Origin: an uncultured Acidimicrobiaceae bacterium
GTDB lineage: Bacteria > Actinomycetota > Acidimicrobiia > Acidimicrobiales > Aldehydirespiratoraceae
Assembly (NCBI GenBank): GCA_913041415.1
Contig: CAJWHS010000013.1
Location: 1-42,327 of the forward strand
Length of the DNA: 42,327 nucleotides
Direction of reading: 5' to 3'
How positions within the stretch are numbered: position 1 is the first letter of the stretch; each line of letters opens with the position of its first letter. The position numbers were made by a program, and so were the translations under genes. The notes under the pieces were generated by a model. The model was not told the origin of the DNA, did not search any database, and saw only the letters and a list, made by a program, of their open reading frames with translations. Positions 1 through 42,327 of the stretch are shown here, piece after piece.

Positions 1-187
1 ATTTTTTTCTCATAAATTCCATATTTGGGAATATATGGGATATTATGGGTTTTTAGTTACAGTGTCAATTGATGATTTTCATTATTAATTAATCGTTGAT
101 CGCTTGATTGTTTCCTCATAATAACTTGACATGATACTAAATGTGAAATTAAGAATTTCATAAATCTAAATAGAAAGGAGAAACATT
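1..187 (+). promoter_or_regulatory. AT-rich leader upstream of a pqqA stub, foreign to the rest of the window
   Basis: This stretch is very AT-rich, while everything after about 230 is GC-rich. It contains a -35-like TTGACA at 126-131, no convincing -10 box, and a strong ribosome binding site AAAGGAG at 174-180, seven bases before the ATG at 188. It has the look of a pqqA promoter and leader from a low-GC bacterium. No other gene is visible in it. Its base composition and the broken gene that follows suggest DNA from another genome joined at about 221-230. Confidence 0.6.
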
Positions 188-226
188 ATGTGGACAAAGC
201 CTACAGCTACCGATCTTCGTTTTGGT
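188..226 (+). pseudogene. pqqA: 5' stub of pqqA, cut after about 13 codons
   Basis: Reading from the ATG at 188, the peptide begins MWTKPTATDLRFG. This matches the conserved start of PqqA, the ~23-residue precursor peptide of the redox cofactor pyrroloquinoline quinone. In the family the next residues are FEVTMY, carrying the Glu and Tyr that PqqE/PqqD/PqqF-type enzymes crosslink and process. Here the frame continues into unrelated GC-rich sequence and stops about 30 codons later, so the essential Glu-x-x-x-Tyr is missing. The ribosome binding site is intact, which argues that a real pqqA start was joined to other DNA at 221-230. No other pqq gene is present in the window. Confidence 0.75.
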
Positions 227-1163
227 TCCCATGCTCTTCCCGACCTCGATCAGCCCCAGCAGGGGCCTGACAGCATTCGCAGGCCTCTCTGTGCTGTTTG
301 GGCTCGCCCAGGTTTTGCTCCAGGACTTGCTGATACCTGATCAAGCTCGTTTTAGGTTCGGCATTGCGTTCGAGTCTTTCGTCGGCAACGGCCGACTCCG
401 CGCAACTGGCTTTTTCGCTTCGCCGGCTAGGTATGCAGAGTTTCTTGTCTTTTTGTGCCTGTACGCGCAGCGCTCCTTTCTAACTTCCAGCTCCGCACGT
501 GTGCGTTGGCTGTTGGCTGTGGGATTACTGACTTTCGTCCTGATCAACACATACAGTCGGGCAGCACTGATTGCCCTTGCGGTAGGGACGCTTGTGCAAT
601 CGACGCTGCTTCGTCAACAGATCACGGCTATCCGAGGTATCGGGCGGCTTGGCTACTACGCGTGGATATCAATGCTCGTCTTCGGCGGCGCAGGTAGCCT
701 CGTCTGGGCGCCGGGCTCGGAAGCGACCTTGCTCGACGCCACCTCGTTCGGTGCTCGTCGTCAACACTGGTCGGACGTTCTCGAGACATTGGTTGAAGCC
801 TCGGCGACCGATCTGCTGTTCGGTCAGGGTTTTGCGGCCCGTTTCTCACCTGTCGACCCACGTTATTTCGTCGTCGATAACCTCTACTTGGCGCTAGTGC
901 TGTACTCCGGGCTTGTTGGGTTGGTCTTCTTCGTCTGGATGGTCAGCGCAGCGCTGTCGGCTGCGCGCCGCAACGCCAATTTGGGTCAGCTGACATGCCT
1001 TCTCTCATTGCTTTCTGGTCTCCTTGTGTCAGGGTTTCTAGTGGACAATCACAACACAGTTGGCCTCGTGGTCTTCTGCATGTTTGCCCCGCTCTCGACC
1101 CTCGGGGCCGGCAGGTTGCGTGCTCGTTCTGGGCGCAGAGATAGGTCGGGATCTTTACTGTGA
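227..1163 (+). pseudogene. O-antigen ligase/polymerase-like membrane protein, 5'-truncated at a junction
   Basis: About 310 codons of a hydrophobic protein of the O-antigen ligase/polymerase type (Wzy/WaaL, Wzy_C), which joins or polymerises surface polysaccharide at the membrane. Signs are alternating transmembrane segments, a TGFFASPARYAEF stretch, the typical TYSRAALIALA helix, a polar external loop (FGARRQHW...LLFGQGF) and a final helix block with DNHNTVG. The usual N-terminal helices are missing, because the frame only opens inside the pqqA stub (nominal TTG at 222). The 3' end also looks unnatural: the last ~15 residues are Arg-rich and overlap, in another frame, the tail of a different gene. 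GC content is lower than in the downstream genes. Both ends therefore appear to be junctions. Confidence 0.6.
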
Positions 1164-1275
1164 GATCTTCGACGCCGCTGACCCCACCGCCGGTCCGATC
1201 GCACGGGTCAAGCTCCCCGAGCGCATCTCGTCGGGCACGCACGCCACGTGGGCGCCGGCCTCCCAGCTGACCTGA
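1138..1275 (+). pseudogene. C-terminal fragment of a carotenoid oxygenase (RPE65 family)
   Basis: In the frame ending at the TGA 1273-1275, the last ~45 codons read like the end of a carotenoid oxygenase: EIFDAADPTAGPIARVKLP, then ERISSGTHATW. The family ends with a strand of the form 'vlDA.d...gPiArv.LP.R...g.H..W', and the His of SGTHATW would be the fourth iron ligand of the seven-bladed propeller enzyme that cleaves carotenoid or stilbene double bonds. The ~400 residues that should precede it are absent; upstream is the O-antigen ligase-like sequence. The fragment faces the convergent Ddn-like gene. Identification rests on a short stretch. Confidence 0.5.
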
Positions 1276-1297
1276 ACCGCCGCCTCGGCGCGCCGGA

Positions 1298-1657
1298 TCA
1301 GAGTTCGAAGGTGGCGCGGGTGAGGAAGTCGCCTTCGGTGATGTCGGCGGTGGCCTCACGACGTTCGCCCTTGAGCCAGACGGCGCCGTCGGGGTCGGCC
1401 GCAAGGTTCTTGACCCATTGGGAGTTGCGACGAACGGTCGAGACGTCGATGCGGTTACCGATCCTCGTGGCGACGAGCGGGACTTCGCGTGTCTTGCCGC
1501 TCGTTCGGCCGGTGGTCTCGACTACCACGATGCCGATACCGATTGGCAGGGGAGAGGTGAGGCCTGCCTTGGCGATGGGGCGCACGACCGAATTGAGGGT
1601 GCGGAGACCCTGCCTCACCAGGTCCTTGCGGAGATCGTCGAATCGATGGGGAAGCAC
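1298..1657 (-). CDS. Ddn-like nitroreductase/deazaflavin-dependent oxidoreductase
   Basis: A 119-residue split-barrel protein of the Ddn/F420-dependent nitroreductase-related family. The signature is the strand pair around residues 48-60 (ETTGRTSGKTREVPL), followed by a hydrophobic strand and an NLAADPDGAVWLKG segment. Relatives bind the deazaflavin cofactor F420 and reduce quinones, nitroaromatics or enones; many have no known substrate. The start is a GTG at 1657 without a clear ribosome binding site, so the N-terminus is uncertain. It is slightly short for the family. It stands alone on the minus strand, next to the HpcH/HpaI aldolase gene with a 50-bp gap. The family is typical of actinobacteria that make F420. 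Confidence 0.8.
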   Translation of the reverse strand: MLPHRFDDLRKDLVRQGLRTLNSVVRPIAKAGLTSPLPIGIGIVVVETTGRTSGKTREVPLVATRIGNRIDVSTVRRNSQWVKNLAADPDGAVWLKGERREATADITEGDFLTRATFEL

Positions 1658-1709
1658 TCAGTTAGGCTACGCCGAGTTTGTCGACAGGCCCCGATCGCGT
1701 CGCTGGGCG

Positions 1710-2498
1710 TCAGTAGAGCAAGCCACCGTTGTCGCCATCGCCGGTGAAGTCGGCCCGGGCAGCGGCCAGTGAGGCGGCAGCACCGGCGCCGAGTGCAAGC
1801 TGGTCAGCAGTGGCCGTCACCATGCGAAAGCCCTGCTGGAAGCGTTTCGGGACGAGCGGCCCGGTCGCATGGCAGCCGGGCATGACGCCGACCTTCTGGC
1901 ACTCGTCGATGATCCGTGTGTAGGCCTCGTCGAACGGCGGCGACCCATCGTTGTTCGTCGGCGGGAGATCGAGGGTGAGTGAAAGGTCGGCGGGGCCGAC
2001 GTAGACGGCGTCGATCCCGGGAACCGACAAGATTTCGGGGAGGTTGTCGACGGCCTGCTTGGTCTCGATCATCGGGATGACCGCGATGTTGTTGCGGGCC
2101 CACTCGACATAGTCGTGTCGGCGGATGCGGCCGATGGTCGGCCCGAATGAACGGGAGCCACCGTCCGGGGCGTAACGGCACGCCTTCACCGCTGCCTCGG
2201 CCTCCTCGGGCGTGTTGACCATCGGGATGATGACGCCCTCGGCGCCAGCGTCGAGCATTTTGCCGATGATGCCGGGTTCGTTCCAGGGGACACGGACGAT
2301 CGGGATCGAACCGCCGTGCTCGATTGCGCGAATCAATTCGACGGTGATCTGGTACTCGACGGTGCCGTGTTGGGTGTCGACGCAGACGTAATCGAAGCCT
2401 GCTCTCGCCATGACCTCGGCCGACAGCGTCGCCGGAATCGAGAGCCATCCGCCGACCGCGTTGTCCCCATCGGTCCACATCTGTCGAAGTGTTCGCAT
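1710..2498 (-). CDS. HpcH/HpaI family aldolase
   Basis: A 262-residue class II pyruvate aldolase of the HpcH/HpaI/citrate lyase family (TIM barrel), cleaving a 4-hydroxy-2-oxo acid into pyruvate plus an aldehyde. Visible catalytic positions fit HpaI: Asp41-x-x-His44 (the catalytic His), Arg69 in IVRVPW, the metal ligand Glu145 in IPMIET, and the metal ligand Asp171 in VGPADLSL. The frame stays open upstream, but the ATG at 2498 is where family homology begins. It is divergent from the crotonase gene with a 67-bp gap. Which 2-oxo acid it handles cannot be told. Neighbouring acyl-CoA genes suggest a catabolic role. Confidence 0.87.
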   Translation of the reverse strand: MRTLRQMWTDGDNAVGGWLSIPATLSAEVMARAGFDYVCVDTQHGTVEYQITVELIRAIEHGGSIPIVRVPWNEPGIIGKMLDAGAEGVIIPMVNTPEEAEAAVKACRYAPDGGSRSFGPTIGRIRRHDYVEWARNNIAVIPMIETKQAVDNLPEILSVPGIDAVYVGPADLSLTLDLPPTNNDGSPPFDEAYTRIIDECQKVGVMPGCHATGPLVPKRFQQGFRMVTATADQLALGAGAAASLAAARADFTGDGDNGGLLY

Positions 2499-2565
2499 GT
2501 CCGGATGTCTAGCGCGTCCACGGTGACGATGAAGTCCCCGGGTGCGACGCAGTAACGTCTCAGTC

Positions 2566-3342
2566 ATGAGCTATGAGTGGATTCGGGTCGAACACGCCGG
2601 CGACGTCGCCACGCTGACCCTCGACAACTCCGAGAAGCGCAACGTCCTCGCCTTTGAGACGATGCAGGAGATCACGGCGGCGCTCCGTGAGATCGGCGAG
2701 ACCGATGCTCTTGGCGTAATCATCGCGGCCAAGGGTCCGGTGTTCTCTGCCGGTCACAACTTCGGCGACATGCTTGGCTCCTCTGAGGAGGAGGTGCGGG
2801 CACTGTTCGACGTGTGCACAGAAATGATGACTCTCATCCAGGCACTTCCCCAGGTCGTGATCGCCCGGGTGCACGCGCTTGCCACGGCTGCGGGATGCCA
2901 GCTCGTGTCGATGTGCGATCTCGCCGTTGCCGGCGAGTCGGCGGCCTTCGCTGCCCCTGGCGGCAAGGGTGGTCTGTTCTGCCACACGCCCATGGTCGGC
3001 ATCGCTCGGGCCGTCGGCCGAAAGCGGGGCCTCGAGATGGCGCTGATCGGCGAACCGATCGACGCCCACACCGCCGCCGACTGGGGTCTCGTCAACCGGG
3101 TCGTCGCCGACGACGCCCTTGTCGACGCGACCAACGAACTCATGCGTCGCGCCACTCGGGGCTCGGCCACCTCGAAGGCGCTCGGCAAGCAGACCTACTA
3201 CGCCCAGATCGACATGGCTCAGGGCGCGGCCTACGACTTCGCCTCCGGTGTCATGACGGCTGGTGCTGTTGCTCCGGACGGCCAGGAGGGCATCGCCGCT
3301 TTCGTGGAGAAGCGGCGTCCCGAATTTGGGCTTCGTCGCTGA
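2566..3342 (+). CDS. Enoyl-CoA hydratase/isomerase (crotonase) family protein
   Basis: A 258-residue crotonase-fold protein that should bind an acyl-CoA thioester. The two oxyanion-hole segments are present: SAGHNFGD (61-68) and ATAAGCQL (106-113, Gly110). After GESAAFAAP, hydratases normally carry a catalytic Glu in a P-E-[IVL] motif, but this protein reads P-G-G at 131-133. The following AVGRKRGLEMALIGEPI block is typical of the superfamily. The pattern resembles the ECHDC3-like branch (a GLFCxTP segment), whose function is poorly defined. Classical hydration activity is doubtful; isomerase or thioesterase-like chemistry is possible. The ATG at 2566 is the natural start. The DUF3291 gene follows after 10 bp, probably in the same transcript. 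Confidence 0.87.
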   Translation: MSYEWIRVEHAGDVATLTLDNSEKRNVLAFETMQEITAALREIGETDALGVIIAAKGPVFSAGHNFGDMLGSSEEEVRALFDVCTEMMTLIQALPQVVIARVHALATAAGCQLVSMCDLAVAGESAAFAAPGGKGGLFCHTPMVGIARAVGRKRGLEMALIGEPIDAHTAADWGLVNRVVADDALVDATNELMRRATRGSATSKALGKQTYYAQIDMAQGAAYDFASGVMTAGAVAPDGQEGIAAFVEKRRPEFGLRR

Positions 3343-3352
3343 GTCATCAGCC

Positions 3353-3805
3353 ATGAGTGGCTGGCAACTCGCTCAGTTCAACGTCGCCACTGCGAAGTTC
3401 GACGACGACGATTCGCGTCTGGCCGAGTTCATCGACAACCTTGACCGGCTCAACTGGCTTGGCGACGAGTCGCCGGGATCGGTGTGGCGGTTCCAGAGCG
3501 AGACCGGTCGCTCCGTCGACGTGAAGGCCTTCGACAACCCGCGCATCCTCTTGAACATCACGGTTTGGGACGACCTCGAGTCGCTCTGGAACTATGTCTA
3601 CAAGACCGATCATGTCGAATTTCTCCGCCGTCGCCGGGAGTGGTTCGAGGTCGATGCCGAACCGGTGCACGTCATGTGGTGGGTGCCCGAAGGCCACCGT
3701 CCGACGCCTGCCGAGGGCATTGCACGACTCGAACACCTCCGTGCTCACGGATCTTCACCTCATGCGTTCTCGTTTCGCGACAACTACGAACCGCCTGCCG
3801 GATGA
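3353..3805 (+). CDS. DUF3291 family protein
   Basis: A 150-residue soluble protein of the DUF3291 family, recognised from the opening WQLAQFNVA, the central LNWLGDESPGSVWRFQSE segment and NITVWDDLESLWNYVYKTDHVEFLRRRREWF. It looks like a dimeric alpha/beta barrel of the antibiotic-biosynthesis-monooxygenase type, with a conserved His and many aromatic residues. No catalytic function is established. The ATG at 3353 lies 10 bp after the crotonase stop, so the two genes are probably co-transcribed. Relatives often sit beside metabolic enzymes without a fixed partner. Confidence 0.82.
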   Translation: MSGWQLAQFNVATAKFDDDDSRLAEFIDNLDRLNWLGDESPGSVWRFQSETGRSVDVKAFDNPRILLNITVWDDLESLWNYVYKTDHVEFLRRRREWFEVDAEPVHVMWWVPEGHRPTPAEGIARLEHLRAHGSSPHAFSFRDNYEPPAG

Positions 3806-3829
3806 GCACGCTCGACCAGGCGATTGCTT

Positions 3830-3854
3830 TCACGCACGACACGTTGTTGCGTGA
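3830..3854. terminator. Hairpin between convergent genes
   Basis: The arms TCACGCA (3830-3836) and TGCGTGA (3848-3854) form a perfect 7-bp stem with an 11-base loop. It lies in the 108-bp gap between the DUF3291 gene and the convergent acyl-CoA dehydrogenase gene. Position and symmetry suit a bidirectional terminator, but there is no T-run on either side. Confidence 0.3.
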
Positions 3855-3913
3855 TCCCCTCGAGTCGGTATCACGGCCGTCGCCTTCTCGCTTGTGCCCC
3901 GGTGTGACAGGCC

Positions 3914-5056
3914 TCAGGCGTAGGAGCGCTTGGCGACCTCTTCGAGCATGACTTCGGTGGCGCCGCCACCGATCGGCAGGATGCGGGCGTCTCGGTACAT
4001 GCGTTCGATCGCGGACTCGCGCATGTAGCCCATGCCGCCGTGGAACTGGACACAGTCGTACATGACCTGATTCACGACCTCGCAGCCCCAGGCCTTCACG
4101 CCCGACATCGCCTTCACATTGTCCTGGCCGGCGTCGTGCATCCACGCTGCGTGATACATCGAGGCGCGAACGGCATCGACCTTTGCCTGGTTCATCGCCA
4201 TGCGCTGGCGAATGGCGCCGAGGTCGAAGAGATGACCACCGAATGCCTTGCGCTCCTGGGTGTAGGCGTTGGTCATGTCGATCGCGGCCTGTGCGGCACC
4301 AATCCCCATGCCCACGAGCACCATGCGCTCGTTTTGGAAGTTCTTCATCGTCTCGTAGAACCCGCGATGCACGGTGCCGAGCACCTGCTCGTCGGAGACC
4401 CACACGTCGTCAAGGATCAGTTCGGCCGTATCGGAACAACGCCACCCGTGCTTGTCGAGTTTGTTGGCGACAGAGAAGCCCTCCGTGCCGGCGGGCACAA
4501 GGAACATTGTGATGCCGTACTTGTTCTCAAGATCGGTCCGGGCGGCGACGATCGTCAGGTCGCCGTAGACCGCGTTGGTGATGTAAATCTTCCGGCCGTT
4601 GATCCGCCAGCCGTCTCCGTCCTTGACCGCCGCCGTCCGCATGCCAGCCACATCCGAACCGGCGTCAGGCTCAGATACACCGATCGAGAAGATCGCTTCA
4701 CCGGCGAGCATTTTCGGCACCCACTCGGCCAACTGTGCGTCATTACCCGAGTTGATGAGGTGTGGACCGGCCATGTCGGTGTGCACGAGCACGGTGACGT
4801 CGAAGCCGGCGAAGGTCGAGGCCCCGAGTGCCTCGGAGAAGGTGGCTGAAGCGAGCATGCCGAGACCGAGCCCACCGTGCTCCTTGGGGACCCGCAGGCC
4901 AAACATGCCGAGCTCGCCCATCTGTTGCAGGACCTCGCGCGGGACCTTGCCTGCCTCCTCCCAGGCATCGCCGTGCGGCGTGACCTCCTTGGCGACGAAG
5001 TCGACGGTTTGCTCATAGATCGCTTCGAGCTCATCGGTCATGTAGGCGTTACGCAT
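3914..5056 (-). CDS. Acyl-CoA dehydrogenase, LCAD/isovaleryl-CoA type
   Basis: A 380-residue flavoprotein that desaturates an acyl-CoA at C2-C3 and passes electrons to electron-transfer flavoprotein. The FAD/substrate motif GVSEPDAGSD lies at 126-135 and a KIYITNA strand at 156-162. In MCAD-type enzymes the catalytic Glu is in a C-terminal YEGT motif; here that place reads IGGGATE. Instead a Glu sits at 243 in FQNERM, the position used by isovaleryl-CoA and long-chain dehydrogenases. With the carboxylase genes upstream, a branched substrate such as isovaleryl-CoA is plausible. The ATG at 5056 has GAGGAG a few bases before it and overlaps the carboxylase stop by 8 bp, so it is translationally coupled. 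Confidence 0.9.
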   Translation of the reverse strand: MRNAYMTDELEAIYEQTVDFVAKEVTPHGDAWEEAGKVPREVLQQMGELGMFGLRVPKEHGGLGLGMLASATFSEALGASTFAGFDVTVLVHTDMAGPHLINSGNDAQLAEWVPKMLAGEAIFSIGVSEPDAGSDVAGMRTAAVKDGDGWRINGRKIYITNAVYGDLTIVAARTDLENKYGITMFLVPAGTEGFSVANKLDKHGWRCSDTAELILDDVWVSDEQVLGTVHRGFYETMKNFQNERMVLVGMGIGAAQAAIDMTNAYTQERKAFGGHLFDLGAIRQRMAMNQAKVDAVRASMYHAAWMHDAGQDNVKAMSGVKAWGCEVVNQVMYDCVQFHGGMGYMRESAIERMYRDARILPIGGGATEVMLEEVAKRSYA

Positions 5057-6884
5057 CTTCGGTCTCCTCAGGGTGTTCGAATGTGATCAGGATCTGGTTG
5101 GTATCCACGTGATCGCCGGGCGCAATGCGCACCTCTGCGACGACACCTGGACCGCCCGCGGTCAGGGTGTGGAGCATCTTCATCGCCTCGATGACGACGG
5201 TCGGGTCGGTGCCGTCGACAACCTGCCCTGGCTCGACATGTACCTCTGCGACGACGGCCGGGAATGGCGCAACGACCGCATTGGCCGCGCCGTGGGATCC
5301 GGCGGAATCGGGGGCCCAGTGCTCAGAACGGGAAAGGCGGCTGAACGTATGGCTCTGGCCTCGAACGTTGACTACGCCGTCGATGGCCGTGCCAGCGACG
5401 GGCTCGACCTCGTGGACGTTGCCGTGGAGGTCGCGCATGGCAACGGTACGGCTCGGCCGATGCGGGGTGAACCGTCGATCGCCTGCGCCCCATGGGCCGG
5501 AACCGGGCGCGCGGTAAGCGGCGACGGCAGCCGCCTCCAGCACGCCATAGTCGACGGGAAGCTCCGTCTCGTCGAGAAAGCGAGTGGTGATGCGGCCAGC
5601 TCGAAACTCGGGACGGTCGATCAGCCAGCGGTGGAAACCGCCGTTGGTGACGACACCGCCGAGAAGAAGTCGGTCGAGCCCGGCGCGAAGACGGGCGATG
5701 GTCGCCTCACGCGTCAAGGCGTGCACGATGAGCTTGGCGATCATCGGGTCGTAGTGCGGCGTAATCGTGGAGCCATTCTCGATCGCAGAGTCCCACCGGA
5801 TCGAGTCCGGAACGTCGAGCACGGTGACCCGCCCGATCTGCGGTGCAAAGTCGTTGGTAGCGTCCTCGGTGTTGATACGCACCTCGATCGCGTGACCGGA
5901 GAAGGCCACCGAGTCCTGCGCAACGCCGAGCGGCAGCGAGGTCGCCGCTCTTATCTGGAGCTCGACTAGGTCCAGGCCGGTGATCGCTTCGGTGACCGGG
6001 TGTTCGACCTGGAGCCGGGTATTCATCTCAAGGAAGAAGTAGTCGCCGGTCTCATCGTCGACGACGAACTCGACGGTTCCCGTCGAGTCGTAGCCGATCG
6101 ACTCGGCGAGTCGAACCGCAGCGGTGCGCAGCCCGGTCTCGGTCGAATCGGGCAGGTTCGGTGCGGGCGCCTCTTCGACCAGCTTCTGATAGCGGCGCTG
6201 CACCGAACATTCGCGGGTACCGAGCTCGATGACCGTGCCGTGCTTGTCGCCGACGACCTGAACCTCTACGTGGCGGGGCCGAAGAATGTATCGCTCGACG
6301 ATGACGCGTCCGTCGCCGAACGAGCGCGTGGCTTCGGTGACTGCCTCGTTGAGGGCTTGGGCGAAGTGGGCCGGCGTCTCGGCGATGCGGATGCCTTTAC
6401 CGCCGCCACCGGCAGCAGCCTTCACGAGAACGGGGTAACCAATGCGTTCGGCCGCCGCAGCGAGATCATCTGGCTCCTGGGAGTCAGAGAAGCCCGGGAT
6501 GATCGGCACGCGAGCTTCGGCAGCGAGGCGGCGAGCCTCGATCTTGGAGCCCATGGTGGCGATCGCCTCAGGCTTGGGTCCGATCCAGACCAGACCGGCG
6601 TCAAGGACGGCCTGGGCGAAGTCGGCGTTCTCGGAGAGAAAGCCGTAGCCGGGGTGGACGGCATCGGCGCCGGTCTCGGCGCAGGCGGCGAGGAGTTGCT
6701 CGCTCGACAGGTATGACTCGGCGAGCGAGGCTGGGCCGATACGGACAGCGTGGTCGGCGTCAGCGACGAACGGTGCCGTGGCGTCGGGGTCGGCGTACAC
6801 CGCGATGGTCTCGTGTCCGAGTCGCTTGGCGCTGCGGATGACTCGCCGGGCGATCTCGCCTCGGTTGGCGATGAGGATTCGCAT
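5049..6884 (-). CDS. Acyl-CoA carboxylase biotin-carboxylase/BCCP subunit (MCC alpha type)
   Basis: A 611-residue subunit that carboxylates its own biotin using ATP and bicarbonate. It opens with the biotin carboxylase motif MRILIANRGEIARRVIR, has the ATP-grasp glycine loop AAGGGGKGIRI (157-167), and EMNTRLQVEHPVTE at the active site. A BCCP domain closes it, with the biotinylated Lys569 in EAMKM. Length and layout match MccA/AccA3-like alpha subunits. GTG-ATG starts lie at 6887/6884; the ATG begins the conserved sequence. It is 12 bp from the carboxyltransferase stop and overlaps the dehydrogenase start, so it is the third gene of a TetR-controlled operon. The substrate may be 3-methylcrotonyl-, geranyl- or propionyl-CoA; the beta subunit favours methylcrotonyl-CoA. 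Confidence 0.93.
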   Translation of the reverse strand: MRILIANRGEIARRVIRSAKRLGHETIAVYADPDATAPFVADADHAVRIGPASLAESYLSSEQLLAACAETGADAVHPGYGFLSENADFAQAVLDAGLVWIGPKPEAIATMGSKIEARRLAAEARVPIIPGFSDSQEPDDLAAAAERIGYPVLVKAAAGGGGKGIRIAETPAHFAQALNEAVTEATRSFGDGRVIVERYILRPRHVEVQVVGDKHGTVIELGTRECSVQRRYQKLVEEAPAPNLPDSTETGLRTAAVRLAESIGYDSTGTVEFVVDDETGDYFFLEMNTRLQVEHPVTEAITGLDLVELQIRAATSLPLGVAQDSVAFSGHAIEVRINTEDATNDFAPQIGRVTVLDVPDSIRWDSAIENGSTITPHYDPMIAKLIVHALTREATIARLRAGLDRLLLGGVVTNGGFHRWLIDRPEFRAGRITTRFLDETELPVDYGVLEAAAVAAYRAPGSGPWGAGDRRFTPHRPSRTVAMRDLHGNVHEVEPVAGTAIDGVVNVRGQSHTFSRLSRSEHWAPDSAGSHGAANAVVAPFPAVVAEVHVEPGQVVDGTDPTVVIEAMKMLHTLTAGGPGVVAEVRIAPGDHVDTNQILITFEHPEETEDA

Positions 6885-6896
6885 CACTCCATCACC

Positions 6897-8519
6897 TCAC
6901 ATCCGGTAGACGAGACCGGGCCCTGGCTCGGGCTCCGGCTGACGGGCGGCCACGGCAAGACACAGGCCAAGCGCATCGCGGGTATCGACAGGATCGATCA
7001 GGCCATCGTCCCAGAGGCGGCTGGTGGCGTAGTACGGATCGGACTGGGTCTCGTATTGGCCACGGACCTCGGCCCGCAGCGAAGCGATCTCCTCATCTGT
7101 CGTCTCGGCGCCCTTCAGGCCGGCGAGACGGATATCGACCAGCACCGTCTCGGCGGTATCGGCCGCCATGGTGGCGATGCGACTGTTGGGCCAGGCGAAC
7201 AGCATGCGGGGGTTGAAACCGCGGCCGCACATGCCGTAATTGCCGGCGCCGTACGCGCCACCGGTCAGCACCGTGTACTTCGGGACGGTGGCGTTGGCGA
7301 CGGCCGCGACCATCTTCGCTCCGTTCTTCGCGATGCCGCCGACCTCGGAGTCGCGACCGACCATGTAGCCCGACGTGTTCTGCAGGAACAGGAGCGGGAT
7401 ACGGCGCTGCTCGCAGAGTTCGATGAAGTGGGTGGCCTTGAGGGCCGATTCGCTGAAGATGATGCCGTTATTGGCGATGATTCCGACGATGTGGCCATGA
7501 ATGCGGGCGAAACCGGTGACGATCGACTCGCCCCATTCGGGCTTGAACGGGGAGAAGTTCGAACCGTCGACGATCCGGGCGATTATCTCGGTGGCGTCGA
7601 ACGGGATGCGGTCGTCGGCTGAGACGATGCCGTACAACTCGTCGGCGGCGTACGCCGGCGGCTCGGTCTCGGTGATGTCCATCCAGTCGCGTGGGGAGTC
7701 GACCCGGCGCTGGTTGGTGGTGGCGCAGATTTCGCGGAGCTTGCCGTAGGCCTCAGCCTCCGTGGCGGCCATGTAGTCCGAAACGCCCGAGAGGCGAGTG
7801 TGGAGTTCGGCGCCGCCGAGATCGTCGGGCTCGATGATCTCGCCGAGCGCCGCCTTCACGATCGGTGGGCCGCCGAGGAAGATGCGACCGATGCCCTCCA
7901 CCATGATCACCTCGTCGCTGAGCGCGGGGACGTAGGCGCCGCCGGCAGTGCAGCCGCCAAGGACGACCGAGAGCTGGGGTAGGCCTTTCGCCGAGAGGCG
8001 GGCCTGACGGTAGAAGCTGCCGCCGAAGTGATCCTTGTCGGGAAAGATTTCGTCCTGCAGCGGAAGGAACGCACCACCTGAGTCGACGAGGTAGATCACG
8101 CCGAGACCGTTCTCCTCGGCAATCTCCTGGGCCCGAACGTGTTTCTTGATCGCAACGGGGACGAGGGAGCCGCCCTTGACGGTCGCGTCGTTGGCGATGA
8201 ACACCCAGGGCACGCCGTGCACGACCCCGATGCCGGTGACGATGCCGCCACCCGGCACGTCGTCGTCGTACTGGCCGAAGCCGGACAGGGTGGAGAACTC
8301 GAGGAACGCCGACTCGTGGTCGGTGACCATGTCGATCCGGTCGCGGACGAGCACCTTCCCGCGGGACAGGTGGCGTTCGATTGAGCGCTTCCGTCCGTGG
8401 CCGCCGTCGATGGCGATCTGTTGGCGTTCACGGAGGGTGGCGACCATGGCCTCGTAGGCTGCTCGGTTCTCGGCGTACTGGGCCGAGCCGGTGTCGATCC
8501 GGGATTCGATGTGCCTCAT
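6897..8519 (-). CDS. Acyl-CoA carboxylase carboxyltransferase subunit (MCC beta type)
   Basis: A 540-residue carboxyltransferase (two crotonase-like domains) that moves CO2 from carboxybiotin to an acyl-CoA. Family marks are RHLSRGKVLVRDRID near the N-terminus, VDSGGAFLPLQDEIFPD, the oxyanion glycines of GGCTAGGAYVPALSDE, and the second-domain motifs FLQNTSGYMVG and GGAYGAGNYGMCGRGFNPRMLFAWPNSRI. The GNYGMCGR...P-R...WPN pattern is that of methylcrotonyl/geranyl-CoA carboxylase beta subunits rather than propionyl-CoA ones. The ATG at 8519 overlaps the TetR stop as ATGA. With the alpha subunit and an isovaleryl-type dehydrogenase this would cover two steps of leucine/isovalerate breakdown. HMG-CoA lyase is not in the window. 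Confidence 0.92.
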   Translation of the reverse strand: MRHIESRIDTGSAQYAENRAAYEAMVATLRERQQIAIDGGHGRKRSIERHLSRGKVLVRDRIDMVTDHESAFLEFSTLSGFGQYDDDVPGGGIVTGIGVVHGVPWVFIANDATVKGGSLVPVAIKKHVRAQEIAEENGLGVIYLVDSGGAFLPLQDEIFPDKDHFGGSFYRQARLSAKGLPQLSVVLGGCTAGGAYVPALSDEVIMVEGIGRIFLGGPPIVKAALGEIIEPDDLGGAELHTRLSGVSDYMAATEAEAYGKLREICATTNQRRVDSPRDWMDITETEPPAYAADELYGIVSADDRIPFDATEIIARIVDGSNFSPFKPEWGESIVTGFARIHGHIVGIIANNGIIFSESALKATHFIELCEQRRIPLLFLQNTSGYMVGRDSEVGGIAKNGAKMVAAVANATVPKYTVLTGGAYGAGNYGMCGRGFNPRMLFAWPNSRIATMAADTAETVLVDIRLAGLKGAETTDEEIASLRAEVRGQYETQSDPYYATSRLWDDGLIDPVDTRDALGLCLAVAARQPEPEPGPGLVYRM

Positions 8520-9082
8520 GTCGTGCGTCCCCAGAACTGTGCGGTGATGACCTCGGTGAGTTCGTCGAGGTTCCCGCGTTCGGTGTCGAACCATTCGACC
8601 GAGGAGTTCATCGCGCCGAACAGGGTGAGTCGGTTCAACCCGGGCTGGTCGACCCGATCGAGGTCGCCGAGCAGATGGGTCCAGCGGGCTTCGTAGGCGT
8701 CGCGCATCGGCACGACTGCGGCGCGGACTTCGGCCGGTGCCGTCCGGAAGGCGGTGACGTGGGCAGCGGTGTAGGGCCCGTTTTCGAAGAGCGCAGAGAG
8801 ATGGGCTCGAATGTGGGTGGCGAGGCGGGTGCGTGGGTCGGCGCGGGTTGCGGCGGCGGCAGCCTCGTCCCAGGCGTGTTCCATTACATCGATGCCCTGG
8901 CGGAACACCGCTTCGACGATCTCGTTCTTCGAGGCGAAGTGGTGGTAGAGCGAGGCGGCCTTGATGCCGACCTGCTCGGCGATCTGGCGCTGGGCCACGC
9001 CGGCCACCCCGTGCTCAAGGACAAGCGCCGCAGTAACGTCGAGAATGCGCCCACGGACGTCGACGGTGTCAACCACAGCCAT
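8516..9082 (-). CDS. TetR family regulator of the carboxylase operon
   Basis: A 188-residue TetR-type repressor. The N-terminal helix-turn-helix is clear: ILDVTAALVLEHG, then QRQIAEQVGIKAASLYHHFASK (about residues 32-53). The C-terminal ligand domain is not diagnostic. It is the first gene of the minus-strand operon and overlaps the carboxyltransferase start by four bases (ATGA). A perfect palindrome lies 10 bp before its start codon, so it probably represses itself and the three metabolic genes, with an acyl-CoA as likely inducer. The start codon lacks an obvious ribosome binding site, so translation may be leaderless or weak. Confidence 0.9.
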   Translation of the reverse strand: MAVVDTVDVRGRILDVTAALVLEHGVAGVAQRQIAEQVGIKAASLYHHFASKNEIVEAVFRQGIDVMEHAWDEAAAAATRADPRTRLATHIRAHLSALFENGPYTAAHVTAFRTAPAEVRAAVVPMRDAYEARWTHLLGDLDRVDQPGLNRLTLFGAMNSSVEWFDTERGNLDELTEVITAQFWGRTT

Positions 9083-9091
9083 GGCGGAGAC

Positions 9092-9115
9092 CCTACCTAA
9101 CGAACGTTAGGTAGG
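9092..9115. promoter_or_regulatory. TetR operator: perfect 24-bp palindrome
   Basis: The arms CCTACCTAACG (9092-9102) and CGTTAGGTAGG (9105-9115) are perfect inverted repeats around a central AA. The site lies between the tetR start (9082) and the GNAT-AAA gene (9159). Length and symmetry fit a TetR dimer site, and its position next to tetR suggests autoregulation of the carboxylase operon. It could also affect the divergent gene, whose start is 43 bp away. Confidence 0.8.
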
Positions 9116-9158
9116 CAAGTGGCATGGCGAACGAAAACGCAACGGTACGATCGCATTC

Positions 9159-10463
9159 ATGAACCCACCCGGACTCGCGATTGGTGCACCTCCGATTGGA
9201 TGCAGCGTGCGTGCTGCATCGCGTGATGACCTTCCTCAGGTCATCCGCCTACTGGAGGCTGCGCGTGCAAGTCAGGACCTGCATCTCGACCTCGCTGACG
9301 TCGTTGCCGATCTTGGAGCCGACGACCTCACGGTCGTCGCCGCCGTCGAGAACGATTTAGTCGGCGCGCTGGTCGGCCGTCTCGAGGGTGAGACGGGCCG
9401 CATCTTGGCGATCGTTGTGGCTCCGGAGTGGAGGGACCGTCGTGTCGGCGCAAGTTTGATTGAGTACGCCGAGTCAAGGTTGTTCGGCCGAGGCGCCCGC
9501 AAAGTGACAGCGTTGATCGCCGACGGTCGCGTTGGGTCGCTCAGCCTTGCGGAGCGAGGATTCGAAGCAATCCGAGGGCTGGCTCTTTACGAGAAGGCGG
9601 AGACGATCGAACCCTCAGCGATGTCTGTTCTCCACCGGTGGGGCGGTGAACTTGTGCCGCTCGAACGGTGGGACGAGTTCTCGGGGCTGCGAGCGCAGCG
9701 AGAGGTCGTCGACGAACGGGTGCTTGCGCCGTTGCTTGAATCTGACCTCGCCGAGCGGTTCGGTGTTATTCCCCCGACCACGATGTTGCTCTTCGGCCCA
9801 CCTGGCACCGGTAAGACGTCGTTCGCCAAAGCCGTCGCTGGCCGGTTGGGTTGGCCTTTTGTGGAGATCCTGCCGTCGAAGCTCGGAGCCGAAGGGCTTG
9901 CGATGATGGCGGACGAGCTGCACAACGCCTTCGAGGAGTTGCTCTCGCTCGAGCATGCAGTGATCTTCATTGACGAGGTGGATGATATTGCGAGTTCCCG
10001 AGCCGAACGGCCCGAATCGCAAGCCGTAGTGAACGAACTGCTTAAGGCAGTTGTTCGGATACGTGAGGCCGGCGGCCGGCTGCTCGTGTGCGCCACGAAC
10101 TCGATCGGAAGCCTTGATCCTGCCGTCGTGCGCCCCGGACGGTTTGACCTCGTTCTCCCCGTCGGCCCTCCCGACTCGGAAGCTCGGGCCGCGCTGCTCG
10201 GTGGAATGCTCGAGTCGATTCAATCGTCGGTGGTTGATGCCGCTGACTTTGTCGAGGAGACCGAGGGCCTCACGCCCGCTGACCTCGCCAGTGCAGTCCA
10301 GCGGGCGGCTTCCGACGCCTTTGGTGCTGCCCGACGCGGTGAGCCGGACGCCCAGCTTGACGCGGCGCGCTTCAGGCGGGCTATCCGGGCGACGGTCCCG
10401 ACGATCTCGGCGGACGCGCTGGCAGCCTTCCACCGAGAAGCGGATCGCTTTCAGCGCATCTGA
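9159..10463 (+). CDS. GNAT-AAA+ fusion ATPase
   Basis: A 434-residue two-domain protein. Residues ~15-150 look like a GNAT N-acetyltransferase: an RAASRDDLPQVIRLLE opening, then strand beta4 and the acetyl-CoA loop ILAIVVAPEWRDRRVGASLI, then a SLSLAERGFEA motif. Residues ~175-434 are an AAA+ ATPase of the Cdc48/spastin/FtsH type, with Walker A GPPGTGKTS (213-221), Walker B VIFIDEVDD (268-276) and the second region of homology CATNSIGSLDPAVVRPGRFD carrying the arginine finger. All core ATPase residues are present, so it should hydrolyse ATP as a hexamer. The role is unknown; the acetyltransferase domain may act on, or recognise, a protein client. The ATG at 9159 is the first in frame with the GNAT domain. 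Confidence 0.85.
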   Translation: MNPPGLAIGAPPIGCSVRAASRDDLPQVIRLLEAARASQDLHLDLADVVADLGADDLTVVAAVENDLVGALVGRLEGETGRILAIVVAPEWRDRRVGASLIEYAESRLFGRGARKVTALIADGRVGSLSLAERGFEAIRGLALYEKAETIEPSAMSVLHRWGGELVPLERWDEFSGLRAQREVVDERVLAPLLESDLAERFGVIPPTTMLLFGPPGTGKTSFAKAVAGRLGWPFVEILPSKLGAEGLAMMADELHNAFEELLSLEHAVIFIDEVDDIASSRAERPESQAVVNELLKAVVRIREAGGRLLVCATNSIGSLDPAVVRPGRFDLVLPVGPPDSEARAALLGGMLESIQSSVVDAADFVEETEGLTPADLASAVQRAASDAFGAARRGEPDAQLDAARFRRAIRATVPTISADALAAFHREADRFQRI

Positions 10464-10528
10464 GTTCTGCGGACGCCCCGCGAAAGCCATCCTTGTTCTT
10501 CATGACGCCTTTCTGACAGAGTATGTGC

Positions 10529-11038
10529 ATGCCGAAACGCCTGTATTCAGTTCTTGTCGGCATGGTCGTGCTTGTTGCGGGCTCATGCGGTGGCGGTGAC
10601 GATTCTGCCAGGGGTGATTCCCGGGTGGATGACGTTGTTGAGTTCCTTGACGAGGACAGTGCCAACGACGGCTGGCAAATGAGTAGGGGTCAAACCCGTT
10701 GCGTTGCTGAAGCGCTTGCTGCCGGCCTTGACAGTGAACTCCTTGACGAGGTTCTCGCCGGAACCTCCGATGACGATCCCCCTCCCGATGCGGAGCCCGT
10801 CTTGATCGATGCGGTGTTTAGCTGTGGAGCCATGGAGCAATTCATGATCGATTCCATGGTTTCCGATGGCGCAGCTCAAGAAGAGGCCGAATGTTTCGTT
10901 GGCGCCTTCGAAGAGGACATCATGCGGGCGATGATAACCAGCGAACTCACCGGCGAGGACCCCGATCCAGCGATGGAAGAAGAGCTGATGAGCGCCGTTT
11001 TTGAAATGATGGTGACCTGTGGCGATTTCGCCGAGTAG
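10529..11038 (+). CDS. Small secreted lipoprotein with conserved cysteines
   Basis: A 169-residue predicted lipoprotein. The N-terminus has KR, a hydrophobic helix (LYSVLVGMVVLVAG) and a lipobox-like AGSC followed by GGGDD, so it should be lipidated and anchored outside the membrane. The mature part is strongly acidic and carries four further Cys in the pattern TRCVAEAL, SCGAMEQF, ECFVGAF and TCGDF, spaced as if to form two disulfides in a helical domain. I recognise no functional family. In-frame ATGs lie at 10523 and 10529; the second gives the better signal peptide. It stands alone on the plus strand between the AAA gene and the acyltransferase. Confidence 0.75.
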   Translation: MPKRLYSVLVGMVVLVAGSCGGGDDSARGDSRVDDVVEFLDEDSANDGWQMSRGQTRCVAEALAAGLDSELLDEVLAGTSDDDPPPDAEPVLIDAVFSCGAMEQFMIDSMVSDGAAQEEAECFVGAFEEDIMRAMITSELTGEDPDPAMEEELMSAVFEMMVTCGDFAE

Positions 11039-11070
11039 CAGAGCTGCTGAGGGTCAGTAACGGTCGCAAG

Positions 11071-11083
11071 GCCGGCGGCCGGC
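11071..11083 (+). terminator. GC-rich hairpin after the lipoprotein gene
   Basis: The arms GCCGG and CCGGC surround a 3-base CGG loop 33 bp after the lipoprotein stop, followed by AGCTTT. It could act as a short intrinsic terminator. The stem is only 5 bp, so this is tentative. Confidence 0.25.
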
Positions 11084-11123
11084 AGCTTTCGACATGACTA
11101 GCTGAGCGGACCACACTTCACGC

Positions 11124-13094
11124 GTGGCCATCGCTGAGCCGACCGGACGTCACGGTTTCGCCTACCAACCCGCGCTCGATGGGCTCCGGGGGGTCGCCGT
11201 CGTTGCGGTCATCGTCTATCACCTCGACTACCCCTGGATGGGTGGTGGGTTCCTCGGCGTCGACACCTTCTTTGTCCTGTCGGGTTATCTGATCACCTCC
11301 ATGTTGCTGGTCGAGTTCGACAGCACCGGGTCGGTGTCGCTTCGAGACTTCTGGATTCGCCGAGCGAAGCGTCTGTTGCCGGCGGCGCTGCTCTTACTCG
11401 TTGCCGTGGTGGCCTACGGCTGGCTTCTTACGCCCACCGATCGGCTCGGCGCGATTCGCGACGACGCCATCGCGACGCTCACCTATGTTGCGAACTGGCG
11501 GTTCATTGTCGACGACGCGTCGTACTTCGAACTGTGGTCCGAGGCCTCACCGCTGCGGCACATGTGGTCCCTTGCGATCGAGGAGCAGTTCTACCTGCTC
11601 TGGCCCGTGGTGGTCTTCGGCCTGCTGAAAGCGCTTAGGGGACGAACGACCCTGCTGATCGTCGGCTGTGTCTTCGCTACGACCGGGTCGGTCGTACTGA
11701 TGGCCGAACTCGCCGAAACCGACCGTTCTCGTGCCTACTTTGGGACCGATGCTCGCGCGCACACGATCCTCGTCGGCGCGCTTCTCGCCCTCGTCCTTCG
11801 TCACTTCCCGCCGATCGATGGTTTAGCGACCCGGGTCGTACACACGCTCGGAGTGGCCTCCCTGACGATGCTCGGCGTGAGCTTCGTGGTCGTCTCGGAC
11901 AGCGGGGCGTGGTTCTACCAGGGCGGCTCGATCATCGTGGCGGTCGTCGTTGCGCTCGTGATCGCCGATGGCGTGAGCGGTTTACCCTCGCTCACGAGCG
12001 CGATTCTCGGTCGGGCGCCACTCCGCCGCCTCGGCCAGATCAGCTATGGCCTGTATCTGTGGCACTGGCCGATGATCGTCTGGCTCACTCCCGAGCGGCT
12101 GGGCACGGATGGCCTTGCGCTCGACGCGATCCGGATCGTCGCCACCTTTGGCTGCGCGCTGGTGTCGTACGCCATCGTCGAACAACCGATTCGACACCGG
12201 TCACCCACGCCCGGTGTGGCACTTCGTGCAGTTTCTGTTGCGATGACCCTCACTGCCTTGGTCATCTTCGTCGGGACCGCCGGGTCGACCACCAACCCAC
12301 TCGATCGGGACGCGGACTTCGAGATTGCAGAAGCCGCGCCATCGACTAGCGCAGCGAGCGAGTCGCCTTCGAGCACGACGGAGCCGGTGCCCGCTTCGTC
12401 CGGTGCTGACACGGCGACCACTACAACAGTCGAACCAGAGCGGATCGAATCGATCGCGCTGGTCGGCGACTCGGTTGCCGGAGCCCTCGCTCCGGCGATG
12501 AGCGATGCCTTCACGAGTGCGGGCTTTGCCTTCCTCGACGCGCATGTACACGGCTGCGGCGTCGTGTCCGGACTGGCGGTCGACGAAGCCGGCGAGCCGT
12601 TCCCCTGGAGCGGCGAATGTGTGGAACGCGTGCCCGCGCTCCATGAACAACTGGTCCGCGAGCACGATCCCGACCTGGTGATCTGGCATTCGACCTGGGA
12701 GACGGCCGACCGCCTTCTCGACGAGACGTTCCTCGAGTTTGGAACGCCCGACCACGACGCCGCGCTGGCCCTCGAGATCGAAACCGTGTTCGAGCGCCTC
12801 AACGCCCGAGGTGCGCAGGTCGTGGTCCTCGTTGCGCCGCCAAACGCACCGAGCTCGTTCGTCGCCGAACCCGATCCCACCAGGATGCTGCACCTTGCCG
12901 ATCAGCTTGCGATTGCTGCCGACCGGTTCGACTCCTTGTCGCTCATCGACCTCAGCCCGATCGTGTGCCCGGGCGGCCCGCCTTGTCCCGAAAGCATCGA
13001 GGGGCTGACGCTCCGGCCTGATGGCGGGCACTACTCCGACGCCGCAGCGGTCTGGCTCGTGGCGCAACTCGCCGACGCCTGGCCGATCGGTTGA
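11124..13094 (+). CDS. Acyltransferase 3 (OafA/YrhL) with C-terminal SGNH domain
   Basis: A 656-residue membrane enzyme that O-acylates a surface polysaccharide or glycolipid. Residues ~12-390 are the acyltransferase-3 domain: YQPALDGLRGVAVVAVIVYH with the catalytic-type His, FLGVDTFFVLSGYLIT, FWIRRAKRLLPA, then about ten transmembrane helices and EEQFYLLWP. A Ser/Thr/Pro-rich linker leads to an extracytoplasmic SGNH hydrolase-like domain with GDSVAGA (from ~447) and the terminal Asp/His motif DGGHYSDAA (~632). Length and order match OafA-SGNH fusions. The start is GTG at 11124, as the conserved sequence begins nearby. It ends directly against the convergent FNR gene with no gap. Confidence 0.92.
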   Translation: MAIAEPTGRHGFAYQPALDGLRGVAVVAVIVYHLDYPWMGGGFLGVDTFFVLSGYLITSMLLVEFDSTGSVSLRDFWIRRAKRLLPAALLLLVAVVAYGWLLTPTDRLGAIRDDAIATLTYVANWRFIVDDASYFELWSEASPLRHMWSLAIEEQFYLLWPVVVFGLLKALRGRTTLLIVGCVFATTGSVVLMAELAETDRSRAYFGTDARAHTILVGALLALVLRHFPPIDGLATRVVHTLGVASLTMLGVSFVVVSDSGAWFYQGGSIIVAVVVALVIADGVSGLPSLTSAILGRAPLRRLGQISYGLYLWHWPMIVWLTPERLGTDGLALDAIRIVATFGCALVSYAIVEQPIRHRSPTPGVALRAVSVAMTLTALVIFVGTAGSTTNPLDRDADFEIAEAAPSTSAASESPSSTTEPVPASSGADTATTTTVEPERIESIALVGDSVAGALAPAMSDAFTSAGFAFLDAHVHGCGVVSGLAVDEAGEPFPWSGECVERVPALHEQLVREHDPDLVIWHSTWETADRLLDETFLEFGTPDHDAALALEIETVFERLNARGAQVVVLVAPPNAPSSFVAEPDPTRMLHLADQLAIAADRFDSLSLIDLSPIVCPGGPPCPESIEGLTLRPDGGHYSDAAAVWLVAQLADAWPIG

Positions 13095-14843
13095 CTACCA
13101 GTACTCCTCGTAGTGAATGTTGCCGGGCTGCTTGCGTTTGTCGATCGTGAAGCCCCGCTCGACGAGGAGTTCAACCACGCCGACGGTTGCAGGGAAGACG
13201 CCATCTTCATCGGGAATACCGATCATCGCCGGGTTGCCACACATGAAGACGTGGGTGGTTGCGGGGTCGAGTGAGACTCCCATCCGGGCGAATTCGCCGT
13301 CCTTGATCAGGTCCTGGATGTAGCGCTTCGCGATGTCGGGCTCACGGGTCGGCATCGGCAGGTAGTGATAGTTGTGATGCCGGCGTTCGAGTTCGCGGTG
13401 GGTCTCTTCGTAGCCGAGGTCGATGGAATTACGAACCGATACCGCCGACACGATCGGTCCGTGATGGCCCTTCCGCAGTAGTTCGGTGATCATCGCGTTG
13501 TGCGGGGCCTCGCCGGTGCCGGTTGAGAAGAACATGACGGTGCTGGCCGGATTGGTGATCGAGTCGAGCGTGTAGCGGCCGGCGACCTTGGGACCGAGAT
13601 AGATCCGGTCGCCGGGGCGCTTCAGCGCGAGGCGGGGCGTGAGCTCGGGGATGTTGTCGTCGGTCGGCGGCACGAGGACGATGTAGAACTCGAGCTCGTC
13701 GAGGCCGCCCTCGTCGACGAGATACCCGTGGTCGTCCAGTACACGCGAGCTGATGGAGTACGAGCGGCGGATCAGCTTGAACCAGCGGTCACCCAGGTTC
13801 GGGTCGATGGCCTCGTCGACGCGTTCTTCCCAGTACCCGAGCCCCAGGGTGGCGTACTGCCCCGGGGTGTAGTCGGTGCCGCCATGGTCGGGCTTGACCC
13901 GCAGCACCCAAAGGTCGGAGTGGGCGGGCTCGAAGTGGGTGATCGTAGCGTTGTAGTGCTCCTCGCGGAGTTCCTCGACTGCACCCTCGTGGCGGTGACG
14001 CCGAGTTTTGCGGGGTTGGATGCGTTCAGGGTCGAGCTCCGGGAAGCAAGCGGCCATCTCGAGGCCGATGCGATGGCCGGGCGAGGTCGTGGCCACCGAA
14101 CCCTCGGTTGGTTCACCGAGAAACCAGACGTTTCCGGTAGCGAGCGCCGCCTCGGTGACGCCGCGCTCCTCCGGCGTGAGGTTGCGGCGATGAGACGCGA
14201 TCACGACGTCGTCAAACTGGAGGTCGGGCGTGCGGCGATCGTTGAAGTAGGCCATTGGGAGACCATCGACGTCGTCGATCTCATCGGGCACCGAGCGGTA
14301 GAGCACCGTGATGCGCCGTTCGCGTTCCATGCGGCGCAACGCATTGTCTGCCGCAGGGGACAGGAGATCCGGATCCATGCCACCGGCGGCAAGGACGACA
14401 TTGCCGCCAGCTACGTCTATCGTGGCAGCGAGCTCGACGGCGTGATCGGTGTAGCCAACCACGAGAACGTCGCGTCCCTCGGCGTGCTCTGGCTCGGTGT
14501 CGACCGTGATCGTGGGGAGGTCAGGGAGCGAGATCGGTGGGGTCCAATCCGGCATCGGGGGCCGATGAGCGAGGAGGGCGGCTCGCGCCCGGTAGCGGTG
14601 CCGATTCGTTGTGAGCAACAAGGCGCCGTCGTCCGTGGCGTCGACGGACTCGACGTGCTCGCCGTAGCCGATGTCGAGTTGGTTGTCGCGCACGAGTTCG
14701 GGGAACGTCACGGCGTTGCTGCGGGAGATCAACCGGACTGACTGCACACCCGAACGCTGGGATGAGATCGCAACGCTGAGTCCGCCAGCGGTGCCACCGG
14801 CGACGACGAGGTCGTAGACGAGGTCGAAGTCTTGTTCAGTCAT
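13095..14843 (-). CDS. Thioredoxin-reductase-like/ferredoxin-NADP reductase fusion
   Basis: A 582-residue flavoprotein built of two oxidoreductase modules. Residues ~1-285 resemble thioredoxin-reductase-like proteins: the FAD fold motif VAGGTAGGLSVAISS near residue 15, a second nucleotide-binding motif VLVVGYTDHAVELA, and the closing ATTSPGHRIGLEMA. The redox CxxC of true thioredoxin reductase is absent. Residues ~290-582 are a complete FNR-type reductase with the FAD motif RRSYSISSR, the NADP motif FFSTGTGEAPHNAM, HVFMCGNPAMIG and a C-terminal HYEEYW. It would move electrons between NADPH and ferredoxin or flavodoxin, with the N-terminal half as a regulatory or second flavin module. It could supply the Rieske oxygenases, which have no reductase nearby. 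Confidence 0.82.
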   Translation of the reverse strand: MTEQDFDLVYDLVVAGGTAGGLSVAISSQRSGVQSVRLISRSNAVTFPELVRDNQLDIGYGEHVESVDATDDGALLLTTNRHRYRARAALLAHRPPMPDWTPPISLPDLPTITVDTEPEHAEGRDVLVVGYTDHAVELAATIDVAGGNVVLAAGGMDPDLLSPAADNALRRMERERRITVLYRSVPDEIDDVDGLPMAYFNDRRTPDLQFDDVVIASHRRNLTPEERGVTEAALATGNVWFLGEPTEGSVATTSPGHRIGLEMAACFPELDPERIQPRKTRRHRHEGAVEELREEHYNATITHFEPAHSDLWVLRVKPDHGGTDYTPGQYATLGLGYWEERVDEAIDPNLGDRWFKLIRRSYSISSRVLDDHGYLVDEGGLDELEFYIVLVPPTDDNIPELTPRLALKRPGDRIYLGPKVAGRYTLDSITNPASTVMFFSTGTGEAPHNAMITELLRKGHHGPIVSAVSVRNSIDLGYEETHRELERRHHNYHYLPMPTREPDIAKRYIQDLIKDGEFARMGVSLDPATTHVFMCGNPAMIGIPDEDGVFPATVGVVELLVERGFTIDKRKQPGNIHYEEYW

Positions 14844-14865
14844 GTTGAAGAGTGTTGCAGACGCA

Positions 14866-14893
14866 GCCGGGCCGCCCCGAAGGGCGGCCCGGC
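14866..14893 (-). terminator. Strong hairpin after the substrate-binding lipoprotein gene
   Basis: A perfect 12-bp stem, GCCGGGCCGCCC (14866-14877) and GGGCGGCCCGGC (14882-14893), with a CGAA tetraloop. It lies 40 bp after the stop of the minus-strand binding-protein gene and just before the FNR gene start. No T-run follows, as is common for actinobacterial terminators. It should separate the two minus-strand genes. Confidence 0.6.
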
Positions 14894-14933
14894 AACAACG
14901 TGGATTGTTCGGGATTTCGTAATCCCGTGTCGA

Positions 14934-16358
14934 CTAGTCGAAGGCGTCGAGCAGCTCGGTGAAGGGGACGAGTCCGCCGTCACCCGCAGTTGAGTCGAAC
15001 ACCGACAGGCGAACTCCGTCGCGAGCACCGCGCTTGTCGGGCGACAGCGAGGCCGGACCCATACCCGGGACTTGGAAGTCGTCGCCGGCCGGACCATAGG
15101 CGGCGGCCTCGAAGGTCTCCGGGGTCAGGTCGGGACCAGCGGCCGTAGCGATGGTCTCGAAGATCGACAGAGCTTGGCAACCCTGCCGCACGGAGTTGAA
15201 CCAGTTTTCCTCTTCGGGCGCGTACTCGAGCGGGTTGCGCAAGTCAGCTTCCGGGATGCGCTCCTGGACCGGGGCGACGCACCGATCCAGGAAATCCTGG
15301 TCGTTCCAGACCTCCTCGTCGGTTGGGCCGGTCGATGCAAGCGTGCCGTTTGCGATCGACTTGTCGACGATGGTGGCGCCGAGGTTTCCAAGGCCGGACG
15401 AGTCGTTGCTCCAGAGGGCGATCTCGCCCGTAAGGCCAGCGGCGCCAGCACCGCGGATGGAAGCCGACGGGGTACCGAACACCATGAGGGTGTTGGCGCC
15501 CGAGGCGTTGAACCGCTCGAAGGCGACGGCCAGTTCGTTATCTTGGGCGATAGTGTCGCCGTCGAGGGCCTCGATGAGGGCGGAGCCGACTACCTCGATG
15601 CTGCGGGTCTCGAGCTGTTCGAGCACGAAGCTCTCTTCGTCAGCAGCAGCAGCACCGCCCATGGTGAAGACCCGGGCGCCGTCGGTCTGGCCGGTTTGGA
15701 CGAGGAGATTGAACAGATTGATCGTCTGGAACTCGGTGGTTGCGCCAGCGTGGAACCAGGCAACATTGGCCTGGGCGAGTTCCTCGGCTGAACCGATCTC
15801 GCCGCCGACCATGACGGTGTTGTTGGTCCCTGGCACGCACGGGTCGGCCGAACCGGCCGGACCGAGGAAGCCACCGAGGTTCGCGAAGGTCTCGTTGTCC
15901 TGGTGCAGGACGGCGCAAACGCGTTCGGCATCGGCGGCGTCAAGCGGGCTGTAGAACTCCGATGTGATGTCGACCATGCGACCGTTGATGCCACCGCGGG
16001 CGTTGAGATCATCGACCAAGGCCTCCCATACGGCGGCCTGATCACCCCATCCCGACGGGCTGAAGCCGAGCTCCACGAGGAGTTCAAAGTCGAGCAACGA
16101 GACGCCAACGTAGACCGTGTCCCCGGTGACCCCGCGCCATGAGGCGGTGAGCTCAACGGGCTCTTCGGCCGCATCGTCGGACGTGTCATCATCGGCGGCG
16201 GTGTCATCACTGGACGAGTCGTCGATCGTGGTGTCGTCCGTGTCGAGGCTGATGTCGGTGACCTCATCCTCTGTGCTCACGCACGCACTGGCAATCAGCG
16301 CGAACGAGAAGAGTGCGATGAGCAACCTGAGCAGCACAGAATGGCGCAGCTTCGTCAT
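14934..16358 (-). CDS. ABC transporter substrate-binding lipoprotein (branched-chain amino acid type)
   Basis: A 474-residue lipoprotein with a signal peptide (MTKLRHSVLLRLLIALFSF) and lipobox ASAC, then a ~50-residue Asp/Ser/Thr-rich linker. The rest fits a type I periplasmic binding fold of the LivJ/Peripla_BP_6 family: VYVGVSLLDF, ALVDDLNARGGINGRMVDI, NLGGFLGPAG, and later segments typical of the second lobe. It would capture a small organic solute outside the cell for an ABC importer. No permease or ATPase gene is adjacent, so it is an orphan in this window. The ATG at 16358 has a good GGAGGGGG ribosome binding site; earlier in-frame codons lack homology. Confidence 0.88.
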   Translation of the reverse strand: MTKLRHSVLLRLLIALFSFALIASACVSTEDEVTDISLDTDDTTIDDSSSDDTAADDDTSDDAAEEPVELTASWRGVTGDTVYVGVSLLDFELLVELGFSPSGWGDQAAVWEALVDDLNARGGINGRMVDITSEFYSPLDAADAERVCAVLHQDNETFANLGGFLGPAGSADPCVPGTNNTVMVGGEIGSAEELAQANVAWFHAGATTEFQTINLFNLLVQTGQTDGARVFTMGGAAAADEESFVLEQLETRSIEVVGSALIEALDGDTIAQDNELAVAFERFNASGANTLMVFGTPSASIRGAGAAGLTGEIALWSNDSSGLGNLGATIVDKSIANGTLASTGPTDEEVWNDQDFLDRCVAPVQERIPEADLRNPLEYAPEEENWFNSVRQGCQALSIFETIATAAGPDLTPETFEAAAYGPAGDDFQVPGMGPASLSPDKRGARDGVRLSVFDSTAGDGGLVPFTELLDAFD

Positions 16359-16472
16359 GGGTCCCCCTCCATGGGTTTCGCTTGCAGACGCGTAGTCAAG
16401 CACGGATCTGACGCCCCGGCAGATTTTGTGCCCTCCAATCAGCTCGAGCCGAAATCTGACATCCTCGCAGTC

Positions 16473-16847
16473 ATGACGATGCTGACATTGACGGGCTGGA
16501 CCGGCCCGTGGCCTGACGACGACAAGGACGCCAACCTCAAGGCCGACATCGCGGCGCACGCCCATCTCGATCCGCTGAGCACGATCACTAACCTAAGCAA
16601 CAATGTCGACGTTCCCGTCGGGGCGATCGTGCACTACGTCCTCTGCCGCTGGGCGTCGGAGGGCAGCAGCGCCTTGCTAGAGCTCGGCCCGCGAATGGTC
16701 CGACGCCTTCAAGAGCCGTTCGAGACGGCCGAGGTCGCCGGTACCGACGAGGCTCGTCTCGCTGCGTACGAGCAGATCCGGCAGATGGTGGCGTGGCTGA
16801 ACTTCCCGCTCGACCACCCCGGGGTCTACGACGACCTCGCCGAGTGA
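16473..16847 (+). CDS. DUF6027-like small protein
   Basis: A 124-residue soluble protein. The pattern is distinctive: LTGWTGPWPDDDKDANLKADIAAH, then LDPLSTITNLSNNVDVPVGAIVHYVLCRWASEGS, then ELGPRMVRRL and AAYEQIRQMVAWLNFPLDHPGVY. This matches my recollection of the actinobacterial DUF6027 family, which has no known function. The middle resembles a helix-turn-helix-like element ('IPVGALVHYVLARW'), so nucleic-acid binding is possible but unproven. The start at ATG 16473 is chosen because homology begins there. It is divergent from the binding-protein gene and convergent with the SDR gene. Confidence 0.7.
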   Translation: MTMLTLTGWTGPWPDDDKDANLKADIAAHAHLDPLSTITNLSNNVDVPVGAIVHYVLCRWASEGSSALLELGPRMVRRLQEPFETAEVAGTDEARLAAYEQIRQMVAWLNFPLDHPGVYDDLAE

Positions 16848-16853
16848 TCTGGT

Positions 16854-17606
16854 TCAGCCTCCGATCGGCGAGCCGGACGTGAGGCCACCGTCGATCGTGA
16901 AACAGCTACCGGTCACGAAGGCGGCGTCACCCGACGCGAGATACACGGCGAGCCCGGCAATGTCGTCCGGCGTACCCATGCGGCCAACAGGATGCGCTGC
17001 CGTTGCCTCGGCCCGCGCAGTGGCAGAATCTTCGGCGAGGTCGAAGGCCGCATCAGCGAGAGCCGTCATGATCCAGCCGGGGCTGATCGCATTGCACCGC
17101 ACACCTTGATGGCCGTTATCGGTGGCGATTGCTCGCGTCAGAGCATGCACGGCGCCCTTCGAGGCGTTGTAGATCGCCATCTGGTGATCGGCGATATTGC
17201 CCGCAATCGAGCCGATGTTGATGATCGACCCTCCTGAAGGCTGAGTTGCCATCTGGCGGACCGCAGCACGACAGCAGTTGAAGACGCCGCGGACGTTGAC
17301 GTTCATCACGAGGTCGTAGTCGCCGTCGGTCGTGTCCTCGATCGGTTTCTCGACCTGCACTCCTGCGTTGTTGACGATCGTGTCGAGACGACCGGTTGCA
17401 CCGACCGCAGCAGCGATCAGGGCATCGCACGATGCTGCGTCGGCGACATCGGTCTCGAGCCAGTTGACGCCGTCAAGGGTGACCGGGCGACGGCTGCCGG
17501 CAAAGACGATGGCACTCTCGGCAACGAATCGGGCGGCGACACCCTCACCAATCCCGCTCGACGCGCCGGTTACGATCGTGGTGAGGCCGGCGAGTCGACC
17601 GGTCAC
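16854..17606 (-). CDS. SDR family NAD(P)-dependent oxidoreductase
   Basis: A 250-residue classical short-chain dehydrogenase/reductase, interconverting an alcohol and a ketone with NAD(P). The cofactor motif TGASSGIG is near residue 13, NNAGV near 80, the catalytic Ser in INIGSIAGN, and YNASK supplies the Tyr and Lys. PGWIMT and the C-terminal GSCFTIDGG are also typical. The substrate is not predictable. It overlaps the TetR gene by four bases and is probably its target, forming a two-gene minus-strand operon. Confidence 0.92.
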   Translation of the reverse strand: MTGRLAGLTTIVTGASSGIGEGVAARFVAESAIVFAGSRRPVTLDGVNWLETDVADAASCDALIAAAVGATGRLDTIVNNAGVQVEKPIEDTTDGDYDLVMNVNVRGVFNCCRAAVRQMATQPSGGSIINIGSIAGNIADHQMAIYNASKGAVHALTRAIATDNGHQGVRCNAISPGWIMTALADAAFDLAEDSATARAEATAAHPVGRMGTPDDIAGLAVYLASGDAAFVTGSCFTIDGGLTSGSPIGG

Positions 17607-18178
17607 GCCACGTCTCCGAACGCGATCGACTCGCAGAGCTGAAGGCCTCGCTCGAGCGCGTCTTCGTCAGCCCACCGATTCCAGTTGATCCACAGTCCGT
17701 TTTGGAGCGCGAGCACGTCGGTGGTGCGTCGACCGACGGCATCCGGGCTGAGCGATCGGTCGACGTCCTTGATCGCTGCATTGAGCTGGGCGGCGCATCG
17801 GTCGTAGAGATCGCGCTCGGCGACCGCCACCCCGTCGTTGGCGCAGGAAACGGCCCAGATGGCGAGCCACATCTCGAGGTGATGCGGATCGCTGAACTCC
17901 GGGTCGAACCATGAGCGCAGCGCTGCCTTGACCCGCGCTCGCGGATCGTCGCCGGCCTCCGCCATGCGGTCGTCGATGAGCTGCATCAAGCGTTCGGTGG
18001 CCCGCTGGAAGGCAGCGACGACTAGCTTCTCCTTGCCCTCGAAGTGGTAGCTGAGCAGGCCCAGTGACACGTCGGCCTCCTCGGCGACCGCCCGCATGCT
18101 CGTCGAGTCGAGCCCGTTGCGGACAATGACGTCCATCGCTGCGTCGAGAATCTGTTCCTGGGTCTCGGAGAAATTCAC
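17603..18178 (-). CDS. TetR family regulator (BetI-like)
   Basis: A 191-residue TetR-type regulator. The DNA-binding domain reads QEQILDAAMDVIVRNGLDSTSMRAVAEEADVSLGLLSYHFEGKEKL (residues 7-52), a clear helix-turn-helix. The C-terminal domain is of the BetI/AcrR-like class with LEMWLAIWA. The start is a GTG at 18178; 25 bp separate it from the GTG start of the divergent nitroreductase, so one operator could serve both sides, although I see no strong palindrome in that gap. It overlaps the SDR start by four bases. Confidence 0.9.
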   Translation of the reverse strand: MNFSETQEQILDAAMDVIVRNGLDSTSMRAVAEEADVSLGLLSYHFEGKEKLVVAAFQRATERLMQLIDDRMAEAGDDPRARVKAALRSWFDPEFSDPHHLEMWLAIWAVSCANDGVAVAERDLYDRCAAQLNAAIKDVDRSLSPDAVGRRTTDVLALQNGLWINWNRWADEDALERGLQLCESIAFGDVA

Positions 18179-18203
18179 GCGAGCAGTCTGGCACGATGCA
18201 TCC

Positions 18204-18938
18204 GTGGATCGTTCAGAACTCGACTATAAGCACCCGTATCCGTCGCCCGAACTCGAAGCGGAGCATCCTTTCCGGTCGCTCGATTTTGTCGAGTACCCGC
18301 CCGAGGAGATGGCCGAACGGGCAGCGGTCTTCGAGACCTTGATGGCGCATCGCCGCAGCCCTCGACTGTTCTCGGATCGCCCCGTGCCCCGCAACCTGAT
18401 CGAGTCGGCGATCCGGACCGCATCGACCGCCCCCTCGGGGGCGCATAGGCAGCCCTGGCGTTTCGTCGCCACGTCGGCTCCGGCGGTGAAGCGAGCGATT
18501 CGGGAGGCGGCCGAGGAGGAGGAACGGGTCAACTACCTCGAGAACCGGATGAACGACGAGTGGCAGGAGGCACTGGCTCCCATCGGCACCGATCACCACA
18601 AGGAGTTTCTCGAGATCGCGCCCTGGATCGTCGTGTTGTTCGAGGAGCGCTACGAGGTACGGCCCGATGGTGAGCAGCGGAAGAACTACTACGTGAAGGA
18701 AAGCTGCGGAATCGCCGCCGGACTCTTCGTCGCGGCGGTTCACAACATGGGGCTCGCCACTCTCCCCCACACTCCGTCGCCGATGGCCTTCCTCACCCGC
18801 GTGCTGGCGCGACCAGAGAACGAGCGGCCCTTTGTGATGTTCCCGATCGGCTACCCGCTTCCTGGCGTGAAGGTCCCCGACTTCGACCGGAAGGCCCTCG
18901 ATGAAGTAATGGTGATGGTCGACGAACCGGCCGACTGA
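18204..18938 (+). CDS. Iodotyrosine-deiodinase-like nitroreductase
   Basis: A 244-residue FMN protein of the nitroreductase fold, closest in pattern to the iodotyrosine deiodinase (IYD) branch: YPPEEMAERAAVFETLMAHRRSPR, then IRTASTAPSGAHRQPWRFV, then EEEERVNYLENRM, and a C-terminal PIGYP. IYD removes halogen from mono- and dihalotyrosine with reduced FMN. The substrate lid residues Glu and Tyr of IYD (E-x-x-x-Y) are conserved as Glu107 and Tyr111. The lid Lys expected ~21 residues later appears replaced (ALAPIG at ~123-128). The start is GTG 18204, 25 bp from the divergent tetR. It may dehalogenate another phenol, or be a general reductase. Confidence 0.85.
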   Translation: MDRSELDYKHPYPSPELEAEHPFRSLDFVEYPPEEMAERAAVFETLMAHRRSPRLFSDRPVPRNLIESAIRTASTAPSGAHRQPWRFVATSAPAVKRAIREAAEEEERVNYLENRMNDEWQEALAPIGTDHHKEFLEIAPWIVVLFEERYEVRPDGEQRKNYYVKESCGIAAGLFVAAVHNMGLATLPHTPSPMAFLTRVLARPENERPFVMFPIGYPLPGVKVPDFDRKALDEVMVMVDEPAD

Positions 18939-18957
18939 GCCTTTGTCAGGGGGAACC

Positions 18958-19356
18958 GTGTTGCGTGTTCGGGCCAACCGTGCCGATCGCTTGCTCACCA
19001 TCGAACCAATCATTGGCGATGCGCTCAATGACGGCATCCGCCTGCGAGGCATCGGGCTCGAGAGCCTTGTCGATAAGGATCTCCGCACCCTGCTCAGTGA
19101 GCCGGTTGAGGGTGCATTGAACATTTCTTACTGTGGTGCCGGCTACCTCGCTACCTGCGCTACCGACCTCTGGGCTGCAATCGAAACAGCCTTGCAAGAA
19201 GGGGCACTCGAACTCGGTGACAACCTCTCGAGGTGGCGTCGCAAGGGCATTCGCACCGAATTCATCCCGAATCTGATCCCGGATAACTTCCGGAGTACCA
19301 ACCGGTCCTCGTACCAGCAGGCGCTCGAGTCCGCTCCCGGAGGCTCGGGTTCATGA
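18958..19356 (+). CDS. Hypothetical protein
   Basis: A 132-residue protein of unknown function. I recognise no family. The start chosen is GTG at 18958, with AGGGGGA a few bases upstream; a TTG at 18943 would add five residues. Support for it being real: high-GC third codon positions matching the neighbours, position in the plus-strand run after the nitroreductase, and an ATGA overlap with the thioesterase start at 19353. It has two Cys in SYCGAGYLATC, a WAAIETALQEGALELGD helix and a polar Ser-rich tail. An 83-codon minus-strand frame opposite it is less convincing. Confidence 0.55.
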   Translation: MLRVRANRADRLLTIEPIIGDALNDGIRLRGIGLESLVDKDLRTLLSEPVEGALNISYCGAGYLATCATDLWAAIETALQEGALELGDNLSRWRRKGIRTEFIPNLIPDNFRSTNRSSYQQALESAPGGSGS

Positions 19357-19811
19357 GCGACAAGCAATGGGACGTGGGGCTGCTGACGGAGGCCACCCGA
19401 CAGTTGGTGCCGATGGCTGCGCACACCCGGGTCGAGGTCGTGGAGGCCGAGCGCGGCCGGGTCGTGCTGCGCATGCCCCTCGAGGGCAACGGCAATCACA
19501 TCGGCACGATGTACGCCGGTGCCCTCTTCGCGCTCTGCGAGTTCCCCGGCGGCACCCTCTTCTCGACGACTTTCGATGCGTCGCGATACTACCCGATCGT
19601 CAAAGGTGTAGAAATTTCGTTCCGGAAGTTCGCAGGCACCGACATCACCGTCGAGGCGTCGATGTCGGAGAAGGAGGCCATCCGCATTGCGGCGGCCGCC
19701 GCCGATTATGGCAAGGCCGACTTCGACCTTGTGATGGAACTGAAGGACACCGACGGCAACGTCGTCGCCATCTCGACCAACCGCTACCAGATACGGAGCC
19801 ACGGCGTCTGA
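19353..19811 (+). CDS. Hot-dog fold thioesterase (YiiD_C/PaaI-like)
   Basis: A 152-residue single hot-dog domain. The HIGTMYAGALFALCEFPGG segment (about 50-68) is the characteristic helix of the YiiD_C/DUF4442 thioesterase group, followed by VKGVEISFRKFAGTDITVEASM and a C-terminal NRYQIR strand. Members hydrolyse acyl-CoA or acyl-carrier thioesters, or simply bind acyl chains. The catalytic acid may be the Glu of ALCEF. It starts at ATG 19353, overlapping the hypothetical gene's stop, and is followed by the M24 gene, so the plus-strand genes from 18204 on may share a transcript. Confidence 0.82.
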   Translation: MSDKQWDVGLLTEATRQLVPMAAHTRVEVVEAERGRVVLRMPLEGNGNHIGTMYAGALFALCEFPGGTLFSTTFDASRYYPIVKGVEISFRKFAGTDITVEASMSEKEAIRIAAAAADYGKADFDLVMELKDTDGNVVAISTNRYQIRSHGV

Positions 19812-19874
19812 TTGCGCCACGTGCCGTTGGCCGGACGTCACCGAGAACTGGACGAACGTCTAATCTCCGCGACC

Positions 19875-21065
19875 GTGTCCGGACTGATCGAACTCCTGCC
19901 ATCGCCTGAGATCGACGAGAACCTTCTCGCCGCTGAGCGGCTCGAGAATCTGCGGGGCACCATGCTGGCCGACGGTCTCCAGCTCCTCGTTCTCACCAAT
20001 CCGGTGAGTATCCGCTACGCCACCGGCTGCCGGGCGTACTCCGCCTTCCAGTCACGGATCCCCTCGGCCTACGCCATCGTGCCCCTTGTTGGTCCGATCA
20101 TCATGCACGGTGCCTACATCGAGGATCTCGCCTTCGTCGAGGTCTCCCGGCGCTCGCACGCCATCACGAGTTTCGACGCCGGCCTCGATCTCTCGATCGC
20201 CGCCGACCGCTTCGCCGCCGATATCGAACGAGCGCTCACAGAGCTCGGCTACGACTCCCGTGACTCGATCGGCATCGAACGCACCACACCGACCGGGCAC
20301 CGCGCCTTCGCCGATATCGGCCTCAACGTCTTCGACGCGGAGCCGACCATCGAGCTCGCCCGCAGCCGCAAATCTGGTCTTGAGATGGTGGCGCTCGACT
20401 ACTCGATTGCCGTCGCCGAATACGGGATGACGCTGATGGAGCGGGCGCTCGAACCTGGCGTCACCGAAAACCAACTGTTAGCCCTGCTGCACCAAACCAA
20501 CGTCGCCCACGACGGTGACTGGATCGACGGCCGCATGCTGTGCTCCGGCCCCCGAACCAACCCCTGGTACCAAGAGGCGAGTCACCGCAAGATCCAACAG
20601 GGCGACATGGTCGCCTTCGACACCAACATGATCGGCCCGTACGGCTACTGCGCCGACATCTCTCGTACCTGGGTCTGCGGCGACGCCCCGACCCCCGACC
20701 AGCGGGATCTCTACAAACGCGCACTCGAGGAGATCTGGTACAACACGTCCCTCCTGCACGTCGGCGCTTCGTTTGCCGAGCTCTCGCAGAACGCCTATCG
20801 CCAGCCCGATGCGTACGCCGCCAACCGCTACGCCTGCGTGTACCACGGCGTCGGCATGAGCGGTGAGTATCCAAAGATCCCCTACCCCCAGGACTGGGAA
20901 TGGACCGGATACGACGGAGAACTCGAGGACGGTGTCGTGCTGTCTGTCGAGTCCTATATCGGGGTGGAGGGTGGACCGCAGGGGGTCAAGCTCGGGCAGA
21001 TGGTGCGAGTGACCTCAGGCGGGGTCGAGGTCTTGTCGAGCTATCACTTCTGGGCTCCTTCCTGA
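19875..21065 (+). CDS. DddP-like M24 metallopeptidase-fold protein
   Basis: A 396-residue pita-bread (M24) protein. Residues 1-160 form the creatinase-type N-terminal domain; the catalytic domain follows. Its C-terminal half (FDTNMIGPYGYCADISRTW, CVYHGVGMSGEYPKI, VVLSVESYIG) resembles DddP, the iron-dependent DMSP lyase of marine bacteria, more than Xaa-Pro peptidases. Of the DddP ligands, Asp249, Asp261, His324 and Glu359 are kept, at near-identical spacing. Three positions are changed: Asn251, Gly374 (last metal Glu) and Gly330 (catalytic Asp). DMSP cleavage is therefore unlikely without other compensation. GTG 19875 is the chosen start, because upstream codons lack homology; a TTG at 19812 is possible. 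Confidence 0.78.
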   Translation: MSGLIELLPSPEIDENLLAAERLENLRGTMLADGLQLLVLTNPVSIRYATGCRAYSAFQSRIPSAYAIVPLVGPIIMHGAYIEDLAFVEVSRRSHAITSFDAGLDLSIAADRFAADIERALTELGYDSRDSIGIERTTPTGHRAFADIGLNVFDAEPTIELARSRKSGLEMVALDYSIAVAEYGMTLMERALEPGVTENQLLALLHQTNVAHDGDWIDGRMLCSGPRTNPWYQEASHRKIQQGDMVAFDTNMIGPYGYCADISRTWVCGDAPTPDQRDLYKRALEEIWYNTSLLHVGASFAELSQNAYRQPDAYAANRYACVYHGVGMSGEYPKIPYPQDWEWTGYDGELEDGVVLSVESYIGVEGGPQGVKLGQMVRVTSGGVEVLSSYHFWAPS

Positions 21066-21087
21066 GTCGTACCGCCGAACCGTGACC

Positions 21088-21103
21088 CTGGACGGTTGTT
21101 CAG
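21088..21103. promoter_or_regulatory. Operator-like dyad 1 upstream of the DMT transporter
   Basis: CTGGAC-GGTT-GTTCAG is a 16-bp imperfect palindrome in the 91-bp gap before the transporter gene. A near-identical dyad follows at 21122-21137, 34 bp centre to centre. Paired sites of this size and spacing suit two dimers of a TetR-like repressor. No regulator gene is adjacent. Confidence 0.45.
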
Positions 21104-21121
21104 GGCCTCCGAACACTTACG

Positions 21122-21137
21122 CTGAACGAACGTCCAG
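21122..21137. promoter_or_regulatory. Operator-like dyad 2 upstream of the DMT transporter
   Basis: CTGAAC-GAAC-GTCCAG, the reverse-complement partner of the dyad at 21088-21103 (14 of 16 positions agree). It ends 19 bp before the transporter ATG, where bound protein would block the start of transcription or translation. Its core AACGAACGT is also found in the TetR operator at 9092-9115. Confidence 0.45.
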
Positions 21138-21156
21138 TCCTGGGGTGGAGGGCCGC

Positions 21157-22134
21157 ATGCAAACCGATACCCGCCCTGCGGAGATCCCGGCGCCCAACAA
21201 GCGCTCGATGAGCGAGACTACGGCCACGCTCCTTGTCGTCGTGACGTCGATCATGATGGGCTCGGTGCCGGTGTTCGCTCGTGAACTCACCGACGCCGGC
21301 CTGAGTGCCGTGTCGGTGAGCTTCTACCGCAACCTGCTCGGGGCGTTCGTGCTCTTCCGCCTGTTGCGCTTTGATGCCGCTCGCCGGAGCGCAACTCTGT
21401 GGGCGCTCGGCGCCGGGTTCGGCATGGGCCTTGGCTGGACGGCCTTCGTGCGCGCCGTTGAGGTGGTCCCCGTCTCGACCGCGGGCGTCATCTATATGAG
21501 CTACCCGCTTTTCGCGATCGTTTTGGCCTGGGTGCTGTTCCGAGAGACCCCGACCCGACGCGAAATGGTCTCCGCCATGATCGTGCTTTTGGCCTCGGTC
21601 GTCGCGATGGGGCCCGACCTCGGGGGCGAGACCGAAGTGATGGTCGTCGCGTTCCTCGCACCCCTCTCTTTCGGGTTTGCTGTCGCAGTGCTGACCGGAC
21701 GGTTGGCGTCGTTGCGTCCAATCGAGCGGGTCGCTCCGATCGCATTCGGCTCCACCATCGGCCTGCTCCCGGTCATGGCAACTCAGCCGTTCAACGCGTC
21801 GATCCCGTCGGGCCTATCGACGTGGGTGCTGGCCTTCGGCATCGCATTGTTCACCGCGCTCGGGCCACAGTGGATGTACTCGTCGGCGGCACCTTGCGTC
21901 GGCCCTGCCCGCGCTGCGGTTGCCGGCTCGGTCGAGCTGCCGATGATGTTCCTCGTTGGCTACGTCTGGTTCGATGAGGCGCTCACCTGGCAGCAAGGTC
22001 TCGCCGGTCTCATGGTGCTCGGGGCCATCCTGCTCGTTCCGTCTCGTCCGTCTCCGGGCCTCGCCATGGTCCGGCGCAAGCGGCGCCTAAGTTTGGGACG
22101 CCATTACCCGATATCCGTCGAGACTTCGCCATGA
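21157..22134 (+). CDS. EamA/DMT superfamily transporter
   Basis: A 325-residue inner-membrane protein with about ten transmembrane helices in two EamA repeats. Examples are LLVVVTSIMMGSVPVF at the N-terminus, VIYMSYPLFAIVLAWVLFRE at the end of repeat 1, and SVELPMMFLVGYVWFDEALTWQQGLAGLMVLGAILL at the end of repeat 2. Such carriers exchange or export metabolites such as amino acids or nucleotide derivatives; the substrate is unknown. The ATG at 21157 has GGTGGAGGG in front. Its stop overlaps (ATGA) the start of a dehydrogenase stub, so a second gene of the operon seems to have been lost. Confidence 0.88.
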   Translation: MQTDTRPAEIPAPNKRSMSETTATLLVVVTSIMMGSVPVFARELTDAGLSAVSVSFYRNLLGAFVLFRLLRFDAARRSATLWALGAGFGMGLGWTAFVRAVEVVPVSTAGVIYMSYPLFAIVLAWVLFRETPTRREMVSAMIVLLASVVAMGPDLGGETEVMVVAFLAPLSFGFAVAVLTGRLASLRPIERVAPIAFGSTIGLLPVMATQPFNASIPSGLSTWVLAFGIALFTALGPQWMYSSAAPCVGPARAAVAGSVELPMMFLVGYVWFDEALTWQQGLAGLMVLGAILLVPSRPSPGLAMVRRKRRLSLGRHYPISVETSP

Positions 22135-22196
22135 TTACCATCTTCTTCCTCGGTGCCGGCCATACGGGTGGTGGCATGGCCTCGAAGATGACTAGT
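22131..22196 (+). pseudogene. 5' stub of an NAD(P)-binding dehydrogenase gene
   Basis: The ATG at 22131 overlaps the transporter stop. The first ~20 codons read MITIFFLGAGHTGGGMASKM, a Rossmann beta-alpha-beta start with GxGxxGxxMA as in 3-hydroxyisobutyrate-type dehydrogenases. After that the frame runs into the antisense of the next gene's 3' end and is nonsense. The stub stops almost exactly where the convergent SDR gene ends (22192). It looks like the remnant of a deletion that removed the rest of a coupled gene. Confidence 0.5.
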
Positions 22197-23040
22197 CGAG
22201 GTCGACAATCCCGAAGATCTGAGGGTTTCGGTTCTCGACGATGCTGGCGTGCTTCTCGCGCAGCATCTCGACCATGCCCAGATCGGTGAAGATCCAGAAG
22301 CGGTTGTTCACGATCGCGTCGTGCACCAGGTCGGCGACCGCGTCGGGCTCCATGCCGCCATCGATGGCGGCCTTCATGAACGCCCGAGCGGCCTGCTGGT
22401 CATCGGTGGGCTCGAAGAGTGCCGGTGGCGCCGCTGACTCGGGTTGGTTTCGGCCCGCCTCGGCGATCTCTGTGCGGACCCATCCCGGGCACAGACACGA
22501 CACACCGATGCCGGTCTGGTCGGTGGCCATCGTGTTGTACAGGCCCTGGGTGATGCCGACCACAGCCCACTTGCTCGCCGTGTAGGGCGAGTGGCCAGGC
22601 AGATGGCCCGCCATCGACGCCGTATTGACGACGTGCCCTTCGCCCTGCTCGATCATGCGGGGAATGAACGCCCGGTGGCCGTGAACGACGCCCCAGAAGT
22701 TCACGCCCATGACCCACCCCCAAGCGCCGACCGAGATGAAGTCCGGGTTGGGGGCTTCGGCAACGCCGGCGTTGTTGCAAAGCACGTGCACGCCGCCGAA
22801 CTCTCCGAAGGCAAGATCGGCGAGCTGGTCGACCGCAGCACCGTCGGCGACATCGGTGATCTGGCCGATCACGCGGGTGCCGTGAGCCGCCACTTCGGCG
22901 ACGGCGTCGTCGAGCTTCGGGGCCTCAATATCACTCAGTACGACACTCATGCCCTCACGAGCAAAACGATTGGCAAACGCTCGGCCCATGCCGCTGGCGG
23001 CGCCGGTGACGACGGCGGTCTTGTCGGAGAGATCTTGCAT
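22192..23040 (-). CDS. SDR family oxidoreductase
   Basis: A 282-residue short-chain dehydrogenase/reductase of the longer classical type. The NAD(P) motif TGAASGMG is near residue 12, CNNAGVAEA near 88, the catalytic Ser is in NTASMAGHL, and YTASKWA supplies the Tyr and Lys, followed by LCPGWVRT. The C-terminal extension (IVNNRFWIFTDLGMVEMLREKHASIVE) is typical of mycobacterial and acidimicrobial SDRs that accompany lipid or sterol catabolism. The substrate is unknown. It is divergent from the sarcosine-oxidase-like gene with a 44-bp gap. Confidence 0.92.
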   Translation of the reverse strand: MQDLSDKTAVVTGAASGMGRAFANRFAREGMSVVLSDIEAPKLDDAVAEVAAHGTRVIGQITDVADGAAVDQLADLAFGEFGGVHVLCNNAGVAEAPNPDFISVGAWGWVMGVNFWGVVHGHRAFIPRMIEQGEGHVVNTASMAGHLPGHSPYTASKWAVVGITQGLYNTMATDQTGIGVSCLCPGWVRTEIAEAGRNQPESAAPPALFEPTDDQQAARAFMKAAIDGGMEPDAVADLVHDAIVNNRFWIFTDLGMVEMLREKHASIVENRNPQIFGIVDLD

Positions 23041-23084
23041 TCCTCGGACCGTACTCGCCGCCCTGATCCGCTCGTTAGTCTCAG

Positions 23085-24239
23085 ATGATGACCTCTCATG
23101 AGCGTGTCGATGTCGCTGTCATCGGCCGGGGCCTGATCGGCTCCGGCGCCGGACGCCATCTCGCCGAGTCCGGCCGGTCGGTGGCGCTGATCGGGCCGGG
23201 AGAACCATCCGACTGGAACGCGTCCGGGGGGCCGTTCTCGTCCCATCATGACCAGGGCCGCATTACCCGCGTCGCCGGCCGCAACGCGATGTGGACCGAA
23301 GTAGCCGCCCTCGCCTGTGCCCGATATGCCGACATCCAGGCCCGCTCCGGAATCGGATTCCACACCCCACGGGGTGTGCTCGTCGCCTATCCCGACGCCG
23401 CCGACTGGGTCGACCGAGCCGAGCACTGGGGGAGCGACGCCCGCCTCGTCGACCCGGACTGGGTACGGAGTGAAACGGGCGTCGCCATCGAGAACGGGCT
23501 GGACATCGCGTTCGAGGGAGCGCCGGCCGGCCACATCAACCCGCGACGCCTCGTCGCCGCGCAGACCCGCCTCACCGAACTCGCAGGAGGCGCAGTGATC
23601 GACGACGCTGTGCGAGCAGTCGAGCGTCGCAACGGTGGTTTCGAACTCTCCGGAGCGTTCGGATCGATCATGGCCGATCGAATCCTCGTGTCGACCGGTG
23701 GCTTCGGTTCGGAACTCTTCGACTGGAAACTCGATGTTGCGCGCCGGGCCCGCACCATCGTGATGGCCCGCCTCGCTGACGACGGTCGGATTCCCAGCCT
23801 GATCCTCGACCAGCCGCCGGACGACCGGATCTTGGAGGTCTACTGGGTGCCCCCGGTGGAGTATCCCGACGGCTCGGTCCGCATCAAGATTGGCGGCAAC
23901 ATGAAGGACACGATCCTTCTCAAGCCCGAGGAGCTCGTCGACTGGTTCCACGGTGACGGCGATCCAGCCGAGATCGACTGCCTTCGCAACAACCTCGGCG
24001 CCCTCTTGCCCGATGCGTCGCTCGGCGATGTCGCCACTCAGCCGTGCGTCATCACTGGGACTTCGACCGGGATGCCCTACATCGGCATGGTCGACGACGG
24101 CATCGGCGTCGTGATCGCCGGCAACGGCTCGGCCGCGAAATCGAGTGACGAACTTGGGCGACTCGGCGCCTCACTCTTCGGCGAGGCCGGCTGGGACTCT
24201 GGACTCGACCCGTCTCTCTTCACGCCACAGTTCGGCTGA
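23085..24239 (+). CDS. FAD-dependent oxidoreductase, monomeric sarcosine oxidase-like
   Basis: A 384-residue amine-oxidising flavoprotein of the DAO family. The dinucleotide motif VAVIGRGLIGSGAGRHLAESG opens it. SSHHDQGRITR resembles the SSHGxxRIxR segment of monomeric sarcosine/N-methyltryptophan oxidases, and ILVSTGGFGSELF is the ATG-like strand. Near the C-terminus PCVITGTSTGMPYIG has a Cys at the place of the covalent FAD-linking Cys in those enzymes. The likely reaction is oxidative removal of a methyl or amino group from a secondary amine, producing peroxide. ATG at 23085 or 23088. The stop directly abuts the convergent TauE gene. Confidence 0.85.
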   Translation: MMTSHERVDVAVIGRGLIGSGAGRHLAESGRSVALIGPGEPSDWNASGGPFSSHHDQGRITRVAGRNAMWTEVAALACARYADIQARSGIGFHTPRGVLVAYPDAADWVDRAEHWGSDARLVDPDWVRSETGVAIENGLDIAFEGAPAGHINPRRLVAAQTRLTELAGGAVIDDAVRAVERRNGGFELSGAFGSIMADRILVSTGGFGSELFDWKLDVARRARTIVMARLADDGRIPSLILDQPPDDRILEVYWVPPVEYPDGSVRIKIGGNMKDTILLKPEELVDWFHGDGDPAEIDCLRNNLGALLPDASLGDVATQPCVITGTSTGMPYIGMVDDGIGVVIAGNGSAAKSSDELGRLGASLFGEAGWDSGLDPSLFTPQFG

Positions 24240-24977
24240 TTAGGCGAATGTCCGGATCGCCAAAGCGGTCACCGTCACCGCGATCGTCGCCACGACGAAA
24301 CGGTCGAATCCTTCCGAGCTGAACCGGCTGCGGAGATGCTCGCCAAACGGGACCGTAGCAAGCGCCGGAAGGCAGCCAAGCACGGCCACCGTCCAGCGAC
24401 CTGACAACTCGCCGGTGATGAGGAGCGCCCCCAGCTGAGCGGCGCCGGCCAGTGCAAAGAGGGTCGTGATCGAGAAGATGTGGACGCGGCGTTCGAGACG
24501 GTAGCAGTGGATCCACGATCCGATCAGTGGGCCGGAGATCCCGATTGCCCCCTGAAGAAGACCGGTGGCGAGACCGACGACGGGGGCGGCTCGACGCGAG
24601 AACGCAGGCGCGATCCGGAAGTCCGGCATCCGTACGAAGGTGATGACGTAGATCGCAACAACGGCGATGAGCGCAACGACGAGTGGCGCTTCGCTGAACG
24701 ACACGAGGGCATACGTGCCGACGATGCCGCCGACGATTCCGGTCGCCCCCAACACCGGAAGGTCGCGGGTCTCGGCTCGGCTCTCGCGGGCTCGCAAGGC
24801 CATGGCGACATTGATCAGCAGGTTCGGAATCGCGATAGCAGCGACGGCCGTCTCCAGGTCGGTGACGAAGGAGATGATCGGGATCGACACGAGTGGAAGG
24901 CCCATGCCGCTGATGCTCTTGATCGCCGAGCCGAGCAGGATCGCCGCGAGGGCGACGGCGATTTCTTCGCCGCTCAC
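24240..24977 (-). CDS. TauE/SafE-type sulfite exporter family permease
   Basis: A 245-residue membrane protein with about eight helices in two repeats. The first opens VALAAILLGSAIKSISGMGLPLVSIPIISF, the family's repeat with G and P residues; the second contains VVGLATGLLQGAIGISGPLIGSWI. Members export sulfite, sulfoacetate or other organic anions. The start is GTG 24977, overlapping the lipoprotein stop as GTGA. It is the last of three overlapping minus-strand genes with an LLM flavin monooxygenase first. Since some LLM enzymes release sulfite from sulfonates, a desulfonation/export unit is possible, but that is inference. Confidence 0.87.
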   Translation of the reverse strand: MSGEEIAVALAAILLGSAIKSISGMGLPLVSIPIISFVTDLETAVAAIAIPNLLINVAMALRARESRAETRDLPVLGATGIVGGIVGTYALVSFSEAPLVVALIAVVAIYVITFVRMPDFRIAPAFSRRAAPVVGLATGLLQGAIGISGPLIGSWIHCYRLERRVHIFSITTLFALAGAAQLGALLITGELSGRWTVAVLGCLPALATVPFGEHLRSRFSSEGFDRFVVATIAVTVTALAIRTFA

Positions 24978-25957
24978 GATTCGGGCAGTCGGAAGTCGTT
25001 GCGGGTGGCGCTCTCGCGTTCGCTCAACGTCGTGTAGCCCCGCCCGTCGGGATGCAAGGCGATCGCCTCGCCCTGCCGCTCCGGCGCTGATGCTGCCTGG
25101 CATGGTTCCCCTGCAAGCGCCTCGGCGATCGGCGATGCGGCCGGCCGGTCGAAGAGCAGGACTCGGGTCGGGGTGCGCACGGCGATCACTCTGCCATCCG
25201 CCGACAGGTCGGCAGCGCTGATCGATTCGCCGATGTCGAACTCAGCCACCCGCTTGAGGGTCACAGCGTCGCTCGAGTCCGTGAGCGGCAGGATGTAGAC
25301 GCCGGCGGGGCTGTCGGTGCCCTTGGTGATTAGGACGGCCTGGGTGCCGTCGACGTCGACCAACAGCGCTTCGGTGTCGAGGCGGCCCTCCTCGAAGGTG
25401 AACGACCAGAACTCGAGATCGTCGAGGGTGGCGCCGCTGCCGTCGGGTTCGGGCGAGGCGATCAGCCGCACCGTCGGTCGGATGTGGAGGTTGTCGCCGG
25501 TGTCGGCGAAGTAAAGCGTGCTGCCGGCAGCCGCAATGTCTTCCCAGTCGAGCAGCGCCGTGCCGACTGTCCAGACCTCATCGACGGTTGATGTCGCGCC
25601 GATACCGAAGAGACGGGGAAGGTTGCCCGAGTCATTGTGGGCGTACATTCGGCCGTTGACGGTGCGCGAATACACCACCCCCGACGTTTCGGGGAGCAGG
25701 TCAGTGTCGATCTGTGGCGTCGGTTCGACGAGCATGGCCCCCGCACAAAGGTCGACTGCGGTGATCCCGGTCGGGTCGGCGAGGCGCAGCGTGGTCGTCG
25801 GGACGGCATTGATGCTGCCTGAATCCGGCACCGTGGTCAACGATTCGGGCTGGCCTTCGAAGGTCATGGGCGGTTGGCCGACCGCCGACGACCCCCGGTC
25901 ATCGCTGCAGGCGACCGCGCCGAGCGCGATCACGAGCGCAAGAACGATCTGCCTCAC
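24974..25957 (-). CDS. Lipoprotein with beta-propeller-like repeats
   Basis: A 327-residue predicted lipoprotein: signal helix (QIVLALVIALG), lipobox AVAC, a short disordered linker, then repeated strands. Motifs include SGVVYSRTVNGRMYAHNDSG, LLDWEDIAAAGSTLYFADTGDN and AADLSADGRVIAVRT. The W-E-D-I-A and D-x-G-D-N pair recurs in secreted actinobacterial propeller proteins of unknown role. Two Cys (DLCAGA and EPCQAA) may form a disulfide. GTG start at 25957 overlaps the LLM stop; its stop overlaps the TauE start. It may bind a solute or the cell wall on behalf of the exporter; no function is established. Confidence 0.78.
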   Translation of the reverse strand: MRQIVLALVIALGAVACSDDRGSSAVGQPPMTFEGQPESLTTVPDSGSINAVPTTTLRLADPTGITAVDLCAGAMLVEPTPQIDTDLLPETSGVVYSRTVNGRMYAHNDSGNLPRLFGIGATSTVDEVWTVGTALLDWEDIAAAGSTLYFADTGDNLHIRPTVRLIASPEPDGSGATLDDLEFWSFTFEEGRLDTEALLVDVDGTQAVLITKGTDSPAGVYILPLTDSSDAVTLKRVAEFDIGESISAADLSADGRVIAVRTPTRVLLFDRPAASPIAEALAGEPCQAASAPERQGEAIALHPDGRGYTTLSERESATRNDFRLPES

Positions 25958-26937
25958 AGGGCGAAGGCGTCCGCAAGGAGTTCGTAGCTCCGAGTCCGTG
26001 CCTCGTGGCTCCAGACGATCGTGACCGCCATGAACTCGTCGGCACCGTGCGCCCGGACCATCTCCTCGACACCAGCTTTCACCGTCGCCGGTGAACCGAC
26101 GATCATCGACTTGCGCTGGGCAGGGATGTTGAGGGGCCCGGGCCGGTGCGCCACCGTCTCCTCAGGAGTCGGGATCGGGCCGCTGAGACCCCGCTGACGC
26201 CAGAGCTTGACCGGCGCGGCGAGCGCCTGCGCTTCCTCGTCGGTATCGGCACAGATCACGCTGGCCGCGATGAGTACATAGGGCTCGGCATTGCGGCCGT
26301 CAGAGTCGTACTGACGTCGGTAGGCCTGGGTGATCGACGGACCATCGGCCATGGTGATGAAGTCGGCGAACGCAAGCGGCAGCCCGAAGTGAGCGGCGAG
26401 CGCGGCGGAGTCTGGGCTCGATCCGAGCAAGAAAATCGGCGGTGGTTCTTCGATAACAGGCGTGGCGGTCACCCGACCGCGAAAAGCACTCTCCTCGGGC
26501 AGTGCGTCGCGGAGCCACCCGTCGAGCTCGGCCACCATCGCTGGGTAGTGCTGGGCCGAAGGCGGCTGCCGGGTCTGTGAGAGGGCGACGGCCGTGATCT
26601 GATCCGACCCTGGCGCGCGCCCGAGGCCAAGGTCGATCCGCCCTGGATGCAGGGCGCTCAATACCTTGAACGACTCTGCAACCTTGAGTGGGGAGTAGTG
26701 GGGGAGCATCACACCCCCGGTTCCGACCCGCAGCGTTTCGGTGGCCTGGGCGATGTGGCCGACGAGGATCTCCGGCGCCGATCCGGCGAGCCCAAGGGTG
26801 TTGTGGTGTTCGGCAACCCAATAGCGGTGATAGCCGAGGGCCTCGGCACGCATGGCGAGATCGATGGAGTTGCGCAGCGCGTCGCCGGCGCTGGATCCGG
26901 CGGGGATCGGGGTCTGGTCGAGGACCGAGAGGCGCAT
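25954..26937 (-). CDS. LLM class flavin-dependent monooxygenase (MsnO8 group)
   Basis: A 327-residue bacterial luciferase-like barrel. The opening LSVLDQTPI, GYHRYWVAEHHNTLGLAGSAPEILVGHIA, LRVGTGGVMLPHYSPLKVAE and PGRIDLGLGRAPGSD are marks of the MsnO8-type subgroup, and a late segment RKSMIVGSPATVKAGVEEM closes the fold. It should use FMNH2 or F420H2 and oxygen to oxidise an organic substrate. The ATG at 26937 is the natural start; the upstream open frame is antisense to other sequence. It heads the three-gene overlapping unit with the lipoprotein and TauE genes. Confidence 0.9.
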   Translation of the reverse strand: MRLSVLDQTPIPAGSSAGDALRNSIDLAMRAEALGYHRYWVAEHHNTLGLAGSAPEILVGHIAQATETLRVGTGGVMLPHYSPLKVAESFKVLSALHPGRIDLGLGRAPGSDQITAVALSQTRQPPSAQHYPAMVAELDGWLRDALPEESAFRGRVTATPVIEEPPPIFLLGSSPDSAALAAHFGLPLAFADFITMADGPSITQAYRRQYDSDGRNAEPYVLIAASVICADTDEEAQALAAPVKLWRQRGLSGPIPTPEETVAHRPGPLNIPAQRKSMIVGSPATVKAGVEEMVRAHGADEFMAVTIVWSHEARTRSYELLADAFAL

Positions 26938-27069
26938 GCGGCCAGTCTGGCCTGGCGGGCGTGCCAGGGCGAGATCGGCTCGGCAATGGGAGGGATGGTG
27001 GCGAACCCGAAGTCGACCGTCACTTGTGGGCGCTCGCTGCTTCGGCGATCCTTGCCGGCAGGAGCCGTG

Positions 27070-27561
27070 ATGACCGACACCTTCCAAGCCCAAGTCGACT
27101 CTTCGGTCGGCGTCCTTACGCTCGTCGCGAGCGACGAAGGGCTTCGCAAGATCTTGTGGGAGGACCAAGCCGAGCAGGCCGGCGACGCCACAGTTGCTGA
27201 GACCCATCCGATCCTCGCCGCCGCATCGGCCCAACTCGCCGAGTACTTCGCCGGCGACCGAGTCGAGTTCGACCTTCCCCTCGACCTGATCGGGACGGAC
27301 TTCCAGAAAGAGGCGTGGCTGGCGCTCGCCGACGTCCCTTACGGCGAGACAAGCAGCTACGGCGAGCAGGCTGAACGCATCGGCCGCAACGGTGCCTTCC
27401 GAGCCGTCGGCGCCGCCAACGGCAAGAACCCCATCCCGATCGTCTTGCCGTGCCACCGCATCGTCGGCGCCGACGGTTCACTCACCGGGTTCGCCGGTGG
27501 ACTCGAAATGAAGCAGCGTCTCCTCGCACTCGAACAGGATCAGCAATCGTTCGACATCTGA
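27070..27561 (+). CDS. ogt: Methylated-DNA--protein-cysteine methyltransferase
   Basis: A 163-residue Ogt/Ada-C protein that moves alkyl groups from O6-alkylguanine or O4-alkylthymine in DNA to its own cysteine and is then spent. The active site PCHR sits at about 131-134 within VLPCHRIVGADGSLTGFAGGLEMKQRLLALE, and the helix-turn-helix part FQKEAWLALADVPYGETSSYGEQAERIG precedes it. Length is normal. The ATG at 27070 has AGGAG a few bases upstream; the longer frame upstream is antisense to the LLM gene. It reads divergently from the LLM gene. Confidence 0.95.
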   Translation: MTDTFQAQVDSSVGVLTLVASDEGLRKILWEDQAEQAGDATVAETHPILAAASAQLAEYFAGDRVEFDLPLDLIGTDFQKEAWLALADVPYGETSSYGEQAERIGRNGAFRAVGAANGKNPIPIVLPCHRIVGADGSLTGFAGGLEMKQRLLALEQDQQSFDI

Positions 27562-27586
27562 GCGTGTCGAGGGCAGGATTTCGCCC

Positions 27587-28366
27587 ATGGCCCTTCAGCT
27601 CGACTCCTATCCCGACATCGCCTACGGCACCGGGAGCGACGTCGACCTGAGCGTCGATGAGCGCCGGAAGCTCTGGAAGTGGGAAGCAGCAGTTGGATAC
27701 CGGGTCTTCGCCGCGATGCGCTGGGGGCAGCTCGGCGACGGCCACATCACCTGTCGTGATCCAGAGCATCGCGATCACTTCTGGATGTTGAGCTACGGCG
27801 TGCCGTTCCATCAGGCAACCGTGCACGACCTGATTCTCATCGGCCCCGACGGCTCGGTCGTCGACGGCCCGGCCCACGCAACCGCCAACATCGCCGGGTA
27901 CAACATCCATCATCCATTGCTCGAGGTGCGTCAGGACATCAACGCGGCGGCGCACACTCATACTGCCTTCGGTACGCCGTGGTCGGCGAACGTCGAACCG
28001 TTTCGAGCGATCAGCCAGGAGTCGTGCTCCTTCGTCTTCAACCAGGCGATTTACGAAGGAGAGGACCTCGAGGTCGATTCGACCGACGGCGGCTATCGCA
28101 TCGCCGAGGCGATGGGCGCCAACACCCTGGTCATCCTCCGCAACCACGGCCTTTTGACCGGTGGGCTGTCACCGGCAGAAGCGGTTGGGTGGTTCGTCAT
28201 CGCCGAACGGGTCGCCGAGGTCCACGTGAAGGCTCCGAACGGCGTGGCGATCTCGGACGAGATGGCCAAGCACATCGCTGAGAGCTTCGAGAATCCGGCC
28301 ATGGGCTGGAGAACCTGGCAATGGCTCGCCCGTGATCTTGTGCCGGACCCGACGGTGGTCCTGTGA
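27587..28366 (+). CDS. Class II aldolase/adducin family protein
   Basis: A 259-residue zinc protein of the class II aldolase/adducin fold (fuculose-phosphate aldolase/ribulose-phosphate epimerase group). The zinc ligands H-x-H appear in NAAAHTHTAFG (about 125), with the third His in ILRNHGLLTGG. The catalytic acid normally found upstream is not obvious: GHITCRDPE replaces the usual GNxS phosphate loop, so the substrate may lack a phosphate. Similar short proteins accompany many catabolic clusters in actinobacteria. It follows ogt by 25 bp on the same strand and is convergent with malate synthase. Confidence 0.85.
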   Translation: MALQLDSYPDIAYGTGSDVDLSVDERRKLWKWEAAVGYRVFAAMRWGQLGDGHITCRDPEHRDHFWMLSYGVPFHQATVHDLILIGPDGSVVDGPAHATANIAGYNIHHPLLEVRQDINAAAHTHTAFGTPWSANVEPFRAISQESCSFVFNQAIYEGEDLEVDSTDGGYRIAEAMGANTLVILRNHGLLTGGLSPAEAVGWFVIAERVAEVHVKAPNGVAISDEMAKHIAESFENPAMGWRTWQWLARDLVPDPTVVL

Positions 28367-28395
28367 CCGTCCCGGCCGCCTTCTGTGTTCGCGGG

Positions 28396-30552
28396 TCAGT
28401 CGGCTGACGCCGCCTTCTGTTTGCGTCGGTGGGCCCGAAGGATCGCTTCCGTGTAGCCGTTCTTTTGCACCCGGCCATCGCGCACTAGCGAGAGTGCCGC
28501 CCGGAACGGGAGCGAGTTCTCGTAGTCGACCGCCATCGGTTCATACACGGCGTCATCGGCGTTTTGGCCGTCGACCGCAACCGCCATGCGCTGCATCGCC
28601 TCGGTGACCTGCGCCTCCGACACGAGGCCGTGGTGCAACCAATTGGCGACGTGTTGACTCGAGATCCGCAAGGTGGCCAGATCCTCCATCAAGCCGACAT
28701 CGTCCATGTCGGGAACCGTCGAGCAGCCGACGCCCTGGCCGACCCAACGGACGACGTAGCCGAGAATCGACTGACAGTTGTTGTCGAGCTCGGTCTGGAT
28801 GTCGTCCTCGGTGAGTTCACCCTCGAGCAACGGGATGGTGGTGAGCTCTTCCACCGTCCGCCGGCGACGGTCCTGGATCTCCTCCTGGCGGGCGGTGACG
28901 TTCACGTCGAAGTAATGGGTCGAGTGCAGGGTCGCCGCAGTGGGCGACGGCACCCAGGCGCAGGTCGCACCGGACTGAGCGTGGCCCGCCTTAGTAGCGA
29001 GCATTTCCGCCATCTCCGACGGCTTGGCCCACATGCCCTTGCCGATCTGGGCCCGGTTCTGCATGCCAGCAGCGAGACCGGTGTCGACGTTGGAGTCCTC
29101 ATAGGCGAGGAGCCAGGTGGCACCCTTCATGTCGCCCTTCTTCAACATCGGGCCGGCTTCCATGTCGGTGTGGATCTCGTCGCCGGTGCGGTCGAGGAAG
29201 CCGGTGTTGATGAAGACGACCCGCTCGCGGGCTTGGTCGATGGTGGCCGCAAGGTTGAGCGAGGTACGACGCTCCTCGTCCATGATTCCCATCTTGAGCG
29301 TGTTGGGCTCGAGGCCAAGCGCAGCCTCGACCCGGCCGAACAATTCGACAGCCCAGGCGACCTCGTCGGCGCCGTGCATCTTGGGCTTCACGATGTAGAT
29401 CGAGCCGGTAAGGCTGTTGCGGAAGCTGCTGTTGCCGAGCAGGTCGTGCTTGCCCGCAAGCGAGGTAACGAAGCAGTCCAAGATCGTTTCGAAGATCGGT
29501 TCGCCGTTCATGGTGACGGCGTCGGTTGTGAGGTGATGGCCGACGTTGCGAACGAGCATGCACGCCCGGCCCTGCATCACGAGTTCGGCACCGTCGGCGG
29601 TGGTGTAAACGCGGTCACCGTTGAGACGGCGCTCCATGGTCTCGCCGCCCTTCTGGAAGGTGGAGACAAGGTCGCCCTTCATCAAGCCGAGCCAGTTGCC
29701 GTAGACGACGACCTTGTCGTCGGCGTCGACGGCGCTGACCGAATCCTCACAGTCCATGATCGACGACACGGCCGACTCGAGATCGATGTCGGCGACCCCG
29801 GCGGCGTCGTCTTTGCCGATGTTGTCGGAGCGATCGATGCGGATGTCGGCATGGAGGCCATGCTTGCGAAGCACGACATTGGTCGGATCGGTTGGTTCGC
29901 CGGCGAAGCCGGTGAACTGGTTCGGGTCGGCGAGGCCGGTGGTGGTGTCGCCGAGCGAGACCTGCAGCGCACCGTCGACGATGGCGTAGCCGGTTGCGTC
30001 GGCGTGGCTGCCCTGGCCGAGTGGGGCGTGTGCGTCCAGAAATGCTCGACCCCACGCGATGACCTTGGTCCCACGAACCGGGTTGTAGCCCGAGCCGGCA
30101 TCAGCCCCGTCATCGTCGGAGATGACGTCGGTGCCATAGAGCGCGTCATAGAGCGAACCCCAGCGGGCGTTGGCGGCGTTGAGGGCGTAGCGGGCGTTGT
30201 CGAGCGGAACGACGAGTTGGGCGCCAGCGGTACCTGCGATCTCGTTGTCGACATTGCTGGTGGCCACGGCGACGTCGTCCGGAGCGTCTTCGAGGTAACC
30301 GATCTCCCGCAGGAAGGCGAGATAGTCGGCCTGGTCGTGACCGCCCCGGTTCGCGATCAGGTAGGCGTCGATTTTGTGCTGGATCTCGTCACGCCGGGCG
30401 AGCAGCGCTGCGTTGCGCGGGCCCATCTCAATAAGGACGGCCTCGAGCGCTGCCCAGAACTCGAAGGCGGTCACGCCAGAGCCGGGTGTCAGTGCCGTCT
30501 CCACGAAGTTGTGGAGGGGTTGGGTGATCTCGAGGGAACCAAAACTTGGCAT
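28396..30552 (-). CDS. glcB: Malate synthase G
   Basis: A 718-residue malate synthase of the G type, condensing acetyl-CoA with glyoxylate to malate and CoA (glyoxylate shunt and glycolate use). Typical parts are the long N-terminal region with DNARYALNAANARWGSLYDALYGTD, VLRKHGLHADIRID, SIMDCEDSVSAVDADDK, and GKGMWAKPSEMAEML with PSPTAATLHSTHY. The catalytic base should be Asp624 in LMEDLATLRISSQHVANWLHHG. Full length for the family, with an intact C-terminal lid. ATG at 30552. It stands alone; isocitrate lyase is not in the window. Confidence 0.97.
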   Translation of the reverse strand: MPSFGSLEITQPLHNFVETALTPGSGVTAFEFWAALEAVLIEMGPRNAALLARRDEIQHKIDAYLIANRGGHDQADYLAFLREIGYLEDAPDDVAVATSNVDNEIAGTAGAQLVVPLDNARYALNAANARWGSLYDALYGTDVISDDDGADAGSGYNPVRGTKVIAWGRAFLDAHAPLGQGSHADATGYAIVDGALQVSLGDTTTGLADPNQFTGFAGEPTDPTNVVLRKHGLHADIRIDRSDNIGKDDAAGVADIDLESAVSSIMDCEDSVSAVDADDKVVVYGNWLGLMKGDLVSTFQKGGETMERRLNGDRVYTTADGAELVMQGRACMLVRNVGHHLTTDAVTMNGEPIFETILDCFVTSLAGKHDLLGNSSFRNSLTGSIYIVKPKMHGADEVAWAVELFGRVEAALGLEPNTLKMGIMDEERRTSLNLAATIDQARERVVFINTGFLDRTGDEIHTDMEAGPMLKKGDMKGATWLLAYEDSNVDTGLAAGMQNRAQIGKGMWAKPSEMAEMLATKAGHAQSGATCAWVPSPTAATLHSTHYFDVNVTARQEEIQDRRRRTVEELTTIPLLEGELTEDDIQTELDNNCQSILGYVVRWVGQGVGCSTVPDMDDVGLMEDLATLRISSQHVANWLHHGLVSEAQVTEAMQRMAVAVDGQNADDAVYEPMAVDYENSLPFRAALSLVRDGRVQKNGYTEAILRAHRRKQKAASAD

Positions 30553-30651
30553 GTTTGGGAGGCTACCGAGGGCTCGGCCGACCTTAAAGTGCGCGCAATC
30601 CCATACGGGGTCAAAGATAAGTGAAATTTCGCCGGTAGCCGGTCGGTCGGC

Positions 30652-31140
30652 TCAGTCCTCTTCGCTGGCGCCCCAACGTTCGACCGCAGTAGCAAAGACG
30701 CCCTGATCCCAAGAGAATTCGACCATGTTGCCGGCTGGGTCCCGCAACATGCAGATGTAACCGATGGGCGGCGGCATCATTGTCGGCGGCATCGCTAGGC
30801 ATCCCGCTTCCTTCCCGCGCTCAGCGACTTCGTCGACATCCGCTTGGGTCGGCATCTCCATCCCGAGATGAGCGAACGGCGCAAGGGTCGCAAGTTCAGC
30901 TCCTGCAAACGGATCCTTGTCCGGGAAAAACTGGGCCAGCACGAGCACGAATGGTGGATCGGCCATGTCAGGCATGCCGAGCCAAGCGCCAAAGCCGGTT
31001 TCGTCCTCCCGTCGATCGAGAAGCCGCATCGGGGTGAGACGCTCGTACCAGTCGACCATCGCGTCAATGTCGGGGACGCGCAGTGCGATATGAGTCCATC
31101 TTGCCTCGCCGGGATGAAGGTTGTAGATGGGGTCAGTCAC
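30652..31140 (-). CDS. VOC family protein (first of two)
   Basis: A 162-residue glyoxalase/bleomycin-resistance/dioxygenase (VOC) protein. Possible metal ligands are His17 in RWTHIALRV, the His in PFAHLGMEM and the Glu in GNMVEFSWD, so the 2-His-1-Glu triad is complete. Candidate activities are extradiol cleavage, lyase or isomerase on a small substrate. GTG 31140 is the chosen start, with AAGGTG upstream. It is divergent from the GntR gene, with an operator-like palindrome 45 bp upstream, which suggests control by that regulator. Confidence 0.8.
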   Translation of the reverse strand: MTDPIYNLHPGEARWTHIALRVPDIDAMVDWYERLTPMRLLDRREDETGFGAWLGMPDMADPPFVLVLAQFFPDKDPFAGAELATLAPFAHLGMEMPTQADVDEVAERGKEAGCLAMPPTMMPPPIGYICMLRDPAGNMVEFSWDQGVFATAVERWGASEED

Positions 31141-31184
31141 AAGAGATACACCTTTGTTGGATCTCGGCAACCTAGCACGGTCTG

Positions 31185-31197
31185 ATGGTCTGTCCAT
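31185..31197. promoter_or_regulatory. Putative GntR operator between the VOC and gntR genes
   Basis: ATGGTCTGTCCAT, a 13-bp dyad with one mismatched pair. It matches ATGGTCTGACCAT at 33591-33603 in 12 of 13 positions. The TGGT-N3-ACCA form (here TGGT-N3-TCCA) is typical of FadR-type GntR binding sites. It lies in the divergent region of the VOC and gntR genes. Confidence 0.6.
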
Positions 31198-31302
31198 TGG
31201 CCCGACTCTCGACCCAAGAGGCCAAGCTGCGATACTCTAACGAGAGGCGATGTGACGTCACTTTCCGGCGTTACGCAACCCATCGCCCATGGGGAGGGCC
31301 CC

Positions 31303-32022
31303 GTGGCCAACGGCGAAGTCGCGTTCGAGCCAATCGAACGAGAAACGGTCAGCACCAAGATCCGGGAGCAGCTCCTCCAGCGGATCACGACTGGCGAGCT
31401 TGCCCCAGGCGACCCGGTGCCGTCCGAACGTGAACTTGCTGAGCGGTTTCAGGTCGCCCGGAGCTCAGTCCGCGAGGCGATGCAAGGGCTCGTTTCGCTT
31501 GGTGTTGTCCGCCGGCGCGGCAACCGCTCCTACGTGACCGAGCACCTTCCGGAAATCATGCTCGACGCCGATGACTTGAACAAAACGTTTGTGCGGCAAC
31601 TCTTTGAGACCCGACGAGTGCTCGAAGGTCCGATCTTCGTCCTTGCGGCAACTCGCGCCGATGTCGGCGATCACGGAGCCGCCCGCACGATCGCCGATCA
31701 GTTCACAGACGATCTCGACATCGAATCGTTCCGCCGCCTCGATCGTGAGTTCCACACCACGATTGCTGCGACGTGCGGCAACCCGTTGCTCATCGAACTT
31801 TACGGGAAGGTCCTCGACCAGCTCTTTCGGTCCGACGAGTTCCATACCCTCCTGAGACATGGCGACAATCGCGACTCGGTGCAGCGAATCATTCGAGAAT
31901 CAGGCCAGGCACATCGTCAGATCGCCGATGCGCTCGTGAACGGGGATCCCGAGGCAATGCAAGCCGCCATCGGTCGCCACCTCTCCAATGTCGAACGCAC
32001 CATCGTCGACGATCTCGTGTGA
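31303..32022 (+). CDS. GntR family regulator, FadR/FCD type
   Basis: A 239-residue transcription factor. The winged helix-turn-helix (about 22-85) shows LLQRITTGELAPGDPVPSERELAERFQVARSSVREAMQGLVSLGVVRRRGNRSYV, very typical. The FCD ligand domain keeps metal-binding residues Asp and His in RRLDREFHTTIAA and a His in GRHLSNVERTI. FCD regulators sense small carboxylates and usually repress a nearby catabolic operon. The GTG at 31303 has GGGGAGGG just upstream; a GTG at 31252 would add 17 residues. Operator-like palindromes at 31185, 33591 and perhaps 32462 mark its probable targets. Confidence 0.9.
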   Translation: MANGEVAFEPIERETVSTKIREQLLQRITTGELAPGDPVPSERELAERFQVARSSVREAMQGLVSLGVVRRRGNRSYVTEHLPEIMLDADDLNKTFVRQLFETRRVLEGPIFVLAATRADVGDHGAARTIADQFTDDLDIESFRRLDREFHTTIAATCGNPLLIELYGKVLDQLFRSDEFHTLLRHGDNRDSVQRIIRESGQAHRQIADALVNGDPEAMQAAIGRHLSNVERTIVDDLV

Positions 32023-32042
32023 CCCCCGATCCGGCTCGCGGA

Positions 32043-32471
32043 TCAAGCCAACCCGAACGAACGGAGCGAAGTCGCAGCTGCCTCGTCAACCTGGCGAAGA
32101 AAGACAGCTGAGTCCCAGTGATCTAGTCGTGAAGTGATCTGTCCATCCCGGACAACGAGGCGCTGAGCCCCCTGAACCGAGAAGGGCACGCCACCCCATG
32201 TGCCAGTGAGGGTGTAGAACGCCGCAGCTCGATCGCCGTCGACCACCAACTCGTCAAGGCCGTACTCAAGCCCCGGCATCGATGCGAGGAAATCCGGGAG
32301 CCGCTCGCGGTAGGCGTCGCGCCCGTCACAACTCGAACCCAGTGCCGACGTGTGTCGATTGGCGAAATCGTCGCTCACATGGGCAGCGATGGCATCCGGA
32401 TCGGCTGCTGCGAACGACGCGAGATACGACCGGACGACGGCTGCGGTACTTGACGACGGTTGGTCTGACAT
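32043..32471 (-). CDS. NTF2-like/SnoaL-like protein
   Basis: A 142-residue cone-shaped NTF2-fold protein: VVRSYLASFAAADPDAIAAHVSDDFANRH, GRDAYRERLPDFLASMPGLEYGLDELVVDGDRAAAFYTLTGTWGGVPFSVQG and RLVVRDGQITSRLDHWDSAVFLRQ. Members include polyketide cyclases, ketosteroid isomerases and hydrolases; its reaction is unknown. The ATG at 32471 is where homology starts. It converges with gntR (20-bp gap) and is divergent from the first Rieske gene. Its first codons contain a partial copy of the GntR operator. Confidence 0.82.
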   Translation of the reverse strand: MSDQPSSSTAAVVRSYLASFAAADPDAIAAHVSDDFANRHTSALGSSCDGRDAYRERLPDFLASMPGLEYGLDELVVDGDRAAAFYTLTGTWGGVPFSVQGAQRLVVRDGQITSRLDHWDSAVFLRQVDEAAATSLRSFGLA

Positions 32472-32557
32472 GTGTTCAGTGTGGCATGACCGTGTCAGTG
32501 GCCAAAAGGTGCCTCGGTGCCGGCTGCAGTCTGGTCGCTGGGTGAAAGGAGTTCGTT

Positions 32558-33550
32558 GTGCGCTGCACCGACAATCCGGCACTGAATGCCTACTGGTACC
32601 CGGTCGCCGAACACGCCGATATCGGCGCCGCCCCTCTCCCGGTCACTTTGCTAGGTGACCGCTTCGTGCTCTGGCGGACCGACGCTGGCGTCAGCGCAGC
32701 CCCAGATCGTTGCCCACACCGAGAAGCGCCGCTCTCGATCGGCTGTGTCGATGAGGCGCAGAACCTCCGTTGCGCCTACCACGGGTGGGGGTTCGACGCG
32801 GCCGGCCTCTGCGTGGACGTGCCATCTTCGGGCCCAAGCGCACCAGTCCCGCCTACGGCTCATCTCCAGTTGTGTCATGTGCAAGAGCGATACGGGCTGA
32901 TCTGGCTCTGCCCCGGGGCCCCGGTCGCTGATATCCCCGTCATCCTTCACGACGCTGATCCTGCGTTCCGGCGAATCAACACCGGCATCGAGCTCTGGAA
33001 TGCATCAGCGACTCGAATGGTCGACAACTTTCTCGATATCTCCCATTTCCCCTGGGTTCACACGGGCACATTCGGGTCGGGCCAGATCACCGATGTGCCG
33101 TCGATCGAACTCGTCGATCTCGACCGCGACTTTCACGGATATGCCTACGAGGTCGACGCCAGCAATCCAGAGGAGGCGACGGCGACGACCGGTTCGACTG
33201 AGCCAGTCGTTCATCGTCGGATGAGTACCGGCTTCGCCTTGCCGCTGCTCGTGCGGAGCACTATCGCCTACGAGGACGGCCTCGAACACATCTTGTTGTT
33301 GTGCTCGACACCGGTCGACGACGAGACCTCGTTGTTCACGTTCGTGGTCTGGCGCAACGACGATTTCTCAGTCGATGCCGAGGAAACGATTGCCTTCGAT
33401 CGAGCGATCGGGGCCGAAGACAAGTCGATGCTCGAGCAGGTTCCGGGCCCATTGCCACTCCGGAGGACGGCCATGGTTAGCGTGCAGGCGGACAAGCCAT
33501 CCATGGAGTGGCGCCGTCGCTTTTTTGCGCTCCTCGGTGCCCCTGAGTGA
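32558..33550 (+). CDS. Rieske oxygenase, alpha subunit (PaO/vanillate demethylase-like)
   Basis: A 330-residue Rieske non-haem iron oxygenase. The [2Fe-2S] ligands are Cys52-x-His54 (CPHREAPLSIGC) and Cys72-x2-His75 (CAYHGW). The mononuclear iron site is NFLDISHFPWVH, with Asp160 (bridge), His163 and His168. The compact length and LDxSHFPWVH motif fit the VanA/pheophorbide-oxygenase class, which O-demethylates or hydroxylates single aromatic or heterocyclic compounds. GTG 32558 has AAAGGAG eight bases upstream. No reductase or ferredoxin gene is adjacent. A GntR-type half-palindrome lies in the divergent promoter region, and the VOC operon begins 85 bp downstream. Confidence 0.92.
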   Translation: MRCTDNPALNAYWYPVAEHADIGAAPLPVTLLGDRFVLWRTDAGVSAAPDRCPHREAPLSIGCVDEAQNLRCAYHGWGFDAAGLCVDVPSSGPSAPVPPTAHLQLCHVQERYGLIWLCPGAPVADIPVILHDADPAFRRINTGIELWNASATRMVDNFLDISHFPWVHTGTFGSGQITDVPSIELVDLDRDFHGYAYEVDASNPEEATATTGSTEPVVHRRMSTGFALPLLVRSTIAYEDGLEHILLLCSTPVDDETSLFTFVVWRNDDFSVDAEETIAFDRAIGAEDKSMLEQVPGPLPLRRTAMVSVQADKPSMEWRRRFFALLGAPE

Positions 33551-33565
33551 GTGCCGACCGGCAAA

Positions 33566-33576
33566 TTACCCGGTAA
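33566..33576. promoter_or_regulatory. TTACCCGGTAA dyad before the VOC operon
   Basis: An 11-bp palindrome with a central C, 15 bp upstream of the GntR operator. The core TACCCGGTAA recurs at 41012-41021 in the leader of the BMP binding-protein gene at the far end of the same gene run. It may be a second operator, shared by both promoters. Confidence 0.35.
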
Positions 33577-33590
33577 CGGCACTGACTGCT

Positions 33591-33603
33591 ATGGTCTGAC
33601 CAT
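33591..33603. promoter_or_regulatory. Putative GntR operator of the VOC-cupin-hyuAB operon
   Basis: ATGGTCTGACCAT, a perfect 13-bp palindrome around a central T, 33 bp before the VOC start. It has the TGGT-N3-ACCA form of FadR-type sites, and nearly the same site (12 of 13) lies beside gntR at 31185. This is the best evidence that the regulator controls the seven-gene run. Confidence 0.7.
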
Positions 33604-33635
33604 CAGTCCGAAGCTGGGCTGGGGAAGAGGCGCCA

Positions 33636-34127
33636 GTGATCCGAGGAATGAACCACGCCGTGCTCTACGTACGCGATGCACAGCGCCACAAGGCGTTCTA
33701 CGAAGACGTCCTGGGCTTCCGGACAATCATTGATGGCCCTGGCCCCTTCGTGTTCATGCGAGCCCCTGCCTCAGAGAACCACCATGACATCGCCTTCTTC
33801 ACGATCGGCAGTGATGTTGGAGACTCGACCGCAGGCAAGAGTCAGGTTGGGATGTACCACCTCGCCTGGGAAGTCGCGACACTCACCGAACTCGACGTAA
33901 TGCACGCCCGCCTGGTCGAGGCCGGCGCGCTGATCGGCATGTCCGACCATGGTGCTAACAAATCGCTGTATGCCGTCGACCCCGACGGCCTTGAGTTCGA
34001 AGTCATGTGGCTCGTTCCGGCCGAACACTGGGGCGACGAAGAGCACGTCGCCATTGTCCGTCCGCTCGTGCTCGCCGACGAACACGACCGCTTCGACGCA
34101 TCCGATACTGAGGGGGCACACAGATGA
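33636..34127 (+). CDS. VOC family extradiol-dioxygenase-like protein
   Basis: A 163-residue VOC protein, first gene of the operon. The domain opens MNHAVLYVRDAQRHKAFYEDVLGFR. Candidate iron/metal ligands are His7, His75 (MYHLAWEV) and Glu122 (LEFEVMW), a complete 2-His-1-carboxylate set. The family includes catechol 2,3-dioxygenases and glyoxalases; a single-domain protein of this size is closest to small dioxygenase/lyase types. GTG 33636 with GAAGAGG upstream is favoured, though ATG 33648 is possible. Its stop overlaps the cupin start (ATGA). The GntR-type palindrome lies 33 bp before the start. Confidence 0.83.
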   Translation: MIRGMNHAVLYVRDAQRHKAFYEDVLGFRTIIDGPGPFVFMRAPASENHHDIAFFTIGSDVGDSTAGKSQVGMYHLAWEVATLTELDVMHARLVEAGALIGMSDHGANKSLYAVDPDGLEFEVMWLVPAEHWGDEEHVAIVRPLVLADEHDRFDASDTEGAHR

Positions 34128-34507
34128 TCGCACCGGGAACAGACCAGTACTGCTGGTTCTACGACGACGACGCCTTCCAAGAGACGGCGCGACCGGGCTT
34201 CCGGCGCCGGGTCATCACCGGTGACCAGTTGCAACTCTGCTTCTGGCGCATTAGGGGAGGTGCCACCGGATCGTTCATGCACAAACACGACGATCACGAG
34301 CAACTCGGCATCATCGTGCGCGGCAAGCTCGACTTCCGTATCGGCAAAGAAGACAGCGATCGCGTCGTGGTCGGCGAGAACGAGGTGTACATCGCCCCAG
34401 CCGGCGTCCTGCATGGCGACAGCGTCTTCATCGGCGACGACGAATACGATGAGTGCTGGATTCTCGACGTCTTCACCCCGCCCCGCGACGATCTCCGGGA
34501 GGGCTGA
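34124..34507 (+). CDS. Cupin domain protein
   Basis: A 127-residue single cupin. Metal ligands expected from the fold are visible: His53-x-His55 with Glu59 (MHKHDDHEQLG) and His97 (GVLHGD). The ending CWILDVFTPPRDDL is like KdgF-type cupins, which act on small unstable sugar-acid intermediates. Dioxygenase or isomerase activity on a pathway intermediate is equally possible. It overlaps the VOC gene by four bases and the hyuA start by one base (TGATG), so translation is coupled. Its position between a VOC enzyme and HyuA suggests a role in processing the oxygenated product. Confidence 0.85.
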   Translation: MIAPGTDQYCWFYDDDAFQETARPGFRRRVITGDQLQLCFWRIRGGATGSFMHKHDDHEQLGIIVRGKLDFRIGKEDSDRVVVGENEVYIAPAGVLHGDSVFIGDDEYDECWILDVFTPPRDDLREG

Positions 34508-36603
34508 TGACGGACTGGCGCCTCGCCGTTGACATCGGCGGCACATTCACCGATCTCGTCCTGGTCGATGCGGACTCGGGACGAGTCGTCGTCGACAAGG
34601 TTCTCACCACACCGAGCGCGCCGCTCGATGGCGTGCGAACCGGGGTGCGGCAATTACTCGGCAAGGCTGGCGTCGCGCCGAGCGAGATCGTCCGACCGAT
34701 CGTGCATGCCACGACGCTCGTCACCAATGCGCTGATTGAAGGCAAGACGGGTCGATCAGCCATGGTGACCACCACCGGTTTTGGCGACACGCTGCTGATA
34801 CGGGACGAACACCGCTATGACATGTACGACCTTCAGATTGAGTTCCCGGCACCCCCAATCCCCCGCGAGCTGACCTTCGAGGTTGACGAGCGCACCAGCG
34901 CAACCGGCGAGCAACTCCAGGCCCCATCTGCTGAGGGACTCGCTCAGCTCACCGACGCACTCCAAGCCGCGGACGTCGATGCGGTCGCCGTCTGCCTGCT
35001 TAACAGCTACGTCAACGGCGCGAACGAGCGACTGATCGCCGACCATCTCCGCGCCGAACTCGGGGTGATGGTCTGCATCTCCAGCGACATCTCGCCCCAG
35101 ATCCGTGAGTACCCTCGCATGGTCACGACGGCATGCAATGCCGCAACCATGCCGGTCATCGCCCCGTACCTCGCCGATCTCCAGAAGTGGCTGACCACAG
35201 AGGGATTCGGTGGCTCAGTGCTAATGATGCTCTCCAACGGCGGTGTCGTCTCCGCCGCAGACGCCGCCGCAGGCCCTATCCGCCTCGTCGAGTCCGGACC
35301 AGCAGCAGGAGCGCTGGCCGGAAGCTGGTTCGCCGAACGTCTCAGCGAAGATCGGCTGCTCTGCTTCGACATGGGGGGCACCACCGCGAAGGCTTGCCTG
35401 ATCGAAGAAGGCGAACCCGAACTGACGAACACGTTCGAGGTGGCTCGGGCCTACCGCTTCAAGAAGGGATCGGGATTCCCCGTTTCGGTACCGTCGGTCG
35501 ACTTAGTCGAGATCGGAGCGGGAGGCGGCTCGCTGGCTCGTGTCGACCAGTTCGGTTTGCTGAAGGTCGGTCCGGATTCTGCAGGTGCGGATCCGGGACC
35601 TGTGAGCTATGGCCAGGGAGGCACGGTTCCTGCGGTGACCGACGCCGACGTGGTTCTGGGTTTGCTCGACCCTGACGCCTTCCTCGGCGGAGATCTTCCC
35701 CTCAATCAGGACGCGGCCAACACTGCCATCGGCGAACTGGCCGAGCAATTGGGTCTCTCCACGGCCGATACGGCGGCGGGTATCCATGAAGTCGTCAACC
35801 AGAACATGGCCGCCGCTGCTCGAATGCATGGTGTCGAGATGGGCGTTGATCTGCGCGGCGTTCCGGTCATCGCCTTTGGCGGAGCCGGACCAGTTCACGC
35901 ATGTGGCGTTGCCGAACTCCTCGAGGCAGACCGAGTCATCTTCCCAGTTAACGCAAGTGTGCTCTCCGCATTCGGAACGCTTGTTTCGCCGGTACGAATC
36001 GACTTGGCCCGCTCGATGGTTCGGGGCCTCGGCGAGGTCGATGTCAACGAACGCGACGCGCTCCTCGACGAGCTGCGCAGCGAGGGAAAGCGAATTCTCG
36101 CCGCAGCGGGTGTGCCAGAAGACGCAGTTGTGTTTCGTTATGGCGTCGACGCCCGGTACGCAGGTCAGGGCAATGAGATCACCGTCTGGCTTGGAGAAGG
36201 TCTCAGCTGGCCGTCGACCGACGACCTGATCGCTGCTGACTTCGAACGGGAGTACCAGCGCATTTACGGTATGGCGATCCCTGACGTCGACGTCGAGATC
36301 GTCACCTGGCGGCTGGCCGTGACAGCGGCTGCGGCGCCGTTCGAACCCGGATCGAGCGCCGAGACGGCGTCCGTAGCTGCTCCGCAAGGCCATCGCCCGA
36401 TGCGATTTGCACGAGGAGTAGAGGCGGTCACCGCTCCTGTCTACCGGCGAGAAGGCCTCGGGGTCGGCGCGCTCATCGATGGCCCCGCCGTTATCGAAGA
36501 ACGAGAGACAACCAGTGTCATCCGACCTGGATGGCGCGCCGTCGTTGCCAAGGACGGCAGCGTGATCGCCGAACGCCTCGCCTCAACCGAAGGAGTGTCA
36601 TGA
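34507..36603 (+). CDS. hyuA: Hydantoinase/oxoprolinase family protein, subunit A (HyuA)
   Basis: A 698-residue ATP-dependent enzyme subunit. The N-terminal Hydant_A_N domain starts WRLAVDIGGTFTDLVLVDADSG, an ASKHA-type phosphate loop. The second ATPase motif FDMGGTTAKACLIEEGE lies near residue 291, followed by VDLVEIGAGGGSLARVD, DADVVLGLLDPDAFLGG and AFGGAGPVHACGVAELL. Relatives are N-methylhydantoinase A, 5-oxoprolinase and the large subunits of acetone and acetophenone carboxylases; all couple ATP hydrolysis to ring opening or carboxylation. Full length. ATG 34507 overlaps the cupin stop; its stop overlaps the hyuB start (ATGA). The substrate is unknown. Confidence 0.93.
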   Translation: MTDWRLAVDIGGTFTDLVLVDADSGRVVVDKVLTTPSAPLDGVRTGVRQLLGKAGVAPSEIVRPIVHATTLVTNALIEGKTGRSAMVTTTGFGDTLLIRDEHRYDMYDLQIEFPAPPIPRELTFEVDERTSATGEQLQAPSAEGLAQLTDALQAADVDAVAVCLLNSYVNGANERLIADHLRAELGVMVCISSDISPQIREYPRMVTTACNAATMPVIAPYLADLQKWLTTEGFGGSVLMMLSNGGVVSAADAAAGPIRLVESGPAAGALAGSWFAERLSEDRLLCFDMGGTTAKACLIEEGEPELTNTFEVARAYRFKKGSGFPVSVPSVDLVEIGAGGGSLARVDQFGLLKVGPDSAGADPGPVSYGQGGTVPAVTDADVVLGLLDPDAFLGGDLPLNQDAANTAIGELAEQLGLSTADTAAGIHEVVNQNMAAAARMHGVEMGVDLRGVPVIAFGGAGPVHACGVAELLEADRVIFPVNASVLSAFGTLVSPVRIDLARSMVRGLGEVDVNERDALLDELRSEGKRILAAAGVPEDAVVFRYGVDARYAGQGNEITVWLGEGLSWPSTDDLIAADFEREYQRIYGMAIPDVDVEIVTWRLAVTAAAAPFEPGSSAETASVAAPQGHRPMRFARGVEAVTAPVYRREGLGVGALIDGPAVIEERETTSVIRPGWRAVVAKDGSVIAERLASTEGVS

Positions 36604-38198
36604 CTGCCACCGAGACCAGCGCTGTCCGCTTCGATCCGATCGAACTCGAGATCCTCTGGCAGTCGCTCATCTCAACGGTCAACGAACAGGCCCGAGCTCT
36701 GCAGCGAGCGGCGTTCTCGCCGATTGTGCGCGAAGCAGGGGATTTGGCCAACGCCGTCTTCGACCGCCGAGGCCGTATGGTCGCTCAAGCCGTTACAGGC
36801 ACCCCTGGGCACATCAACAGCCTCGCCATCGGCGCAGCCAGCATGCTCGAGGAGTTCCCGGTCGAGACGCTCCAGCCGGGCGATATTTTGATCACCAACG
36901 ACCCCTACAAGACTGCAGGGCAGCTGCTCGACGTGACGGTGTTGGTTCCGGCGTGGCGAAACGGACGAGTGATCGCTTTGTTCGGCTCGACGATCCATCA
37001 CACCGATGTCGGCGGGTACGGCATCGGCGCAGGCGGTCGAGACGTCTTCGAAGAGGGTCTCTGGATCCCTATCTGCCGGCTAATGCGAGGCGAGAGCGGC
37101 GCCAGCGTTCGAAACGATGACGTCTGGCGTTTCATCCTGTCGAATGTGCGGCAACCCGATCACATGGCCGGGGACCTTCACGCCCAGATGGCGTCGGGTG
37201 AGGTCGGGGCACAGCGTCTTGGCACCCTCTGCGACAGCCATGGTCTTGATGACATTGAAGAGCTCGCTGATGAGATCATCGAGCGGTCCGAAGCCGCAAC
37301 TCGCGAAACGATCCGGGCCCTGCCTGCAGGCGACTATGACGCCAGTGCGGTGCTCGATCTGGCCGACGGCTCACGCGTCGACATTTGCTGCCGCTTGACC
37401 GTCGACGCCGAAGCAGGCGAGATCATCGTCGACTACGCGGGAACGTCCGAAGCCAGCCGGTGGGGCATCAACGTGGTGAAGAACTACACCCACGCATACA
37501 CAACATTCACCGTGCGGTCTGTCCTCAGCCCAGACATTCCCAACAATCACGGAAGCCTCGGCCCGATCAAGGTCGAAGCCCCCGAGGGGTCAATCGTCAA
37601 CGCAGTGCCACCTCAGCCAGGCACCGCCCGCCACGTCGTGGGCATGTTTCTTCCGAACGCGCTGCTGAAAGCACTCGCTCAGGTGCGGCCCAAACAGGCG
37701 ATGGCCGAAGGGTCCGGCGCAGTCTGGACGATGCAGGTCAACGGGTCCCACCCCGACGGCAGTCCCTTCATAACCGCCATGTTCACCTACGCCGGTGGGG
37801 TGGGCGCCAGAGCTTCCAAACCCGGACTCGACGCCTGCTCGTATCCGACCGGTGTTTCGGCCGTGCCGATCGAGGTGGTCGAGGCATCCGCCCCTATTCG
37901 TTTTCACCAAAAGGCCCTGCGGGCGGATTCGGGTGGCAAGGGAGCCCAGCCCGGAGGCCGCGGCCAGGTCATCGAGTTCTCGGTTGCGACCGATCAGTCA
38001 TGGCAGCTCAACGCAGTGACGAGTCGACTCGAGGAACCACCCCAGGGGGTCTTCGGAGGTGAGCCCGGTGATCCGGGTGCATTCCTGGTCAACGGCGACG
38101 CCGTCAAGACGCAGGAACGCATCACGCTCTCTAGTGGCGATGTTGTTCGGCTCGAATTACCTGGCGGCGGTGGCTACGGAGAGCCGCAGCCGACATGA
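36600..38198 (+). CDS. hyuB: Hydantoinase B/oxoprolinase family protein (HyuB)
   Basis: A 532-residue partner of HyuA. Family marks: RFDPIELEILWQSLISTVNEQARALQRAAFSPIVREAGDLANAVFDRRGRMVAQA, GTPGHINSL, DILITNDPYKTAGQLLDVTV, IHHTDVGGYG with the metal His pair, HMAGDLHAQMAS, and a C-terminal PGGRGQVIEF and LPGGGGYG. It carries the ring-opening or carboxylation site in hydantoinase, oxoprolinase and ketone carboxylases. The third small subunit of acetone carboxylase is not present, so a hydantoinase-like or two-subunit enzyme is more likely. ATG 36600 overlaps hyuA; the stop overlaps the CoA ligase start. Confidence 0.93.
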   Translation: MTATETSAVRFDPIELEILWQSLISTVNEQARALQRAAFSPIVREAGDLANAVFDRRGRMVAQAVTGTPGHINSLAIGAASMLEEFPVETLQPGDILITNDPYKTAGQLLDVTVLVPAWRNGRVIALFGSTIHHTDVGGYGIGAGGRDVFEEGLWIPICRLMRGESGASVRNDDVWRFILSNVRQPDHMAGDLHAQMASGEVGAQRLGTLCDSHGLDDIEELADEIIERSEAATRETIRALPAGDYDASAVLDLADGSRVDICCRLTVDAEAGEIIVDYAGTSEASRWGINVVKNYTHAYTTFTVRSVLSPDIPNNHGSLGPIKVEAPEGSIVNAVPPQPGTARHVVGMFLPNALLKALAQVRPKQAMAEGSGAVWTMQVNGSHPDGSPFITAMFTYAGGVGARASKPGLDACSYPTGVSAVPIEVVEASAPIRFHQKALRADSGGKGAQPGGRGQVIEFSVATDQSWQLNAVTSRLEEPPQGVFGGEPGDPGAFLVNGDAVKTQERITLSSGDVVRLELPGGGGYGEPQPT

Positions 38199-39730
38199 AC
38201 GACTGGTCGCCCCGTACCTTCGCCGCTGCATGGCGAAGCGCGGTCGACCGCCAACCTGACTCGCCCTTCCTCATCTTCGAGGGTCCTGACGGTCGCATCG
38301 ACGAATGGACCTACGCTGCCTTCGACGGGCTCATCGATCGAGTGGCCGGACGACTTCACTCCTTGGGCGTCACCCCCGGCGATGCGGTCCATCTCGCCCT
38401 CACCAACAGCCCCGCCTTTGTGGCGGTGTGGCTCGCCGCTATCGGAATGGGTGCTTGGATCGTGCCATCGGATCCGATGGCACGCACCCCCGAACTTCGT
38501 GACCACATCGAACGTACGGCTCCGGTCGTGGGTGTCTGCGCCGCCTCCCGGGCCGAGGCGTATCGCGCTGCTGCCGGCGATCTGATCATCCTCGAAGTCG
38601 ACGAGGCCGACCCCTCGCCAGCAGCGCTGCTGGGCGAACCGTTCGGAGGCTGCCCGTCGATCGGGCATGATGACCGGGCTGCAGTGATGTTTACCAGCGG
38701 GACGACCGGACGCCCCAAGGGTGTTCTGATCTCGCAAGCGAATTACGCGTTCGCCGGTCGCGTGATGGCACAGACTGCCAACCTGCAGGCCAGCGATCGA
38801 CACTTGGTCGTCTTGCCGATGTTTCACGCCAACGCGCAGTACTACTCGTTTGCGTCGGCGATTGAGGTCGGGGCATCCGTTGCGTTGATGCACGCGTTTT
38901 CCGCCAGCGGTTTTCTCGGTCAGGCGGCTCGGCATCGGGCAACATGCGCCAGCCTTTTCGCAGCCCCAATGCGGATGATTCTCGCCCGTGGTGGCCCTGT
39001 CGACGATCTTGTGCTGCGGCACTGCTGGTTTGCGCAAAACCTCGATCCAAGCCAGTACGAGACGATCGCAAATTGGATGGGCTGCCGGCCGCGGCAGCTG
39101 TATGGGATGACCGAGACAATCCCGGCCGTGCTCACCGACCGAGAGGCCGATCCCGTCCCTGACTCGATGGGATTCGTGACGTCGGGGTGTTCGGTCGACG
39201 TTCAGGATAGCGACGGCTGTAGTGTCGAGCTCGGCGAGATCGGGGAGATTGTCGTCGGTGGAGTGCCCGGCACGACTCTTTTCTCGGGTTATCTCGATGA
39301 CCCGGCAACGACCGATGCCTCCTACAGAAATGGCTGGTTCCTCACCGGCGACCGGGCGACCCGTACCACAGACGGACGCCATCAATTCGATGGGCGTCGC
39401 TCAGACGTCTTGAAAGTGGCTGGCGAAAACGTGTCAACTGTTGAGGTGGAGGCGATGCTCACTTCCCACCCAGACGTGTTCGAAGCAGCGGTCGTCGGCG
39501 CGCAGGACCCTATTCGCGACGAAGTGCCTGTTGCGTTCGTGGTGCCGGCCACCGGCGCCCGTCCCGACCCTGATGAGCTGATCGACTGGTGTTCGCAGCA
39601 TTTGGCCAAAGCCAAGGTGCCCATAGCCATTGGCCTGCTCGACGAACTGCCTCGAACCAGTGTCGGCAAGATCCGAAAGTTCGTTCTTGCGGCCGGCGCA
39701 GACGATCTCACCCGCAAGGAGTTGTCATGA
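38195..39730 (+). CDS. AMP-dependent acyl-CoA synthetase/ligase
   Basis: A 511-residue ANL-family ligase that activates a carboxylate as acyl-AMP and then acyl-CoA. The P-loop FTSGTTGRPKGVLIS is at about 166-180, YGMTETIP near 305, the TGD motif near 386, the hinge GRRSDVLKVAGENVSTVEVEAML, and the catalytic Lys in TSVGKIRKF (about 491). It is of the short-chain/aryl CaiC-like type; the exact acid cannot be deduced. ATGA overlaps on both sides join it to hyuB and the second Rieske gene. In the acetophenone pathway a CoA ligase follows the HyuAB-type carboxylase, a useful parallel. Confidence 0.93.
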   Translation: MNDWSPRTFAAAWRSAVDRQPDSPFLIFEGPDGRIDEWTYAAFDGLIDRVAGRLHSLGVTPGDAVHLALTNSPAFVAVWLAAIGMGAWIVPSDPMARTPELRDHIERTAPVVGVCAASRAEAYRAAAGDLIILEVDEADPSPAALLGEPFGGCPSIGHDDRAAVMFTSGTTGRPKGVLISQANYAFAGRVMAQTANLQASDRHLVVLPMFHANAQYYSFASAIEVGASVALMHAFSASGFLGQAARHRATCASLFAAPMRMILARGGPVDDLVLRHCWFAQNLDPSQYETIANWMGCRPRQLYGMTETIPAVLTDREADPVPDSMGFVTSGCSVDVQDSDGCSVELGEIGEIVVGGVPGTTLFSGYLDDPATTDASYRNGWFLTGDRATRTTDGRHQFDGRRSDVLKVAGENVSTVEVEAMLTSHPDVFEAAVVGAQDPIRDEVPVAFVVPATGARPDPDELIDWCSQHLAKAKVPIAIGLLDELPRTSVGKIRKFVLAAGADDLTRKELS

Positions 39731-40932
39731 CCATCTTCACCGAATCGTTGCGGAACGCACTTAACGCATCGACTGATGACGTGACCCGTGCCACAACGCT
39801 GCCGCCAGAGCTCTACACCTCGACTGAAGCATTCGGGTTTGAGCGAGAAGCAGTTTTCATGAAGGAATGGCTCGCAGTGGGACGGGCCGAACGCATTTCT
39901 GAGCCCGGAGACTGGTTCACCGTCGATCTGTTGGGCGAGCCGATCATTGTTGTGCGCACCAAGTCTGGATCCATTTCAGCCATGTCAGCGGTCTGCCAGC
40001 ACCGGGCCATGCAGATCTGCGAGGGCGAAGGAAACAACTCGACCTTCAAGTGCCCTTACCACCACTGGATCTACGCCGAGGACGGCCGTTTGCTAGGCAC
40101 GCCGGCAATGGAACGAACCGAGGAGTTCTCCAAAGCCGATTGGGGCCTGCCGCCGCTCGCAGTGGAGGAGTGGCTCGGGTTCATCTTCGTGAACTTCGAC
40201 GTCAATGCTGAGCCTCTGGCCCCGACCCTGGGCCGCTACACGCCCTATCTCGAAAATTATCACCTAGCCGACGCAGTGTGCCCGGGAACGTTCACGCTCG
40301 AATCGATGCCGTGGAATTGGAAGGTGATGTTCGAGAATTTCAACGATGGATATCACGCCAACCGCCTGCACGAGTACGTCCAGGATTTTTGTCCGTCTCA
40401 TCTTTCGGCATTCCCGGAGCCTTGGACCGACGACGCAAACGTGGTGTTCCGCACTGCCGGGTACACCCATCTCGACGGAGGTTTCAACGCGACCCATCGC
40501 GTCATCATGGACGTCTTCCCAGATCTGACCGACGAGGAGCGTGGTCGCTCGACCTTCGCACTGGTGCCACCGATGTTGTGCCTCGGCACCGCGCCCGATC
40601 AGTGCTTCTTCTTCCTCGTCCGCCCGACAGGCCCCGAAACGATTGATGTCGAGATTGGCTACATCTTCCACCCGTCGGCCCTAGAGGACCCATTGTTCGA
40701 GGCCAAAATGGCACTCAGCGATGCCGGGGTCCAGGTATTCGTCGAGCAGGACCAGGACGCAACGACAAAGGTCCAGCGGGGGCTCCGATCGCGGTTCGCG
40801 CCGCGAGGCGCCCGGTATTCGTGGCAAGAGGAAAGCCATGTGCAGTTCAACCGGTGGTTGGCGCGCCGATATCGCGACGCCTGGCCGGGAGGAGAGTCCG
40901 GAGATCCGCGCCTGCGGGTCGTGGGGGAGTGA
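39727..40932 (+). CDS. Rieske oxygenase, large subunit (choline monooxygenase/GbcA-like)
   Basis: A 401-residue Rieske oxygenase. The cluster ligands are Cys90-x-His92 (CQHRAMQIC) and Cys109-x2-His112 (CPYHHW). The iron site is ENFNDGYHANRLH with Asp207, His210 and His215, and a C-terminal DQDATTKVQRGLRSR carries the third ligand region. The NDxYHxxxxH pattern and length resemble enzymes acting on quaternary or N-methylated amines and on some aromatic acids; they demethylate by hydroxylation. It is coupled to the CoA ligase by ATGA. No ferredoxin or reductase is encoded nearby; the FNR fusion at 13095 is a distant candidate. Confidence 0.92.
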   Translation: MTIFTESLRNALNASTDDVTRATTLPPELYTSTEAFGFEREAVFMKEWLAVGRAERISEPGDWFTVDLLGEPIIVVRTKSGSISAMSAVCQHRAMQICEGEGNNSTFKCPYHHWIYAEDGRLLGTPAMERTEEFSKADWGLPPLAVEEWLGFIFVNFDVNAEPLAPTLGRYTPYLENYHLADAVCPGTFTLESMPWNWKVMFENFNDGYHANRLHEYVQDFCPSHLSAFPEPWTDDANVVFRTAGYTHLDGGFNATHRVIMDVFPDLTDEERGRSTFALVPPMLCLGTAPDQCFFFLVRPTGPETIDVEIGYIFHPSALEDPLFEAKMALSDAGVQVFVEQDQDATTKVQRGLRSRFAPRGARYSWQEESHVQFNRWLARRYRDAWPGGESGDPRLRVVGE

Positions 40933-41011
40933 AAGTGAGGAGAAGTCGACAGTGAGAATGCTCGTCCGACCAGGTCAGAAAGTGATCAGGTCTCGGTCAG
41001 GTAACCATCAC

Positions 41012-41021
41012 TACCCGGTAA
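41012..41021. repeat. TACCCGGTAA, second copy
   Basis: The 10-bp sequence TACCCGGTAA found at 33567-33576 upstream of the VOC operon recurs here, 86 bp before the BMP binding-protein ATG. Its core TACC-C-GGTA is palindromic. A shared regulator or promoter element is possible. Confidence 0.35.
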
Positions 41022-41045
41022 TGAAAGAGCAATCCGTCGGCAAGG

Positions 41046-41064
41046 CTCAAAACTTAGTTTTGGG
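41046..41064 (+). promoter_or_regulatory. AT-rich hairpin in the BMP gene leader
   Basis: CAAAAC (41048-41053) and GTTTTG (41057-41062) form an inverted repeat with a TTA loop; two more pairs (one a wobble) extend it. It lies in the 174-bp gap after the Rieske gene, 43 bp before the BMP start codon. It could slow or end upstream transcription, stabilise the BMP transcript (binding proteins are usually made in excess), or be a protein site. Confidence 0.35.
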
Positions 41065-41106
41065 GTACGACGTTGCAACCATAAGTCCAGATTAATTGGG
41101 GAGAAT

Positions 41107-42291
41107 ATGTCCAAGTTCAAGTGGATGATGACGGTGTTGTTGGCGCTGTCAATGATCGCTGCAGCCTGCGGCGACGATGACGATGCCGACGAAGTGGCGA
41201 GCGATAGCGCGTCTACCGTTGAAGAAGAAAACGAAGATTCGGCCGAAGAAGAGCCGGCTGAGCAAGAAGAGGCTGTTGAAGAAGAACCGGTAGTGGAAGT
41301 CGAAACCGACGAGCTCGTGCTGGCCTTTGACGCAAACGGCGACGGCACCGTCACGATCGGGGTGGCTGCCGCAGGACCCCGTGACGACAATGGTTACTAC
41401 CAGTCGCTGGTGAATTTCGCTGAGGATTTCTCGGCCGACAACGGCTTCACCCCTCCGATCGTGAGTGACAACATCGGCCCGGCCGAGGCTGCGCAGGCGA
41501 TGTCTGACCTTGCTCAGCAGGGCGTTGACATTCTCATGGTAGGTGCGAGCGAAATTGCGGAACCGCTTCCGGAACTTACGGAACAGTTCCCGGACATCTT
41601 CTGGTACTGCAACTGTGGCGCTGGCTTCCAGGAACTTCCCGGTCTCGCACAAGCGACCGACTGGGGCGCTGCGGTTCACTACACAGCCGGTGTAGCCATG
41701 GGCGGCGTGTTGCAGTCCCAGGGGAGCACGAGTGCGGTGTTCTTGGGTTGTTGCGATATCAACTTCGAGGTTGAGGCGTACAACGCAACTGTGTTCGGTC
41801 TGCAGTCGGTCGATCCGAGTTTCACGATGGAATACGTCGGAACTGGCGATTTCCCGTTCGACTTCGACAACTCAGCGAACGCAACTGCAGCGCTTACGAA
41901 CGCGAAAGCGAACGGAGCCACACTCGTCTACGCATATCTGGGTGGTGCGCTCGATCCTGTCGGTCAGCTCGCAACCGATGAAGGGATCGCCGTCTTCTCG
42001 GCTGGACCAGCCGACGTCTGTGAGCGTGATATCCAGTGGACCGGCGGGGTCGTCTTTGATGGCGGCTCCTACGCAGCGCAGGCGCTCCGATTGATCGTCG
42101 ACGGCGAATTGGCTGAAGGGTCGACTTATGACTTCCCAACTGAGCCTGGCCTGAATGGTGGCGTCCTGTGTAACGGCGACGCCGACGCTCAGGCACTCAT
42201 CGACGAAGCCTTTGGTCTTCTCGCCGCCTATGACGGTGAGTTGATGGGTGCGCTCGGCGGAATCTCTGCAGAGGCATACGCAGGAGGGTGA
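41107..42291 (+). CDS. BMP family ABC transporter substrate-binding lipoprotein
   Basis: A 394-residue lipoprotein with signal peptide MSKFKWMMTVLLALSM, lipobox AAAC, then a Glu/Asp-rich linker to about residue 72. The binding domain is of the BMP/PnrA/Med type: VTIGVAAAGPRDDNGYYQSLVNFAED, QAMSDLAQQGVDILMVGASE, YTAGVAMGGVL, and later NAKANGATLVYAYLG and GGSYAAQALRLIVDGEL. BMP proteins bring in purine nucleosides, autoinducers or related molecules with an ABC importer; permease and ATPase genes may follow beyond the window. GGGGAG lies just before ATG 41107. It follows the second Rieske gene in the same direction, separated by a 174-bp leader with its own hairpin and TACCCGGTAA repeat. Confidence 0.9.
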   Translation: MSKFKWMMTVLLALSMIAAACGDDDDADEVASDSASTVEEENEDSAEEEPAEQEEAVEEEPVVEVETDELVLAFDANGDGTVTIGVAAAGPRDDNGYYQSLVNFAEDFSADNGFTPPIVSDNIGPAEAAQAMSDLAQQGVDILMVGASEIAEPLPELTEQFPDIFWYCNCGAGFQELPGLAQATDWGAAVHYTAGVAMGGVLQSQGSTSAVFLGCCDINFEVEAYNATVFGLQSVDPSFTMEYVGTGDFPFDFDNSANATAALTNAKANGATLVYAYLGGALDPVGQLATDEGIAVFSAGPADVCERDIQWTGGVVFDGGSYAAQALRLIVDGELAEGSTYDFPTEPGLNGGVLCNGDADAQALIDEAFGLLAAYDGELMGALGGISAEAYAGG

Positions 42292-42327
42292 TTTCCTCCT
42301 CTCCCAGCGGCTTGGGGGCGGGTGCCG

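Follow-up and report, generated by a model that had tools for sequence, protein, structure and literature searches.

Does a gene that closely resembles dddP, and departs from it in the active site, still encode a DMSP lyase, an enzyme with a new activity, or a protein in which catalysis has been lost? The gene is a close cousin of the DMSP-cleaving enzyme and comes from a marine actinobacterium, within the stretch of DNA of 42,327 nucleotides analysed here (the window). Among bacterial DMSP lyase genes, dddP is the one met most often in the ocean, accounting for ~65% of ddd genes in a Tara analysis (PMC10686828), and the window gene risks being mistaken in gene surveys for a source of the climate-active gas DMS. 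The genus provides a compact natural experiment, in which intact and altered copies are nearly identical and a pathway deletion adjoins the gene. By comparing these copies, we consider it marginally probable that the window protein is a nascent pseudoenzyme, one that gave up DddP-type catalysis once its pathway had gone and retained the fold.

Identity and fold of the window protein

The window belongs to contig 13 of a 2.68 Mb Acidimicrobiales MAG (G000, 96.9% complete), whose relatives carry the names Acidimicrobiales or Acidimicrobiaceae. The ORF has a GTG start at 19875 (the homologous start codon is ATG in two relatives) and a stop at 21065, and its product combines the Creatinase_N and Peptidase_M24 domains.

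19875-21065, + strand: catalysis-altered DddP-like M24 protein, 396 aa; PF00557 at 100 bits (cut-off 23)

The closest known structures by sequence are the RlDddP/RdDddP chains 4s01, 4rzy, 4s00 and 4b28 (E ~1e-56, ~32% identity), with peptidase matches far behind (E ~1e-7). The same DddP entries, with their two-domain M24 fold, took the top four places in a Foldseek search with the AlphaFold model (pTM 0.80, pLDDT 75; residues 327-346 of low confidence). The placement with DddP rather than in a known peptidase clade, as proposed in the earlier note on this DNA, is thereby borne out. An M24 peptidase identity was rejected on its much weaker sequence and fold matches, and on Gly374 standing in place of the last Glu of the five-ligand dinuclear site; assignment to DoeA failed on similarly weak matches in both respects. 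Creatinase, also of the M24 fold and metal-free, shares with the window protein a pita-bread fold lacking the usual metal set, but the structural match of its entries (1chm, 1kp0, 7yto) to the window model is weaker than that of DddP, and it is absent from the phmmer matches at E<=0.001. A search of viral contigs found no relatives.

With the DddP DMSP lyase the protein shares the fold, the domain order, all active-site spacings and the equivalents of D295, D307, H371, E406 and Y366. It differs by its ~32% identity, by D297N, D377G and E421G, and by a score of 247 bits (E 2.8e-73) on the NCBIfam DddP model (NF043017), which misses the cut-off of 600 bits. Since even the intact orthologs reach just 267 bits on this model, the clade in its entirety counts as DddP-like and not as DddP proper. 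Contig 94 of the same genome carries another DddP-like gene, which is intact (36% identical, 412 bits).

Active-site residues in the window and its relatives

Residues were mapped by alignment to the four RlDddP/RdDddP chains, taking as the active site eight positions: the ligands D295, D297, D307, H371, E406 and E421, together with D377 and Y366. All features below are on the + strand, identified from the alignment, with codons compared at the three replacements and residues compared at Tyr319.

20619-20621: Asp249, equivalent to metal ligand D295, kept
20625-20627: Asn251 (AAC) replacing metal ligand D297 (GAC in relatives)
20655-20657: Asp261, equivalent to D307, kept
20829-20831: Tyr319, equivalent to Y366, kept in the window; Ser in G203 and G204
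20844-20846: His324, equivalent to H371, kept
20862-20864: Gly330 (GGT) replacing the proposed general base D377 (GAT/GAC in relatives)
20949-20951: Glu359, equivalent to E406, kept
20994-20996: Gly374 (GGG) replacing metal ligand E421 (GAG in relatives)

The ligand spacing given in the earlier note (249, 251, 261, 324, 359 and 374 for 295, 297, 307, 371, 406 and 421 of RlDddP) agrees exactly with this alignment, and the three differing positions that it named are real. Four of the six DddP ligands are still present, D297N and E421G being the exceptions; the catalytic base D377 is missing (Gly330), and Y366 is retained. Among DddP lyases all six metal ligands are invariant, and alanine at any single one of them inactivates RnDddP; D377 is the favoured base, with Y366 as the alternative, and D297 is lacking in methionine aminopeptidases (Hehemann et al., PMC4108388). 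Two of the reference entries are mutants at the candidate bases (D377N in 4s01, Y366A in 4s00). Given the inactivating ligand mutants and the role of D377, the window protein would not be expected to act as a DddP-type lyase. With the equivalents of D307, H371, E406 and D295 present, it may still bind one metal.

These replacements justify the earlier warning that automated annotation could mistake the protein for a DMSP lyase, as its NCBIfam E-value is highly significant although the score is below cut-off. In a 2026 survey, dddP was assigned to Acidimicrobiia by hmmscan at E<=1e-30 combined with a similarity threshold (PMC13280387). The window protein passes this E-value cut although residues essential to DddP are missing from it, and a check of all eight active-site positions is advisable in surveys.

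Within the genus, the full set DDDHDEE is found in the orthologs of G118 (L003, 95% identical) and G198 (L007, 94%). The G200 ortholog (93%) carries D330Y and E374K, and that of G204 (77%) carries D251N, D330A and Y319S; in G203 (75%) D297, D377 and all ligands are present, and the Y366 position has changed (Y319S). This sample consists of six orthologs, all from MAGs, so that numbers are small, and the lineages, having a common history, are not fully independent. All eight residues are present in 26/26 orthologs outside the genus. Across 96 other DddP-like homologs the D295, D297, D307 and H371 positions are invariant, with E406 and E421 likewise conserved in 95/95 homologs with data; ordinary family variation was therefore ruled out as the origin of the ligand replacements. 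The D377 position is more permissive, with Gly in 17, Asn in 3 and Thr in 3 of the 96 homologs, which form separate subfamilies with full metal sets.

The history of the changes was read from direct comparison of codons and residues. Codon 330 changed from GAT to GGT in the window and to TAT in G200, and codon 374 from GAG to GGG and to AAG, respectively; a single step separates every derived codon from the intact one, and two steps separate it from its counterpart in the other lineage. On this comparison, the replacements in the two lineages, whose relationship is weakly resolved (support 68), are independent single nucleotide steps. The codons of the window and G118 differ synonymously in 76 cases and nonsynonymously in 21 (dN/dS 0.07). 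The window-lineage protein as a whole has dN/dS of 0.07-0.10, against 0.05 among intact relatives and ~0.03 to 0.15 for neighbouring genes, which is similar; the loss could fall anywhere along each branch, purifying selection is undatable relative to it, and most synonymous change may be older. Reading frames are open in all copies, and the altered ones contain no indel or stop.

At the 70 positions invariant in the 26 outside orthologs, G118 and G198 have 0 changes and the window has five (D251N, H289Y, D330G, E374G and P391H), three of them in the active site; both changes of G200 (D330Y and E374K) are active-site ones. When the three altered lineages are pooled, 7/24 active-site residues have changed compared with 3/186 other invariant residues (Fisher p=1e-5). 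An unconstrained residue is expected to change with a probability of ~0.3 along the branches of the window and G200, and of 0.5 along that of G204, which is longer. The active site thus changes at a roughly neutral rate, as though freed of constraint, with the remainder of the protein held. In G203 and G204 the loss of Y366 preceded their divergence (dS ~0.6), since when both frames have stayed open with dN/dS of 0.11. Judged from these comparisons, the loss of catalytic residues is recent and recurrent within the genus.

Gene neighbourhood and ancestral function

The surroundings of the DddP-like gene in the window are as follows.

16854-17606, - strand: SDR oxidoreductase adjoining the regulator
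17603-18178, - strand: TetR regulator with BetI-type C-terminal domain, divergent
18204-18938, + strand: nitroreductase-family gene, conserved neighbour
19353-19811, + strand: DUF4442/thioesterase-like gene, upstream of the DddP-like gene
21154-22134, + strand: EamA-family transporter, the next gene; its linkage to the DddP-like gene recurs in a second genus
22131-22195, no strand assigned: deletion scar, HIBADH-like stub joined to MR_MLE tail
23085-24239, + strand: DAO-family (N-methyl amino acid oxidase-like) gene, conserved neighbour

The orthologs of L003 and L007 share with the window 94-95% identity and the same gene neighbourhood, and differ in their full active site and in the genes that follow. 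In these two genomes (G118 and G198) the order is nitroreductase, thioesterase, DddP-like, EamA, HIBADH-like, class II aldolase and MR_MLE (enolase superfamily), whereas the window lacks 2.7 kb seen in L003, which hold the last three genes. What is left is a ~50 bp 5' stub of the HIBADH-like gene (22131-22180) and the last 6 MR_MLE bases (22190-22195, GACTAG). The deletion in G200 begins just past the DddP-like gene, extends over EamA as well and spares the final 205 bases of MR_MLE (L111 10412-10616). Because the breakpoints differ, neither deletion can be derived from the other, and the two are independent.

No orthologs of the HIBADH, class II aldolase and MR_MLE genes were found elsewhere in G000, G200, G203 or G204. 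In other families, HIBADH and MR_MLE orthologs lie near each other in several genomes with an intact DddP-like ortholog. In the second genus the nitroreductase, DddP-like, EamA and DAO genes occur together and MR_MLE is absent, with the active site intact, so by this comparison the three downstream genes are associated with an intact active site and not required for it. A strict rule by which absence of the downstream genes entails loss of the metal site is broken by G203, where all ligands are kept and Y366 is lost.

Several further features of the locus were recorded. Positions 18943-19356 of the window contain a remnant of a penicillin amidase-family gene (C-terminal part), which is intact in G200 (849 aa, L111:6084-8633) and leaves a weaker trace in G118 and G198 (35% identical). 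In G203 and G204 an Asp-Ser repeat protein is encoded after the DddP-like gene, at contig ends (L112:1-486, L113:1-430), and the EamA gene is on a different contig. Farther upstream in the window, one 434-aa ORF (9159-10463) fuses a GNAT acetyltransferase domain with an AAA ATPase domain, and a gene at 13095-14843 (- strand), syntenic across the genus and in the second genus, fuses a pyridine nucleotide-disulphide oxidoreductase-like half to a ferredoxin-NADP reductase-like half.

Synteny outside the family is poor, and the only recurring neighbours are of methylated-amine type: the genes close to the orthologs of other genera encode glycine-betaine-monooxygenase-like Rieske proteins, dimethylglycine/sarcosine dehydrogenase-like proteins and a HisC-like aminotransferase. 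The window itself has the BetI-type TetR regulator and the N-methyl amino acid oxidase-like DAO protein. From this gene context it is plausible that the ancestral enzyme acted in the breakdown of methylated amines or betaine, with DMSP a possible substrate of the intact forms. The suggestion of a sulfonium- or betaine-like substrate in the earlier note thus gains some support for the ancestor, though not as a new activity of the window protein. DmdA-like proteins in G000 (C62, C12, C2) score 341-379 bits, below the cut-off of 410. Compensation through loss of another DMSP gene was rejected, as DmdA-like matches below cut-off are present in all six genomes without pattern.

Proposed loss of catalysis and its alternatives

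By sequence comparison the window protein bears one mark of a pseudoenzyme, a catalytic motif lost within an otherwise conserved fold. Once the downstream pathway was gone, turnover would have become useless or harmful, and for this reason the constraint on the catalytic residues would have been lifted. In a protein that has given up its two metals, replacement of the clustered carboxylates may even increase stability; with the rest under purifying selection, what would be left is a non-catalytic role, for instance in ligand binding or in dimer assembly. More tentatively, as a possibility to which we give limited credence, three sister lineages may in parallel have arrived, after pathway loss, at a stably kept protein with a selected role, either non-catalytic or mononuclear and of non-DddP type; this would amount to an M24 pseudoenzyme being born inside a single marine genus. 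The M24 pseudoenzymes PA2G4/Ebp1 (e.g. LmaPA2G4, PMC3888471) likewise show the M24 fold persisting after catalytic competence is lost; they are eukaryotic and related to methionine aminopeptidases, while the parent of the window protein is DddP-like and its loss is recent and recurrent in one genus.

It is rather doubtful, but deserves weight, that the ORF is instead a pseudogene in the making, dispensable after the downstream deletion and still free of stops and frameshifts, with the active-site replacements as the first visible damage. Such early decay would fit the scars of independent neighbour-gene deletions in the window and G200, the penicillin amidase remnant at the same locus and the slightly raised dN/dS of the window lineage. 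Neutral changes should scatter, however, and those observed are concentrated in the eight active-site residues, repeatedly in each lineage; moreover, indels and stops are absent from the altered copies, and the G203 and G204 frames have survived the early loss of Y366. That the changes are technical, arising in MAG assembly or in the calling of the consensus, is very improbable: all six genus members are MAGs, but three separately deposited ones are altered at the same functional positions in otherwise conserved sequence, the G200 and G204 sequences are identical from two collections, and random error would not single out catalytic codons.

An altered but active enzyme is unlikely in our estimate. 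Its dinuclear site, with D297 and E421 gone, would have become mononuclear (D307/H371/E406) or, like that of creatinase, metal-free, with new or relaxed chemistry, as could be argued from the presence of D295, D307, H371, E406 and Y366 equivalents, from conserved neighbours that suggest methylated-amine metabolism, and from the D377 position, which varies in full-ligand subfamilies and so can change with function. The replacements nevertheless vary by lineage (G/Y/A at 330, G/K at 374), a better fit to loss than to a defined chemistry; they are recent, arising among relatives of which those 95% identical are intact, and for the pathway genes downstream the record is one of loss, not gain. Hence the new activity proposed in the earlier note gives way to a picture that looks like lost catalysis. 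Better candidates for new chemistry on the DddP fold would be the subfamilies with a variant D377 position and six ligands, in which Gly, Thr or Asn occupies that position (the groups of L038, L066 and L070; of L086, L099 and L100; and of L021, L044 and L045).
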